Below are positions 1 to 64,000 of a DNA stretch of 64,000 nt, one piece after another. The position numbers were made by a program, and so were the translations under genes. Origin of the DNA: a bacterium HR11 (GTDB lineage: Bacteria; Acidobacteriota; HRBIN11); contig BEHN01000016.1 in the NCBI GenBank assembly GCA_002898535.1, forward strand, positions 1 to 64,000, in the 5' to 3' direction. Each line of letters starts with the position of its first letter. Position 1 is the first letter of the stretch. The notes beneath the pieces were generated by a model. It did not search any database. It was not told where the DNA came from and saw nothing but the letters and a program-made list of their open reading frames with translations.

Positions 1-181
1 GCCGCAGACGGTGAACTGGACCATCAGCACATCGCCGGCTTTGCCGGACGGGTAGTCGGCAGGGGCGCGGTGCACCGCCGTCACTTCACTGTCGGGAAAG
101 ACCGGAGGCATAGAAGCGTGCGGCCTCCTCAGCCTCGCCGTCGTACCATATGCAAACTGTGTTCTTTGCGATTTTTGTCAT
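1..181 (-). pseudogene. VOC/PhnB-like (glyoxalase-fold) protein, frameshifted and cut by the window edge
   Basis: Reading leftward from an ATG at 181, the frame begins MTKIAKNTVCIWYDG and continues EAEEAARFYA. This is the start typical of the PhnB/3-demethylubiquinone methyltransferase-like branch of the VOC superfamily. After about 30 codons the frame hits a stop. The expected continuation (FPDSEVTAVHRAP, then DYPSGKAGDV) is in the next frame, so there is a one-base indel near position 95. A strong AAGGAG ribosome site precedes the start. The gene lies just downstream of an attC site in the same reading direction, so it is probably the next cassette of an integron array. It could be a real pseudogene or an assembly error. 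The substrate is unknown; this family is often annotated only by fold. Confidence 0.6.
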
Positions 182-252
182 GTTGCCACTCCTTCGAGCG
201 ACATTGAAGGTTTAACTATCCTCCCGCGGCGTCATGGCCTCGGTAGGTGGCG

Positions 253-313
253 GTCTAACGGCACCGAGCTTAGCCGCGCCGCCGTAGGCGGCGGCTGGAG
301 CGCGTTGTTAGGC
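253..313 (-). other. integron attC recombination site
   Basis: On the minus strand the site starts with GCCTAAC (RYYYAAC core, 313-307) and ends with GTTAGAC (GTTRRRY core, 259-253), 61 bases in all. Between the cores is a near-perfect inverted repeat around AGCCGCCGCC and GGCGGCGCGGCT, giving the folded structure expected of attC. It begins 7 bases after the hydrolase stop codon and precedes the VOC gene, exactly as between two cassettes. I see no integrase gene in the window. Confidence 0.85.
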
Positions 314-320
314 CGCGACC

Positions 321-1148
321 TCATTGCGGTGCTTTCGGCGCGCGTGCAGGCACCGGGAGCCCTCCAACGAAGGCGCGGATGAGCGCGTTGACTCGCTCCG
401 GCGATTCCCAGCCGGACAGGTGAGCTGTCCCCTCGATAATCTCGAAGCGCGCTCCTGGAATGAGGGCGGCCTCGGCGCGGGCTTCTTCGACGGGATAGAG
501 GGGATCGCAATCGCCGGCGAGCACGAGTGTGGGCGCGCGGACGGAGGATAGCGACGGACGGAGCTGGGGGCGATCGAACATGGCGCTCGCGGCGCATCGC
601 GCAAAGCCGGCGCGCTCGGCGGCGCGCATGGCGCGCTGGACCTCCAGGTAGCGATCTGGGGCACCGGCACGCGTTTCGGGCGCGACCATGGTTGAAAATA
701 TCATGTTCGCCATACGGCGCGGGCCAAGCGTGACCAACAGCCAGTGGGTCATACGCAGCTTGAGCCGATTGATGCCGGCCCACTCGTGGAACGGGCAGTT
801 CATGAGGACGAGGGCGGCGATCCGGTCCGGCTGGGTAATCGCGAGCTGTGTGGCAACCATACCGCCCCACGCGTTGCCGACGATGATGGCGCTGGGCGCA
901 CGATACGTGTCCATCAGCTCGCCGAGGGCGACGGCCGTGGCTTCCAGCCTGAACCGAGCAGGCGGTGCTGGCGTCCTGCCGTGGCCGGGCGGGTCGACCA
1001 CGAGCACGCGGTGATCGCGGGCCAACTCTTCGGCCTGCGGGCGGAGCGAGGTGCCGTCGCAGAACAAGCTCGGCCACATCACGACCGGCGAACCGCTGCC
1101 CGTCTCGTCTACGTGGAGCGGACCGAGTGAAGTAGGTACATTGGGCAT
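321..1148 (-). CDS. alpha/beta-hydrolase fold protein lacking the usual nucleophile serine
   Basis: This 275-residue single-domain protein has an alpha/beta-hydrolase pattern: an oxyanion-region strand with DPPGHGRTP near residue 52, a nucleophile-elbow region, an acid strand VLAGDCDPLYP and a late histidine in GTAHLSGW. At the elbow the sequence is GNAWGG, so alanine (codon GCG) stands where a GxSxG serine would be; Asp and His remain. Either the protein is not a classical serine hydrolase or its branch uses other chemistry. An AAGGAGG site precedes the ATG. The gene is directly followed by an attC site, so it is a cassette gene. By eye its base pattern (many GCGCG runs) differs from the genes to the right, which supports acquisition. 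Substrate unknown. Confidence 0.75.
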   Translation of the reverse strand: MPNVPTSLGPLHVDETGSGSPVVMWPSLFCDGTSLRPQAEELARDHRVLVVDPPGHGRTPAPPARFRLEATAVALGELMDTYRAPSAIIVGNAWGGMVATQLAITQPDRIAALVLMNCPFHEWAGINRLKLRMTHWLLVTLGPRRMANMIFSTMVAPETRAGAPDRYLEVQRAMRAAERAGFARCAASAMFDRPQLRPSLSSVRAPTLVLAGDCDPLYPVEEARAEAALIPGARFEIIEGTAHLSGWESPERVNALIRAFVGGLPVPARAPKAPQ

Positions 1149-1413
1149 GGGATCCTCCTTACACCCTGGGAGTTTTGAGACGAGTTCAAGGGGGGATTTC
1201 CCGGTAAGGTCCGGGCATGGGGGCGACGCGGTGAATCGTCTCTAAACGCCCCCTTCTTCGGCCCAAGCTTAGGCCGCCCCCGCCGACGGACTATCCCATG
1301 AACGTGGGATGGTTCGCTTCGACACCCATCAAAATCGGGAGTCCGGGGGCCGGGTCCCCAAGAGTCTGAAAGGGCGGCTCCCGGCCCTTCCCCGGACCGG
1401 AGACCCGCTCCTG

Positions 1414-2049
1414 TCAGACCAGCCGATCCTTCAGGGCCCTGGCGACGGCCTGGGACTTCGAGTGGACGTGGAGTTTTTCATAGATGTGCTTGATATAGGA
1501 CCGGACCGTATCGAGGCTGATCCCGAACCGCCGGGCGATTTGCTTGTAACCCTCTCCCTGGACGAGGGCCGTCAGGACGTCTCGCTCCCGGGGCGTCAGG
1601 TCGGCCTCGGGGATGGCAGGAGTGGCGCTCTGCTGGAAAAACTGCAGGACCCGCCGGGCGACCCGGGCCGTCATCGGGGCGCCCCCGGCGTGGATCTCCT
1701 GGATGGCCTGGAGGATACGGGCCGGCGGCGTCTTCTTCAGGAGGTACCCGCTGGCGCCGGCGTAAAGGGAGTCGAAGATGGCCTTCTCGTCCTCGTAGAC
1801 CGTCAGCATCAGGATCTCGACCTCCGGGAAATGAGCCTTGATGAGGCGGACGCCCTCGATGCCCGAAAGGCCCGGCAGGCCGATGTCCATCAGGACCACG
1901 TCGGGCGCCGTCCGCCGGACTTTCTCCACGATCCCCTCGCAGTCGGGGAAGACCCCGACGCACCGGAGGCCGGGCGTCTCCTGGATGAGCTGGGACAGAC
2001 TCTCCCGGAATTCGGCATGGTCTTCGACGACGATGACCCGAATGGTCAT
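1414..2049 (-). CDS. NarL/FixJ-family response regulator
   Basis: This 211-residue DNA-binding response regulator has an N-terminal receiver domain with acidic pocket E9-D10, phospho-acceptor D55 in VVLMDIGLPG and a conserved lysine near 105 in GYLLKK. A C-terminal LuxR-type helix-turn-helix spans about residues 150-205 (LTPRERDVLTAL, then GISLDTVRSYIKHIYEKL). The start at 2049 gives the natural receiver N-terminus; longer frames only add sequence that overlaps the kinase. It lies 67 bases downstream of the propeller histidine kinase on the same strand and is its evident partner. Target genes cannot be read from the sequence. Confidence 0.92.
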   Translation of the reverse strand: MTIRVIVVEDHAEFRESLSQLIQETPGLRCVGVFPDCEGIVEKVRRTAPDVVLMDIGLPGLSGIEGVRLIKAHFPEVEILMLTVYEDEKAIFDSLYAGASGYLLKKTPPARILQAIQEIHAGGAPMTARVARRVLQFFQQSATPAIPEADLTPRERDVLTALVQGEGYKQIARRFGISLDTVRSYIKHIYEKLHVHSKSQAVARALKDRLV

Positions 2050-2116
2050 ACCTTTACCTGAGTTCCATCTTGCATCCTGCAAGATATATCCGGCTTGGGT
2101 GCCTTCCCTCCCCCCT

Positions 2117-5095
2117 TTATGGGACCGGGACCTCCAGCGTGACGGTCGTCCCCTGCCCAGGCTGAGAAACGACATGGAGTATCCCGCCGATGGCCCGGGC
2201 CCGCCGTTCCATGTTTCGGAGGCCGTCGCCGGCGGCGGCCGCCGTCGTATCGAACCCGACGCCGTCGTCCTGGACCGTGAGCCGTAAGACATGATCCTGA
2301 ACCCGCACGGTCACGCGAGCTTTCTGGCATCGGGCGTGGCGCACGACGTTATGGACGGTCTCCTTGAAAATGAGGTAGAAGTCTCGCCGGAGCTCCATCG
2401 GCAAGCGCAGGCGACGGCCGGCGTCGGCATCAGGCAAGTCCAGCTCCAGCTCGATGGAACGGGCCTCGAAGACTTCGACGGCGAATTCTCGAATCCGCTC
2501 GAGGACATCGTCCAGCCGGTCGTGCTCGGGGTTCATCGTCCAGACGATGTCCTCCAGCGTTTCCAGCATGGCCCGGGCGTTCTCGCCGATGCGGCGGATG
2601 AGGGAGCCCGCCTTAGGGGACCAGCCGGCCGTCTCCCGGTAAGCCATCTCGGCAAAGACCGAGATGCTCCCTAAGGTCGACCCGAGGTCGTCGTGGAGGT
2701 CCGTGGCGATGCGGGTCCGGAGCCGTTCCATTTCGAGGACGCGCCGGACTCGGCGGTGGTGGACGGCCGTCAGGAGGCCCGTCAACCCGATGATGACCAG
2801 GGCGATGAACCAGGCAGTCTGCCAGAAAGGCGCGGCGATACGGAACTCGAAGACGGCCGGGGTTTCGCTCCATACGCCGTCGGCGTTCTGGGCGTGGACC
2901 TTGAAGACGTACCGACCCGGCGGGAGGTGGGTGAAGTTCACGTACCGCCGGTCGGTGATGCCGCTCCACTCCTTATCGAGGCCGACCAGCATGTAACGAT
3001 ACCGGACGCGCGTCTCGTCCTCTAGACTGATGCCGACGAACTCGAAGGCGACCGAATGCTGAGAATACCCGAGGTCTGCCCGACCCTGCCGCAGGGCCAT
3101 CGGCTCCGGGCGTCCGAAGACCTGGAACTGCGTGATGTAGACCGGCGGTGGAGGCGCTGGCAGGTGGAAGTCTGGCCGGTAATGGGTCACGCCGTTTTCC
3201 GTGCCGAACCAGAGGTCTCCCTCGATGTCCTCATAGCACGCCAGCACGCCGTCTCCGGCCAAACCCTCCCGGGGGGTTAGCCGTTCCCATACGACCTGAC
3301 CGTCTGGACCCAGTCGCAGTCGGTCGACCCCCCGGTCGGTCCCGAACCAGAGTCGTCCCTGCCGGTCTTGGAGGATGCAACTGACCCAATCGCTGGAGAG
3401 GCCCTGAGCGGTCGTGTAGTTGCGAATCGCCCGGACGGCTGATCCCTCTACGATGAACTCGCTGACACCGCCGAAGCGCGTCCCGAACCAGAGATGGCCG
3501 GCCTGGTCCTTCCCGGCGGCCCGGATGTGGTCGTCGGCCATCCCGTCGGCCCTTCCGTAACGGGCGACCTCGGTCAGGACGGGGCGGCCGGCGTCATCGG
3601 TCCGGACCGAGAGGCGGACGAGGCCACCCTCAAAGAAGCCGACCCAGAGGTCGCCTCCGCCGTCCCGGACGATGGCCGTCACCAGGGCCCTTGGGGCTTC
3701 TACACGCACGGGAAAGTTCACGAGCCGACCGCGATGCGAGACCCAGCTCACGCCGAGCTCGTGCCCGACCCAGAGGTCGCCCCCGTCGTCCCGATAGAGG
3801 ACCCGCGCCCGCCGCCCGATCCAGCCGTCCTTCTCCCGATACGTCACGAACCGTTCGCCCCGGTCAGTCGGCACGACCCGGCTTATGCCGGTCTCCGTCC
3901 CGACCCACACGGCGCCCGCCCCGTCTTTTCCAAGGGCGAGGACGTAATCGTCGGCCAGTCCATCGGCGGCGGTGTATCGGACGATGCGGCCCCCGGCCCA
4001 TTTCGCGAGGCCCAACCTCGTGCCGAACCAGAAGGCTTCCGGCCCGTCTTGCAGGACGGCGTTCACCGAATGGTCCGGGAGGCCGTCGGCGACCGTGTAG
4101 TTGACGATGTGGTCGGCCCTAAGCTTGCTGAGGCCGACCGTCGTCGCAAACCACAGGTTGCCTTCCCGGTCTTGAAAGACGTCGAGGACGTCGTTCCCGG
4201 CCAGCCCGTGGGCCGCCGTGTAATGAACGACGGAGCCGTCTCGCCGGAGGGCCCAGACGCCGTAGCCGTTCGTACCGATCCACAGGTCCCCCGCCGAATC
4301 GACCCAGAAGGCCCGAATCCACTTGTCGGCCAGAAAAGCCAGGCCAGCCGGGAGCCGGGCCCATTCCCAGGTCGGTGGTCGAATGCGCTTTAGGCCCTGG
4401 CGGGTCCCGACCCAGACGTTCCCGTCGGGGTCTTCGGCCAGACAGTATACCTCGACGTCATCCCATCGGCCGATGGCGACCCATCGGCCCCCGGCGTCCC
4501 GCCGCAGACGGTAGAGCCCGAATTCCGTCCCGACCCACACGTCCTGACGGCGGTCGGCCATGATCGCCAGGACGGGGGTCCGCCACGGGTAGCCCTCGGC
4601 CACGACCGGGACAAATCGGGCCCCGGCCCATCGGAAGAGGCCGCCGTCGGTCCCGACCCAGAGCGACCCGTCCCGGAATCCGAAAGCGGCGTTGACCCGG
4701 TTTTCGGGGGCGCGGGACCGGTTCGGGATGACGGCATGGTTGTGAAAGGTACCCGGCCGGTATCGGCTCAGGCCGTTGAAGTTGGTGGCGATCCAGAGGC
4801 GCCCGGCCGAGTCTTCCAGGACTCGGTTGATGGAGTCGTCGGGCAGGCCGTCTTTCGTCGTAAAGTGGACGAAGGTCGCCCCGTCGTAGCGGGAAAGGCC
4901 GGACGGGGTGCCCAACCACAGGAAGCCCTGTCGGTCCTGGTAGACGGTCCGGACGGTGTTCCGGGGAAGACCGTCCCGAGCCGTGTAATTCCGAAACGGC
5001 ACCTGCTGGGGCCATCCGGGGACGCCCCCGAGGCCCAGCAGGCCCCCCAGAGCCCAGCCGAGCCATCGGCGCAGATCCCAGGAGGTCCATATCAT
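2117..5095 (-). CDS. hybrid-propeller sensor histidine kinase (Reg_prop, Y_Y_Y, HisKA_3)
   Basis: This 992-residue membrane sensor kinase has a short hydrophobic N-terminus (GWALGGLLGLGG). About 14 two-component-propeller repeats follow over residues 40-680, each with a GNLWFGT- or LWVGT-like strand and DGL(P/A)DD turns. A Y_Y_Y-type domain covers roughly 690-750, and one membrane segment lies near 758 (FIALVIIGLTGLLTAV). The cytoplasmic part has a HisKA_3 dimerisation helix with the phospho-histidine in DLHDDLGSTLG near 802. The HATPase_c domain carries NVVRHA and DDGVGFD boxes. The large periplasmic propeller suggests sensing of a soluble ligand such as a sugar or polymer, but no ligand is evident. 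The response regulator gene follows. No strong ribosome site is visible before the chosen ATG. Confidence 0.9.
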   Translation of the reverse strand: MIWTSWDLRRWLGWALGGLLGLGGVPGWPQQVPFRNYTARDGLPRNTVRTVYQDRQGFLWLGTPSGLSRYDGATFVHFTTKDGLPDDSINRVLEDSAGRLWIATNFNGLSRYRPGTFHNHAVIPNRSRAPENRVNAAFGFRDGSLWVGTDGGLFRWAGARFVPVVAEGYPWRTPVLAIMADRRQDVWVGTEFGLYRLRRDAGGRWVAIGRWDDVEVYCLAEDPDGNVWVGTRQGLKRIRPPTWEWARLPAGLAFLADKWIRAFWVDSAGDLWIGTNGYGVWALRRDGSVVHYTAAHGLAGNDVLDVFQDREGNLWFATTVGLSKLRADHIVNYTVADGLPDHSVNAVLQDGPEAFWFGTRLGLAKWAGGRIVRYTAADGLADDYVLALGKDGAGAVWVGTETGISRVVPTDRGERFVTYREKDGWIGRRARVLYRDDGGDLWVGHELGVSWVSHRGRLVNFPVRVEAPRALVTAIVRDGGGDLWVGFFEGGLVRLSVRTDDAGRPVLTEVARYGRADGMADDHIRAAGKDQAGHLWFGTRFGGVSEFIVEGSAVRAIRNYTTAQGLSSDWVSCILQDRQGRLWFGTDRGVDRLRLGPDGQVVWERLTPREGLAGDGVLACYEDIEGDLWFGTENGVTHYRPDFHLPAPPPPVYITQFQVFGRPEPMALRQGRADLGYSQHSVAFEFVGISLEDETRVRYRYMLVGLDKEWSGITDRRYVNFTHLPPGRYVFKVHAQNADGVWSETPAVFEFRIAAPFWQTAWFIALVIIGLTGLLTAVHHRRVRRVLEMERLRTRIATDLHDDLGSTLGSISVFAEMAYRETAGWSPKAGSLIRRIGENARAMLETLEDIVWTMNPEHDRLDDVLERIREFAVEVFEARSIELELDLPDADAGRRLRLPMELRRDFYLIFKETVHNVVRHARCQKARVTVRVQDHVLRLTVQDDGVGFDTTAAAAGDGLRNMERRARAIGGILHVVSQPGQGTTVTLEVPVP

Positions 5096-5295
5096 AGAAA
5101 GCGGCCTCGACGTCGGTCCGCCGGGCTATCCCAGCCTTTCAGCCCGGTCTGAAGGGGCTGTTCACAGGATTATCGAACGGGTCAGGGATTTTGTGACCCG
5201 GCCGGGCCGACGCCTCGAGCCGCATCGGCTCTATCCACGCCGTCACGGCAGGGACGCGACGGGTATCGCCCCTATGCATCGGACTCCGGTACCGT

Positions 5296-5970
5296 TTAAC
5301 GGCACGGCCCGATGTTGACGCTCAGGGGGAAGGCCCCACAACCACCCCGCGGCGTCCCGGCAAGGGCGCTCTCTTCTACGATTTGGCATACCCCGACCTG
5401 GACACCCAAGGGCGTGGGCGGCGCATAGGTACAGCGGGCCCCCTGCCGAAGGAATGTGCCCTCAAAGACACCTGTGACCTGGCCATCCAGCGTGCTGACC
5501 CGTTTGGCGTAGAATCGGTCGGGACTCTCCCACCGGATATCGAACTCCTCGCGGTAGGGCTTTCCGTCCTGATAGCCTTCGTGGACGAGGCGGAGATGGT
5601 CCCGGTCTACCAGCTCACCCACGCGATGGTGAGACATACCTGAATTATCGACCGTGAACCAATGAAGCCGCCCGTCCGAGGGGTCGTAACCGATCAGGTT
5701 GGCTCCCGAGATGCGCCCGAGGGCGGGAACGTCGGCCGATTCGTCCATGGTAAGACCCAAGCCGTCGGCCGTCTTTCGGAAATGGAATACGGACTGACCC
5801 ATATAAGATCTTCCGTTCGTCTGCCAAGTCGCCGAGGCGACCCATCGACCTTCGAGCCGCAGGATAACCTGCAGGGCCTCAGGTACAGTCGGGCCCTGGG
5901 CCCAGGCCTGGGTCGGAGCGGTGAGAAGGCTTAGGCCTATCAAGGCGACGAGACTCCATAGGCTTTTCAT
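5296..5970 (-). CDS. secreted protein of unknown function, DUF1579/lipocalin-like
   Basis: This 224-residue protein has a Sec signal peptide: MKSLWSL, then a hydrophobic core, ending near APTQAWAQG. The mature part begins LEGRWVASATW and is rich in alternating beta strands (SVFHFRKTADG, LIGYDPSDGRLHWFTVD). This resembles the lipocalin-like proteins annotated as DUF1579, which measure a G-x-W then Y-D start. Two cysteines near the C-terminus (VGVCQIVEE and GGCGAF) could pair. It stands alone between the propeller kinase and a repeat-filled gap. The family link is by eye and is only moderate; no function is inferred. Confidence 0.65.
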   Translation of the reverse strand: MKSLWSLVALIGLSLLTAPTQAWAQGPTVPEALQVILRLEGRWVASATWQTNGRSYMGQSVFHFRKTADGLGLTMDESADVPALGRISGANLIGYDPSDGRLHWFTVDNSGMSHHRVGELVDRDHLRLVHEGYQDGKPYREEFDIRWESPDRFYAKRVSTLDGQVTGVFEGTFLRQGARCTYAPPTPLGVQVGVCQIVEESALAGTPRGGCGAFPLSVNIGPCR

Positions 5971-6156
5971 GTCTTATCCTCCGTTTCCTTCAGTGTTCAA
6001 TTTTGGGGGCCGTCGGCTCAGCCCCCGATGCAGGCTTTACTGCTCGAAGGAATAATACGTCGCCGTCAAGCAGACCGTTACGACAGACAGGGACGGAGAC
6101 GCGGGGTGGCTGACGAGGGGAACAAAGGAACTGACAGGCCGGTATGCCATCAAGGG

Positions 6157-6320
6157 ATAACAGAGCGGTTCGGGAGGTGAGAAGTGAGATGGAGAGTGGA
6201 AAGGGCACCTCCACGAAAGCATGATGTTTCAGGCAGTCGGCAGGTGGGCAGTTGGCAGATGGGCCGGTCGGGCGACGGGCGTCTATCCTCGGCACACCGG
6301 CCGTCATGCGGGTGTCCTCC
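6157..6320 (+). repeat. dispersed repeat, copy A (one MITE-like end plus conserved core)
   Basis: Starts TAACAGAGCGGTTCGG at 6158 like the ends of the elements at 39061 and 59546, runs through GAGAAGTGAGATGG and GATGTTTCAGGCAGTCGG, then GGCAGATGG-type units. It ends in a conserved core, GACGGGCGTCTATCC followed by a CACCGG/CATGC hairpin. The opposite terminal repeat is missing. The rest of the 5971-6467 gap holds no convincing gene; the frames there are translations of this repeat. Confidence 0.7.
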
Positions 6321-6467
6321 TCATGCACCGCCCGTCATGGCCGGGTCATCCGGAGGAAGCTTGAAAAATCGAGATCGCCGGGCCATATGTCGGAAACGAA
6401 GCGTCTTCATGGGGACGAAGGCACCCTGCGGCCCATGGGACGTCTCGCCCGGCGGTACGTCGCCTCG

Positions 6468-8732
6468 TCAACGTCGCCGGCGGTCGTTGGCCTTCCGTTG
6501 GGCGTCCATGACGACGAGGGCCGTCATGCGGACGATGTCCTCGACCGTGGCCGACCGGGGGAGCGCATGGGCCGCCCGTCGGGGACCCAGCAAGACGGGT
6601 CCCAGGACGGCCGCCTCGCTGAGCTTCTGGATCAGCTTGTACCCGATGTTGGCCGCATTGAGGTCGGGAAAGATGAGGACGTTGGCCCGGCCTTTCAGGC
6701 GGCTGAAGGGGTAGAACTCTTCCATAATGTGGGGGTCCAAGGCCACGTCGGCCTGCATCTCCCCGTCGGCCATCACGTCGGGTGCGACCTGGCGGAAGAG
6801 CTCGACGGCCCGGGCGACCTTCTCGACCTCGGGCCTTCGCACGGCCCCGAAGTTAGAGAACGACAGGAAAGCGACCCGCGGCTCGATACCCAATTCCCGG
6901 ACGAACTGCACCGTCAGCCAAGCGATTTGGGCCAACTGCTCAGCCGTCGGGTCGATATTCACCGACGTGTCGGCCATGAAGTAGATGCTCCCCCGGAGGT
7001 CGACGATGTGGAGGCCGGTCGCCGGGACATCCGGGTCGGTCCGGATGATCTGCAGGATCGGCCGGATGGCGTCGTCGAACTCAGACGTCAGGCCCGTCAA
7101 CATCCCGTCGGCGTCGCCCATGAGGACCATCATGGCCCCGAACACGTTCGGATGGGCCACGGCGTGATAGGCATGGTAGTAGACCATGCCCTTCCGTTGG
7201 CGGAGTTCAAAGAGCCGCTGGGCGTAGGCCTCCCGACGGGGGTCCGTCACGGGGTCGACGATGACGGGCCGGAACGAGGCGGCTCCGATCCGGTTCAGGA
7301 CGGGCTCGATGAGCTCTCGACGACCCAGCAAGATAGGCTCGGCCAGACCCTCATAGTGGGCCTGGAAGGCGGCCCGGATGATGCGTTCGTCCTCGCCCTC
7401 GGGGTAGACGATACGCTTGGGCTCCCGGCGGGCCGACTGCATGATGATGTAAGCGGCGTGGCCGCCGAACTCGACCTGCTCCCGCAGGGATTCCGTGTAA
7501 CGGTCGATGTCGATGACCCGCCGAGCGACGCCGGACTCGATGGCGGCCTTCGCCACGGCGGGCGCTTCCCAGTAAAGCACGCGGGGGTCCAGGGGCTTGG
7601 GGATGAGGTACTCGGGGCCGAACTCCAGACGGGTGACACCGTAGGCTCGCATGACGTAGTCGGGGACGGGTTCTCGGGCCAGGGCGGCCAGGGCATACGT
7701 GGCGGCCAGTTTCATCTCCTCGGTGATCTTGCGGGCCCGTACGTCGAGGGCACCCCGGAAGATGAAGGGGAAGCCGAGGACGTTGTTGACCTGATTGGGG
7801 TAGTCCGAACGCCCAGTCGCCACGATGGCGTCCGGCCGGGCAGCTTTGGCCTCCTCGTAAGGGATCTCGGGGATGGGATTGGCGAGGGCAAAGATGATGG
7901 GCCGGGCGGCCATGCGGCGGATCATGTCGCCGGTGACGACGTGGCCGACCGAAAGGCCCAGGAACATGTCGGCGCCCTCCAGGGCCTCGGCCAGGGTCCG
8001 GACGCGGGTCTCGACGGCGAACTCCCGTTTGTACGGGTTCAGGTCCGTACGGTCGACGTGGAGGACGCCCTTGCTGTCGAACATGAGGATGTTCGACTTG
8101 CGCACGCCCAGACGGACGTAGTAGCGAGCGCAAGCGATGGCCGAGGCGCCGGCGCCGTTGATGACGACCCGGACGTCCTCGATGCGCTTGCCGACCAGCT
8201 CCAGCGCATTTAACAAGGCCGCCCCCGAGATGATGGCCGTGCCGTGCTGATCGTCGTGGAAAACGGGAATGTCCAGCCGCTCGGCCAAGCGCTCCTCGAT
8301 GTAGAAACACTCCGGCGCCTTGATGTCTTCGAGGTTGATGCCCCCAAAGGTGGCGGCGATTCGGTCCACGATCGTGATGAACTCGTCGGGGTCGTGGGTA
8401 TCGACCTCGATGTCGATGGCGTCGACGTAAGCAAACCGCTTGAACAGGACGCACTTGCCCTCCATGACGGGTTTGCCGGCCAGGGCCCCGATGTCGCCGA
8501 GGCCGAGGACGGCCGTGCCGTTCGTGATGACGGCGACGAGGTTGCCTTTAATCGTATAGTCATACGCCGCCGCCGGGTCCTGCTGGATGACCAAACAGGG
8601 CTCGGCCACGCCGGGCGTGTAGGCCAGCGAGAGGTCCCGCTGGGTCGCACACGGCTTGGTCACCCGGACCTCCAGCTTCCCGGGGCGGGGCTCCCGATGA
8701 TACCGTAAGGCTTCATCGCGAGTAGTGGTCAT
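6468..8732 (-). CDS. maeB: NADP-dependent malic enzyme, MaeB type (malic enzyme fused to phosphotransacetylase-like domain)
   Basis: Oxidative decarboxylation of malate to pyruvate and CO2, a cytoplasmic link from the TCA cycle to pyruvate and NADPH. The 754-residue length is typical of MaeB. Residues 1 to about 420 hold the malic enzyme domain: [33 protein letters not shown], the metal site region [13 protein letters not shown] and HDDQHGTA, and the nucleotide-binding [15 protein letters not shown]. Residues of about 430-754 are a phosphate acetyl/butyryltransferase-like domain ([12 protein letters not shown], and [11 protein letters not shown]), which is usually regulatory in this family. 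The start at 8732 is set by AAGGAGG eight bases upstream; the longer frame is less likely. The CoA transferase gene lies just upstream on the same strand. Confidence 0.93.
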
Positions 8733-8801
8733 AATAAGGCCTCCTTCGCTCGGTCCTGGGTGTTGGGGCTTGGGTTCTTGAAGAGACCCAAGCCCCAACG
8801 C

Positions 8802-10109
8802 CTAACACCGAGCCCGCAGGAGGCCCCGCTCGTAGGCCGCCCGTTCCAACTCCTCCCGGAAGGCCGGATGGGCGATGGCGATGAGGGCCTCGGCCCGCTG
8901 ACGGAGGTTCTTCCCAAAGAGGTAGGCCACGCCATACTCGGTCACGACGTAGTGCACGTCCGCTCGGGTCGTCACGACGCCGGCCCCGGGTTTCAAAAGG
9001 GGCACGATACGGGAGATGGTGCCCCCCTTGGCCGTCGACGGCAGGGCGATGATGGGCTTCCCGCCCCGGGCGGCGGCGGCCCCCCGGATGAAGTCGACCT
9101 GACCCCCGAAGCCACTGTAAATGTAAGTTCCTAATGAATCGGCACACACCTGACCCGTGAGGTCGACCTCGAGGGCCGAATTGATGGCGACCATCCGGTC
9201 GTTCCGGGCGATGATGAAGGGGTCGTTCGTGTAATCACAGGGGTGGAACTCAAAGACGGGATTGTTGTGGACGTAAGCGTACATCGCCTGGGAGCTCAGG
9301 ATGAAAGAGGCGACGACCTTCCCGGTATGGAGCGTCTTGCGGGCGCCCGTGATGACGCCCGCCTCCAGGAGTTCCATGATCCCGTCGGAGACCATCTCCG
9401 AGTGCACGCCGAGGTCCCGGTGGTCCTTCAAGTGCGCCAGGACGGCGTCGGGGATCCCGCCGATGCCCACCTGGAGGGTGTCGCCGTCGTCCACAAGCTC
9501 TGCCACGTAGCGGCCGATGCGAAGCTCCACGTCCGTCGCCGGTCGGCGTTCCAACTCGGGCAGAAGCTCGTCGACCTCCACGAGGACGCTGACCCGAGAC
9601 ACGTGAATGAAGACGTCCCCCAGCGTCCGGGGCATCCGGGGATTCACCTGAGCGACGACGAACCGGGCGCACTCGGCCGCCGCCTTCGTCATCAGGCATT
9701 CGACCCCGTAGCTCAGAAATCCGTGCTCATCCGGCGGCGACGTGTGGATGAGGGCCACGTCGATGGGAATCTGGCCGGACTTGAAGAGTCGCGGAATCTG
9801 ATGGAGGTGGATGGGGATGTAGTCGGCCCGACCGCTATTGACGGCCTCCCGGTCGGCGCTCCCGACGAAGAAGGTGTTGAGACGAAAATGCTCCTCCATG
9901 CCCGGTCGGGACAGGGGATTCTCTCCAAAGATGGGTCCGTGGATGAGCTCCACGTCGTGGAGTTCCGAGGCCCGCGTCGCCAACGCCCGCAGGAGCGCAA
10001 AGGGTGCCGCCCCGTTGCCGGCTACGTAAACCCGATGGCCGCTCTGGACGAGGGCCACGGCCTCTTCCGCAGACCGAAGCCGACTCCGGTAGATCGAGGC
10101 CCAGCTCAT
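8802..10109 (-). CDS. acetyl-CoA hydrolase/transferase family protein (4-hydroxybutyrate CoA-transferase-like)
   Basis: This 435-residue class I CoA-transferase-fold enzyme moves CoA between acyl-CoA and a carboxylic acid, or hydrolyses acyl-CoA. Family landmarks are GNGAAPFALLRAL at the N-terminus, HTSPPDEHGFLSYG, the glycine-rich GIGGIPDAVLAHL, and NSALEVDLTGQV, in which the glutamate near residue 312 is the expected catalytic residue. A CoA-binding YSGFGGQVDFIRGA follows. The start codon overlaps the stop of alanine dehydrogenase (ATGA), so the two are translationally coupled. Together with malic enzyme downstream this suggests a small operon for pyruvate and acyl-CoA/organic acid metabolism. 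The exact acyl substrate is not readable. Confidence 0.88.
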   Translation of the reverse strand: MSWASIYRSRLRSAEEAVALVQSGHRVYVAGNGAAPFALLRALATRASELHDVELIHGPIFGENPLSRPGMEEHFRLNTFFVGSADREAVNSGRADYIPIHLHQIPRLFKSGQIPIDVALIHTSPPDEHGFLSYGVECLMTKAAAECARFVVAQVNPRMPRTLGDVFIHVSRVSVLVEVDELLPELERRPATDVELRIGRYVAELVDDGDTLQVGIGGIPDAVLAHLKDHRDLGVHSEMVSDGIMELLEAGVITGARKTLHTGKVVASFILSSQAMYAYVHNNPVFEFHPCDYTNDPFIIARNDRMVAINSALEVDLTGQVCADSLGTYIYSGFGGQVDFIRGAAAARGGKPIIALPSTAKGGTISRIVPLLKPGAGVVTTRADVHYVVTEYGVAYLFGKNLRQRAEALIAIAHPAFREELERAAYERGLLRARC

Positions 10110-11245
10110 CCTTCCAGCTCCAAGAGTCGTTCCAGTCGGTCGGTCGGCACGTTCGGCGGCGGCTCGACGGGTCCCACGAAGACGCCCTGGTACACGTAGA
10201 CACCCCGGCGCAGGTCGAAGGACGCCCGTAGAGCCTCCTCCAACGGTCTCTGGACCAGTTCCCGAAGATACGGTAGGAGCGCCGTCGTCAGGGCGTAGCT
10301 CGCCGTCCGGGGGACATAGGCCGGCACGTTGGGGACGCAGAAGTGGATCACGCCATGGACCTGATAGACGTGCTCGAAGCCCGGCGTCAGCCGGGACGTC
10401 TCGACGGCCCCGCCCTGGTCGATAGAAAAATCGAGGATCACAGCCCCCGGCTTCATCCGACGGACCATGGCCTCGGTCACGATGACAGGCGCCCGGGCCC
10501 CCGGCTCGAGGACGGCCGTGATGAGAATATCGGCAAAGGGAATCATCTTCGCGAGGTAATGCTGGGAGATGAGGACCGTCACGACCCCGCCATGACTCAG
10601 TTGATACAGCCGCTCGAGCTTCTGGAAGTCCTTGTCCATCACGTACACGTTGGCCCCGACCCGATGAAACAGCAGGGCCGCCGTCGACCCCAGATTCCCG
10701 GCCCCGATGATGACGACTTCCGCCGGGGGAATCCCCGGCAGGCCCGGGATGAGAATCCCCCGGCCCCCCGGGACTCCGGCCTCCAGAAGGCGGGCCGCAA
10801 TTTGATAGGCCATGAGGCCGGCGATGCGGCTCATGGGCTTCAAGACTGGAAGGTCCCCCTCGGGCGTCTGGATGACCTCGTAGCCGATGGCCGTGACCCG
10901 CCGGGCGGCCAGCACTTCTAAGAAATCCGTCGGCGCCACGGCCAGGTGGAGAAAGGCCAGCAGGGCCTGCCCCTCTCGAAACAGGTCGTACTCGCCCGCT
11001 TGCGGACGGGCGACCCGCACGACGAGGTCCGACCGCTGATAGACCTCTGTCCGGTCATATACGACGTGGGCCCCCGCCTGCCGATACTCGTCGTCGCTGA
11101 AGCCGGCCATCCGACCGGCCCCCGACTCGACGAGGACGGTCGCCCCCAGGGCCGTCAGCTCCCGGACGCCCGCCGGCGTCAGGACGACCCGCCGCTCGGT
11201 CATCCGGCCCTCATCGAACTCCCGCGGCACGCCGACCGAGACCAT
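10106..11245 (-). CDS. ald: alanine dehydrogenase
   Basis: NAD-dependent interconversion of L-alanine with pyruvate and ammonia in the cytoplasm. The 379-residue length fits the family. The N-terminus has VGVPREFDEGRMTERRVVLTP followed by GATVLVESGAG. The substrate-site lysine and histidine regions are present (LAFLHLA, and PVLKPMSRIAG). The Rossmann motif is VVIIGAGNLGSTAALLF, and the C-terminal part contains FCVPNVPAYVPRTAS. It is first in an operon with the CoA transferase (4-base overlap) and then malic enzyme, all of which feed or drain pyruvate. The start at 11245 gives the conserved N-terminus. Confidence 0.93.
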   Translation of the reverse strand: MVSVGVPREFDEGRMTERRVVLTPAGVRELTALGATVLVESGAGRMAGFSDDEYRQAGAHVVYDRTEVYQRSDLVVRVARPQAGEYDLFREGQALLAFLHLAVAPTDFLEVLAARRVTAIGYEVIQTPEGDLPVLKPMSRIAGLMAYQIAARLLEAGVPGGRGILIPGLPGIPPAEVVIIGAGNLGSTAALLFHRVGANVYVMDKDFQKLERLYQLSHGGVVTVLISQHYLAKMIPFADILITAVLEPGARAPVIVTEAMVRRMKPGAVILDFSIDQGGAVETSRLTPGFEHVYQVHGVIHFCVPNVPAYVPRTASYALTTALLPYLRELVQRPLEEALRASFDLRRGVYVYQGVFVGPVEPPPNVPTDRLERLLELEG

Positions 11246-11469
11246 GACCTCGGCCTCCCCCGCACCCCCCGAACAGAGTCGTTGAGCTCGTAAGCATGGC
11301 GCCTCATCGGCCTTTTCATGGGCCGCACCGCGCTGTCGACGGAGTGAAGGACTCCATACGATTTTACAGACTCCCAGACGGTGAGACGAGACCCGACACG
11401 GGTCATATGCCCATTAGAAGTGACGAGACGCCCGCATCACGGCTGGCTCTATCGGGAAGACACCGCCAT

Positions 11470-11550
11470 AACTGGCGGTTCTCTAAGATGACACCGGCAT
11501 GAAGACCGGTGTTCCGAGGATAGACGCCCGTCGCCCGACCGGCCCATCGG
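11470..11550 (-). repeat. dispersed repeat, copy B (conserved core only)
   Basis: In reverse orientation this carries the GACGGGCGTCTATCC-type core with its CCGGTGTTCC/GGAACACCGG arm, shared with copies at about 6260-6320 and 20960-21020. Two small hairpins flank it (ACCGCCA/TGGCGGT and ACACCGG/CCGGTGT). The remaining 11246-11660 gap shows no gene. Confidence 0.6.
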
Positions 11551-11660
11551 TCCTATGGTGGCAGAGCCGTCGTAAAAACAGATGATGGGTCAACACCCGT
11601 CGGGTTTGCATCTCGCGCCCGCATTCGGTATCTTGCGGCCTTTCAGGAGCAGAGCGGACC

Positions 11661-13112
11661 GTGTCTATGCCGCGAGAAAAAGCCGCATGGGGTCGTCTGC
11701 CTGGATACGAACGCAAGCCGCTCCCGGCCTTTCGGGGCTGGTGGGTCATGCTGGGGCCGGGCGTGGTGTGGCTGGCGTTGGCCCAGGGGAGCGGGGAGCT
11801 CATCTGGTGGCCCCGGCTGGTCGCCAAGTACGGGACGGCTTTTCTGTTTTTGCTCGTCCCGGCGTGTCTCCTGCAGTTCCCCCTGAACTACGCCATCGGC
11901 CGTTATACACTCCTGACCGGCGAGAGCATCTGGCAGGGCTTCATCCGGCTGAATCGGTGGTTTGCCTTAGGCCTGTGGCTTCTGATGACGGTCCAGTTCC
12001 TCTGGTTTGGGGCCTTCGTGACGGCCGGGAGCACGGGCCTGGCGGCCCTGATCGACTTTCCGGTCGGCTGGAGTCAACCGGCGAAGACCCTTTTCTGGTC
12101 GTGGCTGACCATCGGCGTCCTCTTTCCGGCCCTCTTGGTCAGCCCCGTCGCGTATCGGCTGATCGAGCGGCTCATGTGGCTCGTGGCGGTCGTGACCTTC
12201 GTGGGACTCCTGACGGCCTGTAGCCGGCCGGAGGTCCTCCGGTCTCTGCCCGAATTCCTACGGGGCCTGGTCTGGCCGGCCTTTCCGCCCTTTGCGTCTC
12301 TCCCCCGCCCGTGGGACCCGCGGGACGCCACGCCCCTGCTGACGGCCATCACCTTTGCCGGCCTGGGGGGCTTCTGGACCCTGTTTTACTCGTACTGGCT
12401 CCGGGAAAAGGGGGCCGGCATGGCGGCCCACATGGGCCACATCACGAGTCCGATCACCGGCCGACCGGAGGCCATCCCCCTGGGCGGGGCCGTGCCGGAA
12501 GAGCATGGGGCCACGAAAGTCCACTGGCGGGCCTGGCGGGCCTTTTTGTGCGCGGACAGCACCATCGGCATCGGGGGGAACATCCTGACGACGTTGATGA
12601 CGTGCTTTCTGGCCTTTGCCCTGCTCTACCCCAAGGGGCTGGTCCCCCAGGAATGGGAGCTGGTCGTGCATCAGATGCGCTTCTTTGAAGTCGTCTGGGG
12701 CCCCTGGGGCCGACTCCTCTTTGCCGTCGTGGCGGCCGGCTTTCTGTCGGACACGTGGCTGACGACGCTGGACGCCGTGAGCCGGGTCCACACGGACTTC
12801 GTCCTGAGTTACTTTCCGGGAGCCCGGCGGTGGCATCCCCGGACCTGGTACTACGGCATCGTCGTCGCCCTGACGGGGGTCACCGTCGTCACGATGCACT
12901 TTGCCAGTCCGGCGGCCCTCATCCTCCTCAGCGCCGTCCTGGGCTTCCTCGGGACGGTCATCTTCACGGGGGCCCTGCTGGTCTTGAATTATGCGTGGCT
13001 CCCCCGCTTCTTACCGGAGGCCGTCCGACCGCGTCCGGTCGGCGCCGTGGCGCTGTGCTTCTCTTGGTTAGCCTATCTGGCCCTCGCCAGCGTATACCTG
13101 AGCCTGCTCTGA
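11661..13112 (+). CDS. Nramp-superfamily-like membrane transporter
   Basis: This 483-residue polytopic protein has about 11-12 hydrophobic helices. The first helix contains GPGVVWLALAQGSGE followed by LIWWPRLVAKYG. This is the layout of TM1 in uncharacterised Nramp-related transporters, with GSGE replacing the metal-binding DPGN of true Nramp proteins. QFPLNYAIGRYTLLTGES follows in TM3. The cargo is therefore uncertain. GTG at 11661 is preferred over the ATG six bases on, because AGGAG at 11645 is spaced 11 bases from it. It is monocistronic and convergent with the nos operon end. Confidence 0.7.
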   Translation: MSMPREKAAWGRLPGYERKPLPAFRGWWVMLGPGVVWLALAQGSGELIWWPRLVAKYGTAFLFLLVPACLLQFPLNYAIGRYTLLTGESIWQGFIRLNRWFALGLWLLMTVQFLWFGAFVTAGSTGLAALIDFPVGWSQPAKTLFWSWLTIGVLFPALLVSPVAYRLIERLMWLVAVVTFVGLLTACSRPEVLRSLPEFLRGLVWPAFPPFASLPRPWDPRDATPLLTAITFAGLGGFWTLFYSYWLREKGAGMAAHMGHITSPITGRPEAIPLGGAVPEEHGATKVHWRAWRAFLCADSTIGIGGNILTTLMTCFLAFALLYPKGLVPQEWELVVHQMRFFEVVWGPWGRLLFAVVAAGFLSDTWLTTLDAVSRVHTDFVLSYFPGARRWHPRTWYYGIVVALTGVTVVTMHFASPAALILLSAVLGFLGTVIFTGALLVLNYAWLPRFLPEAVRPRPVGAVALCFSWLAYLALASVYLSLL

Positions 13113-13163
13113 CAGGTCCGCAACCCCGTAGCGACGCGGCGGCATGACAAGGCCCTGAAGGGA

Positions 13164-13190
13164 GGCGTGACGAAATCGTCTCGTCACGCC
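13164..13190. terminator. hairpin between convergent transcription units
   Basis: GGCGTGACGA pairs perfectly with TCGTCACGCC over ten base pairs with a seven-base loop. A second hairpin (TCCCGCC/GGCGGGA, 13200-13218) follows. The site sits between the convergent transporter and cupredoxin genes. There is no T-tract, so intrinsic termination is only probable. Confidence 0.45.
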
Positions 13191-13228
13191 ATCCCAACGT
13201 CCCGCCGGGACGGCGGGAATATCCCGTC

Positions 13229-13819
13229 TCAGGGCAGGCGGATGTCCAGGGTCTGGTTCGCCGAGACCTTCAGGGGCTGGGTGTGTTCCGTCTTCCGGGT
13301 CTCGTGCCATACGGCCAGCGTGTACTCCCCGGGCGGGACCGACAGGCTGTAGGTACCTTGGGCATCCGTCTTGGCAAAGTAGGGCGTCTCCAGGACGACG
13401 ACCCAGGCCTTCATCTCCTGATGAGTCGCGCATAGGATGAGTGCCCGACAGGGCTTCTTGAAGGTCACGCTGGCCTTCTGACCCGGCAGGAAGTACCCCA
13501 GGTTGAAGCGGTCGGCGCACGGCGTGGGGCTGAAGACGTTATGCCGGATGACCGCCTTTTCCGAGTTCAGGAATTCGACGGTCGTCCCGACGACGACGGG
13601 TAGGACGTGGGGGGTGAACGTCATCTCGACCTGGTCGATCACGGCCGGCTTCGACGGCGGCGGGACCGGCGTCGGATTTTTTGACGTCAAGTACACGACG
13701 GCATCGGCCAGGGGCTTCCCGTCTTTGTCGAGGACCCGGCCCTTCAGGTCGGCCCCTAAACCGACGGAGGCCAGGGCCAGGAGAAAGCACGTCATGGCTA
13801 CCAGGACTTTTCCGTTCAT
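13229..13819 (-). CDS. secreted amicyanin-like cupredoxin with carboxypeptidase-regulatory-like domain
   Basis: This 196-residue periplasmic copper protein has a signal peptide ending near VGLGADLKG. A short CarboxypepD_reg-like segment (GRVLDKDGKPLADAVVYL) leads into a beta-sandwich with type-1 copper ligands: His in RHNVFSP, then CATHQEM, which gives C-x2-H-x2-M as in amicyanin. The protein ends with a second regulatory-like strand set (GTYSLSVPPGEYTLAVW). It is last in the nos operon direction, separated from nosL by a palindromic repeat. Paralogues are encoded at 27842, 29359 and 34847. A role as electron carrier to NosZ or in copper supply is plausible but inferred. Confidence 0.8.
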   Translation of the reverse strand: MNGKVLVAMTCFLLALASVGLGADLKGRVLDKDGKPLADAVVYLTSKNPTPVPPPSKPAVIDQVEMTFTPHVLPVVVGTTVEFLNSEKAVIRHNVFSPTPCADRFNLGYFLPGQKASVTFKKPCRALILCATHQEMKAWVVVLETPYFAKTDAQGTYSLSVPPGEYTLAVWHETRKTEHTQPLKVSANQTLDIRLP

Positions 13820-13848
13820 CGGAGACCTCCCTTACAAGGGATCTCATA

Positions 13849-13945
13849 AATCCGACCATCGACCATAGACCGGCTTGGGCCCAGGGGGTCTAAGGTCTGT
13901 GGTCCATGGTCTATGGTCTGTGGTCTATGGTCCATGGTCTGCGGT
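13849..13945. repeat. palindromic repeat of GACCATA-type units, copy 1
   Basis: Begins ATAAATCCGACCAT, then ACCATAGACCGG, CTTGGGCCCAGGGGG and a run of GGTCTATGGTC/GGTCTGTGGTC units, the reverse complement of the left arm. A near-identical copy sits at 58746-58833. The right part runs into the 3' end of nosL and encodes its last residues. Confidence 0.8.
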
Positions 13946-14395
13946 CCTGATGAGGTCTTCCCATCGGACGGGCCGGTCTGAGCCGTCCGACCCGGGCGGC
14001 GTTCGGAAGGCCCGCCAGGGTCCGCCCATGGGACCCTGCCAGCGGTCGCTCCGGAGGTACCAGGCCTCCTGGACGGGCGTCCAGCGGCCTGTCTCGTCCA
14101 TGACCCAAGCGCCGACGACGTGGGCGGCCTCTCGCCGGTAAGACCGGACCAGGCACACGATGTCATCGAACTTCCGGACCGTCCCGTCGTGCAGGCGGTA
14201 CTGGCCGGCAAACCGAGGGTCCGTGATGAGCATCCGGCAGTGGTCGCAGGTCTCAGCCCCCCACTGGATGTCGACCGGACCCGAGGGTGCTTGGCAGCCG
14301 ACGCCCCCGGCGACGAGGACGACGGCAGTCAGGAGGAGGCCCCACCCCGACTTCGAGATGGGGGATGCAGATCGTGGGATCGGGCCAGGCGTCAT
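13925..14395 (-). CDS. nosL: NosL-like copper lipoprotein
   Basis: This 156-residue lipoprotein has a hydrophobic signal (LLLTAVVLVAGGVGC) whose lipobox cysteine is near residue 34. The mature part carries CDHCRMLITDPRFAGQ, the conserved copper(I)-binding C-x2-C-x-M region of NosL, and FDDIVCLVRSYR. NosL delivers copper for assembly of the CuZ centre of N2O reductase. It follows nosY on the same strand. Its last few residues (TADHGP) come from the GACCATA-type repeat, suggesting that the repeat replaced the native 3' end. Confidence 0.9.
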   Translation of the reverse strand: MTPGPIPRSASPISKSGWGLLLTAVVLVAGGVGCQAPSGPVDIQWGAETCDHCRMLITDPRFAGQYRLHDGTVRKFDDIVCLVRSYRREAAHVVGAWVMDETGRWTPVQEAWYLRSDRWQGPMGGPWRAFRTPPGSDGSDRPVRWEDLIRTADHGP

Positions 14396-14429
14396 AGACC
14401 ATCTCCGGTCGTCACGTCATTCCGTCATC

Positions 14430-15296
14430 TCATGTCTCGGCTCCCGAGACTTCAGCCGAGGGCTTGAGGTGCCAGGCCGGTCGATCGCCGAACCCGAAGC
14501 CGACCCGGCCGAAGAACCAGGCCGTCCCGGTCCATGCAAGCAGGCTTCCCGTCAGGAGGAGCCGTAGGCCCGAAAGCCCGAGGCGGGCCAGGGCCCACCC
14601 CACGGTCGGTCCCAGGATGTCGAGCCGGTCGGTCAGCGTCGAAAGGGCCAGGACCCGAAAGCTCTGGACCGGGTTCAGCGCCGTCAGGAAAAAGAGAGTC
14701 GGGGCTGACAGCCGTAGAAACAGGGCCGCCGTCAGGAGGACCAGGTCCGAGACGAGCAGGAACATCAGGCCGAGGCCCAGGGCCGCGCCGGTCGCCCGAG
14801 CCTGGGTCGGCGACCACGCCGAGATGGCCATCCCGAGGCCCAGGGACAGGAGCGTCAAGCCCAGGCCGGCGACCGTGAACAGGCCATACATCCCCACGCT
14901 CCCACCGCCGTGCCGCAGGAAAGCCAGGGCCGTGACGCCCTGACCGACCAGGAACAGGCCGGCCAGGAGGCCGAACCGACCCAAGGCCTTCCCCCAGAAG
15001 ACCTCGGAGGGCTCGACCGGCTGGGTCAGCAGATAGGCCAGGCGACCGGTCTCCCGTTCGGGGGCGATGGCCTGGGCACCGGCCAGGAGGCCGAGCCAGG
15101 GGAGGCCGAAAGCCAAGAGTTGGAAGTAGGCGATGGCCACTCGGTGAGGACCGAACCACCCGACGGGGAACAGACGGGCATTCCACAGGAGCAGGCCCAG
15201 GCCAAACAGGACGGCGTACCCGACCGGAACCCATCGCTGACGAAGAAGCTGGCAGGCTTCCTTCCAGGCGATCCACCGGAGCACCGTCCACCGCAT
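14430..15296 (-). CDS. nosY: NosY-like ABC transporter permease
   Basis: This 288-residue integral membrane protein has six predicted helices, starting with RWVPVGYAVLFGLGLLLWN and including LLAFGLPWLGLLAGAQAIAPERETG, the ABC-2/NosY-type helix with its conserved E-R-E-x-G turn after helix 2. It forms the membrane part of the NosFY transporter that, with NosD, supports CuZ maturation of N2O reductase. It begins four bases after the nosF stop, so the two are co-translated. The assignment to NosY rather than another ABC-2 permease rests on the nosD-F-Y-L context. Confidence 0.88.
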   Translation of the reverse strand: MRWTVLRWIAWKEACQLLRQRWVPVGYAVLFGLGLLLWNARLFPVGWFGPHRVAIAYFQLLAFGLPWLGLLAGAQAIAPERETGRLAYLLTQPVEPSEVFWGKALGRFGLLAGLFLVGQGVTALAFLRHGGGSVGMYGLFTVAGLGLTLLSLGLGMAISAWSPTQARATGAALGLGLMFLLVSDLVLLTAALFLRLSAPTLFFLTALNPVQSFRVLALSTLTDRLDILGPTVGWALARLGLSGLRLLLTGSLLAWTGTAWFFGRVGFGFGDRPAWHLKPSAEVSGAET

Positions 15297-15299
15297 GGC

Positions 15300-16181
15300 T
15301 CACGCCTCCCCTTCTTGGTCGGACATCCAGTCGATCCGGATCACGGCGTTCCCGCCGGCCTGCAGGGTCTGGACCGCTTCCCATCGACTCGCCCACGGTC
15401 CCCGCAGGACGACGCACGTCGAATCCCCGAAGCCGTCGGGAGCGAGGCGCAGGACCTGCCAGTCTGGAGGCAGATGCCGGACCCAATCTTCGTCGGGCCG
15501 CCGGAGGACCCAGGCTTTCAGACGAACCCACCGGGGCTCGAAGGCCTCCGAGGCCAGGCGTCCGTCTTCCAGCCATAGAGTCCGGTCTGCTTCCACGATG
15601 TCGTCCTCCAACCGGTGGGTCGTCATCAGGACCGTGACGCCCTGGGCCTGCTTTTGCCGCAGGACTTCCCGAAGCAGGTCCCGCGTGGTCCGGTCTATGT
15701 GGGCCGTCGGCTCGTCTAAGACCAAGACCGGCGGGTCACCCAGCAGGGCCAGGGCCAGGGAAACTCGCTGGAGCCATCCGCCCGACAGCGTCCCCGGATA
15801 AGCCTCGAGGTAAGCCGAGACGCCAAAGGCCTGGACGGCCTCCGCGAGGCCGGCCGGACTCAAGCCCCGCAGGGCGGCCAACAGCCGGAAGTGCTCCCCG
15901 ACGGTCATCTCGGGGAACAGGGCCGGCGCCTGAGGCACGTAGCCGACCCGGGCCATCGCCGCTCGGTGGTCCCGGTGCACGTCGTGACCCCCGATGCGGG
16001 CGGTCCCCTCCATCGGGACGAGGCCTAAGATAGCCCGGAGCAAAGAGGTCTTCCCGGCTCCGTTGGGTCCCCCGATGACGACGGTCTCGCCGGGTCGGAC
16101 CTTCAGGTTGACGTCCCGAAGGACGACCCGACCACCTAAGACGACACGCCGAATCTCCGCCTCGACGATGAATGCCCTCAT
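15300..16181 (-). CDS. nosF: NosF-like ABC transporter ATPase
   Basis: This 293-residue ATP-binding subunit has Walker A GPNGAGKTS near residue 40, Q-loop VPQAPALFPEMT, signature LSGGWLQRVSLA, Walker B VLVLDEPTAHID and the H-loop histidine in MTTHRLED. An extra C-terminal 80 residues follow, as in many NosF proteins. The start at 16181 (MRAFIVEAEI) is supported by an AGAGG site; the longer frame starts inside the gap after nosD. It works with NosY and NosD in maturation of the copper centre of N2O reductase. Confidence 0.9.
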   Translation of the reverse strand: MRAFIVEAEIRRVVLGGRVVLRDVNLKVRPGETVVIGGPNGAGKTSLLRAILGLVPMEGTARIGGHDVHRDHRAAMARVGYVPQAPALFPEMTVGEHFRLLAALRGLSPAGLAEAVQAFGVSAYLEAYPGTLSGGWLQRVSLALALLGDPPVLVLDEPTAHIDRTTRDLLREVLRQKQAQGVTVLMTTHRLEDDIVEADRTLWLEDGRLASEAFEPRWVRLKAWVLRRPDEDWVRHLPPDWQVLRLAPDGFGDSTCVVLRGPWASRWEAVQTLQAGGNAVIRIDWMSDQEGEA

Positions 16182-16267
16182 ATTCGTAACCCTCTTTAGG
16201 ACAGTAGGGCAATGAGGCAGTAAGGGAAATAGGTCCAAGAGTTTCTGCCGCCGCATCCCTTACTACC

Positions 16268-17662
16268 TCATGGCCTTACGGCCTTTATCAACAGGCCGCC
16301 CAGGAGGACCAGGGCCAGGCCGCCCAGGCCCCAAACGACCGGCCCGTCGCCCTCCTGCGGAAAGACGGGCCGGAACGTCGCCGGCAGGTCCGTCAGGGGT
16401 CGGGGATCCTCGATACGGGGCCGGGTCGGAAACACCGGCAGGAGCCGACCGACCCCCTCGAGGACCAGACCCGCCGGACTCCAGGCCAGGAGACGAAGCT
16501 GGGGGTAGCGGTCCGTGAGCCGGTCCAGCACGGCCTCCGCCCGGTACGGTACGTCGCCGACGCCGTCCCCCTGGAGGTCGTAGCCGACGTAGTCGCTCCA
16601 GAAATTGCCCCGGCCGTCCCGGGTCCACTCGTTGCCTGTCAGGGTCCCGCCGCCGGGGATCTCGACGGACTGCAGATTCTCAACGATGAAGTTGTGAGCG
16701 ATTCGATTCTGCCGGACATTGGGCTGAAACACGAAGGCGACGACGTTCCACAGGAGCAGGTTCTCCCGGACCTCATTCCAGGCGTCCGTCCGGGCCGGGC
16801 TGTCGTCCCAGAAGATACCGGCCTTGTTCCAGACGATGCGATTGCGGAGGACCTCGATGTCGTCCGAATCCTTCAAGAGGATGCCGACGGCCGAGGGCCC
16901 GTCGTGCCGGGCGATGTCGTTTTCGACGAGGCGGACCCGTTCGGAGTACATGACGACGATGCCCGTCGAGTTGCGCTCGAACCGATTCTGCCGGACGTCG
17001 GCGTCCTGGGCGTACATGAAGTGGAGGCCATACCGGCTGTCCGTGACGGTATTGGCCTCGAAGCGATTGTTCCGGGAGAACCAGGCGATGACGTCCCGGG
17101 AATGGGCCACGACGTTCCCCCGGATGACGTTGTCGTGGGACCACCACAGGCGGATGCCGTCCCCCCGACGGCCCAGGGGGAGGTCCTTGCCGACGATGGT
17201 GTTGGCCGTGATCGCACTGTCATGTACGTTCTTCAAGTATATCCCGAAGAGGACGTCCTCCAGACGGTTCCCGACGATACGGACCCGCCGGGCATTTTCG
17301 ACCCGAACACCGGCGTCCTCGTCCGTTAAGGACTCTCCGCTCCCCCGGATGACGAAGCCCTCGAGGGTCACGTCGTCGGCCTGAATCCACACGACGGCCC
17401 CCCGACCGCCGGCCTCGAGGACGGGCCATCCCTCCCCGATGAGGCGAATGGACCGGTCGAGCCAGATCGGACCGGCGTACCGGCCGGCCGGCACGCGCAG
17501 GGTCCCCCCGGGCGGCGTCGCACGGATGCGGGCCTGGAGGTCTGCGGCTTCTGCGGACATACCGACGCTGAGGGCCACGATCCATCCCAGGCCCCACATA
17601 AGCCCATTGGGCTTTGTCGTGAATGACGGGACGGCACGACAGGAACCGATTCCTACCTTCAT
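16268..17662 (-). CDS. nosD: NosD-like periplasmic copper-processing protein
   Basis: This 464-residue exported protein is built from parallel beta-helix (CASH/PbH1) repeats: GIYLKNVHDSAITANTIVG, GLHFMYAQDADVRQN, and GIVVMYSERVRLVENDIA. A C-terminal membrane helix (GPVVWGLGGLALVLLGGLLIK) follows. NosD is required for maturation of the CuZ site of NosZ. The start overlaps the stop of the upstream membrane protein (ATGA). A signal peptide is seen from MWGLGWIVALSVGMSAEAA; this internal methionine could be the true start. The beta-helix covers most of the chain, as expected. Confidence 0.92.
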   Translation of the reverse strand: MKVGIGSCRAVPSFTTKPNGLMWGLGWIVALSVGMSAEAADLQARIRATPPGGTLRVPAGRYAGPIWLDRSIRLIGEGWPVLEAGGRGAVVWIQADDVTLEGFVIRGSGESLTDEDAGVRVENARRVRIVGNRLEDVLFGIYLKNVHDSAITANTIVGKDLPLGRRGDGIRLWWSHDNVIRGNVVAHSRDVIAWFSRNNRFEANTVTDSRYGLHFMYAQDADVRQNRFERNSTGIVVMYSERVRLVENDIARHDGPSAVGILLKDSDDIEVLRNRIVWNKAGIFWDDSPARTDAWNEVRENLLLWNVVAFVFQPNVRQNRIAHNFIVENLQSVEIPGGGTLTGNEWTRDGRGNFWSDYVGYDLQGDGVGDVPYRAEAVLDRLTDRYPQLRLLAWSPAGLVLEGVGRLLPVFPTRPRIEDPRPLTDLPATFRPVFPQEGDGPVVWGLGGLALVLLGGLLIKAVRP

Positions 17663-18267
17663 CGCACGCCTTCCCGGATGAAGACCGAAGCCGTGAGGGG
17701 GACCCGAACCGATCGGGCCTGACCCCGAAGGAAGGAACCTATCGTGACCGACAGGGCCGCCGCCAGGACGACCCAGAAGCCGACCTCCAGACTGGCCACG
17801 GCCTGAAACTGAGCGATCTGGCCTGTCCCCCAAAGCGGCGGCGTGAAGGGCCGAATCCGAATCGGTGCATGGGGGTCTAGTCGGTGGCCGTACTGATACA
17901 GCCAGTAGTAGAGGTCTCCCAGGAACACGACCGGGAAGGCCCAGGCCCCCCCGAGGGCCAGCCACCGGACCAGTCGGAAAGGCCCGAGGGCCGTCAGACC
18001 GAGGAGACTCAGGGCCAAGAGGCCGAGCCACGCATACTGCCGTTCGAATTCGGCCGCCTGGTCGACACGGCCCATCCCGATGTAATGATTCAGGAGGTTG
18101 ATTTCCCAGACGTCGCCTTCGACCCGATGGAGGTAGACGGTGACTCGAAGCCCCATGGGATACTGGGGGGCCCGGACCGTCACCTCCCAAAAGGGTAAGG
18201 TGTAAGCGACCCACCATAGAGCGACGGCGCCCAAGAAAAGGACGGCCCGCAGGACAGATCGGTGCAT
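17659..18267 (-). CDS. four-helix membrane protein of the nos cluster, NosB-like
   Basis: This 202-residue protein has four membrane helices: VLRAVLFLGAVALWWVAYTL near the start, AWLGLLALSLLGLTALGPF, WAFPVVFLGDLYYWLY, and GFWVVLAAALSVTIG. Between helices 1 and 2 is an extracytoplasmic loop with YLHRVEGDVWEINLLNHYIGMG. Clade II nos operons commonly carry a membrane protein (NosB) between nosZ and nosD, and this gene is in that position. The link is by context and topology rather than by recognised motifs. The start at 18267 has AAGGAGG seven bases upstream. It is translationally coupled to nosD. Confidence 0.7.
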   Translation of the reverse strand: MHRSVLRAVLFLGAVALWWVAYTLPFWEVTVRAPQYPMGLRVTVYLHRVEGDVWEINLLNHYIGMGRVDQAAEFERQYAWLGLLALSLLGLTALGPFRLVRWLALGGAWAFPVVFLGDLYYWLYQYGHRLDPHAPIRIRPFTPPLWGTGQIAQFQAVASLEVGFWVVLAAALSVTIGSFLRGQARSVRVPLTASVFIREGVR

Positions 18268-18380
18268 GACGAATCCTCCTTTTGGACACATCACCGCTCG
18301 GCAGATGGGCAGAGAGGTGCGACGCCCTCAGGCATGCCCGGCGGGAAGGCTCCCCCGCAGGTCGACCGCCGCCCCGGTCC

Positions 18381-18680
18381 CTACGGCTTCCGTAGGCATT
18401 CCAGGTACTTTCGCTCCAGGACGCCCCGAGGCCGGACCGGCTCTCTGCTCCGGTAGACTCGGATGTCGTAACCCTCGTTGAGGAGTCGGTCGATGAGGCA
18501 CACGTCCAGGAGCTCCAGGGACGCCGTGTAGCCCATCTCTTCGTCGACTAAGGGGACTTCCTCCCAGGCCGCCGCCAGGGCCTGCTGGACTTCCTCCGCC
18601 ATGGCCGCCAAGCGGGCCTCCGGCAAGGCCTCGCCCAGGTGGCGCCGCAAGACGTCTAAGACGATGGCTCGAATCTCCAT
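18381..18680 (-). CDS. small hypothetical protein in the nos operon
   Basis: A 99-residue soluble, acidic, helical protein: MEIRAIVLDVLRRHLGEALPEARL, with later SLELLDVCLIDRLLNEGYDIRVYRS. I do not recognise a family. There is no signal peptide, membrane segment or metal motif. It lies between nosZ and the NosB-like gene on the same strand and its codon pattern matches theirs, so it is probably a real cytoplasmic protein, perhaps an assembly or regulatory partner. The ATG at 18680 is chosen over an upstream TTG. Confidence 0.6.
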   Translation of the reverse strand: MEIRAIVLDVLRRHLGEALPEARLAAMAEEVQQALAAAWEEVPLVDEEMGYTASLELLDVCLIDRLLNEGYDIRVYRSREPVRPRGVLERKYLECLRKP

Positions 18681-18851
18681 GACCGCCCCCAAATCAATCC
18701 TTTCAATCCTTCGGGAATTGGGCCGTTCGGCCCTTCGGCTATCTCATGACCGAACGACCGAATTCCCGGGGTCCGGACCTCCCAGAAAGTCAAGTTCCGG
18801 GAGGGGCACCCGGCCGGACGCCCCTCCCGCTGAGAGCGGCGGATCATGGAT

Positions 18852-20849
18852 TCATTTCATCGCTTGGGTCCGGGGTTTGACTAACAAATAGCCTGCCATC
18901 TCCAGGTGCAGGGCCGAGCAGAACTCCGTGCAGTAGAAGGGGTACACGCCGGGCTTGTCGGCGATGAACTCGACGGTGGCGTTCTCGCCGGGGTCGACCG
19001 ACAGGTTGATGTTGTAGGCGGCGATGGCCAGGCCGTGGGTCGCATCCCGCGTCCGTTCCAGGTTCGTCAGATGGATGATGACCCGGTCGCCCTGGTGGAC
19101 CTCGATGCGGTCCGGCGTGTAGGTGCTCCGGATGGCCGTCATCCAGACCTCGACGGTGTTGCCCCGCCGTTCGATCCGCTCCTTGCCGGGCTGGACGGCG
19201 TGGGCCGGGTCGGCGGCCATCGTGACGGGATTGAAGCCGACCTGCGGGTAGACCTCAAAGGGCTTCAGGAGCGACCGCTCGATGATCTGGGCGTAGTGGG
19301 GCTCGCCGATGGGGATGGGGAGGTCATAGAGCCTCTGCATCTTTTCGCCCGAAATGTCGATGAGCTGGAAGTTCTGGGGATGCAGGGGACCGACCGGAGC
19401 GAACCGATCGATGGACCACTTGTTGAGGGCGACGAGGAACTTCCCACGCGGCCGGGTCGTGTCTCCATGGACGGCCGCCAGGTGTCCGATGTTGTAATGG
19501 ACGGGGACCTTATCGACGACCTTCCAGGCCTTGTCGCCCTTGAAGTAGGGCTCGCCGAGGGACCACTTCACGACGGCCGAATCCAGGAACAGGCTCGTGT
19601 AAGCGTAGCCCTTATCGTCAAACTGGGTGTGGAGGGGACCCAGGCCGAGTTCGACCTGAGCGGCCTTCGTGGCGTCAAACTTCAAGACGGGCACGCCGTA
19701 GGGGTCCTTGCCCTCGAAAAGGCCTTTCTGGATGGCTTCCCGGATTTTCTCGAAGGAGTAGACGGTCGCATGAGGGTCGAGCTTGCCGGCGACGACGACG
19801 TAATGGCCGTCGGGCGACACGTCCACACCGTGGGGGCTCTTGGGTTCGGGGATCAGGTAGAACACGCCGGCCTGCACGGCCGTCGCCAGGGGAATCAGCT
19901 TCATGCCGGCGACGGTCTCGTACTTGCCTTCCTGGATCAGCTTTTCGGCGGCCTTCCAGTTGATCACGTGGAGGTAGTCCATCTCATTGCGGGCCGTCGT
20001 CGCCTCAAGGGGCATCTTCATCTGCAGGATGTTGGGGACGGCCATCTCGGTGTTGAAGCTGTTGCAGAAGGCCCATCCGTAGGAGACCCGCTTGCCGGCG
20101 TCGCACAGGTCATGCCAGTAGGGCGGAAGCTCGAGGGCAAAGGACTGCTCGGGCACGATGCGACCCTTCGTCCGGTCGAACTTCCAGAAGGTAATGGGAC
20201 CCCGGTACTTCTCTTTGTACTGCTCGAGCGGCGCGTAGGTCCCGACGGGATAGGGCATCGAGTACTGGGGCGCCTCGGCGATGTACTCGGTGTTGGGCGT
20301 GACGAAAGCCGAGCAGTGGTTCGAGTAAATCAGGGGGTTCTTGACGATCTGCTTCGTCTTGAAGTCCCGAAGGTCGATGACGGCGACCCGACCGTTGGCC
20401 TTGTCGTTGACGAACAGGAACTGACCGTCGTAGTCGCCCTGCGTCTCCGAGAGGGCCGGGTGGTGGACGTCGCCCCACGTGATGTCCTTGCCGCCCGCTT
20501 TCAGGATTTCCTCCGTCTCCTTGTTGCCGACCGCATAGCCCTGCCAGGACTCGGGGGCGAACACGGCGATGACCTTCAGGATGCGCATCGAGGGCAGGCC
20601 GACGACCAAGACGTGGCCCGAATGGCCGCCCGAGGCGAACAGGAGGTACTCATCGGGGACGCCCGTCGGCGTGTACGTCCGCAGGGCGGCCAGGGCATCG
20701 TCCAGGCTCAAGTTCCGGGCCTGCATGACACCGCGCAGGGGGTCTTGCGCGCCGACCTGGTCCCGGGCACCGGGGCTCAGGAACCAGGCCCCGACGAGGA
20801 CCCCGAGGACCAGGATCCCGACGTTGGCGATCCAGAAACGGAGCTTCAT
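18852..20849 (-). CDS. nosZ: nitrous oxide reductase, clade II (Sec-dependent)
   Basis: Periplasmic reduction of N2O to N2, the last step of denitrification. The 665-residue protein has a simple hydrophobic N-terminus (MKLRFWIANVGILVLGVLVG) with no twin-arginine motif, which marks the Sec-exported clade II. The seven-bladed propeller carries CuZ histidine regions: DVHHPALSETQG, YSNHCSAFVTPN, SPHGVDVSPDG, GPLHTQFDDKG and YNIGHLAAVHGDTT. The C-terminal cupredoxin domain has the CuA motif FYCTEFCSALHLEM (C-x3-C-x3-H-x2-M). The start at 20849 has AAGGAGG upstream, right where repeat copy C ends. It is the central gene of the leftward nos operon. Confidence 0.96.
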   Translation of the reverse strand: MKLRFWIANVGILVLGVLVGAWFLSPGARDQVGAQDPLRGVMQARNLSLDDALAALRTYTPTGVPDEYLLFASGGHSGHVLVVGLPSMRILKVIAVFAPESWQGYAVGNKETEEILKAGGKDITWGDVHHPALSETQGDYDGQFLFVNDKANGRVAVIDLRDFKTKQIVKNPLIYSNHCSAFVTPNTEYIAEAPQYSMPYPVGTYAPLEQYKEKYRGPITFWKFDRTKGRIVPEQSFALELPPYWHDLCDAGKRVSYGWAFCNSFNTEMAVPNILQMKMPLEATTARNEMDYLHVINWKAAEKLIQEGKYETVAGMKLIPLATAVQAGVFYLIPEPKSPHGVDVSPDGHYVVVAGKLDPHATVYSFEKIREAIQKGLFEGKDPYGVPVLKFDATKAAQVELGLGPLHTQFDDKGYAYTSLFLDSAVVKWSLGEPYFKGDKAWKVVDKVPVHYNIGHLAAVHGDTTRPRGKFLVALNKWSIDRFAPVGPLHPQNFQLIDISGEKMQRLYDLPIPIGEPHYAQIIERSLLKPFEVYPQVGFNPVTMAADPAHAVQPGKERIERRGNTVEVWMTAIRSTYTPDRIEVHQGDRVIIHLTNLERTRDATHGLAIAAYNINLSVDPGENATVEFIADKPGVYPFYCTEFCSALHLEMAGYLLVKPRTQAMK

Positions 20850-20860
20850 GACGGACCTCC

Positions 20861-21020
20861 TTAACAGAGCCGTTCGGTTCATGAGAATGGCGTCAGAACA
20901 ATCTTTCCCATCCCCCGGAAAGCACGATGTTTCAGGCAGTCGGCAGATGGGCAGTCGGCAGTTCGGCCGGTCGGGCGACGGGCGTCTATCCCCGGAACAC
21001 CGGACGTCATGCCGGTGGCT
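20861..21020 (+). repeat. dispersed repeat, copy C
   Basis: Starts with the full TTAACAGAGCCGTTCGGTT terminal sequence and continues CATGAGAATGGCGTC like the element at 39061. It then has GGCAGATGG units and the GACGGGCGTCTATCC core with an ACACCGG/CCGGTG hairpin. It abuts the nosZ ribosome site and lacks the second terminal repeat. It lies in the 265-base nosZ upstream spacer. Confidence 0.8.
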
Positions 21021-21114
21021 TCCGTAAAGCGCCCGCCGTCCTGCGGGCGTCTCAAAACCCGCACATCGAGTCGGCTACGGCCCAACGGCCCGATGCCCGA
21101 ACTCCCGAAGGGCC

Positions 21115-21576
21115 TTACAGCCCTTCCCCCAAGACTTCTAACGTGCCCATCATCTTCTCGTGATGCCGGCCGCACACCGTGTAACACATGAAGGTGTACA
21201 GGCCCGGCTCGTCGATCTTCAGCTCCAGCTCGAGAAAACGGCCGGGTTCCACGTCGTAGGGCCCGATGCCCAACTGGGGGATGCCAAAGGAGTGATGCAC
21301 GTCGACCGACGTGACCCGCAGGACAAAGGGTTGACCCGCTCGGACCTGAATGTGGGCCGGCTCGGGCTTCCGCCAGAAGTAGGTCCATCCGACGAGGGGC
21401 GTCGTCGTCCACGTCCCAAAGGTAGCGTTGGCATACACGGTGAACACGGGCCGGCCGTCGGCCAGCCGGCGGACCCGCCGGCTCTCGTAGGCCCGTAACG
21501 CCCAAGGCAGTCCGGCCAAGATGAGGAAAAGCCCCGTTAGGGCCACGCCTTCTTTCAGGCTGTCCTTCCACCGCAT
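21115..21576 (-). CDS. membrane-anchored CuA-type cupredoxin (cytochrome oxidase subunit II-like)
   Basis: This 153-residue protein has one N-terminal membrane helix (GVALTGLFLILAGLPWAL) and a periplasmic cupredoxin domain. The sequence has DVHHSFGIPQLGIGPYDVEPG, and FMCYTVCGRHHEKM, which gives the C-x3-C-x3-H-x2-M binuclear CuA motif of COX2 and NosZ, with the first ligand histidine in VHHSF. There is no oxidase subunit I nearby, so it probably serves N2O reduction: a membrane electron-entry module or a CuA assembly partner for NosZ just downstream. The start at 21576 follows AGGAGG. Confidence 0.82.
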   Translation of the reverse strand: MRWKDSLKEGVALTGLFLILAGLPWALRAYESRRVRRLADGRPVFTVYANATFGTWTTTPLVGWTYFWRKPEPAHIQVRAGQPFVLRVTSVDVHHSFGIPQLGIGPYDVEPGRFLELELKIDEPGLYTFMCYTVCGRHHEKMMGTLEVLGEGL

Positions 21577-21642
21577 CTCGGTCCCTCCTGCCCTACCCTG
21601 TAATTGCAAGTCATTACGAGACGTCTGCAGACGGGACGTCCC

Positions 21643-23166
21643 CTATCCGGTAAACAGCCACAGGAATCCGACGGTCACCGTCAGCCACAGGCCGGCCATC
21701 GGGACCAAAGCCCATCGGGCCCGCCGGGGGTCGTGCCACAGCTCCTGGGCGATCCGCCACCCCGTACGCAGGGCCACGGCGAGGCCGACCAGGAGGACGA
21801 CCGCCTGTAAGGCCGGGAGCCACTCCGGAATCAGGGGCTTCCACGATACGTGGGCCGTCCCGAAAAGGTCCCATCCCCAGCCGAGGGGGTCCGAGAGGAC
21901 GCTGACGATATAAGAACCGTTCACGAAAAAGAGCGGCAGGCTGAAGGCGATCCACGCCAGCAAGCCCATCGGGACCAGGGGGTAGCTCCACCGCAGGAAC
22001 AGGGTCCGGAAGTTCGGTTCCCCGGCGCCGTTCGCCGCGGCGGGCGCCGGGACGAGGACCCACCGGCCGAGCCATCGGGCCGCCCACTGGCTGGCCTTCA
22101 CGAACAGGCCGTACACCGCCGGGAACACGACCAGACAGGCCGCCCAGACCAGGGCCGCATAAGTCAAGAAACCGCGCCAGTCGCCCGTCTCCGTCACGTT
22201 CGCCCAGTCCTTGAAGGTCCCCCAAGGTCCCAGGAGGGTCACCGAATAGACGGCCGCCAGGACGAGCATGATGAAGGCCTTGTATGCCTCGTCCAGGTGC
22301 AGGATCCGCGTCTCGGTCACCCCGAAAGGCCGGACGAACAGACCGATGTTGTCGTTGGGACAGCTCTTAAGACACTCGAAGCAGAGACCGCAGTAGTTGT
22401 TCCGGTCCAGCTTGCCCATGTAGACCATCCAGGGACAGCCCCATCCGTTCTCACTCCCCAACATGCAACCCTTCGTCGGACACCGCACGCAGACGTCCCA
22501 GTCCCGAGACCGCAGGGCTACCGACGAGGTCATCGCATACAGGCCCAGGAATCCGCTGACCGGACAGAGGTACCGGCAGAAGACTCGATGCCGAAAGACC
22601 AGGGCCAGGCCGAGAGCCAAGACGATCATCCCGCCCAGGACGAAGGCCGACACGATGGGCCGCGTGACCAAGAGGGCCGAAAAGGTCGCCAGCGTCAGGA
22701 ACAGGAGGTTCTGGAGCCAGATGTTGTCGAGCGCCTTGGGCCACTTGCGGTTCAGGCCGAACAGGACGTTTTTGAAGCCCTTCGCTTTAGGGGCGAAGCG
22801 GACCGTCACGAGGCGGAGCCGCTGGAGCCACTCGCCCAGAGCCGGGAGCGGACACATCGTGCACCACAGCCGCCCGGCCAGGGGAACCAAAAGCGTGATG
22901 AGGACAAACCACCAGAGGATCCACACGAACACGATCATGATGTTGCGACTGCCGACAGGCGTCCCCCAGAGGGCCGCCAGGATGAAGAGATAAAAGAGGA
23001 ACAGGTTCGGCAGGATCGCCAGAAACTGGAAACTCCGCCATCGGAGCAGGCTCTTGAGGAGCCGGACCCGCTCGAAGAGGTCCACCCACCGACCCTGCAG
23101 GTAGGGCCGCTTCGGCGCCGGCCGCTCGACGACCGGCTCGGTGATAACGTCGGGTCGTGCACTCAT
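21643..23166 (-). CDS. polytopic polyferredoxin, NosR/NapH-like electron donor protein
   Basis: This 507-residue membrane Fe-S protein has two N-terminal helices (FLAILPNLFLFYLFILAALWG, IMIVFVWILWWFVLITLLV) and cysteine motifs on loops (WCTMCP, FCRYLCP) like the C-terminal half of NosR and NapH. A ferredoxin-like stretch follows (CVRCPTKGC, CGLCFECLKSCPND). At least three more helices lie toward the C-terminus. In nos clusters such proteins pass quinol electrons across the membrane toward NosZ. The start codon overlaps the stop of the upstream cupredoxin (ATGA). It lacks the N-terminal flavin-binding domain of full NosR. Confidence 0.82.
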   Translation of the reverse strand: MSARPDVITEPVVERPAPKRPYLQGRWVDLFERVRLLKSLLRWRSFQFLAILPNLFLFYLFILAALWGTPVGSRNIMIVFVWILWWFVLITLLVPLAGRLWCTMCPLPALGEWLQRLRLVTVRFAPKAKGFKNVLFGLNRKWPKALDNIWLQNLLFLTLATFSALLVTRPIVSAFVLGGMIVLALGLALVFRHRVFCRYLCPVSGFLGLYAMTSSVALRSRDWDVCVRCPTKGCMLGSENGWGCPWMVYMGKLDRNNYCGLCFECLKSCPNDNIGLFVRPFGVTETRILHLDEAYKAFIMLVLAAVYSVTLLGPWGTFKDWANVTETGDWRGFLTYAALVWAACLVVFPAVYGLFVKASQWAARWLGRWVLVPAPAAANGAGEPNFRTLFLRWSYPLVPMGLLAWIAFSLPLFFVNGSYIVSVLSDPLGWGWDLFGTAHVSWKPLIPEWLPALQAVVLLVGLAVALRTGWRIAQELWHDPRRARWALVPMAGLWLTVTVGFLWLFTG

Positions 23167-23750
23167 GACGACGCCCCCCGTCGACGGGACGGGTCGGCCG
23201 GCCGCCAGGCCAGAAACGCCAGCGTCAGTCCGATGGCCGCCCCGACCCCGACATGAAATGGATAGTTCGGTGTGACGATCAGCTCTCCCTGCATGAAGGG
23301 ATGCATGAAACCGCACGTATGCGAGCACCGATACCGGAACTTGCCCGGCCGGTCCAAGCGAAGGACGACCTCCCGGACCCGCCGGACGCCTTGCAGGTTC
23401 GAGACCTCGACAGACGGCTCCGTCTTCGTCGGGAGCTCGCCCCGCTTCTCGGCCTCGGCCCACTGGACCTCCGAAGGCCGCCAGACCTCAAAGTCAGGCC
23501 GCTCCGGGACGATCCGGGCGTCCAGGTCGTACCCCTCCAAGAAGAAGCCGTGGACCACGTCCGTCGAGTGCAGTCGCAGACGCAAGACGTCCCCCTGCCG
23601 GGCCCGGAGGACCGGCGGGTCGTAAGCATACCGCCGAGCCTCGACGTCCACGACGACCTCCTGCGGCGGCGCCGCCGACCGGGCCCACCAGACACCACCG
23701 ACGATCCCCGCCAGGACCAGCAGGACCGTCACGAGGACGTTTCGGACCAT
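23163..23750 (-). CDS. exported CuA-type cupredoxin, first gene of the nos operon
   Basis: This 195-residue protein has an N-terminal anchor (VLVTVLLVLAGIVGGVWW), a cupredoxin domain and a C-terminal membrane helix (FHVGVGAAIGLTLAFLAW). The copper motif is RYRCSHTCGFMHPFM, again C-x3-C-x3-H-x2-M, with an upstream histidine in DVVHGFFLEGYDLD. That is the COX2/NosZ CuA pattern. An 80-residue insertion separates the two ligand regions. GGAGG precedes the ATG at 23750. It is the promoter-proximal gene, coupled to the polyferredoxin, and is probably the acceptor for its electrons. Confidence 0.82.
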   Translation of the reverse strand: MVRNVLVTVLLVLAGIVGGVWWARSAAPPQEVVVDVEARRYAYDPPVLRARQGDVLRLRLHSTDVVHGFFLEGYDLDARIVPERPDFEVWRPSEVQWAEAEKRGELPTKTEPSVEVSNLQGVRRVREVVLRLDRPGKFRYRCSHTCGFMHPFMQGELIVTPNYPFHVGVGAAIGLTLAFLAWRPADPSRRRGASS

Positions 23751-23897
23751 GAGAACCTCCGGCATAGGGCCCTTCGGGAATCCGGCGTAAATGGTCAAGG
23801 GGTGGGGGATCACCCGGACCGACCGTCCAAGCCGGGATATCGGGCCACGGCCGGATCTCCGGATTCCCGAATGCCCGGACTGCCGAATCCCACCAGT

Positions 23898-23912
23898 GCA
23901 ACCCCCGTGCCA
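23898..23912 (-). promoter_or_regulatory. sigma-54 promoter of the nos operon
   Basis: Minus strand TGGCACGGGGGTTGC: the -24 GG and -12 GC elements are 12 bases apart and match the TGGCACG-N4-TTGC consensus. Transcription would start near 23886, about 135 bases before the first nos gene. Confidence 0.75.
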
Positions 23913-23939
23913 CAGGCCCGAATCCGCTTCTCACCGAGT

Positions 23940-23974
23940 TTTGCGACGAGTCCCCCCGACTCCCCCGTCGCAAA
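23940..23974. promoter_or_regulatory. dyad between divergent sigma-54 promoters, candidate enhancer site
   Basis: TTTGCGAC and its exact complement GTCGCAAA are separated by 19 bases. A GCAAATTTGC palindrome overlaps at 23970-23979. The dyad lies between the divergent nos and kinase promoters and is a plausible site for the NtrC-type regulator encoded at 26398. Confidence 0.5.
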
Positions 23975-23984
23975 TTTGCAACAT

Positions 23985-24000
23985 TGGCACGGTTTTTGTA
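23985..24000 (+). promoter_or_regulatory. sigma-54 promoter toward the kinase operon
   Basis: TTGGCACGGTTTTTGTA has TGGCAC and TTGT boxes with 12 bases from the first G of GG to the G of the -12 box. Only the -12 C is replaced by T. The leader to the kinase start at 24425 is about 410 bases and contains repeat copy D. Confidence 0.6.
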
Positions 24001-24061
24001 ACTCCTCAGGCGCCGGGTTTACAGGTCGGCAGTTCCGGGAGTTCGGGAGTCCGGGAATCCG

Positions 24062-24420
24062 GGAATCGGCGTAAATGGTCGAAGGGGTGAGGGCTCATCC
24101 GGACCCCGACCGCTTTGTCCATTAACAGAGCCCTTCGGGCGGTGAGAAGTGCGATGGGAAGCGGAAAGGGCACCTTCACGAAAGCACGACGTTTCAAGCA
24201 TTCGGCAGATGGGCATTTGGCAGATGGGCAGATGGGCAGTCGGCCGATGGGCAGGTCGGCCGATAGGCCGATAGAGCCCCGGATGGGAAAGGAGCGGCCC
24301 CAGAGCTTTTAGACCATCTGCCGAACGGCCGGATCCCCGCATTCCCGAATCGCCGAACTCCCGGATTCCCGGATTCCCGAATGGCCGAACTCCCGGATTC
24401 CCGAATGGCCGTACCGGAGG
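24062..24420 (+). repeat. composite repeat region: GGCGTAAATGGTC repeat, copy D of the dispersed element, GGAATTCCC-type units
   Basis: 24068-24112 repeats the sequence at 23784-23826 (GGCGTAAATGGTC, then AAGGGGTG and a CCGGACC stretch). Copy D of the MITE-like end starts TTAACAGAGCCCTTCGG at 24123 and passes into GGCAGATGG units. 24310-24418 is a run of ATTCCCG/GAACTCCCG units up to the kinase ribosome site. No gene is seen here. Confidence 0.7.
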
Positions 24421-24424
24421 TCCC

Positions 24425-26401
24425 ATGACGCCCCAGGCCGAGATGGTCCTGTGGCTCTTTAACGGACTGTTGGCCGGGATGCTTTTGACCCTGAGCGTGG
24501 GGTACGTCCTGAGTCGGTCAGACCGGTGGCCGCCCTTCTTAGTGTTCCTGGCGATGGGGGCCCTCTTGCTGACCTTTGGGATCCGATTCGTCCAGCAATG
24601 GACGGCCCTCTATCCAGACCTGACCGACCGGTGGCCCGCCGTGGCGGCGTGGGTCCCGCTCTGGCGGGCCCTGGCCCGATTTCTGCCGGGGATCGCCGTA
24701 ACGCTGATCTGGAGCGCGACTCGGGCGGCCCGACGGGCCGACTGGCGAGGTCCCTTCCTCTTGGTTGTCGCCGCCTGGGTCGGCGTCGGCGTGGACCTTC
24801 AGCGGCCGGTCGGGGCGTGGGCGACGGCCACCGGTGTGACCGGTGCCCTGGGCTGGCTTTCGGAGATTCGGCGGCCGCCTCGGCATTTTCGGCCTCTCTG
24901 GCATGGCCTGGCCGTCTTAGGATTCGTCCTGACCCAACTCTTGCAATGGCCGGGCCGGGCCTTGGGCCTTCCGGTCGGCTCGCCGGTCGAAGCCCTGGCC
25001 TATCTGAGTTTTCTGGCCGCCTTCAGTTTCGCTTACGAAGTCTTCCGGGGGCCCTCCCTGATGGCCGAATTTTTCGTGCGTCTGAATTGGCTTTTTATCC
25101 TGCTGGCGGCGGCGACGATGCTGATCGCCGAGCGGGGCTTTCGATATCAATACATGGAGTTAACCCGTCGGCAGTTGTGGGACTTCGTGGAGACGCTCCG
25201 GGGGATCCTGGCCGGTCCGGTCATCCGGGGGGAGTCGCCGGAGGCGGCGCTCCAGGATGCCGCCCTCCTGGAAGAGGTCGTGAAGGCCTTTTCCCGGTAT
25301 CCGGACCTGCATGCCGTCGCCCTGCAAGTCCGCCAGAGCCGGATGGAGATCCGCATCGACCCCGAGGGCGCCGTCGAGATTCGGCCAATGCCCGTCGAGG
25401 CCCTGCGGCTCATCCCCCTGGAGGGCCGCATGGAAGCCCACGTCGGAGAGCTCCAACTGGACGTCCCCGTCGTGTACCGGGAAGCGACGGTCGGGACGAT
25501 TCAGATGAAGCTCCGGCTCCATGCGATGTTTCAGCAGATTTTCCGGAGCCTCCTGCCGATCTTCGGGGCCTTCACGACGGCCGTCGTCGGGGCGGGCCTC
25601 CTCATCGGGGTCGTCCTCTTTCAGGCGCAGAAGACCATCGAGCGTCAGTTTCGGGAGATCCACCGGGCCAATCTGGAACTCTTGCAGGCCGCCAAGCTGG
25701 CCACGCTGGGGGAGCTGGTCGCCAGCGTCGCCCACGACGTGGCCACGCCCCTGGGGAGTCTGCTGTTGGGCCTGGACGCCATCGACGACCGGCTGGCCGA
25801 GTCGCCGGACGACCCGGTCCGTCGGGACCTCCGGCAGGACGTGGCGCTCCTGAAGGGGCAGGTCCTTCGGGCCTCGGGCTTCATTCAGCACCTGCTTCAA
25901 ATCGCCCGGGCCCAGCCCGTCGAGAAGCGGGCCGTCCCGGTCGCCGACCTGGTCCGGCGGGCTCTCGAGCTGGTCCACTCCCGGGTCCGGCGGCACCGTA
26001 TCCGGGTCGTGGAAAACGGACTCTTCGACCTACCGCCGATATGGGCCAACGAGGTCCAACTGGAAGAAGTCTTTCTGAACGTCATCAACAACGCCGTCGA
26101 CGCCATGCCGGACGGCGGCGTCCTGGCCATCGAGGGTCAGTCCCAGGGCGGATTCGTATACGTCCGGTTTACCGACACGGGGCCGGGCATGGACCCAGCC
26201 GTTCAAGCCCGGGTGTTCGAACCCTTCTTCACGACCAAGCCGGCGGGGACCGGCCTGGGACTGACCGTCAGTCGGCGGATCGTCGAGGCGCATGGGGGAA
26301 GCATTCGGATCGTCTCGGAGGTCGGTCGGGGGACGACCGTCGAGGTCCGCTTGCCCGTCGCTCCGGCCGACGCCTGGAATGAGTCTGGAGGAGATTCATG
26401 A
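24425..26401 (+). CDS. membrane sensor histidine kinase, partner of the sigma-54 regulator (nos side)
   Basis: This 658-residue kinase has an N-terminal hydrophobic module of about seven helices (VLWLFNGLLAGMLLTLSVGYV onward). One more helix (LNWLFILLAAATMLIAERG) leads to an extracytoplasmic domain of roughly 130 residues, then a further helix (FTTAVVGAGLLIGVVLF). The cytoplasmic part has a His box ASVAHDVATPLGSL (H near 437), N-box VFLNVINNAVDAMP, and G-boxes DTGPGM and GTGLGLTVS. The His is followed by Asp rather than the more usual Glu. It is paralogous to the kinase at 31448-33322 over its whole length. Its stop overlaps the regulator start (ATGA). Divergence from the nos operon suggests it controls N2O reduction; the signal is unknown. 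Confidence 0.88.
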   Translation: MTPQAEMVLWLFNGLLAGMLLTLSVGYVLSRSDRWPPFLVFLAMGALLLTFGIRFVQQWTALYPDLTDRWPAVAAWVPLWRALARFLPGIAVTLIWSATRAARRADWRGPFLLVVAAWVGVGVDLQRPVGAWATATGVTGALGWLSEIRRPPRHFRPLWHGLAVLGFVLTQLLQWPGRALGLPVGSPVEALAYLSFLAAFSFAYEVFRGPSLMAEFFVRLNWLFILLAAATMLIAERGFRYQYMELTRRQLWDFVETLRGILAGPVIRGESPEAALQDAALLEEVVKAFSRYPDLHAVALQVRQSRMEIRIDPEGAVEIRPMPVEALRLIPLEGRMEAHVGELQLDVPVVYREATVGTIQMKLRLHAMFQQIFRSLLPIFGAFTTAVVGAGLLIGVVLFQAQKTIERQFREIHRANLELLQAAKLATLGELVASVAHDVATPLGSLLLGLDAIDDRLAESPDDPVRRDLRQDVALLKGQVLRASGFIQHLLQIARAQPVEKRAVPVADLVRRALELVHSRVRRHRIRVVENGLFDLPPIWANEVQLEEVFLNVINNAVDAMPDGGVLAIEGQSQGGFVYVRFTDTGPGMDPAVQARVFEPFFTTKPAGTGLGLTVSRRIVEAHGGSIRIVSEVGRGTTVEVRLPVAPADAWNESGGDS

Positions 26402-27849
26402 ATCCGGAAGACACCTGGATCCTCGTCGTGGAAGACGATCCCGTCATGGCCCAGATGTGTGAAAAGGCCCTGCGCTCCCAGGGATACCGGGTCCACACGT
26501 GCCCCGACGGGGTCCAAGCCCTGGAGCGTCTGGCCGCCCGGCCTTACGACCTCGTCCTGACGGACGTGCGGCTCCCCGGTATGGACGGGATGGCCCTCTT
26601 AGAAGCCGTCCGGGCCCGGCATCCCCAGACGACCGTTATCCTGATGACGGCCTATGCCGACATCGAGGCCGCCGTGCGGGCCGTCGAGGCCGGGGCCTTC
26701 GACTACCTGCCCAAGCCCTTTACCCGGGACCAACTCCGGACGACGGTCCAGCGGGCCCTCGAGTACCGCCAGCTCCTGGACGAGAACCGGGAGTTCCGCC
26801 GTCGTCTCGAGCAGGTCTATGAATTGCCTTACGCCTTTGCGGACCTCGTCGGCCAGAGTCCGGCCTTTCGGTCCGTCATCCAGCAGGCCCTGAAGGTCGC
26901 CCCGAGCGCCGTGTCGGTCCTCATCACGGGCGAAAGCGGGACGGGCAAGGAGCGGCTCGCCCGGGCCATCCACCGGGCGAGTCCCCGGGCCGACGGACCC
27001 TTCGTCGTCGTCGACTGTGCCAGCATCCCGGAGACCCTCCTGGAGAGCGAGCTATTCGGCTACGAGCCGGGCGCCTTCACGGGGGCGACCCATCGGAAGA
27101 AGGGCCTCATCGAGACGGCCCACGGCGGGACGCTGTTCTTTGACGAAATCGGGGAGCTCCCGCCTTATCTTCAGGCGAAGCTCCTGCGGGTCTTGCAGGA
27201 ACGCCGTCTCCGGCGCCTCGGCGGGAGTGAGGAGATCCCCGTCGACTTTCGTCTCATCGCCGCCACCCATCGGGACCTCGCTCAGATGGTCCGGGAGGGT
27301 CGATTCCGGGAAGACCTTTGGTTCCGGATCCATGTCGTGACCCTCCACATCCCGCCCCTGCGGGAGCGGCGGGAGGACATCCTCCTGCTGGCCCACTACT
27401 TCCTCAACGAGTTGAATCAGCGGGGCGGCCGTCGGGTCGAGGGCTTCACGTCGGCGGCCCTTTTAATCCTTCAAGAATACGCCTGGCCCGGCAACGTGCG
27501 GGAGCTCCGCAACGTCGTCGAGTACGCCCACGCCATGGGGGAAGGCCCCTGGATCACGCCCCTGGACCTGCCGCCCGAACTCGTCCGGGCGACCCGGACG
27601 ACCTGGCCCGAGGAGGAATCGATGCCCTGGCCGGAGTCGATCCTCCTGAAGCCCTTCTACGAGGCCCGGCGGGAAGTCCTGGCCCGTTTCGAACGGGCCT
27701 ACTTGCGTCAGCTCCTCCAGCGGGCCCAGGGCCGCATCGGGACGGCCGCCCAGATGGCCGACCTGCATCGGGCCGTCCTGTACCGCTTCCTCCGCAAGCA
27801 CCGGCTCGTCCACCGCCGGAAAAAATCCGAGGAGGCTGGAGATGAATGA
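26398..27849 (+). CDS. NtrC-family sigma-54-dependent response regulator
   Basis: This 483-residue protein has a receiver domain with D13-D14, phospho-acceptor D56 in VLTDVRLPG and a lysine in YLPKPF. The AAA+ domain covers about 145-380, with Walker A GESGTGKE, the sigma-54-contacting loop GAFTGA near 223, and Walker B GGTLFFDEIG. A Fis-type helix-turn-helix ends the protein (IGTAAQMADLHRAVLYRFLRKH). It activates sigma-54 promoters after phosphorylation by the adjacent kinase. The nearest candidate targets are the divergent promoters at 23898-24000. Its end overlaps the cupredoxin start by eight bases. Confidence 0.94.
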   Translation: MNPEDTWILVVEDDPVMAQMCEKALRSQGYRVHTCPDGVQALERLAARPYDLVLTDVRLPGMDGMALLEAVRARHPQTTVILMTAYADIEAAVRAVEAGAFDYLPKPFTRDQLRTTVQRALEYRQLLDENREFRRRLEQVYELPYAFADLVGQSPAFRSVIQQALKVAPSAVSVLITGESGTGKERLARAIHRASPRADGPFVVVDCASIPETLLESELFGYEPGAFTGATHRKKGLIETAHGGTLFFDEIGELPPYLQAKLLRVLQERRLRRLGGSEEIPVDFRLIAATHRDLAQMVREGRFREDLWFRIHVVTLHIPPLRERREDILLLAHYFLNELNQRGGRRVEGFTSAALLILQEYAWPGNVRELRNVVEYAHAMGEGPWITPLDLPPELVRATRTTWPEEESMPWPESILLKPFYEARREVLARFERAYLRQLLQRAQGRIGTAAQMADLHRAVLYRFLRKHRLVHRRKKSEEAGDE

Positions 27850-28489
27850 AGGGACGTTGAGTGTCGGGAACTTGCCTGCCGCCGGCCGCCTGCCGCCATT
27901 CGCTCCATGGCTGGTCCTCCTGACCGGCCTCCTCGGGAGCCCGTCCCCGGCCTACGGCGGGACCCTTCAGGGGACGGTCCGCTGTCCCGAACCGGCCGTC
28001 GTGGCCGCCGTCCCCGAGAAGACAAGCCCCATCGCCCCGCCCCGGGAGCCGGCCGTCATCGAACAGCGGGACCTCCGGTTCCATCCGACCGTCCTGCCGG
28101 TCCTGCAGGGCACCCGCGTGCTGTTTCCCAACTACGACCCCTTGTACCACAACGTCTTTTCCGTCTCGCCGGCCCGCCCCTTCAACCTGGGCATGTACGG
28201 ACCCAACGAAGCTCGGGGTATCGTTTTCGACCGGCCCGGCGTCGTCGAGGTCCGCTGTATGGTCCACCGGGAGATGGTCGCCTACGTCGTCGTCCTGACG
28301 ACGCCCTACTTCCAGATGTCCGACCCGACGGGCGCTTTCGCCTTTCGGGACCTCCCGGCGGGCCGCTACCGGGTCCAGGCCTGGAGCCCCCGGTGTGGAG
28401 CCCTCGAGTCCGGCTGGGTCGACGTCCCGAAAGACCAGACCGTCCGGGTCGAACTCCGACCGACGTCCCCGCCCCAGCCTGGTAGGTAG
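27842..28489 (+). CDS. secreted amicyanin-like cupredoxin, third gene of the first kinase operon
   Basis: This 215-residue exported protein has a signal region WLVLLTGLLGSPSPAYGG. The core has type-1 copper ligands: His in YHNVFSVSP and then CMVHREM (C-x2-H-x2-M), in the frame FNLGMYGPNEARGIVFDRPGVVEV. The C-terminal part is a carboxypeptidase-regulatory-like beta domain (GAFAFRDLPAGRYRVQAW). The start overlaps the regulator stop, so production is coupled to the signalling pair. An equivalent gene follows the second kinase/regulator pair. A role as copper- or redox-responsive partner of the kinase, or as electron carrier, is inference. The last 40 codons are duplicated at 28991. Confidence 0.82.
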   Translation: MNEGTLSVGNLPAAGRLPPFAPWLVLLTGLLGSPSPAYGGTLQGTVRCPEPAVVAAVPEKTSPIAPPREPAVIEQRDLRFHPTVLPVLQGTRVLFPNYDPLYHNVFSVSPARPFNLGMYGPNEARGIVFDRPGVVEVRCMVHREMVAYVVVLTTPYFQMSDPTGAFAFRDLPAGRYRVQAWSPRCGALESGWVDVPKDQTVRVELRPTSPPQPGR

Positions 28490-28501
28490 GACGTGCGCCT
28501 T
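28379..28501 (+). repeat. 123-base direct repeat, left copy (3' end of cupredoxin gene)
   Basis: Matches 28991-29113 at a constant offset of 612 bases. The last 60 bases (28435-28494) are identical and the first half is about 75-80 percent alike. Includes the stop codon of the cupredoxin gene. Confidence 0.9.
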
Positions 28502-28726
28502 CTACGAAGAAGTCGACACCCATTCTAAGGGCATCAGGACTTCCACCCGAGCCAGGTCTCCGGGGGAAAGTCGGGTCGAAGCCTCCAAAATCTCGATACC
28601 CAAGAGGACGTCCCCCTCGCCGATATCAAGAATCACACCCTCCGCGACCTCTTGGTTCCGAACAAACTTCCCCTCCCGAAGTTGGATGTAAAGCGCGTCG
28701 GCCTGGGTATCATACGTGATCCTCAT
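28502..28726 (-). CDS. DUF2283 family small protein
   Basis: A 74-residue protein that opens MRITYDTQADALYIQL and continues EGVILDIGEGDVLLGIEILEAS, which is the DUF2283 signature (Y-D-x2-A-D-A-L-Y, then D-x3-G-x2-x-G-I-E-I). It lies two bases after the DUF4258 gene. Such pairs are common in thermophiles and cyanobacteria and look like a toxin-antitoxin module, with DUF2283 as likely antitoxin; that role is inference. The pair sits between two direct repeats and is opposite in strand to the cupredoxin gene. Confidence 0.85.
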   Translation of the reverse strand: MRITYDTQADALYIQLREGKFVRNQEVAEGVILDIGEGDVLLGIEILEASTRLSPGDLARVEVLMPLEWVSTSS

Positions 28727-28728
28727 GC

Positions 28729-28950
28729 TTAGTCCTCCCACATGACGGTAATCACGATAATTTGAGTTGGTTCTTCGACGTAAACAACTTTGATTCTTCC
28801 CTCTGGAAATCGTCGGTGGGCTAACTTCCGGGCTCGATATCCTACGCCCCTTGTATCCGGTCGTTCTAATGTTTGACGCACCATTCGATCCGTAATGCCT
28901 CTCAGGGCCATCCGTTGACGGGCATGCACAGTGTATACGACTCGCTTCAT
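28729..28950 (-). CDS. DUF4258 family small protein
   Basis: A 73-residue basic protein: YTVHARQRMALRGITDRMV, then RRFPEGRIKVVYVEEP, ending IIVITVMWED. The H-A-x-x-R-M-x2-R-G-I start and terminal V-I-T-V strand are typical of DUF4258, a compact RelE/BrnT-like fold. It precedes the DUF2283 gene on the same strand and would be the toxin-like partner. ATG at 28950 is preferred to a TTG 21 bases upstream. No strong ribosome site is seen. Confidence 0.82.
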   Translation of the reverse strand: MKRVVYTVHARQRMALRGITDRMVRQTLERPDTRGVGYRARKLAHRRFPEGRIKVVYVEEPTQIIVITVMWED

Positions 28951-28990
28951 CTCTGACCGGTCCGTCGTCAAGGTCCGATGTATAGTCTAT

Positions 28991-29113
28991 GCTTGGAGGC
29001 CCCGGTGCGGGACCCTGGAATCCCCGTGGGTCCACGTGTCGAAGGCCCAGACCGTCCGGGTCGAACTCCGACCGACGTCCCCGCCCCAGCCTGGTAGGTA
29101 GGACGTACGCCTT
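28991..29113 (+). repeat. 123-base direct repeat, right copy
   Basis: A non-coding duplicate of the 3' end of the cupredoxin gene at 27842 (see 28379-28501). With that copy it brackets the DUF2283/DUF4258 pair. From 29114 to 29358 the gap continues with GGGAATTCGG-type units, a 100-base unique stretch and a closing run of CGAATGGCCG-type units. Confidence 0.9.
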
Positions 29114-29358
29114 CCGGGAATTCGGGAGTCCGGGAGTTCGGCATTCGGGGGTTCGGGAATTCGGCAATCCGGGAATTCGGGCATTGGGGGCCGGCCGGGG
29201 CGGGAATGAGGCCTTTCGGCCGGCGCCGGCGGTCGGCGACAAGAGGCGGCGAAGGGTCAGGAAAACTTCAGGGAGACGTGGGGCCTTGGAACGATGGATG
29301 CCTCCTTGCCTTCTACGTCGGCCGCCGAACGGCCTTCCCGAATGGCCGAATTCCCGAA

Positions 29359-29955
29359 CTAAGGATTTGGGGGCATCGCCACGAACCCCAGGGACAGGAC
29401 GTCCGTCTCGCCCAGGGTCACCGGCCGGATCGTACCGGCACCGCAGGCCTCGGACCACCACCGGACCTCATAGGTCCCGGCCGGGATGGCCTGAATCCGG
29501 AAAGAGCCCCGCCGGTCCGTCACGGCAAAGTAGGGCGTCTCCAGGACCACGACGTAGGCCCGCATCTCCGGATGCAGATGGCACAGGATTTCGACGACTC
29601 CCGGCCGGTCAAAGACGATGTCTCGACTCTCTCCGGGGGGATACGTCCCCAGGTTGAAGAGCTTGACCGGCGACGGGGAGAAGACGTTGTGCAGGACGAG
29701 GTCGTGGTTGGGGAAGCGAACCCGCGTACCGACCAAGACCGGCAGGACCGGCGGCTGGAACTGAAGGCCCCGCTGGTCCATGACGACCGGCATCTCCGGG
29801 GGCGGGAAGGACTGGGGCGACACGGGTTGAGCATAGACGACAGCCGGCGTCTTGGGGCGGGCGGTGCACGTCCAAGACCCGTTCAGCTCAGCGGCGAGGG
29901 CGGCCCCTTGGAGGACGGCCCAACTCAATCCGACCCACGTCAGGAGCCATCGCAT
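29359..29955 (-). CDS. secreted amicyanin-like cupredoxin, third gene of the second kinase operon
   Basis: This 198-residue protein has a signal peptide WVGLSWAVLQGAALAAEL. The copper core has His in LHNVFSPSP and the motif CHLHPEM (C-x2-H-x2-M), followed by AYVVVLETPYFAVTDRRG and a regulatory-like C-terminal beta domain (SFRIQAIPAGTYEVRWW). It aligns along its length with the protein at 27842, and both follow a sigma-54 regulator gene. Here 96 bases separate it from the regulator stop. Probably periplasmic; function as for its paralogue is not established. Confidence 0.82.
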   Translation of the reverse strand: MRWLLTWVGLSWAVLQGAALAAELNGSWTCTARPKTPAVVYAQPVSPQSFPPPEMPVVMDQRGLQFQPPVLPVLVGTRVRFPNHDLVLHNVFSPSPVKLFNLGTYPPGESRDIVFDRPGVVEILCHLHPEMRAYVVVLETPYFAVTDRRGSFRIQAIPAGTYEVRWWSEACGAGTIRPVTLGETDVLSLGFVAMPPNP

Positions 29956-30051
29956 CGTCCTACCCCCTGCAGTCGGGTCTCGTAATTCGGTGACCGCTTC
30001 TTTTCTGACCGGTCATGTCAGCGCGAAGCTGACCCCGGCCCACGACTGTAT

Positions 30052-31437
30052 CTATCGAAATTTACTGGGGACGAGGCCGTGGCGGCAGAGGAGTTTATAA
30101 ATGCTGGTCCGTCGTAAGCCGGCGATGCGGGCGGCCTCGGAGACGTTTCCCTGCGTCTGGGCCAGGAGCCGGATGAGGTACTGGCGTTCAAACTCCCGAA
30201 GGGCCGTCTTCCGGGCCTGGGCATAGGGCAGGCAGGAACCCTTCTCGGGGAATTCCCGGAGGGCCCGGAGGATGTGTTCCGGCAGGTCCAGGGGCGTGAT
30301 CCAGGGCCCCGAGGCGACGACCATCGCGTGCTCGACGGCGTTTCGAAGCTCTCGAACGTTGCCCGGCCACGCGTAGCGCTGGAGGACGACGTAAGTCGCC
30401 CGGGAGATCCCCTCCAGGGGCTTCAAGAACCGGGGCCTCAACTGCTGGAAAAAGTATTCGGCCAAGAGGGGGATGTCCCCGGGGCGGTCACGCAGGGGCG
30501 GTAATTGGATCTCGACGACGTTCAGTCGATAGAACAAGTCCTCCCGAAAACGACCGTCCCGGACCAAGCCGGCCAGGTCTTCATGGGTAGCGGCGATCAC
30601 GCGGACGTCGACCTCGACCTCCCCACGGCCGCCGAGGCGCCGGAAGGTCCGCTCTTGGAGGACCCGCAGGAGCTTGGCCTGAAGGGCCAGGGGGAGGTTG
30701 GAGACCTCGTCCAGGAAGAGGGTCCCGCCGTGGGCCTGCTCGAGCAGACCCGGTCGGGCCACGCTGGCCCCCGTGAAAGCGCCCTTTTCATATCCGAACA
30801 TCTCGGCCTCGAGGAGGGTTTCGGGGATCGCCCCACAGTCGAGGGCCACGAAGGGCCCTCCGGCCCGGGGACTCAGCCGGTGGATAGCCCGGGCGATCAG
30901 CTCCTTCCCCGTCCCGCTCTCGCCCCGGATCAGGACCGATACGTCCGAGGCGGCGACCTGGTGGACCTGCTGGAGGACCCTCCGGAAATTAGGTGCCTGC
31001 CCGACGATGCCCTCGACCTGCCAACGCTCCTGAAGCTGACGGCGCAAGTCCTGATATTGCTCGTAGAGGCGCCGGTACTGACAAGCCCGCTGGACGACGA
31101 TCTCCAACTGCCGCATCGTGAAGGGCTTGGGAATGTAATCGAAGGCCCCACTCTGCATGGCCTCCAGGTCGGTCTCGACGGAGGCAAAGGCCGTGATGAC
31201 GATGACGACCAGGTCCGGCTGGATACGGCGGACCTCTCGTAAGAAAGCCAGGCCGTCCATCCCGGGGAGGCGGATATCGACGATGGCCACGCCGTAGGTT
31301 CGCTCCCGGATGAGACGGAGGCCCGTCTCGGCGTCGGCGGCGCAGTCTACGGCGTAGCCCATGTGCCGGACGACCTTCGCACACGTCTCCTGCATGTCCG
31401 GCTCGTCCTCGATGACCAAGACCCGCAATCCATGCAT
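30052..31437 (-). CDS. NtrC-family sigma-54-dependent response regulator (second system)
   Basis: A 461-residue regulator. The receiver domain has E10-D11, phospho-acceptor D54 (VAIVDIRLPG) and lysine in YIPKPF. The AAA+ module has GESGTGKE, GAFTGA and HGGTLFLDEVSNLP. A Fis-type helix-turn-helix closes it (VSEAARIAGLRRTSIYKLLCRH). It is closely similar to the regulator at 26398 but on the opposite strand, and it follows its kinase with a 10-base gap. Likely targets are the promoters in 33362-33595 beside the kinase gene, and perhaps those before the NXR operon and the radical SAM gene. Confidence 0.94.
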   Translation of the reverse strand: MHGLRVLVIEDEPDMQETCAKVVRHMGYAVDCAADAETGLRLIRERTYGVAIVDIRLPGMDGLAFLREVRRIQPDLVVIVITAFASVETDLEAMQSGAFDYIPKPFTMRQLEIVVQRACQYRRLYEQYQDLRRQLQERWQVEGIVGQAPNFRRVLQQVHQVAASDVSVLIRGESGTGKELIARAIHRLSPRAGGPFVALDCGAIPETLLEAEMFGYEKGAFTGASVARPGLLEQAHGGTLFLDEVSNLPLALQAKLLRVLQERTFRRLGGRGEVEVDVRVIAATHEDLAGLVRDGRFREDLFYRLNVVEIQLPPLRDRPGDIPLLAEYFFQQLRPRFLKPLEGISRATYVVLQRYAWPGNVRELRNAVEHAMVVASGPWITPLDLPEHILRALREFPEKGSCLPYAQARKTALREFERQYLIRLLAQTQGNVSEAARIAGLRRTSIYKLLCRHGLVPSKFR

Positions 31438-31447
31438 GATTCTTTCC

Positions 31448-33322
31448 CTACGATGCCGTCACCGGAGTCTCGGGGCGGCGGACCGACCCCTGGACCCGGA
31501 CCCGCTTCGGTAGAAAGATTTCAAATTCCGTGCCCTTCCCCGGCTCGCTCCGGACCCGGATCTCGCCCCCGTGGGCCTGCACGATGTTGCGGACGATGCT
31601 GAGACCCAGACCGGCCCCCCGGGGCTTGGTCGTGTAAAAGGGCTCCCAGATTCGGGCCAGGGCCTCCGGCGGGATGCCCGGGCCGTCATCCCGAATCATG
31701 AGTCGAACGTCTTCGACCTGGTCCCCCAGGATCACCCGGACCTCACCTCCAGAAGGCATCGCCTCGATAGCATTCTTGACGACATTCGTCACGGCCTGCT
31801 CCAGTCGAGCCGGGTCCCCCTCGACCCAGCACGTCGGGGGACCTTCGTAGCTCATACGAATGCCGTGAGCCTGCGCCGGGTCCCGGAGAAGCTCCAGGGA
31901 CTGCTGGACGACCCGAACCAAGTCCACGGACGTCACTTGCATCGGCCGAGGCCGGGCCAGGTCCAACAGATTCTGCACGAACTGGCCGATTCGAAGCGCC
32001 TGCCGTTGGATGGCATCCAGGTCCTGAAAACACTCGGCACATAAGGGCGGAATCCGCCGGCGAGTCCGGAAGCACGTCTCCAGACGCGTGCGGATAAACT
32101 CCGACCGCGTGGCGATGACCCCGGCGGGCGTGTTGATCTCGTGAGCGATGCCGCTGGCCAATTCCCCCAGGAAGGCCAGACGGGCCGCGCGAACGAGCTG
32201 TTCCTGGGCGGCCATGAGGTCCCGGCGCTGTCGGTCGATGAGCCGCTCCATCTGCAAGAGGACGACCCCCACGAGCAGGCCGGCGGCGGCGACCGCCAGG
32301 GTGAAGAGGCCAAAGACGATAAACAGGTTCCGGCTGATCGTCTGGCTAAAGCTCCAAGGAAGCTGGATGAACTCGAGAGACCCGACGGCCGAAGCGCCCT
32401 CGACGGGCCATGCCAGCCGGACCCACCGGCCCTCCAACCAGACAGACGGGGAAGCTCGGACCGCTCCCGTCGAGCGGGGACTGCCCGGCGAGGGTTCCGA
32501 CCGTTGGTCGATACTCCCGTCCGGCTTCCATGCGAAGACGACCCGAGCGTTCCCTAAGGCCAGCCGGATCTCCCGAAGTTCCAAGACCTCCCCGAAGGCG
32601 ATGACGGCCGACCGAACGACGTCCGGATGAGTCAGGACCGCCTCCGGGGACAGCCCCCGGTAGAGATGGTGAAGTACGTAACCCCGGATGAGCTCGGCCG
32701 AGCTCCGACTCTTCTCCGAGACCGTCCGCAGGAACTGTCGCCACTGGAGCTCGGCGATCAGGAACATCATCCCGGCCGCCAGCACGATGAAGACGACGTT
32801 CAGGCGGATGAAGAATCGGACGAGGAAGGCCTCCATCACGCGGTCCAGGTAAAACGCCAGGCCGGCCAAGACCCCCCAGAAGACCAGTGCGCTCACCAGG
32901 AGCCAGGTTCCCACGTCCGCCGTCGGCATCAGACGGCCCGGGCCATAAGGCACCGAAAATCGAAACGCCAGGTCCAGGCCGACGCTGAGACCGACCAGGG
33001 CTACTCCGACCCAGAGCCACCCCCTCGGGCGACGGCTTCCCTCCAGGGCCAGGAACAGGCCGGCGGCCAAGAGGCGGAGGACCTGGAAGGCCCCGACCCA
33101 CAGGGCCGGAAGGACCGTCTGGGCCTGCACCATGGCGTAAGCATGGAGGCCGACCAACCCCAGGGTGCTCAAGGCCAGTAGGCTGACGACGGCCCATAGA
33201 CCCAGGAACTCTCGGGACTTCTGCCGGACCCAGGACCCGGCCAAGGCCGTCCATAGCATCCCGGCCCATACGAACTGAAACATGTGGACGATAAACAGCT
33301 TCTGGACGTCCAGGAGGCTCAC
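31448..33322 (-). CDS. membrane sensor histidine kinase (second system)
   Basis: A 624-residue paralogue of the kinase at 24425. It has an N-terminal hydrophobic module of about seven helices (FQFVWAGMLWTALAGSWV onward), then LNVVFIVLAAGMMFLIAEL, an extracytoplasmic domain and a returning helix (LFTLAVAAAGLLVGVVLLQ). The His box is ELASGIAHEINTPAGVI. An insertion with C-x2-C (PPLCAECFQDL) follows within the dimerisation region and is absent from the other kinase. The ATPase boxes are NVVKNAIEAMP, DDGPGI and GAGLGLSIV. The C-x2-C pair could bind metal or sense redox. It is divergent from the Cyc2-like/Qrc-like operon, the likely target. Confidence 0.88.
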   Translation of the reverse strand: MSLLDVQKLFIVHMFQFVWAGMLWTALAGSWVRQKSREFLGLWAVVSLLALSTLGLVGLHAYAMVQAQTVLPALWVGAFQVLRLLAAGLFLALEGSRRPRGWLWVGVALVGLSVGLDLAFRFSVPYGPGRLMPTADVGTWLLVSALVFWGVLAGLAFYLDRVMEAFLVRFFIRLNVVFIVLAAGMMFLIAELQWRQFLRTVSEKSRSSAELIRGYVLHHLYRGLSPEAVLTHPDVVRSAVIAFGEVLELREIRLALGNARVVFAWKPDGSIDQRSEPSPGSPRSTGAVRASPSVWLEGRWVRLAWPVEGASAVGSLEFIQLPWSFSQTISRNLFIVFGLFTLAVAAAGLLVGVVLLQMERLIDRQRRDLMAAQEQLVRAARLAFLGELASGIAHEINTPAGVIATRSEFIRTRLETCFRTRRRIPPLCAECFQDLDAIQRQALRIGQFVQNLLDLARPRPMQVTSVDLVRVVQQSLELLRDPAQAHGIRMSYEGPPTCWVEGDPARLEQAVTNVVKNAIEAMPSGGEVRVILGDQVEDVRLMIRDDGPGIPPEALARIWEPFYTTKPRGAGLGLSIVRNIVQAHGGEIRVRSEPGKGTEFEIFLPKRVRVQGSVRRPETPVTAS

Positions 33323-33361
33323 GACCCTCTCCCCGAAGAAGAGCAGGGCATGGATCAGTCT

Positions 33362-33377
33362 TCAAAAAGTGTGCCAA
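33362..33377 (-). promoter_or_regulatory. sigma-54 promoter of the second kinase operon
   Basis: Minus strand TTGGCACACTTTTTGA: TGGCAC and TTG boxes with correct 12-base G-to-G spacing. The start point would be near 33350, about 28 bases before the kinase ATG. Confidence 0.6.
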
Positions 33378-33438
33378 ACACCCAGCCCTAATACCGGCCT
33401 TCCCATCTCCGACCGAGCCGTCGCCTGAGGCCTCGACT

Positions 33439-33524
33439 CTGTCTCCTGGCGGGCGACGCCCTGAGAGCAAGCCCAGACCTGGCAGATGCATTCTCATCTT
33501 CCCGGCTGTCTCCAGACGGGCGAC
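33439..33524. promoter_or_regulatory. pair of 19-base direct repeats, candidate activator sites
   Basis: CTGTCTCCTGGCGGGCGAC at 33439 and CTGTCTCCAGACGGGCGAC at 33506 agree at 17 of 19 positions, 67 bases apart. The second is also a CTGTC/GACAG dyad. They lie between the divergent promoters of the second kinase and the Cyc2-like operon, the usual place for NtrC-type binding sites. Confidence 0.5.
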
Positions 33525-33577
33525 AGGTCCCTCCCGAGTCCCGCCGCAAAATCGGCCTGTAGAGCGGATTCGCATAA

Positions 33578-33595
33578 CGGCACAAAACTTGTGCC
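33578..33595 (+). promoter_or_regulatory. sigma-54-like promoter/palindrome before the Cyc2-like operon
   Basis: GGCACAA-AAC-TTGTGCC is a perfect 7-base inverted repeat. It also has -24 (GGCAC) and -12 (TTG) elements at the right spacing for the rightward operon, whose first ATG is at 33673. The base before GG is C rather than T, so promoter strength is uncertain; it could instead be an operator. Confidence 0.45.
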
Positions 33596-33672
33596 CTCAT
33601 CCTTCGTAACCCATGGGCCGGGTGCAGGGAAATGACCCCAGCACCCGGCACCGGATTTACGGAGGTTCATCC

Positions 33673-34824
33673 ATGGTCCGGAAGCTCGTGACCACCATCC
33701 TGGGGCTCGCCCTCTTCCTGACAGGGACCCCCACGGTCGCCCGGGCCGTCCCGGCGTTCGCCAAGAAGTACAACCTCCCGTGTAGCGGCTGTCATACGAT
33801 CTGGCCGATGCTGAACGAATTCGGCCGAAAGTTTAAGGAATATGGATACCGCCTGAGTCCCGATCAGGAACTGTCGGACCAGGAGCACGTGAAAGCCCTG
33901 GGGATGAGCCTGTTTAAGGGGAACCCCCTGGCCGTGCGCGTCGTCGGGTTCCTGGCCGACAAGAAAAAAGAAGGCGAGCTCAAGATTCGACCCTTCCATG
34001 AAGCCGAGGTCTTCATCGCCGGCAACGTCCTGGAGAAGATCTCGGCCTTCGTCGAGTTTGAGGCGGAAGACGAAGAAGGATGGAAACCGGCTGGCGAGAT
34101 GGGCAAGGTCGGATTCCATCCGCGCCCGGAAGTGAACGTCGTGGCCGGTTATGGGTCCGTCCTGACGGCCGACCCCTACCAGCCCCTCAACCATTCTCAA
34201 TTCACACGGGCCATGCCCATGGTCGTCCACCACGGGTTCGTGGCCGACCAGCCCCTGGGCGAGTCCACGCCCTTTATCTCGGTCTACGGACGGGTCGCCC
34301 GACGGCTCTTCTACCTGGCCACCGTGAGCACGGGCGTCGGGGACCTGGAAGGCGAGGACAAGAAGGACTGGACGGCCCGGCTCGCCGTGGACGTGACCCG
34401 GAACGTGACCGTCGGGGGCTTGGCCCTGGAAGGCCGGAAGGCCGTCGGTGAGGAAGAGACTCAGAAGTACCGGCGCCTGGGGGTCGACTTTCAGGTCCAG
34501 TTCTACCGTTGGAGCGTCATGGGGGCCTACCTGCGGGCTTCCGACGAGATGGGCCCCGGCGGTCCCCGTCAGAAGGACCACGTCCTGTACGCCCAGGCCT
34601 ACTACATCTTCTTCCAGCAGGGCCGACGACCCCTCGTGACACCCATCGTTCGCATCGAGAACTACTCGATGGAGGGCATGAAATACACGGATGGCCTCGT
34701 GAACCTCACGGTCTTCCCCTGGGAAAACGTAAAGTTCGCCGTCGAGTTCTGGACCAACCTGAGCGTCCCCGAGGGCGTCTCCAAAAGCAACCGGATCAGC
34801 TTCATCGTCGACACAGCCTTTTAA
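33673..34824 (+). CDS. monohaem cytochrome c with C-terminal outer-membrane beta-barrel, Cyc2-like porin-cytochrome
   Basis: This 383-residue protein has a signal peptide (LGLALFLTGTPTVARA). Just after it comes PAFAKKYNLPCSGCHTIWP, a single C-x2-C-H haem site, followed by LNEFGRKFKEYGYRL. This arrangement is typical of fused porin-cytochromes such as Cyc2. Residues of about 95-383 are amphipathic beta strands (VNVVAGYGSVL, FISVYGRVARRLFYLATVS, VKFAVEFWTNLSV) and the chain ends in phenylalanine, as outer-membrane barrels do. Cyc2 oxidises extracellular iron; here the electron partner is unknown. It is shorter than typical Cyc2. GGAGG precedes the ATG, and it is first in the operon with the cytochrome complex. 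Confidence 0.65.
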   Translation: MVRKLVTTILGLALFLTGTPTVARAVPAFAKKYNLPCSGCHTIWPMLNEFGRKFKEYGYRLSPDQELSDQEHVKALGMSLFKGNPLAVRVVGFLADKKKEGELKIRPFHEAEVFIAGNVLEKISAFVEFEAEDEEGWKPAGEMGKVGFHPRPEVNVVAGYGSVLTADPYQPLNHSQFTRAMPMVVHHGFVADQPLGESTPFISVYGRVARRLFYLATVSTGVGDLEGEDKKDWTARLAVDVTRNVTVGGLALEGRKAVGEEETQKYRRLGVDFQVQFYRWSVMGAYLRASDEMGPGGPRQKDHVLYAQAYYIFFQQGRRPLVTPIVRIENYSMEGMKYTDGLVNLTVFPWENVKFAVEFWTNLSVPEGVSKSNRISFIVDTAF

Positions 34825-34846
34825 TGCTTAATGCAAGGGGTGGATC

Positions 34847-35815
34847 ATGGGACGAGATAGGTCGACGTTCCTTGGAACATGGTGGCTGAGAGGCATCCTG
34901 GCGCTCACGGTCGCCACCGTCCTTATGGGCACCCCCTCGTTGGGATTCTCTATAGGGCAAAACCCTTATACGGGCGATGCGGAAGCTGCCCAGGAGGGGC
35001 ATCAACTGTACTTAAAAGTGGGCTGTGCGGGTTGCCACGGGTCGGGCGGCGGGGGCGGGATGTGCCCATCTCTGACCGACTGCAACTGGCAATGGGGCGG
35101 CGACGATGAGACCCTCTTTCGGCTCATCAAGGGTGAACTCCCCCAGCAGACGATGCTCCGGGTCTTCGGAAGCGTCCTGACGGATGACCAAGTCTGGAAG
35201 ATCATCACGTGGATTCGCTTCATCAACCGGTGTTCGGAGACGACGAACGCCATCGTCGCCGGCTCTGATTCTACTCCAGCGACTTCCGGTACGGGCGTCA
35301 TCACCGGGGTCGTGCGGCACGCCTCGGTCGCCCAGTTCGAGACGGTCGTTTACATCGACGACGATGTCCCCGGCTGGAAGCCGTCGGGCCCCCTGACGGC
35401 CGTCATGGACCAGAAGGACAAGACGTTTATCCCCCACGTCCTGCCGGTCGTCGTCGGGACGAAGGTCGAGTTCCTCAACAGCGACCCCTTCGAACACAAC
35501 GTGTATTCGCCGGAGGGCGGCTACGACCTGGGGATGGCACCCCAGGGGAAGAAGATCGTCTATACCTTCAAAAAGCCCGGCGTGTACACCCAGTTGTGTC
35601 GGCCCCATCCGGAGATGCTGGCCTTCGTCGTCGTCTTGAAGAACCCCTTCTTTGCGAAGACCGACAAAGAGGGCCGCTTCCGCATCGAGGGCGTACCGGC
35701 CGGGACGTGGCACCTGAAGGTCTGGAACGAACGGCTGAAGCCCCAGGAAGCCGAGAAGCGCTACACCGTCGAGGTCCGGGCCGGTCAGGAAGTCTCGGTG
35801 ACCCTGGAGCCCTAA
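34847..35815 (+). CDS. cytochrome c fused to amicyanin-like cupredoxin
   Basis: A 322-residue exported fusion. After the signal (LRGILALTVATVLMGTPSLGF), residues of about 45-130 form a cytochrome c domain with CAGCH near 60, extra cysteines and an I-K-G-E-L segment before LPQQTML. Residues of about 150-322 match the cupredoxins encoded at 13229, 27842 and 29359: HNVYSPEG, CRPHPEM (C-x2-H-x2-M), AFVVVLKNPFFAKTD, then a regulatory-like C-terminal domain. The fusion puts a haem and a type-1 copper in one chain, suited to electron relay in the periplasm. It is 22 bases after the Cyc2-like gene. Confidence 0.85.
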   Translation: MGRDRSTFLGTWWLRGILALTVATVLMGTPSLGFSIGQNPYTGDAEAAQEGHQLYLKVGCAGCHGSGGGGGMCPSLTDCNWQWGGDDETLFRLIKGELPQQTMLRVFGSVLTDDQVWKIITWIRFINRCSETTNAIVAGSDSTPATSGTGVITGVVRHASVAQFETVVYIDDDVPGWKPSGPLTAVMDQKDKTFIPHVLPVVVGTKVEFLNSDPFEHNVYSPEGGYDLGMAPQGKKIVYTFKKPGVYTQLCRPHPEMLAFVVVLKNPFFAKTDKEGRFRIEGVPAGTWHLKVWNERLKPQEAEKRYTVEVRAGQEVSVTLEP

Positions 35816-35873
35816 AGCATCGGCCGGTCGTGATCACGCCGGCTACCTCACTGCCTCATCCGAGGAGGCCGCC

Positions 35874-36560
35874 GTGCGGCGTGCTGACGAAATGTCCGGT
35901 CGTCTTCGCGGAGACCCCGGGGTTCGCAACCTGTGGCGGGTTTTCTGGGGGGTCGTCCTCCTGCTCGGGGCGTGGTACGGTCTGCTGATCCGGCAGGCCC
36001 TCGTCTGGACGCCGGCCCGCTTTGTCCGGGAGAAGTCGCCTCCGGTGTGGGCATCCGTCGAACTCCCGGCTTGGGCCCGACCCCTGTCGGCACCGACGAC
36101 GGGTCCGCCGGAACGGCCCTCAGCCCTCCCGACGACGCCTTCGGAGCTTCCAAACGTCGAGCGGGGGCGGCGGCTATTCCATACGGTGGGCTGTGCCGTC
36201 TGCCATGGGGTCGACGGCGCCGGCGGTGTCCGGAACCCCAACTACGTGCGGGACACGATCCCGGCCCTCGACCGACTGGCCGAGCGAATGCTTCTCTTCG
36301 AGAAGGCCGACATTCAAACGGTCATCGAGGGGCTGGCCCGTCACGACCTGCCGGACACGCTCCCCCAGTCCGGCCTTCCCCGGTGGCCGGTCGTGCGGGC
36401 TCAGTACGAAAGCCTTCGAAACTTGATCTGGAATGGCAATCCGGCCGGCCAGCGGGACCCCCGGGGTCCAGAGCCGATCCCTATGCCGGCGTGGAAAGAC
36501 CGACTGTCGTCCGAGGACGTGGACGACATCCTGGCGTTCTTACTGAGTCGGTCCCTATGA
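35874..36560 (+). CDS. membrane-anchored monohaem cytochrome c
   Basis: This 228-residue protein has an N-terminal membrane helix (VFWGVVLLLGAWYGLLI), a proline-rich linker and a C-terminal cytochrome c domain: RGRRLFHTVGCAVCHGVDGAGG, with axial methionine probably in PIPMPAWKDRLSSEDVDDI. The start is GTG at 35874, set by GAGGAGG upstream. The stop overlaps the start of the pentahaem gene (ATGA). In the complex encoded downstream it could play the role of the monohaem subunit (ActE) of alternative complex III, passing electrons to soluble carriers. Confidence 0.85.
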   Translation: MRRADEMSGRLRGDPGVRNLWRVFWGVVLLLGAWYGLLIRQALVWTPARFVREKSPPVWASVELPAWARPLSAPTTGPPERPSALPTTPSELPNVERGRRLFHTVGCAVCHGVDGAGGVRNPNYVRDTIPALDRLAERMLLFEKADIQTVIEGLARHDLPDTLPQSGLPRWPVVRAQYESLRNLIWNGNPAGQRDPRGPEPIPMPAWKDRLSSEDVDDILAFLLSRSL

Positions 36561-37069
36561 AACCCAAAAAGCTTGGGACGTCCTGGATTTTGGGTGGAGC
36601 GGCGTTGGCCCTCGTCCTGGGTGGCCTGGGAGGCCTGTGGACATCGTCCGGTCTGGAAAAGGGTCCGCCAGCGAGCTCCGTCCCAGCGACGGGGGCATAT
36701 ACGGCCTTTTCCCATCGGAAGCACACGGGTCTGGGGATTGCCTGTGGGGCCTGTCACTTTCAAGCCTATGTCGAGGCCCGGGCCGGCCTTCCGTCGGTCG
36801 AGCTCTGTCGACTCTGCCACCGTTCCGTCGAGGCGCCGCCGGCCTCGTGGGAACCCGCCACCCGGCTTCCGGGGCACGTGTTCTTCTCTCACCGGCGGCA
36901 TACGGTATCGGGCGGCATCTCCTGCGAACGATGCCACGGGGAGGTTCAGACGTGGGATGCGCCCCCGGCCGAACCCGGCTTTCCCCGGGGAATGACGGGG
37001 ATGAACCGTTGCGTGGCCTGTCATCGAATCGTCGGGGCCTCGACGGATTGTCTGAGCTGTCATCGGTAA
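36557..37069 (+). CDS. pentahaem cytochrome c, QrcA/ActA-like
   Basis: This 170-residue protein has an N-terminal anchor (WILGGAALALVLGGLGGLW) and five C-x2-C-H sites: CGACH, CRLCH, CERCH, CVACH and CLSCH. Histidine pairs such as FSHRKHTG and FFSHRRHT supply distal ligands, as in class III cytochromes. Multihaem subunits of this kind (QrcA with six haems, ActA with five) partner molybdopterin-family, Fe-S and NrfD subunits in membrane quinol:cytochrome c oxidoreductases, which is the gene order here. It is coupled to the monohaem gene and ends 12 bases before the molybdopterin-family gene. Confidence 0.88.
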   Translation: MKPKKLGTSWILGGAALALVLGGLGGLWTSSGLEKGPPASSVPATGAYTAFSHRKHTGLGIACGACHFQAYVEARAGLPSVELCRLCHRSVEAPPASWEPATRLPGHVFFSHRRHTVSGGISCERCHGEVQTWDAPPAEPGFPRGMTGMNRCVACHRIVGASTDCLSCHR

Positions 37070-37081
37070 GTCGGAGGAGCC

Positions 37082-39064
37082 ATGGGTTGGACACGACGCC
37101 AGTTCCTTCGGTACGGCGCGAGCGTCGTCGTCGGGACTTCTGTCGCTCGGGGCTTACGGCTCCTGCCGACGCTCGGTCGGGCCCTCGACGCCGTCGGCCC
37201 TCCGGAGGGTCGGGCCTACACGACCCAGGCATGGGTCGAGGGCGCCTGCCTCGGATGTCTCTCCGCCTGCCGCTTTCAGTTCCGTCAGACCGACGGCCGG
37301 GTCGTCGGCATTCGTCCTGACCCCGACCGTCCGTGCCCATGGGCGTATGTCCTCCCCCAGATGTTCTACCACCCCGACCGGGTGACCACAGTCCATGCCC
37401 GAGTCGGCTCGCAGGGAGAGGCGCCATGGAAACCGACCCCGACTCGGGACTTCATCCAAGCCCTGACCCGACTCTTGCGAGAACGGCCGCATCGGACGGC
37501 ATGGGTCTTCCCGAAGCACACGTCTTCGATGACCTATGCGCTCTGGCGAGCCTTGGCCCATGCCTTGGGGTGCCCCGTCTTTCAGGCTGGCTGTCCCCTC
37601 GTCGAGCCGCCGGAAGATGCCCTTGTGCGGGCGACCCAGTGGCCGGCCTGGCGATGGCATCTCGACCGGGCGCCGGCCGTCCTGTCGCTCGGTGCCGATT
37701 GGCTTCAGGCCTGGGAAGACTTCCAAATGGCTCAGCGGACCTTCCGGCGTCTGCGGCCCATGCCTGGCGCCCTCGTCCACGTGGGTCCCCGCCTGAGCCT
37801 GACGGCCATGCACGCCCACCGATGGGTCCCCTGTGAACCCGGAACAGAGCCCCTGATCGGACTCCTCATCGGGCGGCTCCTCCGACTCCGGGGCCGGGTT
37901 CCCCCGAAAGACCTCTCCGGTGAGGAGGCCGAGGCCTTCCACCGAGCCCTCGAGGCCGTTCCCCTGGACGAAGCGGTCCGGGCCCTTCGGGTCCATCCGG
38001 CCGTCGTGGACGCCGTCGTGGAGCGCCTCGGCGATCAGGGGGCCCTAACCCTCGCCCCACGGGGACGGCTCGGCGATCAATGGATCGTCTTGTGGCTGAA
38101 TGTTCTTCTCGACCAGGTCGGCCCCGGTCGGCCCATCGAGCCTGACGTCTTGATCGAGCTTCCGTTACCCGGCGCCGTGGAGGAGCGCCCGGCCGATGAG
38201 CTCCTGGAGCGAGTCGGAAGGGACGTGGACGTCCTCATTTTCTTCGACACGAATCCCCTCTTTGAAAGTCCTGCGCCCCGTCGATGGCAGAAAGCCCTGG
38301 AAACGGCCGAGGCCGTCGTCGCCTTCTCGACCTTTTGGACGGAGACGGCCCGCCGGGCCGACTGGGTCGTGCCCCTGCCCCTGCCGGGGGAGGCGCGGGA
38401 CGTCCAGGTCCGATGGGACGGCCAAACCCTTCAGCCCCTGGAGGTCCGACCGATCCGCCCCGGCCCGTTCCCCCGACCGGATGCGCTCTTGAGGGACTGC
38501 CTCGACGCCCTGAGCCCCTCAGCCGAGACGTTTCCTTGGGATTCCGTGGACCGGGCCGTCGCCGACCTCCGGGTCCGTCAGCCGTCCGGCCCGATGGCGT
38601 ACCGATGGCCCTCGGACTGGCAGTGGACACCGCCGACCTATCAAGGCGAGGGCCTCGTCCTCCTGTGGGACCTGCCGGCCGGCCTGCCAAACCCCTGGAC
38701 CTGGCCCCACCCGTACCTGTACTCGCTGTACGGCCCCCATGTCCGAAAGCCCTGGCAGATATGGGTCGAGGTCCACCCCGAAACGGCTCGGGCCCTTCAC
38801 CTCGACGAGGGCGACGAGGCGGAAGTCTCCAACGGCTCGGCCCGCATTCGGGTCCGTGTCCACGTCGCCCCGACGACGCCGCCCGACGCCGTCACGCTCC
38901 CCCTGGGCGTGGGCCACCGGGTCGGGGCCTTCGCCGTCCCTGGGGAAGGAAGCGTCGGGGACCTGATCGAGCCGACGCCCGACGAGTCCGGGGTCCTCCA
39001 CTGGGCGTCCCAGAAAGTCCGGATTCGGCCCCTGGGGCCGGGAGGCGGTAGGACAGTTAGTTAA
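37082..39064 (+). CDS. molybdopterin-family oxidoreductase subunit, QrcB/ActB1-like
   Basis: A 660-residue protein with a twin-arginine signal (TRRQFLRYGASVVVG). A [4Fe-4S] motif CLGCLSAC follows, with a distal cysteine in RPCPWAY. The remainder has the MopB fold with large divergence and ends in a molydopterin-dinucleotide-binding-like domain (WVEVHPETARALHLDEGDEAEV). I see no clear Cys, Ser or Asp metal ligand in the usual place, as in Qrc and ACIII subunits that have lost the cofactor. That would make it structural and an electron wire rather than a catalyst. Its TAA stop lies inside the terminal TTAA of the MITE-like element. Confidence 0.8.
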   Translation: MGWTRRQFLRYGASVVVGTSVARGLRLLPTLGRALDAVGPPEGRAYTTQAWVEGACLGCLSACRFQFRQTDGRVVGIRPDPDRPCPWAYVLPQMFYHPDRVTTVHARVGSQGEAPWKPTPTRDFIQALTRLLRERPHRTAWVFPKHTSSMTYALWRALAHALGCPVFQAGCPLVEPPEDALVRATQWPAWRWHLDRAPAVLSLGADWLQAWEDFQMAQRTFRRLRPMPGALVHVGPRLSLTAMHAHRWVPCEPGTEPLIGLLIGRLLRLRGRVPPKDLSGEEAEAFHRALEAVPLDEAVRALRVHPAVVDAVVERLGDQGALTLAPRGRLGDQWIVLWLNVLLDQVGPGRPIEPDVLIELPLPGAVEERPADELLERVGRDVDVLIFFDTNPLFESPAPRRWQKALETAEAVVAFSTFWTETARRADWVVPLPLPGEARDVQVRWDGQTLQPLEVRPIRPGPFPRPDALLRDCLDALSPSAETFPWDSVDRAVADLRVRQPSGPMAYRWPSDWQWTPPTYQGEGLVLLWDLPAGLPNPWTWPHPYLYSLYGPHVRKPWQIWVEVHPETARALHLDEGDEAEVSNGSARIRVRVHVAPTTPPDAVTLPLGVGHRVGAFAVPGEGSVGDLIEPTPDESGVLHWASQKVRIRPLGPGGGRTVS

Positions 39065-39326
39065 CAGAGCCGTTCGGTTCGTGAGAATGGCGTCGGGACA
39101 ATCTTTCCCATCGCCCGGGAAGCACGGTTTTTCAAGCATCCGGCAGATGGGCAGGTCGGCAGATAGGCAGATAGAAGCCGGGTGGGCAAGGATCGGCCCC
39201 AGGGCTTTTGGGACCATCTGCCCATCTGCCGAACTGCCTATCTGCCAAAGCTTGAAAACCGTCCTTCCCGAAGGGTCGAAAAAGCCGAATCCATGCGGAT
39301 TTTCACCAACCGAACGGCTCTGTTAA
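39061..39326 (+). mobile_element. MITE-like element with 19-bp perfect terminal inverted repeats, copy E
   Basis: TTAACAGAGCCGTTCGGTT at 39061-39079 is repeated exactly in inverse at 39308-39326. The 266-base element has internal inverted arms of GGCAGATGG/CATCTGCC units and no coding capacity. TTAA at each end may be the target sequence or its duplication. The left TTAA forms the stop codon of the molybdopterin-family gene. It occupies almost the whole gap to the Fe-S gene. Confidence 0.75.
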
Positions 39327-39355
39327 GGCAGTAAGGCGATACGGAGATGCCTGGC

Positions 39356-40045
39356 ATGGTCCGATGGGCTATGGCCATCGACCTGGAGAAGTGTTCGGGA
39401 TGCCAAGCCTGCGTCGTGGCCTGCGCCGCCGAAAACAATGTCCCCCTGGGGTCTCCCCAAGAGGCCACGATGGGTCGGCTCATCCGATGGCTTCAGATGC
39501 TCCCCCGCATCGAGGGCGAGTACCCCCACGTGCGGGCGGAGGTCATCCCGATGATGTGCTTTCAGTGCGAACGACCGCCCTGCACCTACGTGTGCCCCGT
39601 GGCCGCCACGTACAAAAACCCTCAGGGCATCGTCGCCCAAATCTACTGGCGTTGCATCGGATGCCGATATTGCGTTAACGCCTGCCCCTTTACCCTCAAG
39701 TGGTTCAACTGGTTTCAACCCCGATGGCCGGCGACGATGGCCGAGGCGACAAACCCCGACGTGAGCCTGCGGGATAAGGGCGTCACGGAAAAATGTACGT
39801 TCTGTCACCACCGCCTCCAGCAAGCTAAGGACCGGACCCGAGCTGAAGGCCGACCCCTGCGACCCGAGGACTACCGCCCCGCCTGCGTCGAGGCCTGCCC
39901 CCAGGGGGCCCTGGTGTTTGGTGACCTCGACGACCCCGAGAGCCCGGTCGCCCGCTTGGCCCGAAGCCCTCGGGCCTTTCGTTTCCTGGAGGAGCTGGGC
40001 ACCCAGCCCAAGGTCTACTTCCTGGCGGCGACCCCTGAGGCCTGA
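39356..40045 (+). CDS. ferredoxin-like Fe-S subunit (QrcC/DmsB/PsrB-type)
   Basis: A 229-residue periplasm-facing or membrane-associated protein that holds four cubane-cluster motifs: CSGCQACVVAC; CFQCERPPCTYVCP; CIGCRYCVNACP; and CTFCHH paired with CVEACP. This is the pattern of electron-transfer subunits of complex iron-sulfur molybdoenzymes. It lies between the molybdopterin-family and NrfD genes, as in Qrc. Start at 39356 is chosen for its spacing from GGAG; an ATG nine bases upstream is possible. There is no signal peptide, so export would be with the Tat partner. Confidence 0.9.
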   Translation: MVRWAMAIDLEKCSGCQACVVACAAENNVPLGSPQEATMGRLIRWLQMLPRIEGEYPHVRAEVIPMMCFQCERPPCTYVCPVAATYKNPQGIVAQIYWRCIGCRYCVNACPFTLKWFNWFQPRWPATMAEATNPDVSLRDKGVTEKCTFCHHRLQQAKDRTRAEGRPLRPEDYRPACVEACPQGALVFGDLDDPESPVARLARSPRAFRFLEELGTQPKVYFLAATPEA

Positions 40046-40085
40046 CGCCCCGGGGGGCCGCCGCGCCTGTCGTAGAGGTGCTACG

Positions 40086-41564
40086 ATGGCTGAAGTCACG
40101 GGACCCGAGGCCAAGACGAGGGTCCTGAGGCCCCTGACCCGACCGGCGGGATGGGGGTACACCCTGACGGTCGGCGGGCTCGTAGCCATTTTCGGGTGGA
40201 GTCTGTACGCCTGGAGTCGGCAGATTCAGACGGGCCTGGGCGTCACGGGCCTGAACGTTCCCGTCTTCTGGGGCGTATACATCATAAACTTCGTATTCTT
40301 CATAGGGATTTCCCACGCCGGGACCCTCATCTCCTCGATCCTGCGAATCACCGATACCCCCTGGCGGCGACCCTTCACCCGCCTGGCCGAGGCCATCACC
40401 GTCTTCAGCCTCCCCTTCGGCGCCCTGAGCGTCATCGTCGACCTCGGCCGACCCGACCGCCTCCTCCACGTCGTCCGCTACCCCCACTTCACGTCGGCCA
40501 TCCTGTGGGACGTCGTGTGCATCAGTACGTACCTCATCACGTCCTGCCTTTACTTCTACCTGGCCCTGGTCCCTGACATCGCCCTCTGCCGGGACCGCCT
40601 GCCGGAGACACCCGCCTGGCGGAAAAGGCTCTACCGCACCCTGGCCCTGGGATGGCAGGGCACGCCGGTCCAGTGGAGGACCCTGGACCGCCTCCTGACC
40701 GGGATGTCTATCTTTCTGTTTGCCCTCGTCGTGTCCGTGCACACGAACGTGTCCTTCGTCTTCGGGATGACCCTCAAGCCGGGGTGGCATACGACGATCA
40801 TCAGCCCCTTTTTCGTCCTGGGAGCCATCTACTCGGGCGTCGCCACGGTCATCGTCCTGGCCGCCCTGTTCCGACGCCTCTATCGGCTCGAGGACCTCAT
40901 GACCGAGGCCCACTTCCGGTCCTGCGCCAAGTTCCTCCTGGCCCTCTGCTGTTTCTGGCTGTACGCCATGATCGTCGAGCACCTGTTCGTCTTCTACGGC
41001 AAGGAGACGGCCGAACTCCGCATCCTCGAGGCCAAGTTCTGGGGCCCCTATGCGCCCCTCTTCTGGACGATGGTCGCCTGCTGTTTCGGGATCCCCTTCA
41101 CCGTCCTGGCCGTGCCCCGGTGGCGAACGATTCGGAACCTGGTCGTCATTGGTCTCGTCATCGACGTCGGGATGTGGCTCGAGCGATACACGATCATCGT
41201 CCCCAGCGGGGCCTACCCCTATCTCCCCTGGGGGGTCGGGACATACCGGCCTTCCTGGGTCGAGGTCTCCGTCACGGCCGGCTGGCTGGCCGGCTTCCTG
41301 GCCCTCATCCTCCTCTTTGCCCGACTCTTTCCCGTCCTGACCGTCTGGGAGGTCCGGGAGGAACTCGGCGAGGCCCGTTTCAGCCTCGGTGCCCCGGTGC
41401 CGGCCGGGACGGTCGACATGGCGGGGGCCAGTCCGAGCCCGTGGATTCCACCTCTCGGCGGCCGGGGCTCCCCAACCGGGGCTGGCCAGAGTCCAAGCCT
41501 CGCTACGGATGCATCTTTGCAACGCTTTCGGCCGAGTTTTGTATCGAAAATGAGACAAACCTGA
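40086..41564 (+). CDS. NrfD/PsrC-family quinone-reactive membrane subunit (QrcD/ActC-like)
   Basis: This 492-residue protein has about ten membrane helices, beginning GWGYTLTVGGLVAIFGWSLY. It has family features such as FWGVYIINFVFFIGISHAG, DLGRPDRLLHVVRYPHFTS, and LDRLLTGMSIFLFALVVSVHT, with conserved His and Asp/Glu near the quinone site. It would anchor the complex and exchange electrons with the quinone pool. It closes the rightward operon. The last 45 residues are a hydrophilic low-complexity tail (GGRGSPTGAGQSPS). The ATG at 40086 has GAGGTG upstream. Confidence 0.9.
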   Translation: MAEVTGPEAKTRVLRPLTRPAGWGYTLTVGGLVAIFGWSLYAWSRQIQTGLGVTGLNVPVFWGVYIINFVFFIGISHAGTLISSILRITDTPWRRPFTRLAEAITVFSLPFGALSVIVDLGRPDRLLHVVRYPHFTSAILWDVVCISTYLITSCLYFYLALVPDIALCRDRLPETPAWRKRLYRTLALGWQGTPVQWRTLDRLLTGMSIFLFALVVSVHTNVSFVFGMTLKPGWHTTIISPFFVLGAIYSGVATVIVLAALFRRLYRLEDLMTEAHFRSCAKFLLALCCFWLYAMIVEHLFVFYGKETAELRILEAKFWGPYAPLFWTMVACCFGIPFTVLAVPRWRTIRNLVVIGLVIDVGMWLERYTIIVPSGAYPYLPWGVGTYRPSWVEVSVTAGWLAGFLALILLFARLFPVLTVWEVREELGEARFSLGAPVPAGTVDMAGASPSPWIPPLGGRGSPTGAGQSPSLATDASLQRFRPSFVSKMRQT

Positions 41565-41840
41565 AAGACTCCGGGGGTCAGGGTGGCCGGGGACAGTGCT
41601 CCCGAGCATCAAGGGCCATTCTCATTTTTGAGACTCGTCCGTCGGGGCCTTTTCCCAAGTTTGGGACGGGCGGGGAGGACCCAAGCCCCACGCGCCTGGA
41701 GTGGAGTTCCAGAAGGAGTGCGGGGGGCAATGACGAAGGGACGAAGGGACGGGTAACGGTCTTGGGCCGACGGGCCGGTCGGGATCATCCCTACATCGTC
41801 ACTCCATCACTCCATCACCTCGCCACTCCGTCCCTTTGAA
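41565..41840. repeat. non-coding gap with short-unit arms and dyads upstream of the NXR operon
   Basis: TTTGTATC/GAGACAAA (41538-41559, overlapping the NrfD stop) and TCTCA-TTTT-TGAGA (41620-41633) are dyads of regulatory type. 41730-41838 has GACGAAGGGACGAAGGGAC units facing ACTCCATCACTCCATCACC units on the other side. No gene is seen. Confidence 0.5.
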
Positions 41841-41916
41841 ACAAGGCCGACCTGACGCCCTTCTCCCGGGCTCACTTCATCTCGTATCTTCCCTCTCCGG
41901 CCCGATCCCCGGTCAA

Positions 41917-41932
41917 GGGCACGCAATTTGCA
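41917..41932 (+). promoter_or_regulatory. sigma-54 promoter of the NXR operon
   Basis: GGGCACGCAATTTGCA carries GGCAC and TTGC elements with correct spacing. The start point would be near 41943, 70 bases before the first ATG. Confidence 0.65.
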
Positions 41933-42012
41933 CAGCCTCTCCCAAACCCTCGTCGGCGGACGGGCCGGGACTCTGACCCGGCCGGTCGAGCCCCTGACCG
42001 TGGAGGTCCGAC

Positions 42013-45000
42013 ATGAAGTTGACGCGACGGGAGTTCATGCAGACGACGGCCGCCGGGGCCGCCGCTCTCGTCCTGGACGATGCCCTGCGGGGTCTCCGTC
42101 TCCTTCAGCCCGTCGTCGAGGTCGGGAATCCCCTGGCGGCGTATCCGAATCGCGATTGGGAGGCCGTCTATCGGGATCAGTATCGGTACGACCGGTCGTT
42201 CACGTGGGTCTGTTCGCCGAACTGCACGCACGAGTGTCGTCTCCGGGCCTTCGTGCGCAACGGCATCGTCCTCCGAAGCGAGCAGAACTACGACCTTCAC
42301 CGGATCTCGGACCTCTACGGGAACAAGGCGACGGCCCATTGGAACCCCCGGGGGTGCCTGAACGGGTACACCTTCCAGCGGCGGGTCTACGGTCCCTACC
42401 GCCTGAAATATCCGATGATCCGGAGGGGCTGGAAGCAGTGGGCCGACGACGGGTTCCCGGAGCTCACGCCCGAAAACATGGCCAAGTACAAGTTCGACAG
42501 CCGGGGCACCGATACCTTCGTGCGGGTCTCGTGGGACGAGGCCTACACCTACGTCGCCCGGGGCATGATCGCCATCGCCCGACGATACAGCGGCGAGGAG
42601 GGCCGTCGGCGGCTCCTCGAGCAGGGCTATCCCGAGGAGATGCTCGAACACTGGGAGGGGTCGGGCGTCCGGACCTTCAAGCTCCGGGGCGGCATGGGTT
42701 TGCTTGGCGTCATCGGCAAGTATGGCCTCTACCGGTTTGCCAACATGCTGGCCCTGCTGGACGCCCACGTTCGGAAGGTCCCGCCCGAGGAGGCCAAGGG
42801 GGCCCGCATCTGGTCGAACTACACGTGGCACGGCGACCAGGCGCCGGGCCAGCCCTTCGTCCACGGGCTTCAGACGTCGGACGTCGACATGAACGAGCTT
42901 CGGTTTGCACGGCTTCACATCCAGTGCGGCAAGAACCTCGTCGAGAACAAGCGGCCCGAGTCCCACTTCTTCATCGAGCTGATGGAGCGGGGGGCCAAGA
43001 TCGTGGCCATCATTCCCGAGTATGGACCCCAGGCGACGAAGGCCGATTACTGGATCCCCATCCGGCCGGCGACGGACGCGGCCCTCTGGCTGGGCATCAC
43101 GCGGGTCATGATCGACAACGGCTGGTATGACGTGGACTTCCTGAAGAAGTGGAGCGACATGCCGCTCCTCATCCGGACCGACACCCTGCGGCGGCTTCGG
43201 GCCCACGAGGTCTTTCCGGGCTATCGAGGCGGTCTCGACCCGAAGGGTCCGAGTTTCCAGGTCCAGGACCTGAAGCCCGACCAGTACGAGAAGATCGGCG
43301 ATTTCGTCGTCTTCGACGAGAAGTCCCAGAGTCTGAAGCCCCTCACGCGGGACGACGTCGGCGGGCGCCTGACGGCCAAGGGGATCGACCCGGCCCTGAG
43401 CTGGCGGGGGAAGGTCCGGCTCGTGGACGGTACGGAAGTCGAGTGTATGACCCTGTGGGAGGCCTACAAGATTCATCTGCAGGACTACGACCTCGACACG
43501 GTCTGTGAGATCACGCACGCCCCGAAGGAACTCGTCCTGCGCCTGGCCCGGGACATCTGGGAGACGACCCAGGAGGTCCGTCGGCAGAACCCCGACATGG
43601 GGGCCGTCGCCATCCACATCGGTGAGGGCCTCAACCACTGGTTCCATGCCACGGAGATGAACCGGGCCGTCTACCTGCCCCTGATCCTGACGGGCAACAT
43701 CGGGAAGCCCGGGGCCGGCTGTCATACCTGGGCGGGCAACTACAAGGCGGCCCTCTTTCAGGGCTCGCCCTGGACGGGACCCGGCTTCCTCGGCTGGATC
43801 GCCGAGGACCCCTTCCATCCGCTCCTGGACCCGAAGGCCGACGGGACCCAGGTCAAGGTCAAAAAGTACACCCACGACGAGGAGCCGGCCTACTGGAACT
43901 ACGACGACCGGCCCCTCATCGTGAACACGCCCAAGTACGGCCGGAAGTGCTTTACCGGGAAGACCCACATGCCGACGCCGACGAAACTCATGTGGTTCAC
44001 GAACGTGAACCTCCTGAACAACGCCAAGTGGGTCTACGAGATGATCAAGAACGTGAACCCCAAGGTCGAGCTGATCATCGCCCAGGACATCGAGATGACG
44101 TCTTCTTGCGAGTATGCCGACGTCATCCTGCCGGCCAACTCCTGGATGGAGATGGAGACCTACGAGATCACGGCTTCCTGTTCCAATCCGTTCCTGCAGA
44201 TCTGGAAGGGCGGCATCCGGCCCATCTTCGACACGAAGGACGACGTCCTCATCATGGCCGAGCTGGCGAAGAAGCTGGGCGAAATCCTGAAGGACCGACG
44301 GTTCGCCGACTACTGGAAGTTTGCCCTTGAGCGTAAGACGGAGGTCTACATCCAGCGGCTCTTAGACACCTGTACGACGACCAAGGGCTATCGGGTCGAA
44401 GACATCCTGGCCGGCAAGTACGGCGAGCCGGGGGCGGCCCTCATGCTGTTCCGGACCTACCCGCGGGTCCCCTTCTGGGAGCAGGTCCATGACGACCTGC
44501 CCTTCTTTACGCCGACGGGCCGGCTCCAGGCTTACAACGACGAGCCCGAGGTCATCGAGTACGGCGAGAACTTCATCGTCCACCGGGAGGGTCCCGAGGC
44601 GACGCCTTACCTGCCGAACGTCATCGTCAGCTCGAATCCCCTGATTCGGCCCGAGGACTACGGGATTCCCCTGGACCACATGGGTCGGGACGAACGGCAG
44701 GTCCGCAACGTCAAGCTCCCGTGGTCGGAGGTCAAGAAGACGAAGAACCCTCTGTGGGAGAAGGGCTATCGGTTCTACTGCCTGACGCCCAAGACGCGCC
44801 ATGCGACCCACTCGTCCTGGCAGGTCACCGACTGGCATCTCCTCTACAACAACGACTTTGGGGACCCCTACCGGCTCGACAAGCGGTCGCCCGGCGTCGG
44901 CGAGGCCCAGCTCCACATGAACCCCCAGGCGGCCAAGGACCTGGGGATCAACAACGGCGACTACGTGTACGTCGATGCGAATCCGGCCGACCGGCCCTAC

Positions 45001-45495
45001 GTCGGCTGGAAGCCCGGCGACCCCTTCTACCGGGTCGCCCGGCTCATGCTCCGGGTCAAGTACAACCCGGCCTATCCGTATCACGTCGTCATGATGAAGC
45101 ACGCCGCCTGGATCGCCACCGAAAAGAGCGTCCGGGCCCACGAGACGCGACCCGACGGCCGGGCCCTCTCGGAGGACACGGGCTACCAGGCGAGTTTCCG
45201 ATACGGCTCCCAGCAGTCCGTCACCGTCGGGTGGCTCATGCCCATGCATCAGCTCGACAGCCTGTTCCACAAGGCGAAGGCCAAGGTGGGGTTCATCTTC
45301 GGCGGCGAGGCCGACAACCACGCCGTCAACACGACGCCCAAGGAGACGCTCGTGAAGGTCACGAAGGCCGAGGACGGCGGTCTCGGCGGCAAGGGCGTCT
45401 GGGAGCCGGCCCGGACGGGCTACACGGCCGGCGACGAGGACGACTTCATGAAGCGGTACCTGAATGGGGAGCTGGTCGAGATTGTGGGGGAATAA
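42013..45495 (+). CDS. NXR/Nar-type molybdoenzyme catalytic subunit (nitrite oxidoreductase/periplasmic nitrate reductase alpha)
   Basis: A 1160-residue type II DMSO-reductase-family enzyme that interconverts nitrite and nitrate at a molybdenum bis-MGD site. A twin-arginine signal (LTRREFMQTTAAGAAAL) places it in the periplasm, as in Nitrospira and anammox NxrA, whose length (about 1150) it shares. The cluster motif is CSPNCTHEC with a distal cysteine in NPRGCLNG; the first ligand is Cys where NarG has His. The Mo-binding aspartate is expected in QTSDVDMNE, followed by GKNLVENKRPESHFF and PATDAALWLG. The direction of the reaction cannot be told from sequence. GGAGG precedes the ATG, and it is first in the operon. 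Confidence 0.85.
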   Translation: MKLTRREFMQTTAAGAAALVLDDALRGLRLLQPVVEVGNPLAAYPNRDWEAVYRDQYRYDRSFTWVCSPNCTHECRLRAFVRNGIVLRSEQNYDLHRISDLYGNKATAHWNPRGCLNGYTFQRRVYGPYRLKYPMIRRGWKQWADDGFPELTPENMAKYKFDSRGTDTFVRVSWDEAYTYVARGMIAIARRYSGEEGRRRLLEQGYPEEMLEHWEGSGVRTFKLRGGMGLLGVIGKYGLYRFANMLALLDAHVRKVPPEEAKGARIWSNYTWHGDQAPGQPFVHGLQTSDVDMNELRFARLHIQCGKNLVENKRPESHFFIELMERGAKIVAIIPEYGPQATKADYWIPIRPATDAALWLGITRVMIDNGWYDVDFLKKWSDMPLLIRTDTLRRLRAHEVFPGYRGGLDPKGPSFQVQDLKPDQYEKIGDFVVFDEKSQSLKPLTRDDVGGRLTAKGIDPALSWRGKVRLVDGTEVECMTLWEAYKIHLQDYDLDTVCEITHAPKELVLRLARDIWETTQEVRRQNPDMGAVAIHIGEGLNHWFHATEMNRAVYLPLILTGNIGKPGAGCHTWAGNYKAALFQGSPWTGPGFLGWIAEDPFHPLLDPKADGTQVKVKKYTHDEEPAYWNYDDRPLIVNTPKYGRKCFTGKTHMPTPTKLMWFTNVNLLNNAKWVYEMIKNVNPKVELIIAQDIEMTSSCEYADVILPANSWMEMETYEITASCSNPFLQIWKGGIRPIFDTKDDVLIMAELAKKLGEILKDRRFADYWKFALERKTEVYIQRLLDTCTTTKGYRVEDILAGKYGEPGAALMLFRTYPRVPFWEQVHDDLPFFTPTGRLQAYNDEPEVIEYGENFIVHREGPEATPYLPNVIVSSNPLIRPEDYGIPLDHMGRDERQVRNVKLPWSEVKKTKNPLWEKGYRFYCLTPKTRHATHSSWQVTDWHLLYNNDFGDPYRLDKRSPGVGEAQLHMNPQAAKDLGINNGDYVYVDANPADRPYVGWKPGDPFYRVARLMLRVKYNPAYPYHVVMMKHAAWIATEKSVRAHETRPDGRALSEDTGYQASFRYGSQQSVTVGWLMPMHQLDSLFHKAKAKVGFIFGGEADNHAVNTTPKETLVKVTKAEDGGLGGKGVWEPARTGYTAGDEDDFMKRYLNGELVEIVGE

Positions 45496-45690
45496 GGCAG
45501 TTCGGGAATTCGGGAGTTCGGGAATCCGACAGGTAGGTGTGAAGGGCAGGGAGGCAGAAGGCGGGAAGCCTGAAGTTCTGGTGGGCAAGGGTCTTGCCAT
45601 GACTCAATGCCTCGTTTCCTTAAATCACCTCCTGCCGACCTGCCGAATGCCCGGACTGCCGGACTCCCGAATGGCCGAATGCCCGAGGAG
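45496..45690. repeat. hairpin-type array of GGAATTCGG units
   Basis: Left arm 45498-45535 (GGCAGTTCGGGAATTCGGG-type units) faces right arm 45632-45688 (CTGCCGGACTCCCGAATGGCC-type units), with a unique 95-base centre. No gene is seen here. Confidence 0.7.
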
Positions 45691-45696
45691 GCCCTC

Positions 45697-45948
45697 ATGA
45701 ACTGGAAGCCGCCGGAAGAAGACGACCCGATGGAAGTCGTCGGGGTCCTCCTGCCGGAGGGCGACCTCGACGAGACGGCCGCCATCCTCGTCGAGGAATT
45801 CGTCCGGGCCGGGTATGACGACGAAACGTTGATGGAGCTGTTTCGGAATCCCTTCTATCAGGCGACCCATTGGATCTATCGGGCCCGGGGCGAGGCCTAC
45901 GTCCGGGGTCTCATCGAGCGGACCCGGCGGCAGTGGAGTCCGCGGTAG
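45697..45948 (+). CDS. small acidic protein of the NXR operon, unknown family
   Basis: An 83-residue protein: MNWKPPEEDDPMEVVGVLLPEG, then ETAAILVEEFVRAGYDDETLMELF, and YQATHWIYRARGEAYVRGLI. It is soluble and helical, with no signal, membrane segment or cysteine. A strong GAGGAGG site precedes the start. It lies between the A and B subunit genes on the same strand. A cytoplasmic role in assembly is plausible from position only. I do not recognise the family. Confidence 0.7.
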   Translation: MNWKPPEEDDPMEVVGVLLPEGDLDETAAILVEEFVRAGYDDETLMELFRNPFYQATHWIYRARGEAYVRGLIERTRRQWSPR

Positions 45949-46064
45949 GGCCATTCGGCGGTCCGGCGATACGGTAGTCAGGGAGGCGAGATACCGTATG
46001 CCTCCGACCCGCCTGACGGCCCTACTGCCGAACTGCCTTACTGCCCGTTTCTCGGAGGGCGGCC

Positions 46065-47351
46065 ATGCCGAAGGTCTACAACTGGCAGATCGGTCGGGAG
46101 ATGGAGTACCCCTATGAGGGACGCTACCCCCGCTGGCAGTTCGCCGCCGTCTTCAACATCAACCGGTGCATCGGCTGTCAGACGTGCACGATGGCCTGCA
46201 AGAGCACCTGGACGTTTTCCAAGGGCCAGGAGTACATGTTCTGGAACAACGTCGAGACGAAGCCCTACGGCGGCTACCCCCAGCACTGGGACGTCAAGCT
46301 CCTGCGGCTCCTCGACGAGGTCCACCAGAAAGAAGGCCTGACGATGAGCTGGGACGTCTCTCAGAAGGACGGCCCCCGCCGACCCTACGGGGTTTACGAG
46401 GGCCTGACGATCTTCGAGGCGGCCGGCAAGCGGTATACCCCCGAGGGCCATCAGCGGGTCCTGGGATACCTGCCGACGGACGCCGAGTGGCGTTTCCCCA
46501 ACATCGGCGAGGACGTCGCCACGCCTTACGAAGGCGGCCCCCTCGGCTTGAGCAAGGAAGGCGCTCGGCTCCCGGAGCACAAGACGTGGTTTTTCTACCT
46601 CCAGCGCATCTGCAACCACTGCACGTACCCCGCCTGCCTGGCCGCCTGTCCCCGGCAGGCCATCTACAAGCGGGACGAGGACGGCGTCGTCCTCATCGAC
46701 CAGCAACGATGCCGGGGGTATCGGAAGTGCGTCGAGGCCTGCCCTTACAAGAAGGCCATGTTCCGATCGACGACCCGGATCTCCGAAAAGTGCGTCGCCT
46801 GCTATCCCCGCCTGGAGGGCCGGGACCCGGCCATCACGCCCGACGGCGTCCCCATCGAGACCCGTTGCATGGCCGCCTGCGTCGGCAAGATCCGCCTCCA
46901 GGGCCTCGTCCGCATCGGCGAGGACGGCGAGTGGGTCGAGGACCGGTACAACCCGATATACTTCCTCGTGAAGGTCGAGCGGGTCGCCCTGCCTTTGTAT
47001 CCCCAGTTCGGGACCCAGCCGAACGTCTACTACATCCCGCCCCGATGGGTTCCCCGGCCGTACCTCCGCCAGATGTTCGGCCCCGGCGTCGACGAGGCCA
47101 TCGCGCGCTACACGGCGCCCTCTCGGGAGCTCCTGGCCGTCCTTCAGCTCTTCCGGACGACTCAAAAGGTCATCTTCCGGTATGAAATCATCGAGGGCGA
47201 GAAGGTCTTCGAGACGACGATCAACGGGAAGCCCTGGGCAATGTACAACGACACGGTCGTCGGCTACGACAAGAACGGTCGGGAAGTCGTCCGGGTCTCC
47301 GTTCAGGAGCCCTTCTACGTGCGGCCGCCCCGGCATTTGAACTCTATATGA
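46065..47351 (+). CDS. NXR/Nar-type Fe-S subunit (NxrB-like)
   Basis: A 428-residue electron-transfer subunit, almost the length of Nitrospira NxrB and very like it in outline: VYNWQIGREMEYPYEGRYPRW, then the cluster motif CIGCQTCTMACKSTW, and NNVETKPYGGYPQ. Other clusters: CNHCTYPACLAACP; CRGYRKCVEACP, where Tyr replaces a Cys and a [3Fe-4S] cluster is expected; and CVACYP with CMAACVGK. In my memory of Nitrospira NxrB the fourth cysteine of the first motif is Asp; here it is Cys. There is no signal peptide; co-export with the Tat-dependent A subunit is likely. Confidence 0.9.
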   Translation: MPKVYNWQIGREMEYPYEGRYPRWQFAAVFNINRCIGCQTCTMACKSTWTFSKGQEYMFWNNVETKPYGGYPQHWDVKLLRLLDEVHQKEGLTMSWDVSQKDGPRRPYGVYEGLTIFEAAGKRYTPEGHQRVLGYLPTDAEWRFPNIGEDVATPYEGGPLGLSKEGARLPEHKTWFFYLQRICNHCTYPACLAACPRQAIYKRDEDGVVLIDQQRCRGYRKCVEACPYKKAMFRSTTRISEKCVACYPRLEGRDPAITPDGVPIETRCMAACVGKIRLQGLVRIGEDGEWVEDRYNPIYFLVKVERVALPLYPQFGTQPNVYYIPPRWVPRPYLRQMFGPGVDEAIARYTAPSRELLAVLQLFRTTQKVIFRYEIIEGEKVFETTINGKPWAMYNDTVVGYDKNGREVVRVSVQEPFYVRPPRHLNSI

Positions 47352-47452
47352 CGGGGAGTTCGGCAATTCAGCACTCAGGCAGGTCGGCAAGTAGGCGGAT
47401 AGGGACCGACTCCCCCATTTGCCCAACTGCCGAGCTGTCGACCGAGGTGCGT
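47352..47452. repeat. short array of GGCAGTTCGG/CAACTGCCG units
   Basis: GGGAGTTCGGCAATTCAGC units face CATTTGCCCAACTGCCGAG units across a short centre. The array ends at the chaperone ribosome site. Confidence 0.6.
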
Positions 47453-48187
47453 ATGCATCCGACGCCGCGCGATGCGAACGTGGCCCGGAGCGGATTCTAC
47501 CGGCTCCTGTCGGCGGCCTTCCTGTATCCGAACGCCGAGCTATGGGACTTCTTGCGGACCGGCGTGCCGGCCGCCCGGGAACTGCTGGCCGACCTGCCGG
47601 CCGAGAATCGAGCCGACCTCGAATTCCTTCTTCAGGCATGGGATCGGTCTTTGCGGGCCCTGACCCTGGACGACCTGGAGGCCGAATACATCCGGACCTT
47701 TACCCACGTGACGCCTGTCGAATATCCGCCGTACGAGACGCAATACGGCCACACGCAGGTCTTCTACCAGTCCCAACAGCTCGCCGACATCGCCGGTTTC
47801 TACCGGGCCTTTGGCCTGGACGTCTCGACCGGGGCGAAAGAACGACTGGACCACATTTCCGTCGAGCTCGAGTTCATGGCCTTCCTGGCTTACAAGGAGG
47901 CCTACGCCCGGGCCCACGACGGCGACGCCGCCGGCGAGATATGCCGCCGGGCCCAGCAGAGTTTCATGACCCACCACCTGGGTCGCTTCGGACCCCTGTT
48001 CGCCCGGCGCCTCCGTCAAAAGGCCGGGGACGGCTACTACGGGGCCCCGGCGGAGCTCCTGGAGCGATTTCTGGAGGCCGAGTTTGCTTACCTGGGGGTC
48101 CGACCCCTGGTATTCGAGGCTTCGGACATCGTGACGCCCGACTGGCTCCCGGAGGGCGCCGGCTTCACGGGCCTGGAAGCAGAATAA
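47453..48187 (+). CDS. TorD/NarJ-family molybdoenzyme chaperone
   Basis: A 244-residue cytoplasmic all-helical protein: RSGFYRLLSAAFLYPNAELWDFL, then EAEYIRTFTHVTPVEYPPYETQYG, and HISVELEFMAFLAYKEAYA. The E-Y-x-R-x-F and D-H-I/L-x-x-E-L-E-F-M motifs are those of the TorD/DmsD/NarJ superfamily, which bind the Tat leader and guide cofactor insertion of the catalytic subunit. The C-terminal 50 residues are longer than in NarJ. It serves the NXR-type A subunit in the same operon. A GTG six bases upstream is an alternative start. Confidence 0.9.
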   Translation: MHPTPRDANVARSGFYRLLSAAFLYPNAELWDFLRTGVPAARELLADLPAENRADLEFLLQAWDRSLRALTLDDLEAEYIRTFTHVTPVEYPPYETQYGHTQVFYQSQQLADIAGFYRAFGLDVSTGAKERLDHISVELEFMAFLAYKEAYARAHDGDAAGEICRRAQQSFMTHHLGRFGPLFARRLRQKAGDGYYGAPAELLERFLEAEFAYLGVRPLVFEASDIVTPDWLPEGAGFTGLEAE

Positions 48188-48345
48188 GGCAAGATGGGCA
48201 GTCGGCAGGTCGGCAGATAGGCGTGGGAGGCAAGGCGGCAGAAGGTACGAAGGCCGCGATTCTGTCGGACGAGAGGCCGACCCGACTGTCGACCTATTGC
48301 CCGACTGCCGAACTGCCGAATTCCCGAATTGCCTTATCACAGCCG
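48188..48345. repeat. hairpin-type array of GGCAGATGG/CGGCAGGTC units
   Basis: Left arm 48188-48228 (GGCAGTCGGCAGGTCGGCAG-type units) faces right arm 48278-48335 (GCCCGACTGCCGAACTGCC-type units). Non-coding. Confidence 0.7.
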
Positions 48346-48355
48346 GAGGAGAGCC

Positions 48356-49951
48356 ATGTATGCCCATCGGTCGTGGAGCCTCGCCGGCATCTTGGCTTTT
48401 CTGCTGCTCGTCGCCATCGGCGTTTGGAATACTCGCCTCCTCGGTCAGGCCCCCGGACCGGTCGACCCGGCGACGCTCGAGCGGGGCCAGGTGCTCTATG
48501 CCGACAAGTGCGCCGTCTGTCACGGTCCCGACGGGAAGGGCGACGGACCGGCGGCCTTTGTACTGTTTCCCCGACCTCGCGACTTCACGTCCGGGAAGTT
48601 CAAGATCCGCTCGACCATGACCGTCCCGACGGATGCCGACCTCTTTCGGGTCATCTCCCAGGGGATCCCCGGCACGTCGATGCCCGCCTGGGCGTACCTC
48701 CCTGAGGCCGACCGATGGGCCCTCGTGGCATACGTCAAAAAGCTGGCCGGCCTGCTGGACCAACCGCCCCCCGAGCCGGTCCCGATCCCGGAGCCCCCGC
48801 CCCCGTCGCCCGATCGGATCGCCTTGGGGAAGAAGCTCTACACGGAGCTGGGTTGCGACCGGTGCCATGGGCCTCAAGGTCGAGGCGACGGCCCCTCGGC
48901 CATGTCCCTAAAGGACGAATGGGGCCATCCCATCGTGCCCTACGACTTCACGATTCCGGGTCGTATGAAGGGCGGCTCCACGGTCCGGGACGTCTACCGC
49001 ACGCTCTGGGTCGGCATCGGAGGCACGCCGATGCCGTCTTTCGCTCCCCTGCTGGACCCCGAAAAGACGTGGGCCCTGGCTTACTACGTCCTCAGCCTGG
49101 CCCAAACGGCGGAGGCCGCCCGGCCCGCCGAGGAGACGGCCACTATCGAAGCGCCCTACCGACGCGGCCGACTCCCCCGAGACCCCCTGGACGGCGCCTG
49201 GTCGCAAATCCCGGCCGTGCGGGTCCGCCTCCGACCCCTCTGGGACCGCAAACAGCTCATCGAGGCCCTGACGGTCCGGGCCGTCCATAACGGCCAGGAA
49301 ATCGCCTTCCTCCTCGAGTGGGACGACCCCATCCAGGACCAGGCCTTCCTGCGGCCGCAGGACTTCCGGGACGCCGTCGCCGTCCAGTTCCCCGTCCGGA
49401 ACGGCGGAAGCCTCGAGACGGCCCCGTCCTTCACGATGGGCGATGCCCAGGGCGTCGTCAACATCTGGCACTGGAAGGCCGACTGGGAGGCCGACCTCCG
49501 GAAGTTCGCCGACGTCTCGGACGTCTATCCGAATATGGCGTGGGACGATTACCCCTTCCAGACGGCTGTTCCCGCCGCCAGCCGGGGCGACCGACCGGCC
49601 CAGGCGCCCCTGACGGCCTTCGACCCGACGTTCCTGCCCGGCTGGAAGGTCGGCAACACGTTCTCGAATCCCCGACGGACGTCGTCTGTCGAGGACCTGA
49701 ACGCCGCCGGCCTGGGGACGCTGACGCCCCAGCCCCCGGAGGACCAGGACGTCTGGGGCCGTGGGGTGTGGCAGGGCGGCCGCTGGCACGTCGTCATGGT
49801 CCGCCGGCTTCAGACCCGGAGCGGCCGGGACGTCCAGCTCCGACCCGGCGAGACCGTCCCCGTGGCCTTCGCCGTGTGGGACGGCGCGTACGGCGACCGG
49901 GACGGCCAGAAGTCCGTCTCGACGTGGCACCTGCTCCGGCTGGGCCGGTAG
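48356..49951 (+). CDS. dihaem cytochrome c fused to ethylbenzene-dehydrogenase-type haem b domain (NxrC-like gamma subunit)
   Basis: A 531-residue exported protein with signal anchor LAGILAFLLLVAIGVWN. Two cytochrome c domains follow: KCAVCHGPDGKGDGP near residue 45 and GCDRCHGPQGRGDGP near 165, each with a later methionine loop (GTSMPAW and GTPMPSF). Residues of about 270-531 are a beta-rich domain of the EB_dh/DMSO-reductase gamma type (EIAFLLEWDDPIQD, DAVAVQFPV, WHWKADWEAD), which binds haem b. It links the Fe-S subunit to periplasmic carriers. The fusion of c-haems to the gamma domain resembles NXR-associated subunits. The start at 48356 is set by GGAGGA. Confidence 0.87.
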   Translation: MYAHRSWSLAGILAFLLLVAIGVWNTRLLGQAPGPVDPATLERGQVLYADKCAVCHGPDGKGDGPAAFVLFPRPRDFTSGKFKIRSTMTVPTDADLFRVISQGIPGTSMPAWAYLPEADRWALVAYVKKLAGLLDQPPPEPVPIPEPPPPSPDRIALGKKLYTELGCDRCHGPQGRGDGPSAMSLKDEWGHPIVPYDFTIPGRMKGGSTVRDVYRTLWVGIGGTPMPSFAPLLDPEKTWALAYYVLSLAQTAEAARPAEETATIEAPYRRGRLPRDPLDGAWSQIPAVRVRLRPLWDRKQLIEALTVRAVHNGQEIAFLLEWDDPIQDQAFLRPQDFRDAVAVQFPVRNGGSLETAPSFTMGDAQGVVNIWHWKADWEADLRKFADVSDVYPNMAWDDYPFQTAVPAASRGDRPAQAPLTAFDPTFLPGWKVGNTFSNPRRTSSVEDLNAAGLGTLTPQPPEDQDVWGRGVWQGGRWHVVMVRRLQTRSGRDVQLRPGETVPVAFAVWDGAYGDRDGQKSVSTWHLLRLGR

Positions 49952-50070
49952 GGCGTAGGGAGAGAGGCCGATGGGCAGGTAGGGAGATAGGGAAAGGGGG
50001 GATCTATTTCCCCCTTTGCGATTCACTGTTCGCCATTCGCTATTCGCCGTTTGCCATTTGCCAGAGGGAT
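49952..50070. repeat. short-unit array ending in ATTCGCC repeats
   Basis: GGGAGAGAGGCCGATGGGCAG-like start, then ATTCGCTATTCGCCG and TTGCCATTTGCC units up to the next ribosome site. Non-coding. Confidence 0.6.
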
Positions 50071-50074
50071 CCCC

Positions 50075-51052
50075 ATGGATGTGTCCCGTCGAGACTTCCT
50101 GACGGCGTGGTCCCGGGTCGTTCGAGACTCTGTGCACTTCGACCCCGACCTCGTCGAAGAGGTCTTGCTCCTGTTCATGCGGCGGATGGCCGAGGCGGGT
50201 CGGCTCAGTTACGAACAGGAGTACCGCCGGCTCATCGAGCCCCTCTATGAGAGGGTCCCGGCCCCGGACCGGGAGGCCGCCTTTCACGACGTTCACCGAC
50301 GGCTGTTCGTGCGATGGGGCCTGGACCGACCCATCCGGGAAGTCCTCGACGAATTCCCCGACGTCCGGCAAGCCGTCCGGGCCGTCGTCATCGCCCGAGC
50401 CCTGTCGGCTCGGGAGGAAGGCGCCGACCTGAGTCGGGACCGTCCGAAGGTCGGCCTGAAGGTCCGGTCCGAGCGGTTCCTCGACGCCGAGGGCTTTCGA
50501 CGCTTCCTGCGGCATGAATTCCAACACGTGGCCGACATGCTGGACCCGGCCTTTCAGTACGACCCGGACACTGTCCCGGCGCGGCCGCCCGGCGTGCAGG
50601 CCCTCCTCTACGAGCGCTACCGGACGCTTTGGGCCGTCACGGTCGACGGCCGCCTGGAACGGGCCGGCCGGCCGACCGTCGCCACGCCGGAAGACCGGTG
50701 GCGGGAGTTTCAGGCCCTCTACAGGACGCTCCCCGAGGCCGACCTCCGGACCGCCTTCGAACGGCTCTGGTCGTGGGACCGGCCGACCCATCCGGCCCTC
50801 TGGGCGATGGCCCAGGACCCCCGGCAGGTCCTGGCATGGGCCCGGGGCTCGGTCGAATCCCCCGCTCCGACGGCTCCCCTCCGTCTGCCGGGCGACCCCT
50901 GCCCGCTGTGCCGCTTTCCGACCCATCGGTGGGTCGACGACCTGAGTCCCGCAGTCGTCGCCCGCATCCGGGCTGACTTCCCCGACTGGGACCCCGCCCG
51001 GGGCCTGTGCGAGCGTTGCGCCGAGGCCTACGACCCTGCCCTCCAGCCCTGA
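50075..51052 (+). CDS. unknown protein with HExxH motif and four-cysteine site, in the NXR operon
   Basis: A 325-residue soluble protein with no recognised family. Residues of about 140-170 contain RHEFQHVADMLDP, a perfect H-E-x2-H zinc-protease-type motif with an Asp/Asp neighbourhood. The C-terminus has CPLCRFPTHRW and later CERCAEAYDP, a likely structural zinc or Fe-S site made of two C-x2-C pairs. The N-terminus MDVSRRDFLTAW looks like a twin-arginine start but lacks a hydrophobic stretch, so the protein is probably cytoplasmic. Being in the NXR operon it may be a maturation protease or metal-handling factor; that is inference. Confidence 0.75.
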   Translation: MDVSRRDFLTAWSRVVRDSVHFDPDLVEEVLLLFMRRMAEAGRLSYEQEYRRLIEPLYERVPAPDREAAFHDVHRRLFVRWGLDRPIREVLDEFPDVRQAVRAVVIARALSAREEGADLSRDRPKVGLKVRSERFLDAEGFRRFLRHEFQHVADMLDPAFQYDPDTVPARPPGVQALLYERYRTLWAVTVDGRLERAGRPTVATPEDRWREFQALYRTLPEADLRTAFERLWSWDRPTHPALWAMAQDPRQVLAWARGSVESPAPTAPLRLPGDPCPLCRFPTHRWVDDLSPAVVARIRADFPDWDPARGLCERCAEAYDPALQP

Positions 51053-51082
51053 CGTGGAAGTGGGACTTCCGGGCGGCTTTTC

Positions 51083-51098
51083 TGGCACGGTAATTGCA
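51083..51098 (+). promoter_or_regulatory. sigma-54 promoter before the radical SAM gene
   Basis: TGGCACGGTAATTGCA is an essentially perfect -24/-12 consensus. The start point would be near 51108, leaving a leader of about 235 bases that ends in ATTCGCC-type units (51240-51300). Confidence 0.8.
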
Positions 51099-51239
51099 AG
51101 AACACAAATACGGGACACAGGCTACAGGATGAAAATGCGGAATCAGGTCCAGGTTTATATCCAAGCCCCGCTCGCTCAAGCGGGGTCCCATTCCGACGTT
51201 GACGGGGTCCAGGAACGACCCCGGACTTCCAGACCATTC

Positions 51240-51300
51240 CTCATCGGCCGTTCGCCATTCGCTATTCGCCACTCGCCACTCGCCATTCGCCATTCGCCGG
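51240..51300 (+). repeat. ATTCGCC unit array
   Basis: Consecutive TTCGCCATTCGCTATTCGCC-type units (about eight) in the leader of the radical SAM gene. Units are seven or eight bases with single-base variation. Confidence 0.8.
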
Positions 51301-51344
51301 CTGAGGGAGACGACACCCCGTCCCTGTGTCCCAGGGAGGCGGAT

Positions 51345-52520
51345 ATGGAATCCATCGATGTCCGACAGGCTCGTATCGACCTCCATCAGCAGCCCTTCAT
51401 GGTCTTCTGGGAGGTCACCCGGGCCTGTGACCTCGTGTGTCGCCACTGCCGGGCCGAAGCCCAGCCCTGGCGGCATCCAGCAGAATTATCCCTCTCGGAA
51501 GCCCTTCGTGTCCTCGACGACTTCGCTCCTGCACGACCCCTCCTGGTCCTGACGGGGGGAGATTGCTTCAAACGGGCGGACCTGGAGGACATCGCCCGGG
51601 CGGCGGTGGAGCGACGCATCCCCGTCGCCATCTCCCCCTCCCCCACCCCGCTCGTGACCCGGGAACGCCTGGCCCGCCTCTACGAGATCGGCGTCCGGGC
51701 GGCCTCCCTGTCCCTCGACGGGGCGACTCCAGAGACCTTTGACGCCTTCCGGGGCGTCCCCGGGACCTTCGAGACGGCCCTCCGCATCTGGGCCTGGTTC
51801 CGGGAAATCGGCTACAAGGTCCAGATCAACACGACGGTGACCCGTTTCAACGTCCGGGAGCTTCCGGATATCGCCCGCATGGTCCTGGAACGGGGGGCCA
51901 TGACGTGGAGCGTTTTCTTTCTCGTCCGCACCGGCCGGGGCCGGGCCCTGCGGGACCTCCCGGCCCAGGCCTACGAAGACGTCATGCACTGGCTCTACGA
52001 CGTCGGTCACTGGATTTCGGCCAAGACGACCGAGGGCCACCACTTCAAGCGGGTCGTCCTCCAGCGGCGGGCCTGCGAGGTCGAGGGCCGGCCGTGGCGA
52101 AGCGTCCTCCCGGTCGGTCGGCTCTATGAGTACTTGGCCGAACGGTGGGCCGCCTTCCAGCCCGGCCCGCCCCGGGAGCGCATCCTGCGGCCCCCGATGC
52201 ACGTCAACTCGGGCAACGGCATCCTGTTCATCGACCACGTGGGCAATGTGTACCCCAGCGGGTTCCTGCCGATCCCCTGCGGCAACGTGCGGGTCACCCC
52301 GCCGATGACGATCTACCGGGAGCACCCCCTGTTTCGACGCCTGCGCCGGCCCGAGACCTGGCGGAGCCGATGCGGCCGCTGTGAGTTCCGCCACGTCTGC
52401 GGCGGCTCCCGGTCCCGGGCCTATGCCCTGCGGGGCTCGCCTTTTGCCGCCGACCCCCGGTGCATCTACCGACCCGGCCGACCGGCGGCGATGCGCGGGG
52501 ACGCGACGGGAATGCGGTGA
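51345..52520 (+). CDS. radical SAM/SPASM enzyme, NirJ/AhbD-like branch
   Basis: A 391-residue enzyme. The radical SAM cluster motif is CDLVCRHC near residue 27, within VFWEVTRACDLVCRHCRAEA, followed by the GGD-like LLVLTGGDCFKR. The C-terminal SPASM-type region has CGRCEFRHVCGG and a final cysteine in DPRCIYRP. The sequence outline matches the haem-d1/haem-b biosynthetic NirJ/AhbD group and the TIGR04053-like family. With a sigma-54 promoter in a nitrogen-respiration locus, a role in making a modified haem or peptide cofactor is plausible. No nirS is seen. The last dozen residues run into repeat-like sequence. Confidence 0.85.
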   Translation: MESIDVRQARIDLHQQPFMVFWEVTRACDLVCRHCRAEAQPWRHPAELSLSEALRVLDDFAPARPLLVLTGGDCFKRADLEDIARAAVERRIPVAISPSPTPLVTRERLARLYEIGVRAASLSLDGATPETFDAFRGVPGTFETALRIWAWFREIGYKVQINTTVTRFNVRELPDIARMVLERGAMTWSVFFLVRTGRGRALRDLPAQAYEDVMHWLYDVGHWISAKTTEGHHFKRVVLQRRACEVEGRPWRSVLPVGRLYEYLAERWAAFQPGPPRERILRPPMHVNSGNGILFIDHVGNVYPSGFLPIPCGNVRVTPPMTIYREHPLFRRLRRPETWRSRCGRCEFRHVCGGSRSRAYALRGSPFAADPRCIYRPGRPAAMRGDATGMR

Positions 52521-52680
52521 TACGATGGGGATGCGATGGGGGGGTCCGTAGAGATGCGGTAGGAATGTGAGTTGGAAGCCGAGACCCGTTCCCAGCGGTG
52601 GGAATTTGCCTCGTCACCACCTATTCCTATCGCATCCCCACGTATCACTACGCATCTCTATCGCATCTCTTCTCTATGGT
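52521..52680. repeat. hairpin-type array of GATGCGAT units
   Basis: Left arm 52518-52567 (GATACGATGGGGATGCGATG-type units) faces right arm 52619-52676 (CCTATCGCATCCCCACGTATC-type units), so the transcript could fold. The remaining gap to 52989 shows AT-richer unique sequence, with no gene that I can support. Confidence 0.7.
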
Positions 52681-52989
52681 GCTCTCCGCATTTCCACGGT
52701 ATTTCTATCCGCCCCACAGCCCGCCGAATTGCAATCTCCCGGCCAACCCGGTAGAATATCAACCTATCCGGAAAGCAAGAAGGGGTTCCGCTTAACAATT
52801 TCATCAAGTTGGGGCTACGATAGAATAGACATGATCTGCCGGCGTCTGCGGCTCCGAGGACGCCAAGGGTCTTAGACCAGCGGGAGGTATGCTATGGGGA
52901 GGCGCTACAGGGGCCCGAGGGTCCCCGGGACGTGACCTCTCTGTCTCCTCTATCCACCCCCCTAAAAACCCTCGTCGCGGAGGTACACC

Positions 52990-53526
52990 ATGCCGCCCAT
53001 CACTATCGTCTTCTTCCTGACCGGCTTGGCGGTGTGGGCCATCGGGTTGTACTTCGTCGGGGCTGGCGCCCAGCCCCGGGAGGGCGGCCCGAACCCCCTC
53101 GTCAGCGTCGGCTGGCTCAGCTTGATCGCGGGGCTGTCGGACTTCGGCCAGGCCTTTTACATCATGGCCGCCCGGCCGGAGCCCTTGGGAGCGGACGGGA
53201 GCGTGCTCATCAGCGGCTTGATCATCTTCTACGCCACCTTCTTCACCCTACTCGGGATCACGGCGATTAAGGGCCTGGACCTGCGGGTCATCGGGAACGT
53301 CGCCATTCCGGTCGCGATCGTCCCGCTTTTCTACTGGAACGTATTCGCCGGTGGCTGGATGTTCCGGTCGATCCTCATCGTGTGGTTGATCGCCTTCCTG
53401 GCCGTCTGGGCGACGACCTACGGTCGATTCAGCGCCAAGCTTTTAGGCTGGATCCTCCTGTTTACCGCCGTCTACACCTTCTGGGTCCCCGGTATCCTCC
53501 TGGCTTTAGGCCGCTCCATCCCGTAA
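52990..53526 (+). CDS. AmiS/UreI-like small membrane channel
   Basis: A 178-residue protein with six hydrophobic helices: ITIVFFLTGLAVWAIGLYFVG, VSVGWLSLIAGLSDFGQAFYI, VLISGLIIFYATFFTLLGITA, NVAIPVAIVPLFYWNVFAGG, SILIVWLIAFLAVWATTYG and LLGWILLFTAVYTFWVPGILL. Length and six-helix spacing fit the AmiS/UreI family of urea and short-amide channels, and the alternating small-residue helices agree; motif support is modest. No urease or amidase gene is nearby. TCGCGGAGG precedes the ATG. Monocistronic, convergent with the mxa-like operon. Confidence 0.6.
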   Translation: MPPITIVFFLTGLAVWAIGLYFVGAGAQPREGGPNPLVSVGWLSLIAGLSDFGQAFYIMAARPEPLGADGSVLISGLIIFYATFFTLLGITAIKGLDLRVIGNVAIPVAIVPLFYWNVFAGGWMFRSILIVWLIAFLAVWATTYGRFSAKLLGWILLFTAVYTFWVPGILLALGRSIP

Positions 53527-53560
53527 CGAAACTCTAAAGGTCTTCCATCCCCATCTCACC

Positions 53561-53586
53561 GGAGGGCGGGGGTCGCCTCGCCCTCC
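53561..53586. terminator. hairpin between convergent units
   Basis: GGAGGGCG pairs with CGCCCTCC around a ten-base loop, between the channel gene and the mxa-like operon end. There is no T-tract. Confidence 0.4.
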
Positions 53587-53661
53587 CCACAGGCCGAAAG
53601 CCTGCATTCCGGCAGACGAGGACACCTGCGATCCTCCCACAAGTCAGGGGCCTGCACGCCT

Positions 53662-54531
53662 TTATCTGCCTATCGGCCCAAGACGGTAGTTCGTCCCGAG
53701 GTCGGCCAGAAACAAGCCCAGGGCGATGAGAGCGAAGACCCATCCCGTCCGCCGACGGACGGGGGCGGGCTCGCCGACCCGAAGTCCCTCACGAAAACAC
53801 CTCTGTAGGGTCGGCCCATCAGGTCGGGGCACATAGCGGCCTTCCAGGGCTCGGGCCCACGCCTGAAGGCTTTCTTCATTCAAGCGGGACGTAAAGCACC
53901 GGCCGCCGGGGTCTTGCAGACAGCGGCCCGGCTGGTCTGGGTCTGGAACCGGCGAGTCCCAGGGTCGACCGACGCCGATGAACGTCCAGCGGGTCGACCG
54001 ACGGAGCCAGGCCTGCACGTCTTCCGGCGACTCCGTCCGCACGTCCAAGCCGCCCCCATCCGTAAAGAAGAAGACGTTCAGCGGCGTCGGCAGGACCCGC
54101 ACGTAACCTCCCAGCCGGGGTCCGCTCAGGAGACGGAGGGGGCTTCCGACCATCTGGTGGGCAACGTCCTCGATGGCTTGGTCAACTCGACTGCCGACGT
54201 CCCAGGCATTCCGCCAGTCCATCAGGTCGAGGGCCGCCTCGATGCGGGCCGGGTCGTCCGTCGGGGCCTCCAGGAGAAAAATCTGGACGGTCTTGCCGAC
54301 AAAGCCGCCCAAGCTCAGGCGGGCCGACGGCGGGAGCGTCGGGAGGACCCGCCGGAAGTACGCCCGGGCGACCTCCAGGCGGCTTCGGCCATCCATATCC
54401 CGGACGGTCATGCTCAGACTGAGGTCGAAGACGACCAGATAATGTACGACCGGTGTAGACTGCTGGATGCCGGGGTCGAGCCAGGCCAGGCCCAGGGCGG
54501 CCAGGATCGCTCCGTAGAGGCTCCATCGCAT
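53662..54531 (-). CDS. MxaL-like von Willebrand factor A membrane protein
   Basis: A 289-residue protein with an N-terminal helix (GAILAALGLAWLDPG), a vWA domain starting VVHYLVVFDLSLSM (MIDAS D-x-S-x-S), further metal-site residues near VGSRVDQAIEDVA and NVFFFTDGGG, and a C-terminal helix (GWVFALIALGLFLADLG). It is last in a six-gene order matching mxaR-S-A-C-K-L. In methylotrophs these proteins help insert calcium into methanol dehydrogenase. No methanol dehydrogenase is seen here, so the client differs or lies outside the window. Confidence 0.75.
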   Translation of the reverse strand: MRWSLYGAILAALGLAWLDPGIQQSTPVVHYLVVFDLSLSMTVRDMDGRSRLEVARAYFRRVLPTLPPSARLSLGGFVGKTVQIFLLEAPTDDPARIEAALDLMDWRNAWDVGSRVDQAIEDVAHQMVGSPLRLLSGPRLGGYVRVLPTPLNVFFFTDGGGLDVRTESPEDVQAWLRRSTRWTFIGVGRPWDSPVPDPDQPGRCLQDPGGRCFTSRLNEESLQAWARALEGRYVPRPDGPTLQRCFREGLRVGEPAPVRRRTGWVFALIALGLFLADLGTNYRLGPIGR

Positions 54532-54543
54532 GACCCGGCCCCC

Positions 54544-54981
54544 TCAGATATCGGTCGGCCGTAAGGGTCGCGAAGACGGGAGGACCCGCCAGAATTCCAC
54601 GGTCGGCCCGCCTCGTTCCCGACTCCGAAGGGGCGGGCGCAGACGGCGGGCGACGATCTCATAGTTCCTCTTTGCAGGCCACAAGGAGGGATCCACCCGT
54701 AGGGCCGACCGATAGTAGAGCAGAGCCTCCTGGAGCAGGGCCGGGTCCCCCCGCCGTTCGGCTTCCCGGAGGGCCCGGTTCCCCAGGGCCAGGAAGGCCC
54801 AGGCCCGATAGCGGGGAGCGCGGGCGATGACGCCGTCGAGGGCTTCCGGCGTTCCCTGCTGGAGGGTCCGATAGGCCGCCTGGGTCCGTCCATACTGCCA
54901 GAGCGACCATCCGAAGGCGACGCCCTCAAGGAGGATCGCCGTCAGGACGACTCGTCGGAATCCGACCCACGGGAATCCCAT
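54544..54981 (-). CDS. MxaK-like TPR-type small membrane protein
   Basis: A 145-residue protein with an N-terminal helix (GFRRVVLTAILLEGVAFGWSLW), then helical repeat sequence of TPR character (AWAFLALGNRALREAERRGDPALLQEALLYYRSAL condensed into two helix pairs), ending in a basic tail. Size, topology and position between the MxaC-like and MxaL-like genes match MxaK. It overlaps the end of the upstream gene by about 40 bases. The start at 54981 is preferred; the much longer frame is antisense-like overlap with its neighbour. Confidence 0.65.
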   Translation of the reverse strand: MGFPWVGFRRVVLTAILLEGVAFGWSLWQYGRTQAAYRTLQQGTPEALDGVIARAPRYRAWAFLALGNRALREAERRGDPALLQEALLYYRSALRVDPSLWPAKRNYEIVARRLRPPLRSRERGGPTVEFWRVLPSSRPLRPTDI

Positions 54982-55868
54982 AGGGACCTCCGGGAGAATC
55001 CCAGTCCGCCTAAGCCCAGGAGGGCGACCCCCGCCAGAGTCCAGCCCAACCGTCGTCCGTCCAGGGACTGGGAGGGGGCGAGCGCCATGAGACGGCGCTC
55101 CCGTAGTCCGACGGACCGGAGGGCCGACCCCAAAGCCCCGCCGGTCGACACCCGGACCGTCGTCCCCCAAGGCCCTAACTCGGTCATCAGGCGGAACATC
55201 TCGGGAACGGGTTCCTCCGGCCCCTGGACGGTGATCCAGTACAAGCGCCGGTGGGCTTCCTGAAAGGCCCGGGCCAGGGCGTCCGGGGCCTGAACCCGCC
55301 CGGCTCCGTCGGACAGGAGCACCACAGCCGAGAAGTCGCCCGCCACGGCCAATGCCAGGGCCCGTTGAAGGGCCGTATCGATGACGGTGTCCCCGAAGTC
55401 GGCCCGCTGGAATCGCAAGACCTGTCGGAAATGATGGGGGTCGGACGTCCCCGCCGTGTACACGACGGGCGCCCGGCCGAACCCGACCAAGGCCCATCGG
55501 CCCGTCGGGAATGCGTCGAGGAACGCCCCCAGGGCCCGGTGAGCGACGTCGATTTTTGGTGGATTTGTCCACCGGCCCTGCCAGGGTGCAAACATGCTGG
55601 CGCTCTGGTCGACGACGAAGACGACTTGCACGCCGTGGACCCACCGAAGACGGGGCCGGAAGACCAACCGGGGCTCGCTCAAGCCGAGGACGATACCGAC
55701 GATAAAGACCGCGCCCAGCCCGCGCTCGACCCATTCCAAGACCCGGGACGCCGGGTCCCCCGGCACGACCCGCAGGGTCGGAAACCGGAAGGCCGCCCGC
55801 CGGGGGAGTGCCAGGGGGACCAAGACGAGGGGGAGCAGGCCTAACCAGTACGGTCGTGCGAATTCCAT
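54942..55868 (-). CDS. MxaC-like von Willebrand factor A membrane protein
   Basis: A 308-residue protein with two N-terminal helices (YWLGLLPLVLVPLAL, GLGAVFIVGIVLGLSEPRL), a vWA domain with complete MIDAS start VVFVVDQSASMFA, and SAVVLLSDGAG as the later strand. A C-terminal helix (LGWTLAGVALLGLGGLGF) follows. Architecture is BatA/MxaC-like. It overlaps the MxaA-like gene by 28 bases and the MxaK-like gene by 40, so the operon is tightly coupled. Confidence 0.8.
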   Translation of the reverse strand: MEFARPYWLGLLPLVLVPLALPRRAAFRFPTLRVVPGDPASRVLEWVERGLGAVFIVGIVLGLSEPRLVFRPRLRWVHGVQVVFVVDQSASMFAPWQGRWTNPPKIDVAHRALGAFLDAFPTGRWALVGFGRAPVVYTAGTSDPHHFRQVLRFQRADFGDTVIDTALQRALALAVAGDFSAVVLLSDGAGRVQAPDALARAFQEAHRRLYWITVQGPEEPVPEMFRLMTELGPWGTTVRVSTGGALGSALRSVGLRERRLMALAPSQSLDGRRLGWTLAGVALLGLGGLGFSRRSLWDSRGSDSDESS

Positions 55869-56668
55869 GACCGACGCTCCAGCCGGTCCAGGTCGTGGGC
55901 CAAGCGTCGAATGCGCTCCAGGACTCCGGACTCGTCTTCGGGGTCGGGGTCAGGCCGGTAGAGAGTCGCCTCCCGAAGCTCGAAAAGCCAGGCCAGGTCG
56001 GCTCGAAGACGAACCGCCGGGGGCCAGCGTTGCAGGAGTCGGTCCAGGTCGTGGGGAAACAGGGCCGCTCCGGCCTTTGCCTCCAGGGCCTCCCAAAGTC
56101 GGGCCAGGGCTTCGGTCGGGGCCTGGGCCTCTTGAATCCGTCGGACGACGGCTCGGAACAAGCAGGGCCGTCGCCAACGTCGCCAGGCCCATAGAGCGGT
56201 CCACCCGCCGATGAGTCCGGCCAAGAGACTGCCGTGGCCGTAAACGGCGCGCCGGGAAGGTCGGGGCGGGGTGAAGTCCCACGTCGGTTCAGCCGCCGGA
56301 CCGGCGAGCGGGGAGAAGTAGACCGTCACAGGCGGGACCCCGACCTCGTAAGCCCCCGCGGGTCCTTGCAAGCGCAGAGCCCGACCCGGAATCTGCACCG
56401 GCATGACGTCCGGGGGCGACAGAAAGACCTGATAGGTCCAGCGAATTCGGTAGACACCCCCTCGATACGCTTGGCGGACGGACCGAAGCTCCAGCCACTC
56501 CGGGAGGGTCCCCTCATGAAGGCTCGACGGGTCGAGTCGATGGCCTCGGGGGACCCGCACGTGAGCCTCGACGACGACCCGGTCGCCCACCCAGTAGCCG
56601 AAGGCCCGCTCCGGGTGGACCTCGACGGCCACCGGGAGTCCCAGCATCAAGACGGCGATGCTCCACAT
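55841..56668 (-). CDS. MxaA-like periplasmic/membrane protein
   Basis: A 275-residue protein with a signal sequence (MWSIAVLMLGLPVAVEV), a beta-rich extracytoplasmic part (RAFGYWVGDRVVVEAHVRVP, YRIRWTYQVFLSP), and one helix near residue 170 (GSLLAGLIGGWTALWAWRRW). A cytoplasmic helical tail follows with ALARLWEALEAKAGAALF. This layout and its place after the DUF58 gene match MxaA (BatD-like). It starts 22 bases inside the end of the DUF58 gene. Confidence 0.68.
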   Translation of the reverse strand: MWSIAVLMLGLPVAVEVHPERAFGYWVGDRVVVEAHVRVPRGHRLDPSSLHEGTLPEWLELRSVRQAYRGGVYRIRWTYQVFLSPPDVMPVQIPGRALRLQGPAGAYEVGVPPVTVYFSPLAGPAAEPTWDFTPPRPSRRAVYGHGSLLAGLIGGWTALWAWRRWRRPCLFRAVVRRIQEAQAPTEALARLWEALEAKAGAALFPHDLDRLLQRWPPAVRLRADLAWLFELREATLYRPDPDPEDESGVLERIRRLAHDLDRLERRSWNSHDRTG

Positions 56669-57543
56669 CGGCGATCCAGGAAAAAGGCGATGAAGGCCCC
56701 GACCCGAAAGGGACCCATGACGGGATAGAGGTCCACGCCAAACTGACGGCACGCCTCTCCCAGCCAGGCGTCCCACTGCCGGACCCGCCGGGCGATTTCG
56801 GCCCGAAGCCGCGGCCGGACCCAAAGACTCCGCCGCTCCCCCGTCTCGGCGTCCATGAGTCGAGCCCAGCCGTCCCGTAACTGGCCCTGGGTCTCTACGG
56901 GGTCCCGCAGGACGACCGCCACGGCGTCATGGCGACAGACGTGCGCCAGGCCCCATCGGACGGCCTCTTCCGACAAGTAGAAGTCCGATATCCAGAACAC
57001 TAAGGCCGTCGAGGTCGGCAGGAGGGCCAGGGCTTGATAGAAGCCCGCCAGCGAACCCCGAGGGGCCCCCGCCGGACGCTCGGGGGGCCTGTAATCCCAA
57101 AGGCCCGCACCGACCTCCCAGGCCTGCCGAGGGGACCGACTGGGCGGCACATACCAGACCCCGTCTTCCCGGTATCCGATCAGGGCAAAGCGGTCCCCCA
57201 ACCGGTACGCTGAGTAGGCCAGGCACACGCAGAGCTTCGCCACCTCCCGAAGCCGGTCGTAACGGCCCGTCCAGGCCATCGAGGCCGTAAGGTCGACCAG
57301 CGCCACGACGGGCACGGCGACCGTCGAACGGTACCGTCGAACCAAGGGGACGAGCGACCGGGCCCGCTGGGTCGCGACGGGGTCGACACGCCGGAGGTCC
57401 GGTCGATGGGTCAGACTGGTATAGCCAGCAAAGCGACCGGTACTCCCCGGCAGGATCCCCCGGTGGACCCCGGTGACGGAAGCCCCGACGGACGTCCGAA
57501 GCGTATACTCGACGACCTCCAGGAAGGCCGTAAGCTCCTCCAC
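56647..57543 (-). CDS. DUF58 protein, MxaS-like
   Basis: A 298-residue DUF58-family protein: SVTGVHRGILPGSTGRFAG near the N-terminus, then a vWA-like core VAVPVVALVDLTASMAWTG and STALVFWISDFYLSEEAV. DUF58 proteins accompany MoxR ATPases in many operons; here the order (MoxR, DUF58, MxaA, MxaC, MxaK, MxaL) is that of mxaRSACKL. It starts two bases after the MoxR stop. Confidence 0.82.
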   Translation of the reverse strand: MEELTAFLEVVEYTLRTSVGASVTGVHRGILPGSTGRFAGYTSLTHRPDLRRVDPVATQRARSLVPLVRRYRSTVAVPVVALVDLTASMAWTGRYDRLREVAKLCVCLAYSAYRLGDRFALIGYREDGVWYVPPSRSPRQAWEVGAGLWDYRPPERPAGAPRGSLAGFYQALALLPTSTALVFWISDFYLSEEAVRWGLAHVCRHDAVAVVLRDPVETQGQLRDGWARLMDAETGERRSLWVRPRLRAEIARRVRQWDAWLGEACRQFGVDLYPVMGPFRVGAFIAFFLDRRCGASPS

Positions 57544-57544
57544 C

Positions 57545-58558
57545 TTACCCCCTCACGCACTCGATGACCCGTCCGAGGAGCCGGTCGACCAGGTCCGGAT
57601 ACCGGACCAGGGCGGCCGGCCGCACAAAGATGCGATGCCGCCAGACCTCCCGGAGGACCTCATGGATGTCCTTCGGCGTCACGTAGTCCCGGCCGTCGTA
57701 CACGGCCGCCGCCTGCGCCGCCATGACCAGGTGGATCATCCCCCGGGTCGAGACTCCAGCTAAGATCTGTGCATCCAGGTCGGGTACGTCCTCTAAGACG
57801 ACCCCGAAGTCGGCCGGCCGGCGGGTCGCCTGCCCGAGACGATGAATATACCGAAAGGCCTCTGGACTGACGTAGACTTCCGTCCGAATGGCCCGAGCTA
57901 AGGCCTCTAACTCCTCCAACGCCACGACCGGCTCGACCCGGCCGATGACTTCCCCCAGGTCCCCATAATAAGCCGAGTCGGCCAAGACCCGCGCCTCGGC
58001 CTCAGGCTCGGGATAGGGCACCTCGATGGCCATCAGGAAGCGGTCCAGCAAGGCTTCCGGAATCGGATACGTCTCGGCAACCTCCAAGGGGTTCCGGGTC
58101 GCAATGGCCATCATGTGAGGGAGGTGGAACGTACGAGCCGGCGTCGTCACCTGCCGTTCCTGCATGACCTCCAGAAACCCCGCCTGCGTGCTGGGCAGGA
58201 ACCGATTCAGCTCGTCCAACAGCACGATGCCCAACCGCGTCCCATGCCGTAAGAGACGGCCCGGATAAAACCGTAATTGGCCCCCCTCGTCGGGGAAGGC
58301 CGTCATCAAGGCCTCGGAAAAGAGAAAGTCGGGCGAGCCCTGAAAGCGTTCGCTGACGCCCCCGACGGCCCGGGCCAGACAGTGGGCCAGAAGGGTCTTG
58401 CCCTGCCCCGGCGGGCCGTAGTAAATCACGTGACCCCGCACGAAGAGAGCGTAGGTCGTCAAGCGCACGACCCGGTCCAAACCCAGGACGACCCGACCGA
58501 CCGCCTCGGTCAGGCGCCTCATCGCTTCATGCGCCGCCTGCAACATGTGGACCCCCAT
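57545..58558 (-). CDS. MoxR-family AAA+ ATPase (MxaR-like)
   Basis: A 337-residue ATPase: Walker A GPPGQGKT near residue 52, Walker B IVLLDELNRF, sensor 1 MAIATRNPLEVAETYPIPEA, arginine-finger region LLDRFLM. It belongs to the MoxR group that, with vWA proteins, remodels or loads metal into client enzymes. First gene of the leftward six-gene operon; GAGGGA lies upstream of the ATG. The divergent region 58559-59542 to its right contains no intact gene. Confidence 0.9.
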   Translation of the reverse strand: MGVHMLQAAHEAMRRLTEAVGRVVLGLDRVVRLTTYALFVRGHVIYYGPPGQGKTLLAHCLARAVGGVSERFQGSPDFLFSEALMTAFPDEGGQLRFYPGRLLRHGTRLGIVLLDELNRFLPSTQAGFLEVMQERQVTTPARTFHLPHMMAIATRNPLEVAETYPIPEALLDRFLMAIEVPYPEPEAEARVLADSAYYGDLGEVIGRVEPVVALEELEALARAIRTEVYVSPEAFRYIHRLGQATRRPADFGVVLEDVPDLDAQILAGVSTRGMIHLVMAAQAAAVYDGRDYVTPKDIHEVLREVWRHRIFVRPAALVRYPDLVDRLLGRVIECVRG

Positions 58559-58745
58559 CGTCTTGTCCCTCAGACCGCTCCGGCCAGCGTCCGGCCCATT
58601 GGACCCTATTGTATCGAACCTACCCGACCGATGAGGAATCCCTATCCCCCCTCGCCGAACCGCGCCAGCGCCCCAACTTTAAGGCCGAGGAAACGGTCAA
58701 CCCCCCGTCTACCCCACGATCAGGTCTCAATATTTACAAGCGATT

Positions 58746-58833
58746 TCATAAATCCGACCATAGACCCCAGACCATAGACCGGCTTGGGCCCAGGGGGTCT
58801 ATGGTCCATGGTCCGTGGTCTGATATCGAGGGC
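58746..58833. repeat. palindromic repeat of GACCATA-type units, copy 2
   Basis: ATAAATCCGACCATAGACC, then ACCATAGACCGG, CTTGGGCCCAGGGGG and GGTCTATGGTCCATGGTC: nearly the same as 13849-13945 in the same orientation, 45 kb away. Confidence 0.85.
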
Positions 58834-58992
58834 CCGATCCCGGTCCCGCCGGATTGATGAGACTGGTTCCAGACAAATAATGCGACCGAATAGAATGGCC
58901 CTGCGTGGAGTGTCGAGATCCCAAGGATGAGATGAAAGGTCACGCCCCCAGCGCTATGACCTCACGCGTGCCTTACTGCCCGACCGACGAGG

Positions 58993-59226
58993 GAAGCCCC
59001 GACGCCCGTTACCTTAGACCATCGGCGGCTCCATCGTTGGCCCTGGACCCTCCCGTACAACGGAATCTCCTGCATGATCATCCAGCCGGTCGACGTCTTG
59101 GAAGACGGCCGTCAGGACATGTGCGACGGCTGTCCAGACGTGACAGACTGGAAGGGAAACCTCGTGCGGCCCTGCCGTGATCGGCCCGCTCGGACCGACC
59201 CACGGCCTGCCAGGCCGACACGATGA
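58993..59226 (+). pseudogene. orphan C-terminal fragment of a radical SAM-type protein
   Basis: In the frame from 58993 the sequence reads WPWTLPYNGISCMIIQPVDV, then EDGRQDMCDGCPDVT and DWKGNLVRPCRD before a stop. This is like the cysteine-bearing tail of a radical SAM enzyme family (C-x2-C-P-D, then C). Upstream the frame is closed by a stop, and there is no start or core domain, so it would be a decayed remnant. The identification is from memory of the motif and is tentative. Confidence 0.4.
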
Positions 59227-59356
59227 GGAGCGCCCCCCAAAGACGAGCAGGCCGACCCGAAAGGGTCGCGAGTGGCGAACGGCAAATGGCGGGCGGGGCA
59301 AACGAATTCGGCTCCCGCCACCCCCTCCAGCCGGTCTCGGTCCTCCACAAATCCCC

Positions 59357-59546
59357 TATCAGAGCCGTTCGGTTGGGAGAAATGCGGTTCCCACAACCTG
59401 CCGACCTGCCGACTGCCCACCTGCCCATCTGCCCATCTGCCTATCTGCCGACTGCCCATCTGCCCGAATGCTTGAAACATCGTGCTTTCGTGGAGGTGCC
59501 CTTTCCGCTCTCCATCTCACTTCTCACCGCCGAACCGCTCTGTTAA
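59357..59546 (-). mobile_element. MITE-like element, copy F
   Basis: Both ends are present: TTAACAGAGCGGTTCGG on the minus strand at 59546 and CAGAGCCGTTCGGTT at 59360-59374, imperfect inverted repeats. The 190-base interior shares GAGAAGTGAGATGGAGAG and the ACGATGTTTCAAGC stretch with copies A and D and has GGCAGATGG units. The terminal TTAA supplies the stop codon of the adjacent CsoR-like gene. Confidence 0.75.
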
Positions 59547-59968
59547 TATGCCCGGGCCAGGAACTTGAGGATGCTCAGGAGGGTCTCTAAGGACCGTCGG
59601 TCCCCCCGCCGGGTCATCCCCGCATCGACCCAGGCCGTCACGTACATCTCGGCCATCCGGGCCGTCACGCCCGTGAGGCCCGACCGGACGGCCGCCAGCT
59701 GGGTCATGACGTCCTTGAAGTCGGCACCCGTCTCGATCATGCGGATAACCGTCTGCAAGTGACCGGCCAGACGGGCCAAACGAACCCGGAGGTACCGCCG
59801 GGGTCCCGGCGGCAGGGTCAGACGGGTGACCGATGGTCGAGCCGACGGGCGCGGGCGGGCTTTCTGTGTCGAAGCCGCTACCGGACGCGCTCGATGAGCC
59901 GCCCGCCGGACCCGGGGCGAGGCTACCCGCCGGGAGCGACGCTTTTGCATTTCCTCCCGCTGGACCAC
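59543..59968 (-). CDS. CsoR/FrmR-like (DUF156) protein without the metal-site cysteine
   Basis: A 141-residue protein with a basic, low-complexity N-terminal 55 residues (RRSRRVASPRVRRAAHRAR), then an antiparallel helical domain RLAGHLQTVIRMIETGADFKD and VMTQLAAVRSGLTGVTARM. This is the pattern of CsoR/RcnR/FrmR repressors. The first metal/thiol cysteine (usually in Y-C-x-D) is Phe here, and the later H-C pair is also missing. It therefore cannot sense copper in the classical way. GTG at 59968 has AGGAGG five bases upstream. The basic tail could bind DNA or RNA. Confidence 0.65.
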   Translation of the reverse strand: MVQREEMQKRRSRRVASPRVRRAAHRARPVAASTQKARPRPSARPSVTRLTLPPGPRRYLRVRLARLAGHLQTVIRMIETGADFKDVMTQLAAVRSGLTGVTARMAEMYVTAWVDAGMTRRGDRRSLETLLSILKFLARAY

Positions 59969-59994
59969 CCGAACCTCCTATCACCCCTTAAAAA

Positions 59995-60063
59995 CGGCGA
60001 ATCGCAAACGGAGAATGGGAAAAGCGCCATCCCCCATTCGCCACTCGCCATTCGCCATTCGCC
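59995..60063. repeat. ATTCGCC unit array
   Basis: CGGCGAATCGCAAACGG-type units face a run of ATTCGCCACTCGCCATTCGCC-type units, up to the stop of the MBL-fold gene. Confidence 0.7.
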
Positions 60064-60801
60064 CTACAAAATCCGCCGCAGGAGTTGCTCCAACAGCTCC
60101 CGGCCCCGCTCCGAGACATACCGGCCCGGCTCGGGCGGATGGGCCGGCAGGATCAGCTCGAAGTCGTACTGGAGAAGCTTCCGCAAGACGACCCGCTTGA
60201 GGACGGGGTCGAAGTCCCATGGGTGAGGCGGCACAAAGAGTTGACCCTGCGGGTTGATATTAAGGGCGTCGCCGATGAACAGGACGCCGGGCGGCCGCAG
60301 GTCCAGGAGTGCCGAGCTCCCCGGCGTGTGACCCGGCAGATGGACGATGGCAATATCCGAATTCAACATAAAGTCGCCTTCGAAGGGGACCTCGACCTCG
60401 ATCCCCTGGACGTACCGAGCTTCGCTCTTGTGGATAATGATCCGCGCCTGGAAGAACTCGTGGAAGGAGGCCGCCGCCCCGATGTCGTCCTTATGGGTGA
60501 TGAAGATATACTGCACGCCGCCCCGCCGTTGGATGGCCCGGATCACGTCCAACTGATAGGGCGGCACGTCGATGAGGAGGTTGCCCTTCGGGTGCAGGAC
60601 CAGATAGCTCTGGGCATGATACGTCGCATCGTCGTAAGCGGCGATCCAGAGGACGTCCGGTCGGCCGTGGACGGCACGTAATACCATCGCGGTCACCCGA
60701 ATCGGCTCAGCCTCACGCGGGGCGGCGGAGACTGAGGGCTCATCCGACGGGCCGGAAGCGCCTCGTCCGGACCGGCCCAGGACAGAGCCGACACTCCACA
60801 T
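60064..60801 (-). CDS. MBL-fold metallo-hydrolase with altered metal motif
   Basis: About 245 residues. The core reads SYLVLHPKGNLLIDVP, then YIFITHKDDIGAAASFHEFF in place of the standard T-H-x-H-x-D-H, later HLPGHTPGSSAL, FIGDALNIN and a final LPAHPPEP. So H-x-D-D replaces H-x-H-x-D-H, while the downstream H, D and H are kept. One metal site should be changed or lost. The start is unclear: a GTG at 60867 overlaps lspA, ATG 60801 follows it, and the conserved fold only begins near 60690. It follows lspA on the same strand. Confidence 0.75.
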   Translation of the reverse strand: MWSVGSVLGRSGRGASGPSDEPSVSAAPREAEPIRVTAMVLRAVHGRPDVLWIAAYDDATYHAQSYLVLHPKGNLLIDVPPYQLDVIRAIQRRGGVQYIFITHKDDIGAAASFHEFFQARIIIHKSEARYVQGIEVEVPFEGDFMLNSDIAIVHLPGHTPGSSALLDLRPPGVLFIGDALNINPQGQLFVPPHPWDFDPVLKRVVLRKLLQYDFELILPAHPPEPGRYVSERGRELLEQLLRRIL

Positions 60802-60839
60802 CGGCCCGAGACGAAGTTTGGGTCCTTCAAGGGCCGCCG

Positions 60840-61343
60840 TCAGGACGGGGCATCGGTCCGTGGCCACCGGGACAGCTGGAGCATACTGAACAACAGGACG
60901 CCGATCCCCAGCGTGATGAATGCGTCGGCAAAGTTAAACGTGGGCCAGTGGTACTCCCCATAGTAGAAGTCCAGGAAATCCACGACGTATCCCTGGGTCA
61001 GGCGGTCCCAGGTATTGCCCAGGGCGCCGCCCAGGACGAAGGAAAAGCCCAGGGTGACCCAATGGTTTTCATGACGCAAAAAGAAAAAATACACTACGAT
61101 GACGCCAAACGACAGGAGGGAGAGCAGGAGAATGGCGTTCTGGGCTAACGGGTGGTCGGCGTCGGCAAAGAGGCCAAAGACGACCCCGCGGTTGTGAATG
61201 TACGTGATGTTCAGAAAGCCGGGCAGGACCGGGATCGACTGGTAGAGGGTCATGTGCGTCGTGACCAGTCGCTTACTGAGCTGGTCCAAGATGAAGATCG
61301 CGGCGCACACCAAGACGAACCAAGCGCGGTCCCGCAGACGCAT
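60840..61343 (-). CDS. lspA: lipoprotein signal peptidase II
   Basis: A 167-residue aspartyl protease of the inner membrane with four helices (FVLVCAAIFILDQLSKRLV first). Catalytic aspartates are in GNTWDRLTQGYVVDFLDF and FNFADAFITLG. It cleaves signal peptides of prolipoproteins such as the NosL-like protein in this window. It follows ileS, the common ileS-lspA order. The start at 61343 has the conserved N-terminus. Confidence 0.95.
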   Translation of the reverse strand: MRLRDRAWFVLVCAAIFILDQLSKRLVTTHMTLYQSIPVLPGFLNITYIHNRGVVFGLFADADHPLAQNAILLLSLLSFGVIVVYFFFLRHENHWVTLGFSFVLGGALGNTWDRLTQGYVVDFLDFYYGEYHWPTFNFADAFITLGIGVLLFSMLQLSRWPRTDAPS

Positions 61344-61401
61344 AAGGGCATTCGATCCCGCCGGCGCGGCGGCCCGAAGCGACCGCCGACCGGCACTCCG
61401 G

Positions 61402-64000
61402 TTACAAGTTTAATCGTTCGACGACCCGGATGCAACGCGGGCAGAGCATCGGCCATCGAGGATGACCGCCGACTTCGGGGTCATACATCCAGCAACGGTC
61501 ACACCGGCGGCCGTCGGCGGGCCGGACCTCGACCTCGTAGGTCTGGGCCGGGAGGTCCGGGTCCGCCATCAGGGTCACTTGGGAGACCATCAGGATTTCT
61601 CGCAGTTCGAGCAGGTAATCCCGGAACCAGGCGTCCTTCAGGGGATGGTGAACGGTCACGTGGGCGTCCAGGGAACTGCCGATCCGTTTGGCCGCCCGGG
61701 CTTCCTCCAGGGCCTTCAGGGCTACTTCTCGGACGGCTCGAAACTCCCGGACCCGCTCGATGCTTTCCGAGTCCAGGGCCCATCGGTACGGCGGGGCCAG
61801 GGTGTCGAGGAAGACGTGGTCGGGCTTGCCCGGGTAGGCCGGCAGGTGGGCCCACGCCTCGTCGGCCGTGAAGCTGAAGATGGGCGCCATCAGGCGGAGG
61901 AGCGAACGGGTCGTCTCGAAGAGGACCGTTTGAGCGGCCCGTCGGGCCGGGTCGTCCGGATGGGAGCAGTAGAGGCGGTCTTTCAGGACGTCCAGGTAAA
62001 AGGCGCTGAGGTCCTGATTGCAGAACTGGTACAGGGCGTGGTAGACGACGTGGTACCGGTAGTCTTCATAAGCCCGGGCCACGCGGCGTTCGAGCTCCAT
62101 GAGTTGGGCCAGCATGTACTGGTCCAGGGCCGGCAGGGCCTCGACGGGCTGGGCGTGGACCGTCGGGTCGAAGTCATAGAGATTCCCCAGCATGAAGCGG
62201 ATCGTATTCCGGATCTTGCGGTACTGCGTGGCGACCATCTGGAGGATGTTCTGCGAGAGACGCATGTCCTCCTGGAAGTCGACCATGGCCGCCCAGGCCC
62301 GCAGGATCTCGGCCCCGAAGGACTCGAAGATAGTTTCCGGCTCGATGACGTTCCCCAAGGACTTGGACATCTTCTGGCCGGCCTCGTCGACGACGAATCC
62401 ATGCGTCACGCAGGTCGTGTACGGCGAGGCGCCCCGCGTGAGGACGCCGACCAGGAGCGAGCTGTTGAACCAGCCGCGGTACTGGTCATGCCCCTCCAAA
62501 TAGAGGTCGGCCGGCCACTTGAGGTCCGACGACGTCCCCAGGACGGCCTCGTGGCTCGTGCCCGAGTCGAACCAGACGTCCAGGATGTCCATGCCCTTCT
62601 CGAAGGCCGTCCCCCCGCAGGCCGAACAGCGGGCGCCCGGCGGGACGAGTTCGTCGGCCGGTCGGGCGTACCAGGCGTCGGCCGTTTCCCGTTCGAAGAT
62701 GTCGGCCACGTGGTCGAAGACCCGGTCGTCCTGGAGGAGCGCGCCGCACTGCTTGCAGTAGAACTGGGGGATCGGGACGCCCCAGAGGCGCTGGCGGGAG
62801 ATGCACCAGTCGGGTCGGTTCGCAATCATCTGACGGATGCGCTCCTCGCCCCAGGGCGGGACCCACCGGACGGTCGAGATCACGGCCAGGGCCCGCTCCC
62901 GGAAGCCACCGGCGTCCATACGGATGAACCACTGTTCGGTCGCCCGGAAGATCAGGGGTTGTTTGCACCGCCAGCAGTGGGGGTAGCTGTGCTGGATGGT
63001 GCCGACCCACAGGAGGGCGCCCCGCTCCCGCAGGCGGTCGATGATCCGGGGGTTGGCCTCAAAGACGTGCAGGCCCGCCAAGTCGCCGGCCTCTTCCGTG
63101 AAACGGCCGGCGTCGTCGACGGGCGACAGCACGGGCAGGTCGTAGGCCCGGGTCGCCAGGAAGTCCTCCAAGCCATGGCCGGGGGCCGTATGCACGAGGC
63201 CCGTGCCCTGTTCAAGCGTCACGAAGTCGGCCAGAATTCCCAGGGACGTTCGGGGCAGGAAGGGATGCTGAAACCGGGTTCGGTCGAAGGCCGTGCCCCG
63301 GACGGTCCGGACAAGGCGACCCCGGACGCCTGTCGTCTCCTGCACGGCGGGCCACAGGGCCGTAGCGACGATCCAGTACGTTCCGTCGACCTCGTAAAGG
63401 CCGTATTCGTATTCGGGATGGAAGGCGATGCCGACGTTCGCCGGCAGGGTCCACGGCGTGGTCGTCCAGATGACGGCGTAGACGGGACGGTCGGCCCATT
63501 CGGGGCCGAACACGCGGGCGGCCGATTCGGGCTCCATGCGGAAGCGCACGTAGATGGAGGGCGAGGTGCGGTCCTCGTACTCGATTTCGGCCTCGGCCAG
63601 GGCCGTGCGGTCCGTGTAGCACCAGAGCACGGACCGGAGGCCCCGGTAGACCAGGCCCGCCTTCACGAACTGGCCCAGGACCCGCACGATCGTGGCCTGA
63701 TACTTGGGGTCCATCGTCTTGTAAGGGTGCTCCCAGTCGCCCAGACAGCCCAAGCGGATGAAGCCCTGCTTTTGGATTTCGATGAAGCGCTCCGCATAGG
63801 CCCGGCAGTATTGCCGGAAGGCGACGGGGTCCATCGTCTGCTTCCGGGTGCCCAGCTCCTTCTCGACGTTCAACTCGATGGGAAGCCCATGGCAGTCCCA
63901 GCCCGGGACAAAGGGCGTGTCGTAGCCCAGCAGGAGGTGAGACTTCACGGCGATGTCCTTCAGGATCTTGTTGAGGGCCGTCCCCAGATGGATCGGCCCG
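61402..64000 (-). CDS. ileS: isoleucyl-tRNA synthetase, 5' end beyond the window
   Basis: About 866 residues visible; the N-terminus is cut by the right edge. At the edge is GPIHLGTALNKILKD, the HIGH-type motif. The editing domain contains TTTPWTLPANVGIAF and GTGLVHTAPGHG. KMSKSLGN is the second catalytic motif. The anticodon-binding domain and a C-terminal zinc site (CDRCWMYDP, and CPRCIRV) complete the type. Charges tRNA-Ile in the cytoplasm. Followed by lspA, with 58 bases between. Confidence 0.96.
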   Translation of the reverse strand, partial: GPIHLGTALNKILKDIAVKSHLLLGYDTPFVPGWDCHGLPIELNVEKELGTRKQTMDPVAFRQYCRAYAERFIEIQKQGFIRLGCLGDWEHPYKTMDPKYQATIVRVLGQFVKAGLVYRGLRSVLWCYTDRTALAEAEIEYEDRTSPSIYVRFRMEPESAARVFGPEWADRPVYAVIWTTTPWTLPANVGIAFHPEYEYGLYEVDGTYWIVATALWPAVQETTGVRGRLVRTVRGTAFDRTRFQHPFLPRTSLGILADFVTLEQGTGLVHTAPGHGLEDFLATRAYDLPVLSPVDDAGRFTEEAGDLAGLHVFEANPRIIDRLRERGALLWVGTIQHSYPHCWRCKQPLIFRATEQWFIRMDAGGFRERALAVISTVRWVPPWGEERIRQMIANRPDWCISRQRLWGVPIPQFYCKQCGALLQDDRVFDHVADIFERETADAWYARPADELVPPGARCSACGGTAFEKGMDILDVWFDSGTSHEAVLGTSSDLKWPADLYLEGHDQYRGWFNSSLLVGVLTRGASPYTTCVTHGFVVDEAGQKMSKSLGNVIEPETIFESFGAEILRAWAAMVDFQEDMRLSQNILQMVATQYRKIRNTIRFMLGNLYDFDPTVHAQPVEALPALDQYMLAQLMELERRVARAYEDYRYHVVYHALYQFCNQDLSAFYLDVLKDRLYCSHPDDPARRAAQTVLFETTRSLLRLMAPIFSFTADEAWAHLPAYPGKPDHVFLDTLAPPYRWALDSESIERVREFRAVREVALKALEEARAAKRIGSSLDAHVTVHHPLKDAWFRDYLLELREILMVSQVTLMADPDLPAQTYEVEVRPADGRRCDRCWMYDPEVGGHPRWPMLCPRCIRVVERLNL

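Follow-up and report, generated by a model that had tools for sequence, protein, structure and literature searches.

Integron cassettes move as circles, and their attC sites are recombined by the integrase IntI as a folded single (bottom) strand, between the G and the TT of the R' core; intI and attI are expected upstream of the first cassette. Where attC sites cluster with no integron integrase, the clusters have been termed CALINs (Cury et al. as cited in PMC8618304 and PMC9024848), for which we applied the criterion of at least two attC sites less than 4 kb apart with no integrase nearby, and excision or capture of their cassettes by exogenous integrases is still possible (PMC9668308). Integrons are already on record for numerous phyla, Acidobacteriota and Chloroflexota among them, and cassettes have a wider distribution than intI (PMC8618304). 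As to thermophiles and hot springs, the only paper found that touches the point concerns archaeal integrons.

The locus described here lies at the start of the window, which covers the initial 64 kb of contig C16 from a genome of 2.99 Mb (49 contigs, 95% complete). Among 84,980 species genomes scanned, its first cassette gene, encoding an α/β hydrolase, has only two close relatives. One belongs to Candidatus Thermoflexus japonica HRbin22, a MAG of the Chloroflexota obtained from a bioreactor at 70 °C with an enrichment from a Japanese gold mine (PMC8129789), whose array (L008/L036, BEHY01000019.1) shares with the window genome an identical attC site, a hydrolase of 97% amino acid identity and the order hydrolase, VOC, cupin and 170-aa gene. 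From the leader of the hydrolase cassette to that of the VOC cassette the two sequences agree at 97.7% over 965 bp. The HRbin22 array differs in that its VOC gene is gutted, no RibD-like cassette stands ahead of the cupin gene, at least three more attC sites lie beyond, and the host DNA upstream is another. After VOC it continues with a second attC, the cupin gene, the 170-aa gene (no Pfam match) and a truncated NADP-binding gene, and further on with a methyltransferase, a small gene pair that is toxin-antitoxin-like in look and more attC sites. HRbin22 further retains an intI pseudogene, on its contig C4. At the end of that contig (L058:2310-2520, 3085-5140) the gutted intI, an N-terminal piece (PF13495, 27.8 bits) joined to a short C-terminal motif, is accompanied by a SnoaL-like cassette and a number of attC sites, a decayed integron. 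The same SnoaL-like cassette directly precedes the hydrolase in the second relative, the MAG of Nevskia sp. HOG36 (L009/L038, JADGHB010000046.1), which shares the hydrolase cassette with the window (92% identity in amino acids, 93% in DNA). In contrast to the window, the Nevskia integron is complete (IntI 475 bits), has other cassettes before the hydrolase, and follows it with a different, 93-bp attC. No close relative of the hydrolase was found in viral contigs or, at the DNA level, in 395 other genomes of the phylum, and all matches in plasmids were below 60% identity.

In the window, the hydrolase (275 aa; PF00561, 85.5 bits) is encoded on the minus strand at 321–1148. Judged by dN/dS ratios of 0.23 and 0.33 for the hydrolase and 0.11 for the cupin, both genes look as if kept by selection in these lineages. 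The second cassette begins, also on the minus strand, at 252 (1–252), with a leader from 252 to 182 that is common to the window and HRbin22 and a VOC/PF06983 gene from the ATG at 181; the HRbin22 VOC gene is without its first part. The window gene carries a +1 frameshift near 104 and is cut by the contig end, and it may be either a pseudogene or the product of an assembly error at that end. Contig C16 starts at base 1 of the window, so the left part of the array falls beyond the contig. No promoter-like site was detected on the gene strand between 1 and 2200, the sole promoter-like site lying on the opposite strand, inside the gene; an IS-end promoter driving the hydrolase was rejected for this reason.

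Between these two genes, at 253–313 on the minus strand, lies the attC of the hydrolase cassette, which reads GCCTAACAACGCGCTCCAGCCGCCGCCTACGGCGGCGCGGCTAAGCTCGGTGCCGTTAGAC in gene orientation, occurs once in its genome, and is identical at 61 of 61 positions to L008:5836-5896 in HRbin22. The plus strand reads GTCTAAC at 253–259 and GTTAGGC at 307–313, which confirms the coordinates; in gene orientation this gives R'' as GCCTAAC (313–307) and R' as GTTAGAC (259–253), which fit RYYYAAC and GTTRRRY, respectively, and are complementary at 6 of 7 positions. The inner arms L'' and L' are AGCCG and CGGCT, with a one-base extrahelical position. R'' follows the hydrolase stop (321–323) after 7 bp and in the same orientation, and the site ends 71 bp upstream of the start codon of the VOC-type gene. 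Crossover would be expected between G259 and T258. A covariance model was built from seven other sites, three from the Nevskia integron with its IntI and four from the Thermoflexus array, with the window attC excluded and the 93-bp attC left out because it misaligned. Against this model the window site scores 39.6 bits on the minus strand versus 14.9 on the plus strand (E = 7.8e-6 over the 2.99-Mb genome, E-values being rough owing to a short calibration; 150 of 1682 candidates in the genome were scored). The same model reaches at best 24.8 bits in one same-genus genome and finds nothing in another. When all eight sites are aligned, 86% of the cells are paired, as opposed to 24–42% with the partners slid, a percentage biased upward since the structure was drawn from the same eight sequences; less affected by this are the seven pairs that changed on both sides.

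Could the site be a terminator or some other inverted repeat that resembles an attC by chance? Folding energy alone is ordinary for GC-rich DNA, and indeed the comparison with shuffled sequences was unexceptional (z of -0.54 and -1.30) and is uninformative for such a site, while an Rfam search gave sub-threshold chance matches only. Yet the model score, the covariation and the place right after a gene stop all run contrary to a chance repeat, and the identical site within the longer HRbin22 array in effect already refutes it, leaving this explanation a negligible probability. By its sequence, the site at 253–313 is thus a genuine attC, and its recombination by an integron integrase is predicted. 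The preliminary description had placed an attC between two cassette-like genes, and its cores, inverted repeat and position after the hydrolase stop and before VOC are all borne out. It had also proposed a covariance search and named a lack of both a score and further attC sites as what would speak against it; instead, a score was obtained, and more sites were found on contigs C34 (34.4 bits) and C40 (26.7 bits).

Since genes and attC lie on the minus strand, the array runs leftward, and attI and intI are expected at its right, hydrolase edge. The hydrolase side, which borders the response regulator, is hence the integrase-proximal end, or head, of the array, and not its tail as first proposed. 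The same description had seen no integrase to the right, which holds: no intI lies beside the array, and instead of attI and a cassette promoter, an IS remnant and host DNA were found upstream of the hydrolase (for attI no fixed sequence model was used). Genome-wide, no IntI exceeds the TIGR02249 cut-off of 265 bits, the best match reaching 69.3 bits; such sub-cut-off hits turn up in controls without integrons as well. Could the locus nevertheless be part of a complete integron, with intI and attI falling in an assembly gap or in the 5% of the genome that is missing? Contigs of draft genomes often end at arrays (PMC9024848), IntI is frequent in the phylum, and there is a gap in the array between C34 and C16; indeed, a fragmented assembly of 95% completeness could lack intI, which we counted against our preferred reading. 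However, both far ends of the array, upstream of the hydrolase and on C34, consist of an IS remnant and host genes, although intI would be expected upstream of the first cassette, and IntI over the cut-off is absent from two same-genus and two same-class genomes. We thus consider a hidden complete integron quite unlikely. Across the phylum, 60 of 199 sampled genomes have IntI over the cut-off, several of them more than one copy of it; among the sampled genomes of the window's class there is none.

Upstream of the hydrolase, a three-way comparison with HRbin22 and Nevskia delimits the cassette leader, AAGGAGGATCC (1149–1161, minus strand). Identity to both relatives ends just above it, inside the Nevskia cassette boundary, and the window leader is without the TTAGGC boundary present in Nevskia. 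The similarity among the three cassettes ends at one point (window 1149–1161, L008:4989-5000, L009:4984-5000), and an IS end stands at this break in the window copy alone. There, at 1162–1187 (minus strand), lies the left-end remnant of an IS4/5-like insertion sequence. It is 94% identical to several copies at contig ends of a same-genus genome, in which the matching IS end precedes MEFRELSDEQWTFIEPLLP, apparently the beginning of an IS4/5-family transposase. The family assignment rests on this N-terminal motif beside the same IS end in the relative, and the PF13340 query for it was a tandem duplicate of a 19-residue N-terminus, so that its score is inflated. No PF13340 transposase matched in the window's genome or in two same-genus relatives, the IS body of the relative being unassembled, nor does this genome hold an intact transposase between terminal inverted repeats, only end remnants.

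This edge bears on the possibility that an integrase supplied in trans inserted the cassettes singly at a non-attI site. CALINs have been proposed to arise by such off-target insertion (PMC8618304), and a lone third attC-like site on C40 would be in line with it. Integrase insertion would have left a TTRRRY start, which the hydrolase cassette does not have; its edge is an IS end instead, and this junction already speaks against off-target insertion there. Moreover, single insertions would not give the order hydrolase, VOC, cupin that is kept with HRbin22. We therefore regard such insertion as highly improbable, and the earlier suggestion of a cassette inserted outside an integron probably does not hold, given an IS-end remnant at the right edge and the same order in a longer array elsewhere.

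The array appears to continue on contig C34, whose end carries a cupin cassette 94.4% identical to HRbin22 over 841 bp. Upstream of the cupin gene, in gene orientation, lie a diverged attC of the form GCCGAAC...GTCAGGC, which has degenerate cores, and a gene end encoding 34 C-terminal residues that resemble RibD/dihydrofolate-reductase-like proteins by eye (no Pfam match); downstream stands the start of the 170-aa gene, truncated by the other end of the same IS (92% identical to five copies in the same-genus relative). Beyond the IS ends of the inferred array, a host segment comprising the 3' end of the response-regulator gene and downstream DNA (1188–1460) is repeated at C34:13795-14066, the two copies being 97.8% identical over 273 bp and in direct orientation. 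At the C34 junction of host segment and IS remnant there is 8–9 bp of microhomology, CCTGGCGAC. DUF1326, a neighbour gene on C34, is absent from both same-genus genomes. Order and orientation fit a join from the end of C34 to the start of C16 (hydrolase, VOC, gap, RibD-like, cupin, truncated gene), and from these and the flanking repeats we infer that the two contigs probably flank one array across an assembly gap.

Altogether, the window start is very probably a piece of a cassette array without integrase, of CALIN type, that was relocated or trimmed by IS-linked rearrangement. This reading is based on the attC model and covariation, the HRbin22 array, the hydrolase of the Nevskia integron, the attC and cupin on C34, the lack of an IntI over the cut-off, the IS remnants at both edges and the 273-bp direct repeat outside them. 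As in other CALINs, attC sites and cassettes share one orientation with no integrase nearby; unlike them, C16 holds one attC and C34 a second that would belong to the same array, and IS remnants and a direct repeat bracket the whole. That the window has one attC only, that an assembly gap separates C34 from C16, that the C34 attC has degenerate cores, and that the IS junctions (1161/1187 and C34:14052) come from the assembly alone, was counted against this reading. In particular, metagenome assemblies break or misjoin at repeats such as IS ends and the nearest relative is also a MAG, so that array DNA of another organism might have been joined to the contig in assembly or binning. Against this stand two host-gene contigs with matching array ends, IS remnants and the same host segment, and copies that differ from HRbin22 by 2–6% and by one cassette and are hence not one sequence used twice. 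Indeed, the different cassette before the cupin gene and the uneven synonymous divergence from HRbin22 (0.058 and 0.165 among cassettes) indicate arrays that are related rather than one sequence assembled twice. An artefact is thus very unlikely.

For the CALIN-type fragment we propose the following course. Each cassette would once have moved as a circle, through an integrase that recombined the folded bottom strand of its attC. Rearrangement at IS4/5-family copies, whose end remnants are seen at both outer edges, probably either carried the fragment to its site beside a two-component system or trimmed it there. A circle of array fragment and host segment that integrated by homologous recombination would give the direct-repeat layout, and other IS-linked rearrangements could also yield it. 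With no recognisable integrase, the cassettes would now be fixed in cis, and renewed movement would be expected only with an integrase in trans or after the DNA reached an integron-bearing cell.

In kind, the fragment is ordinary; its sharing across lineages and the IS remnants at its edges lend it slightly more interest than the average CALIN has. The cassette array is common to two unrelated lineages, of which one is a Chloroflexota of bioreactor origin (70 °C), and is partly shared with the Nevskia integron. The three genomes represent three stages of the same system, namely a complete integron in Nevskia, an integrase pseudogene in Thermoflexus and no integrase in the window genome, which lends support to the idea that cassettes spread more widely than integrases do. 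More speculatively, and in our estimate rather doubtfully, integrase-less cassette blocks might pass from one thermophilic bacterium to an unrelated one as units bounded by IS ends. If so, whole array segments and not single cassettes would spread without an integron, and the shared order, identical attC, IS ends and 273-bp repeat would be a snapshot of the process.

Further attC-like sites were observed elsewhere. The one on C40 (L059:6216-6286, minus strand; 26.7 bits, E 0.013) is solitary, follows a 380-aa gene, and adjoins a genome-specific repeat. In G006, a same-class genome with no IntI over the cut-off, attC-like sites lie on three separate contigs (L060-L062), at C238:20227-20287, C149:21264-21320 and C396:161-222, with 44.4, 35.5 and 34.4 bits. 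A repeat family of ~100 bp, 75–93% alike and present in both orientations, recurs at many places in the window's genome, on contigs L059 (e.g. 1650-1779 and 7333-7442) and L037 (e.g. 2206-2325 and 10614-10722).
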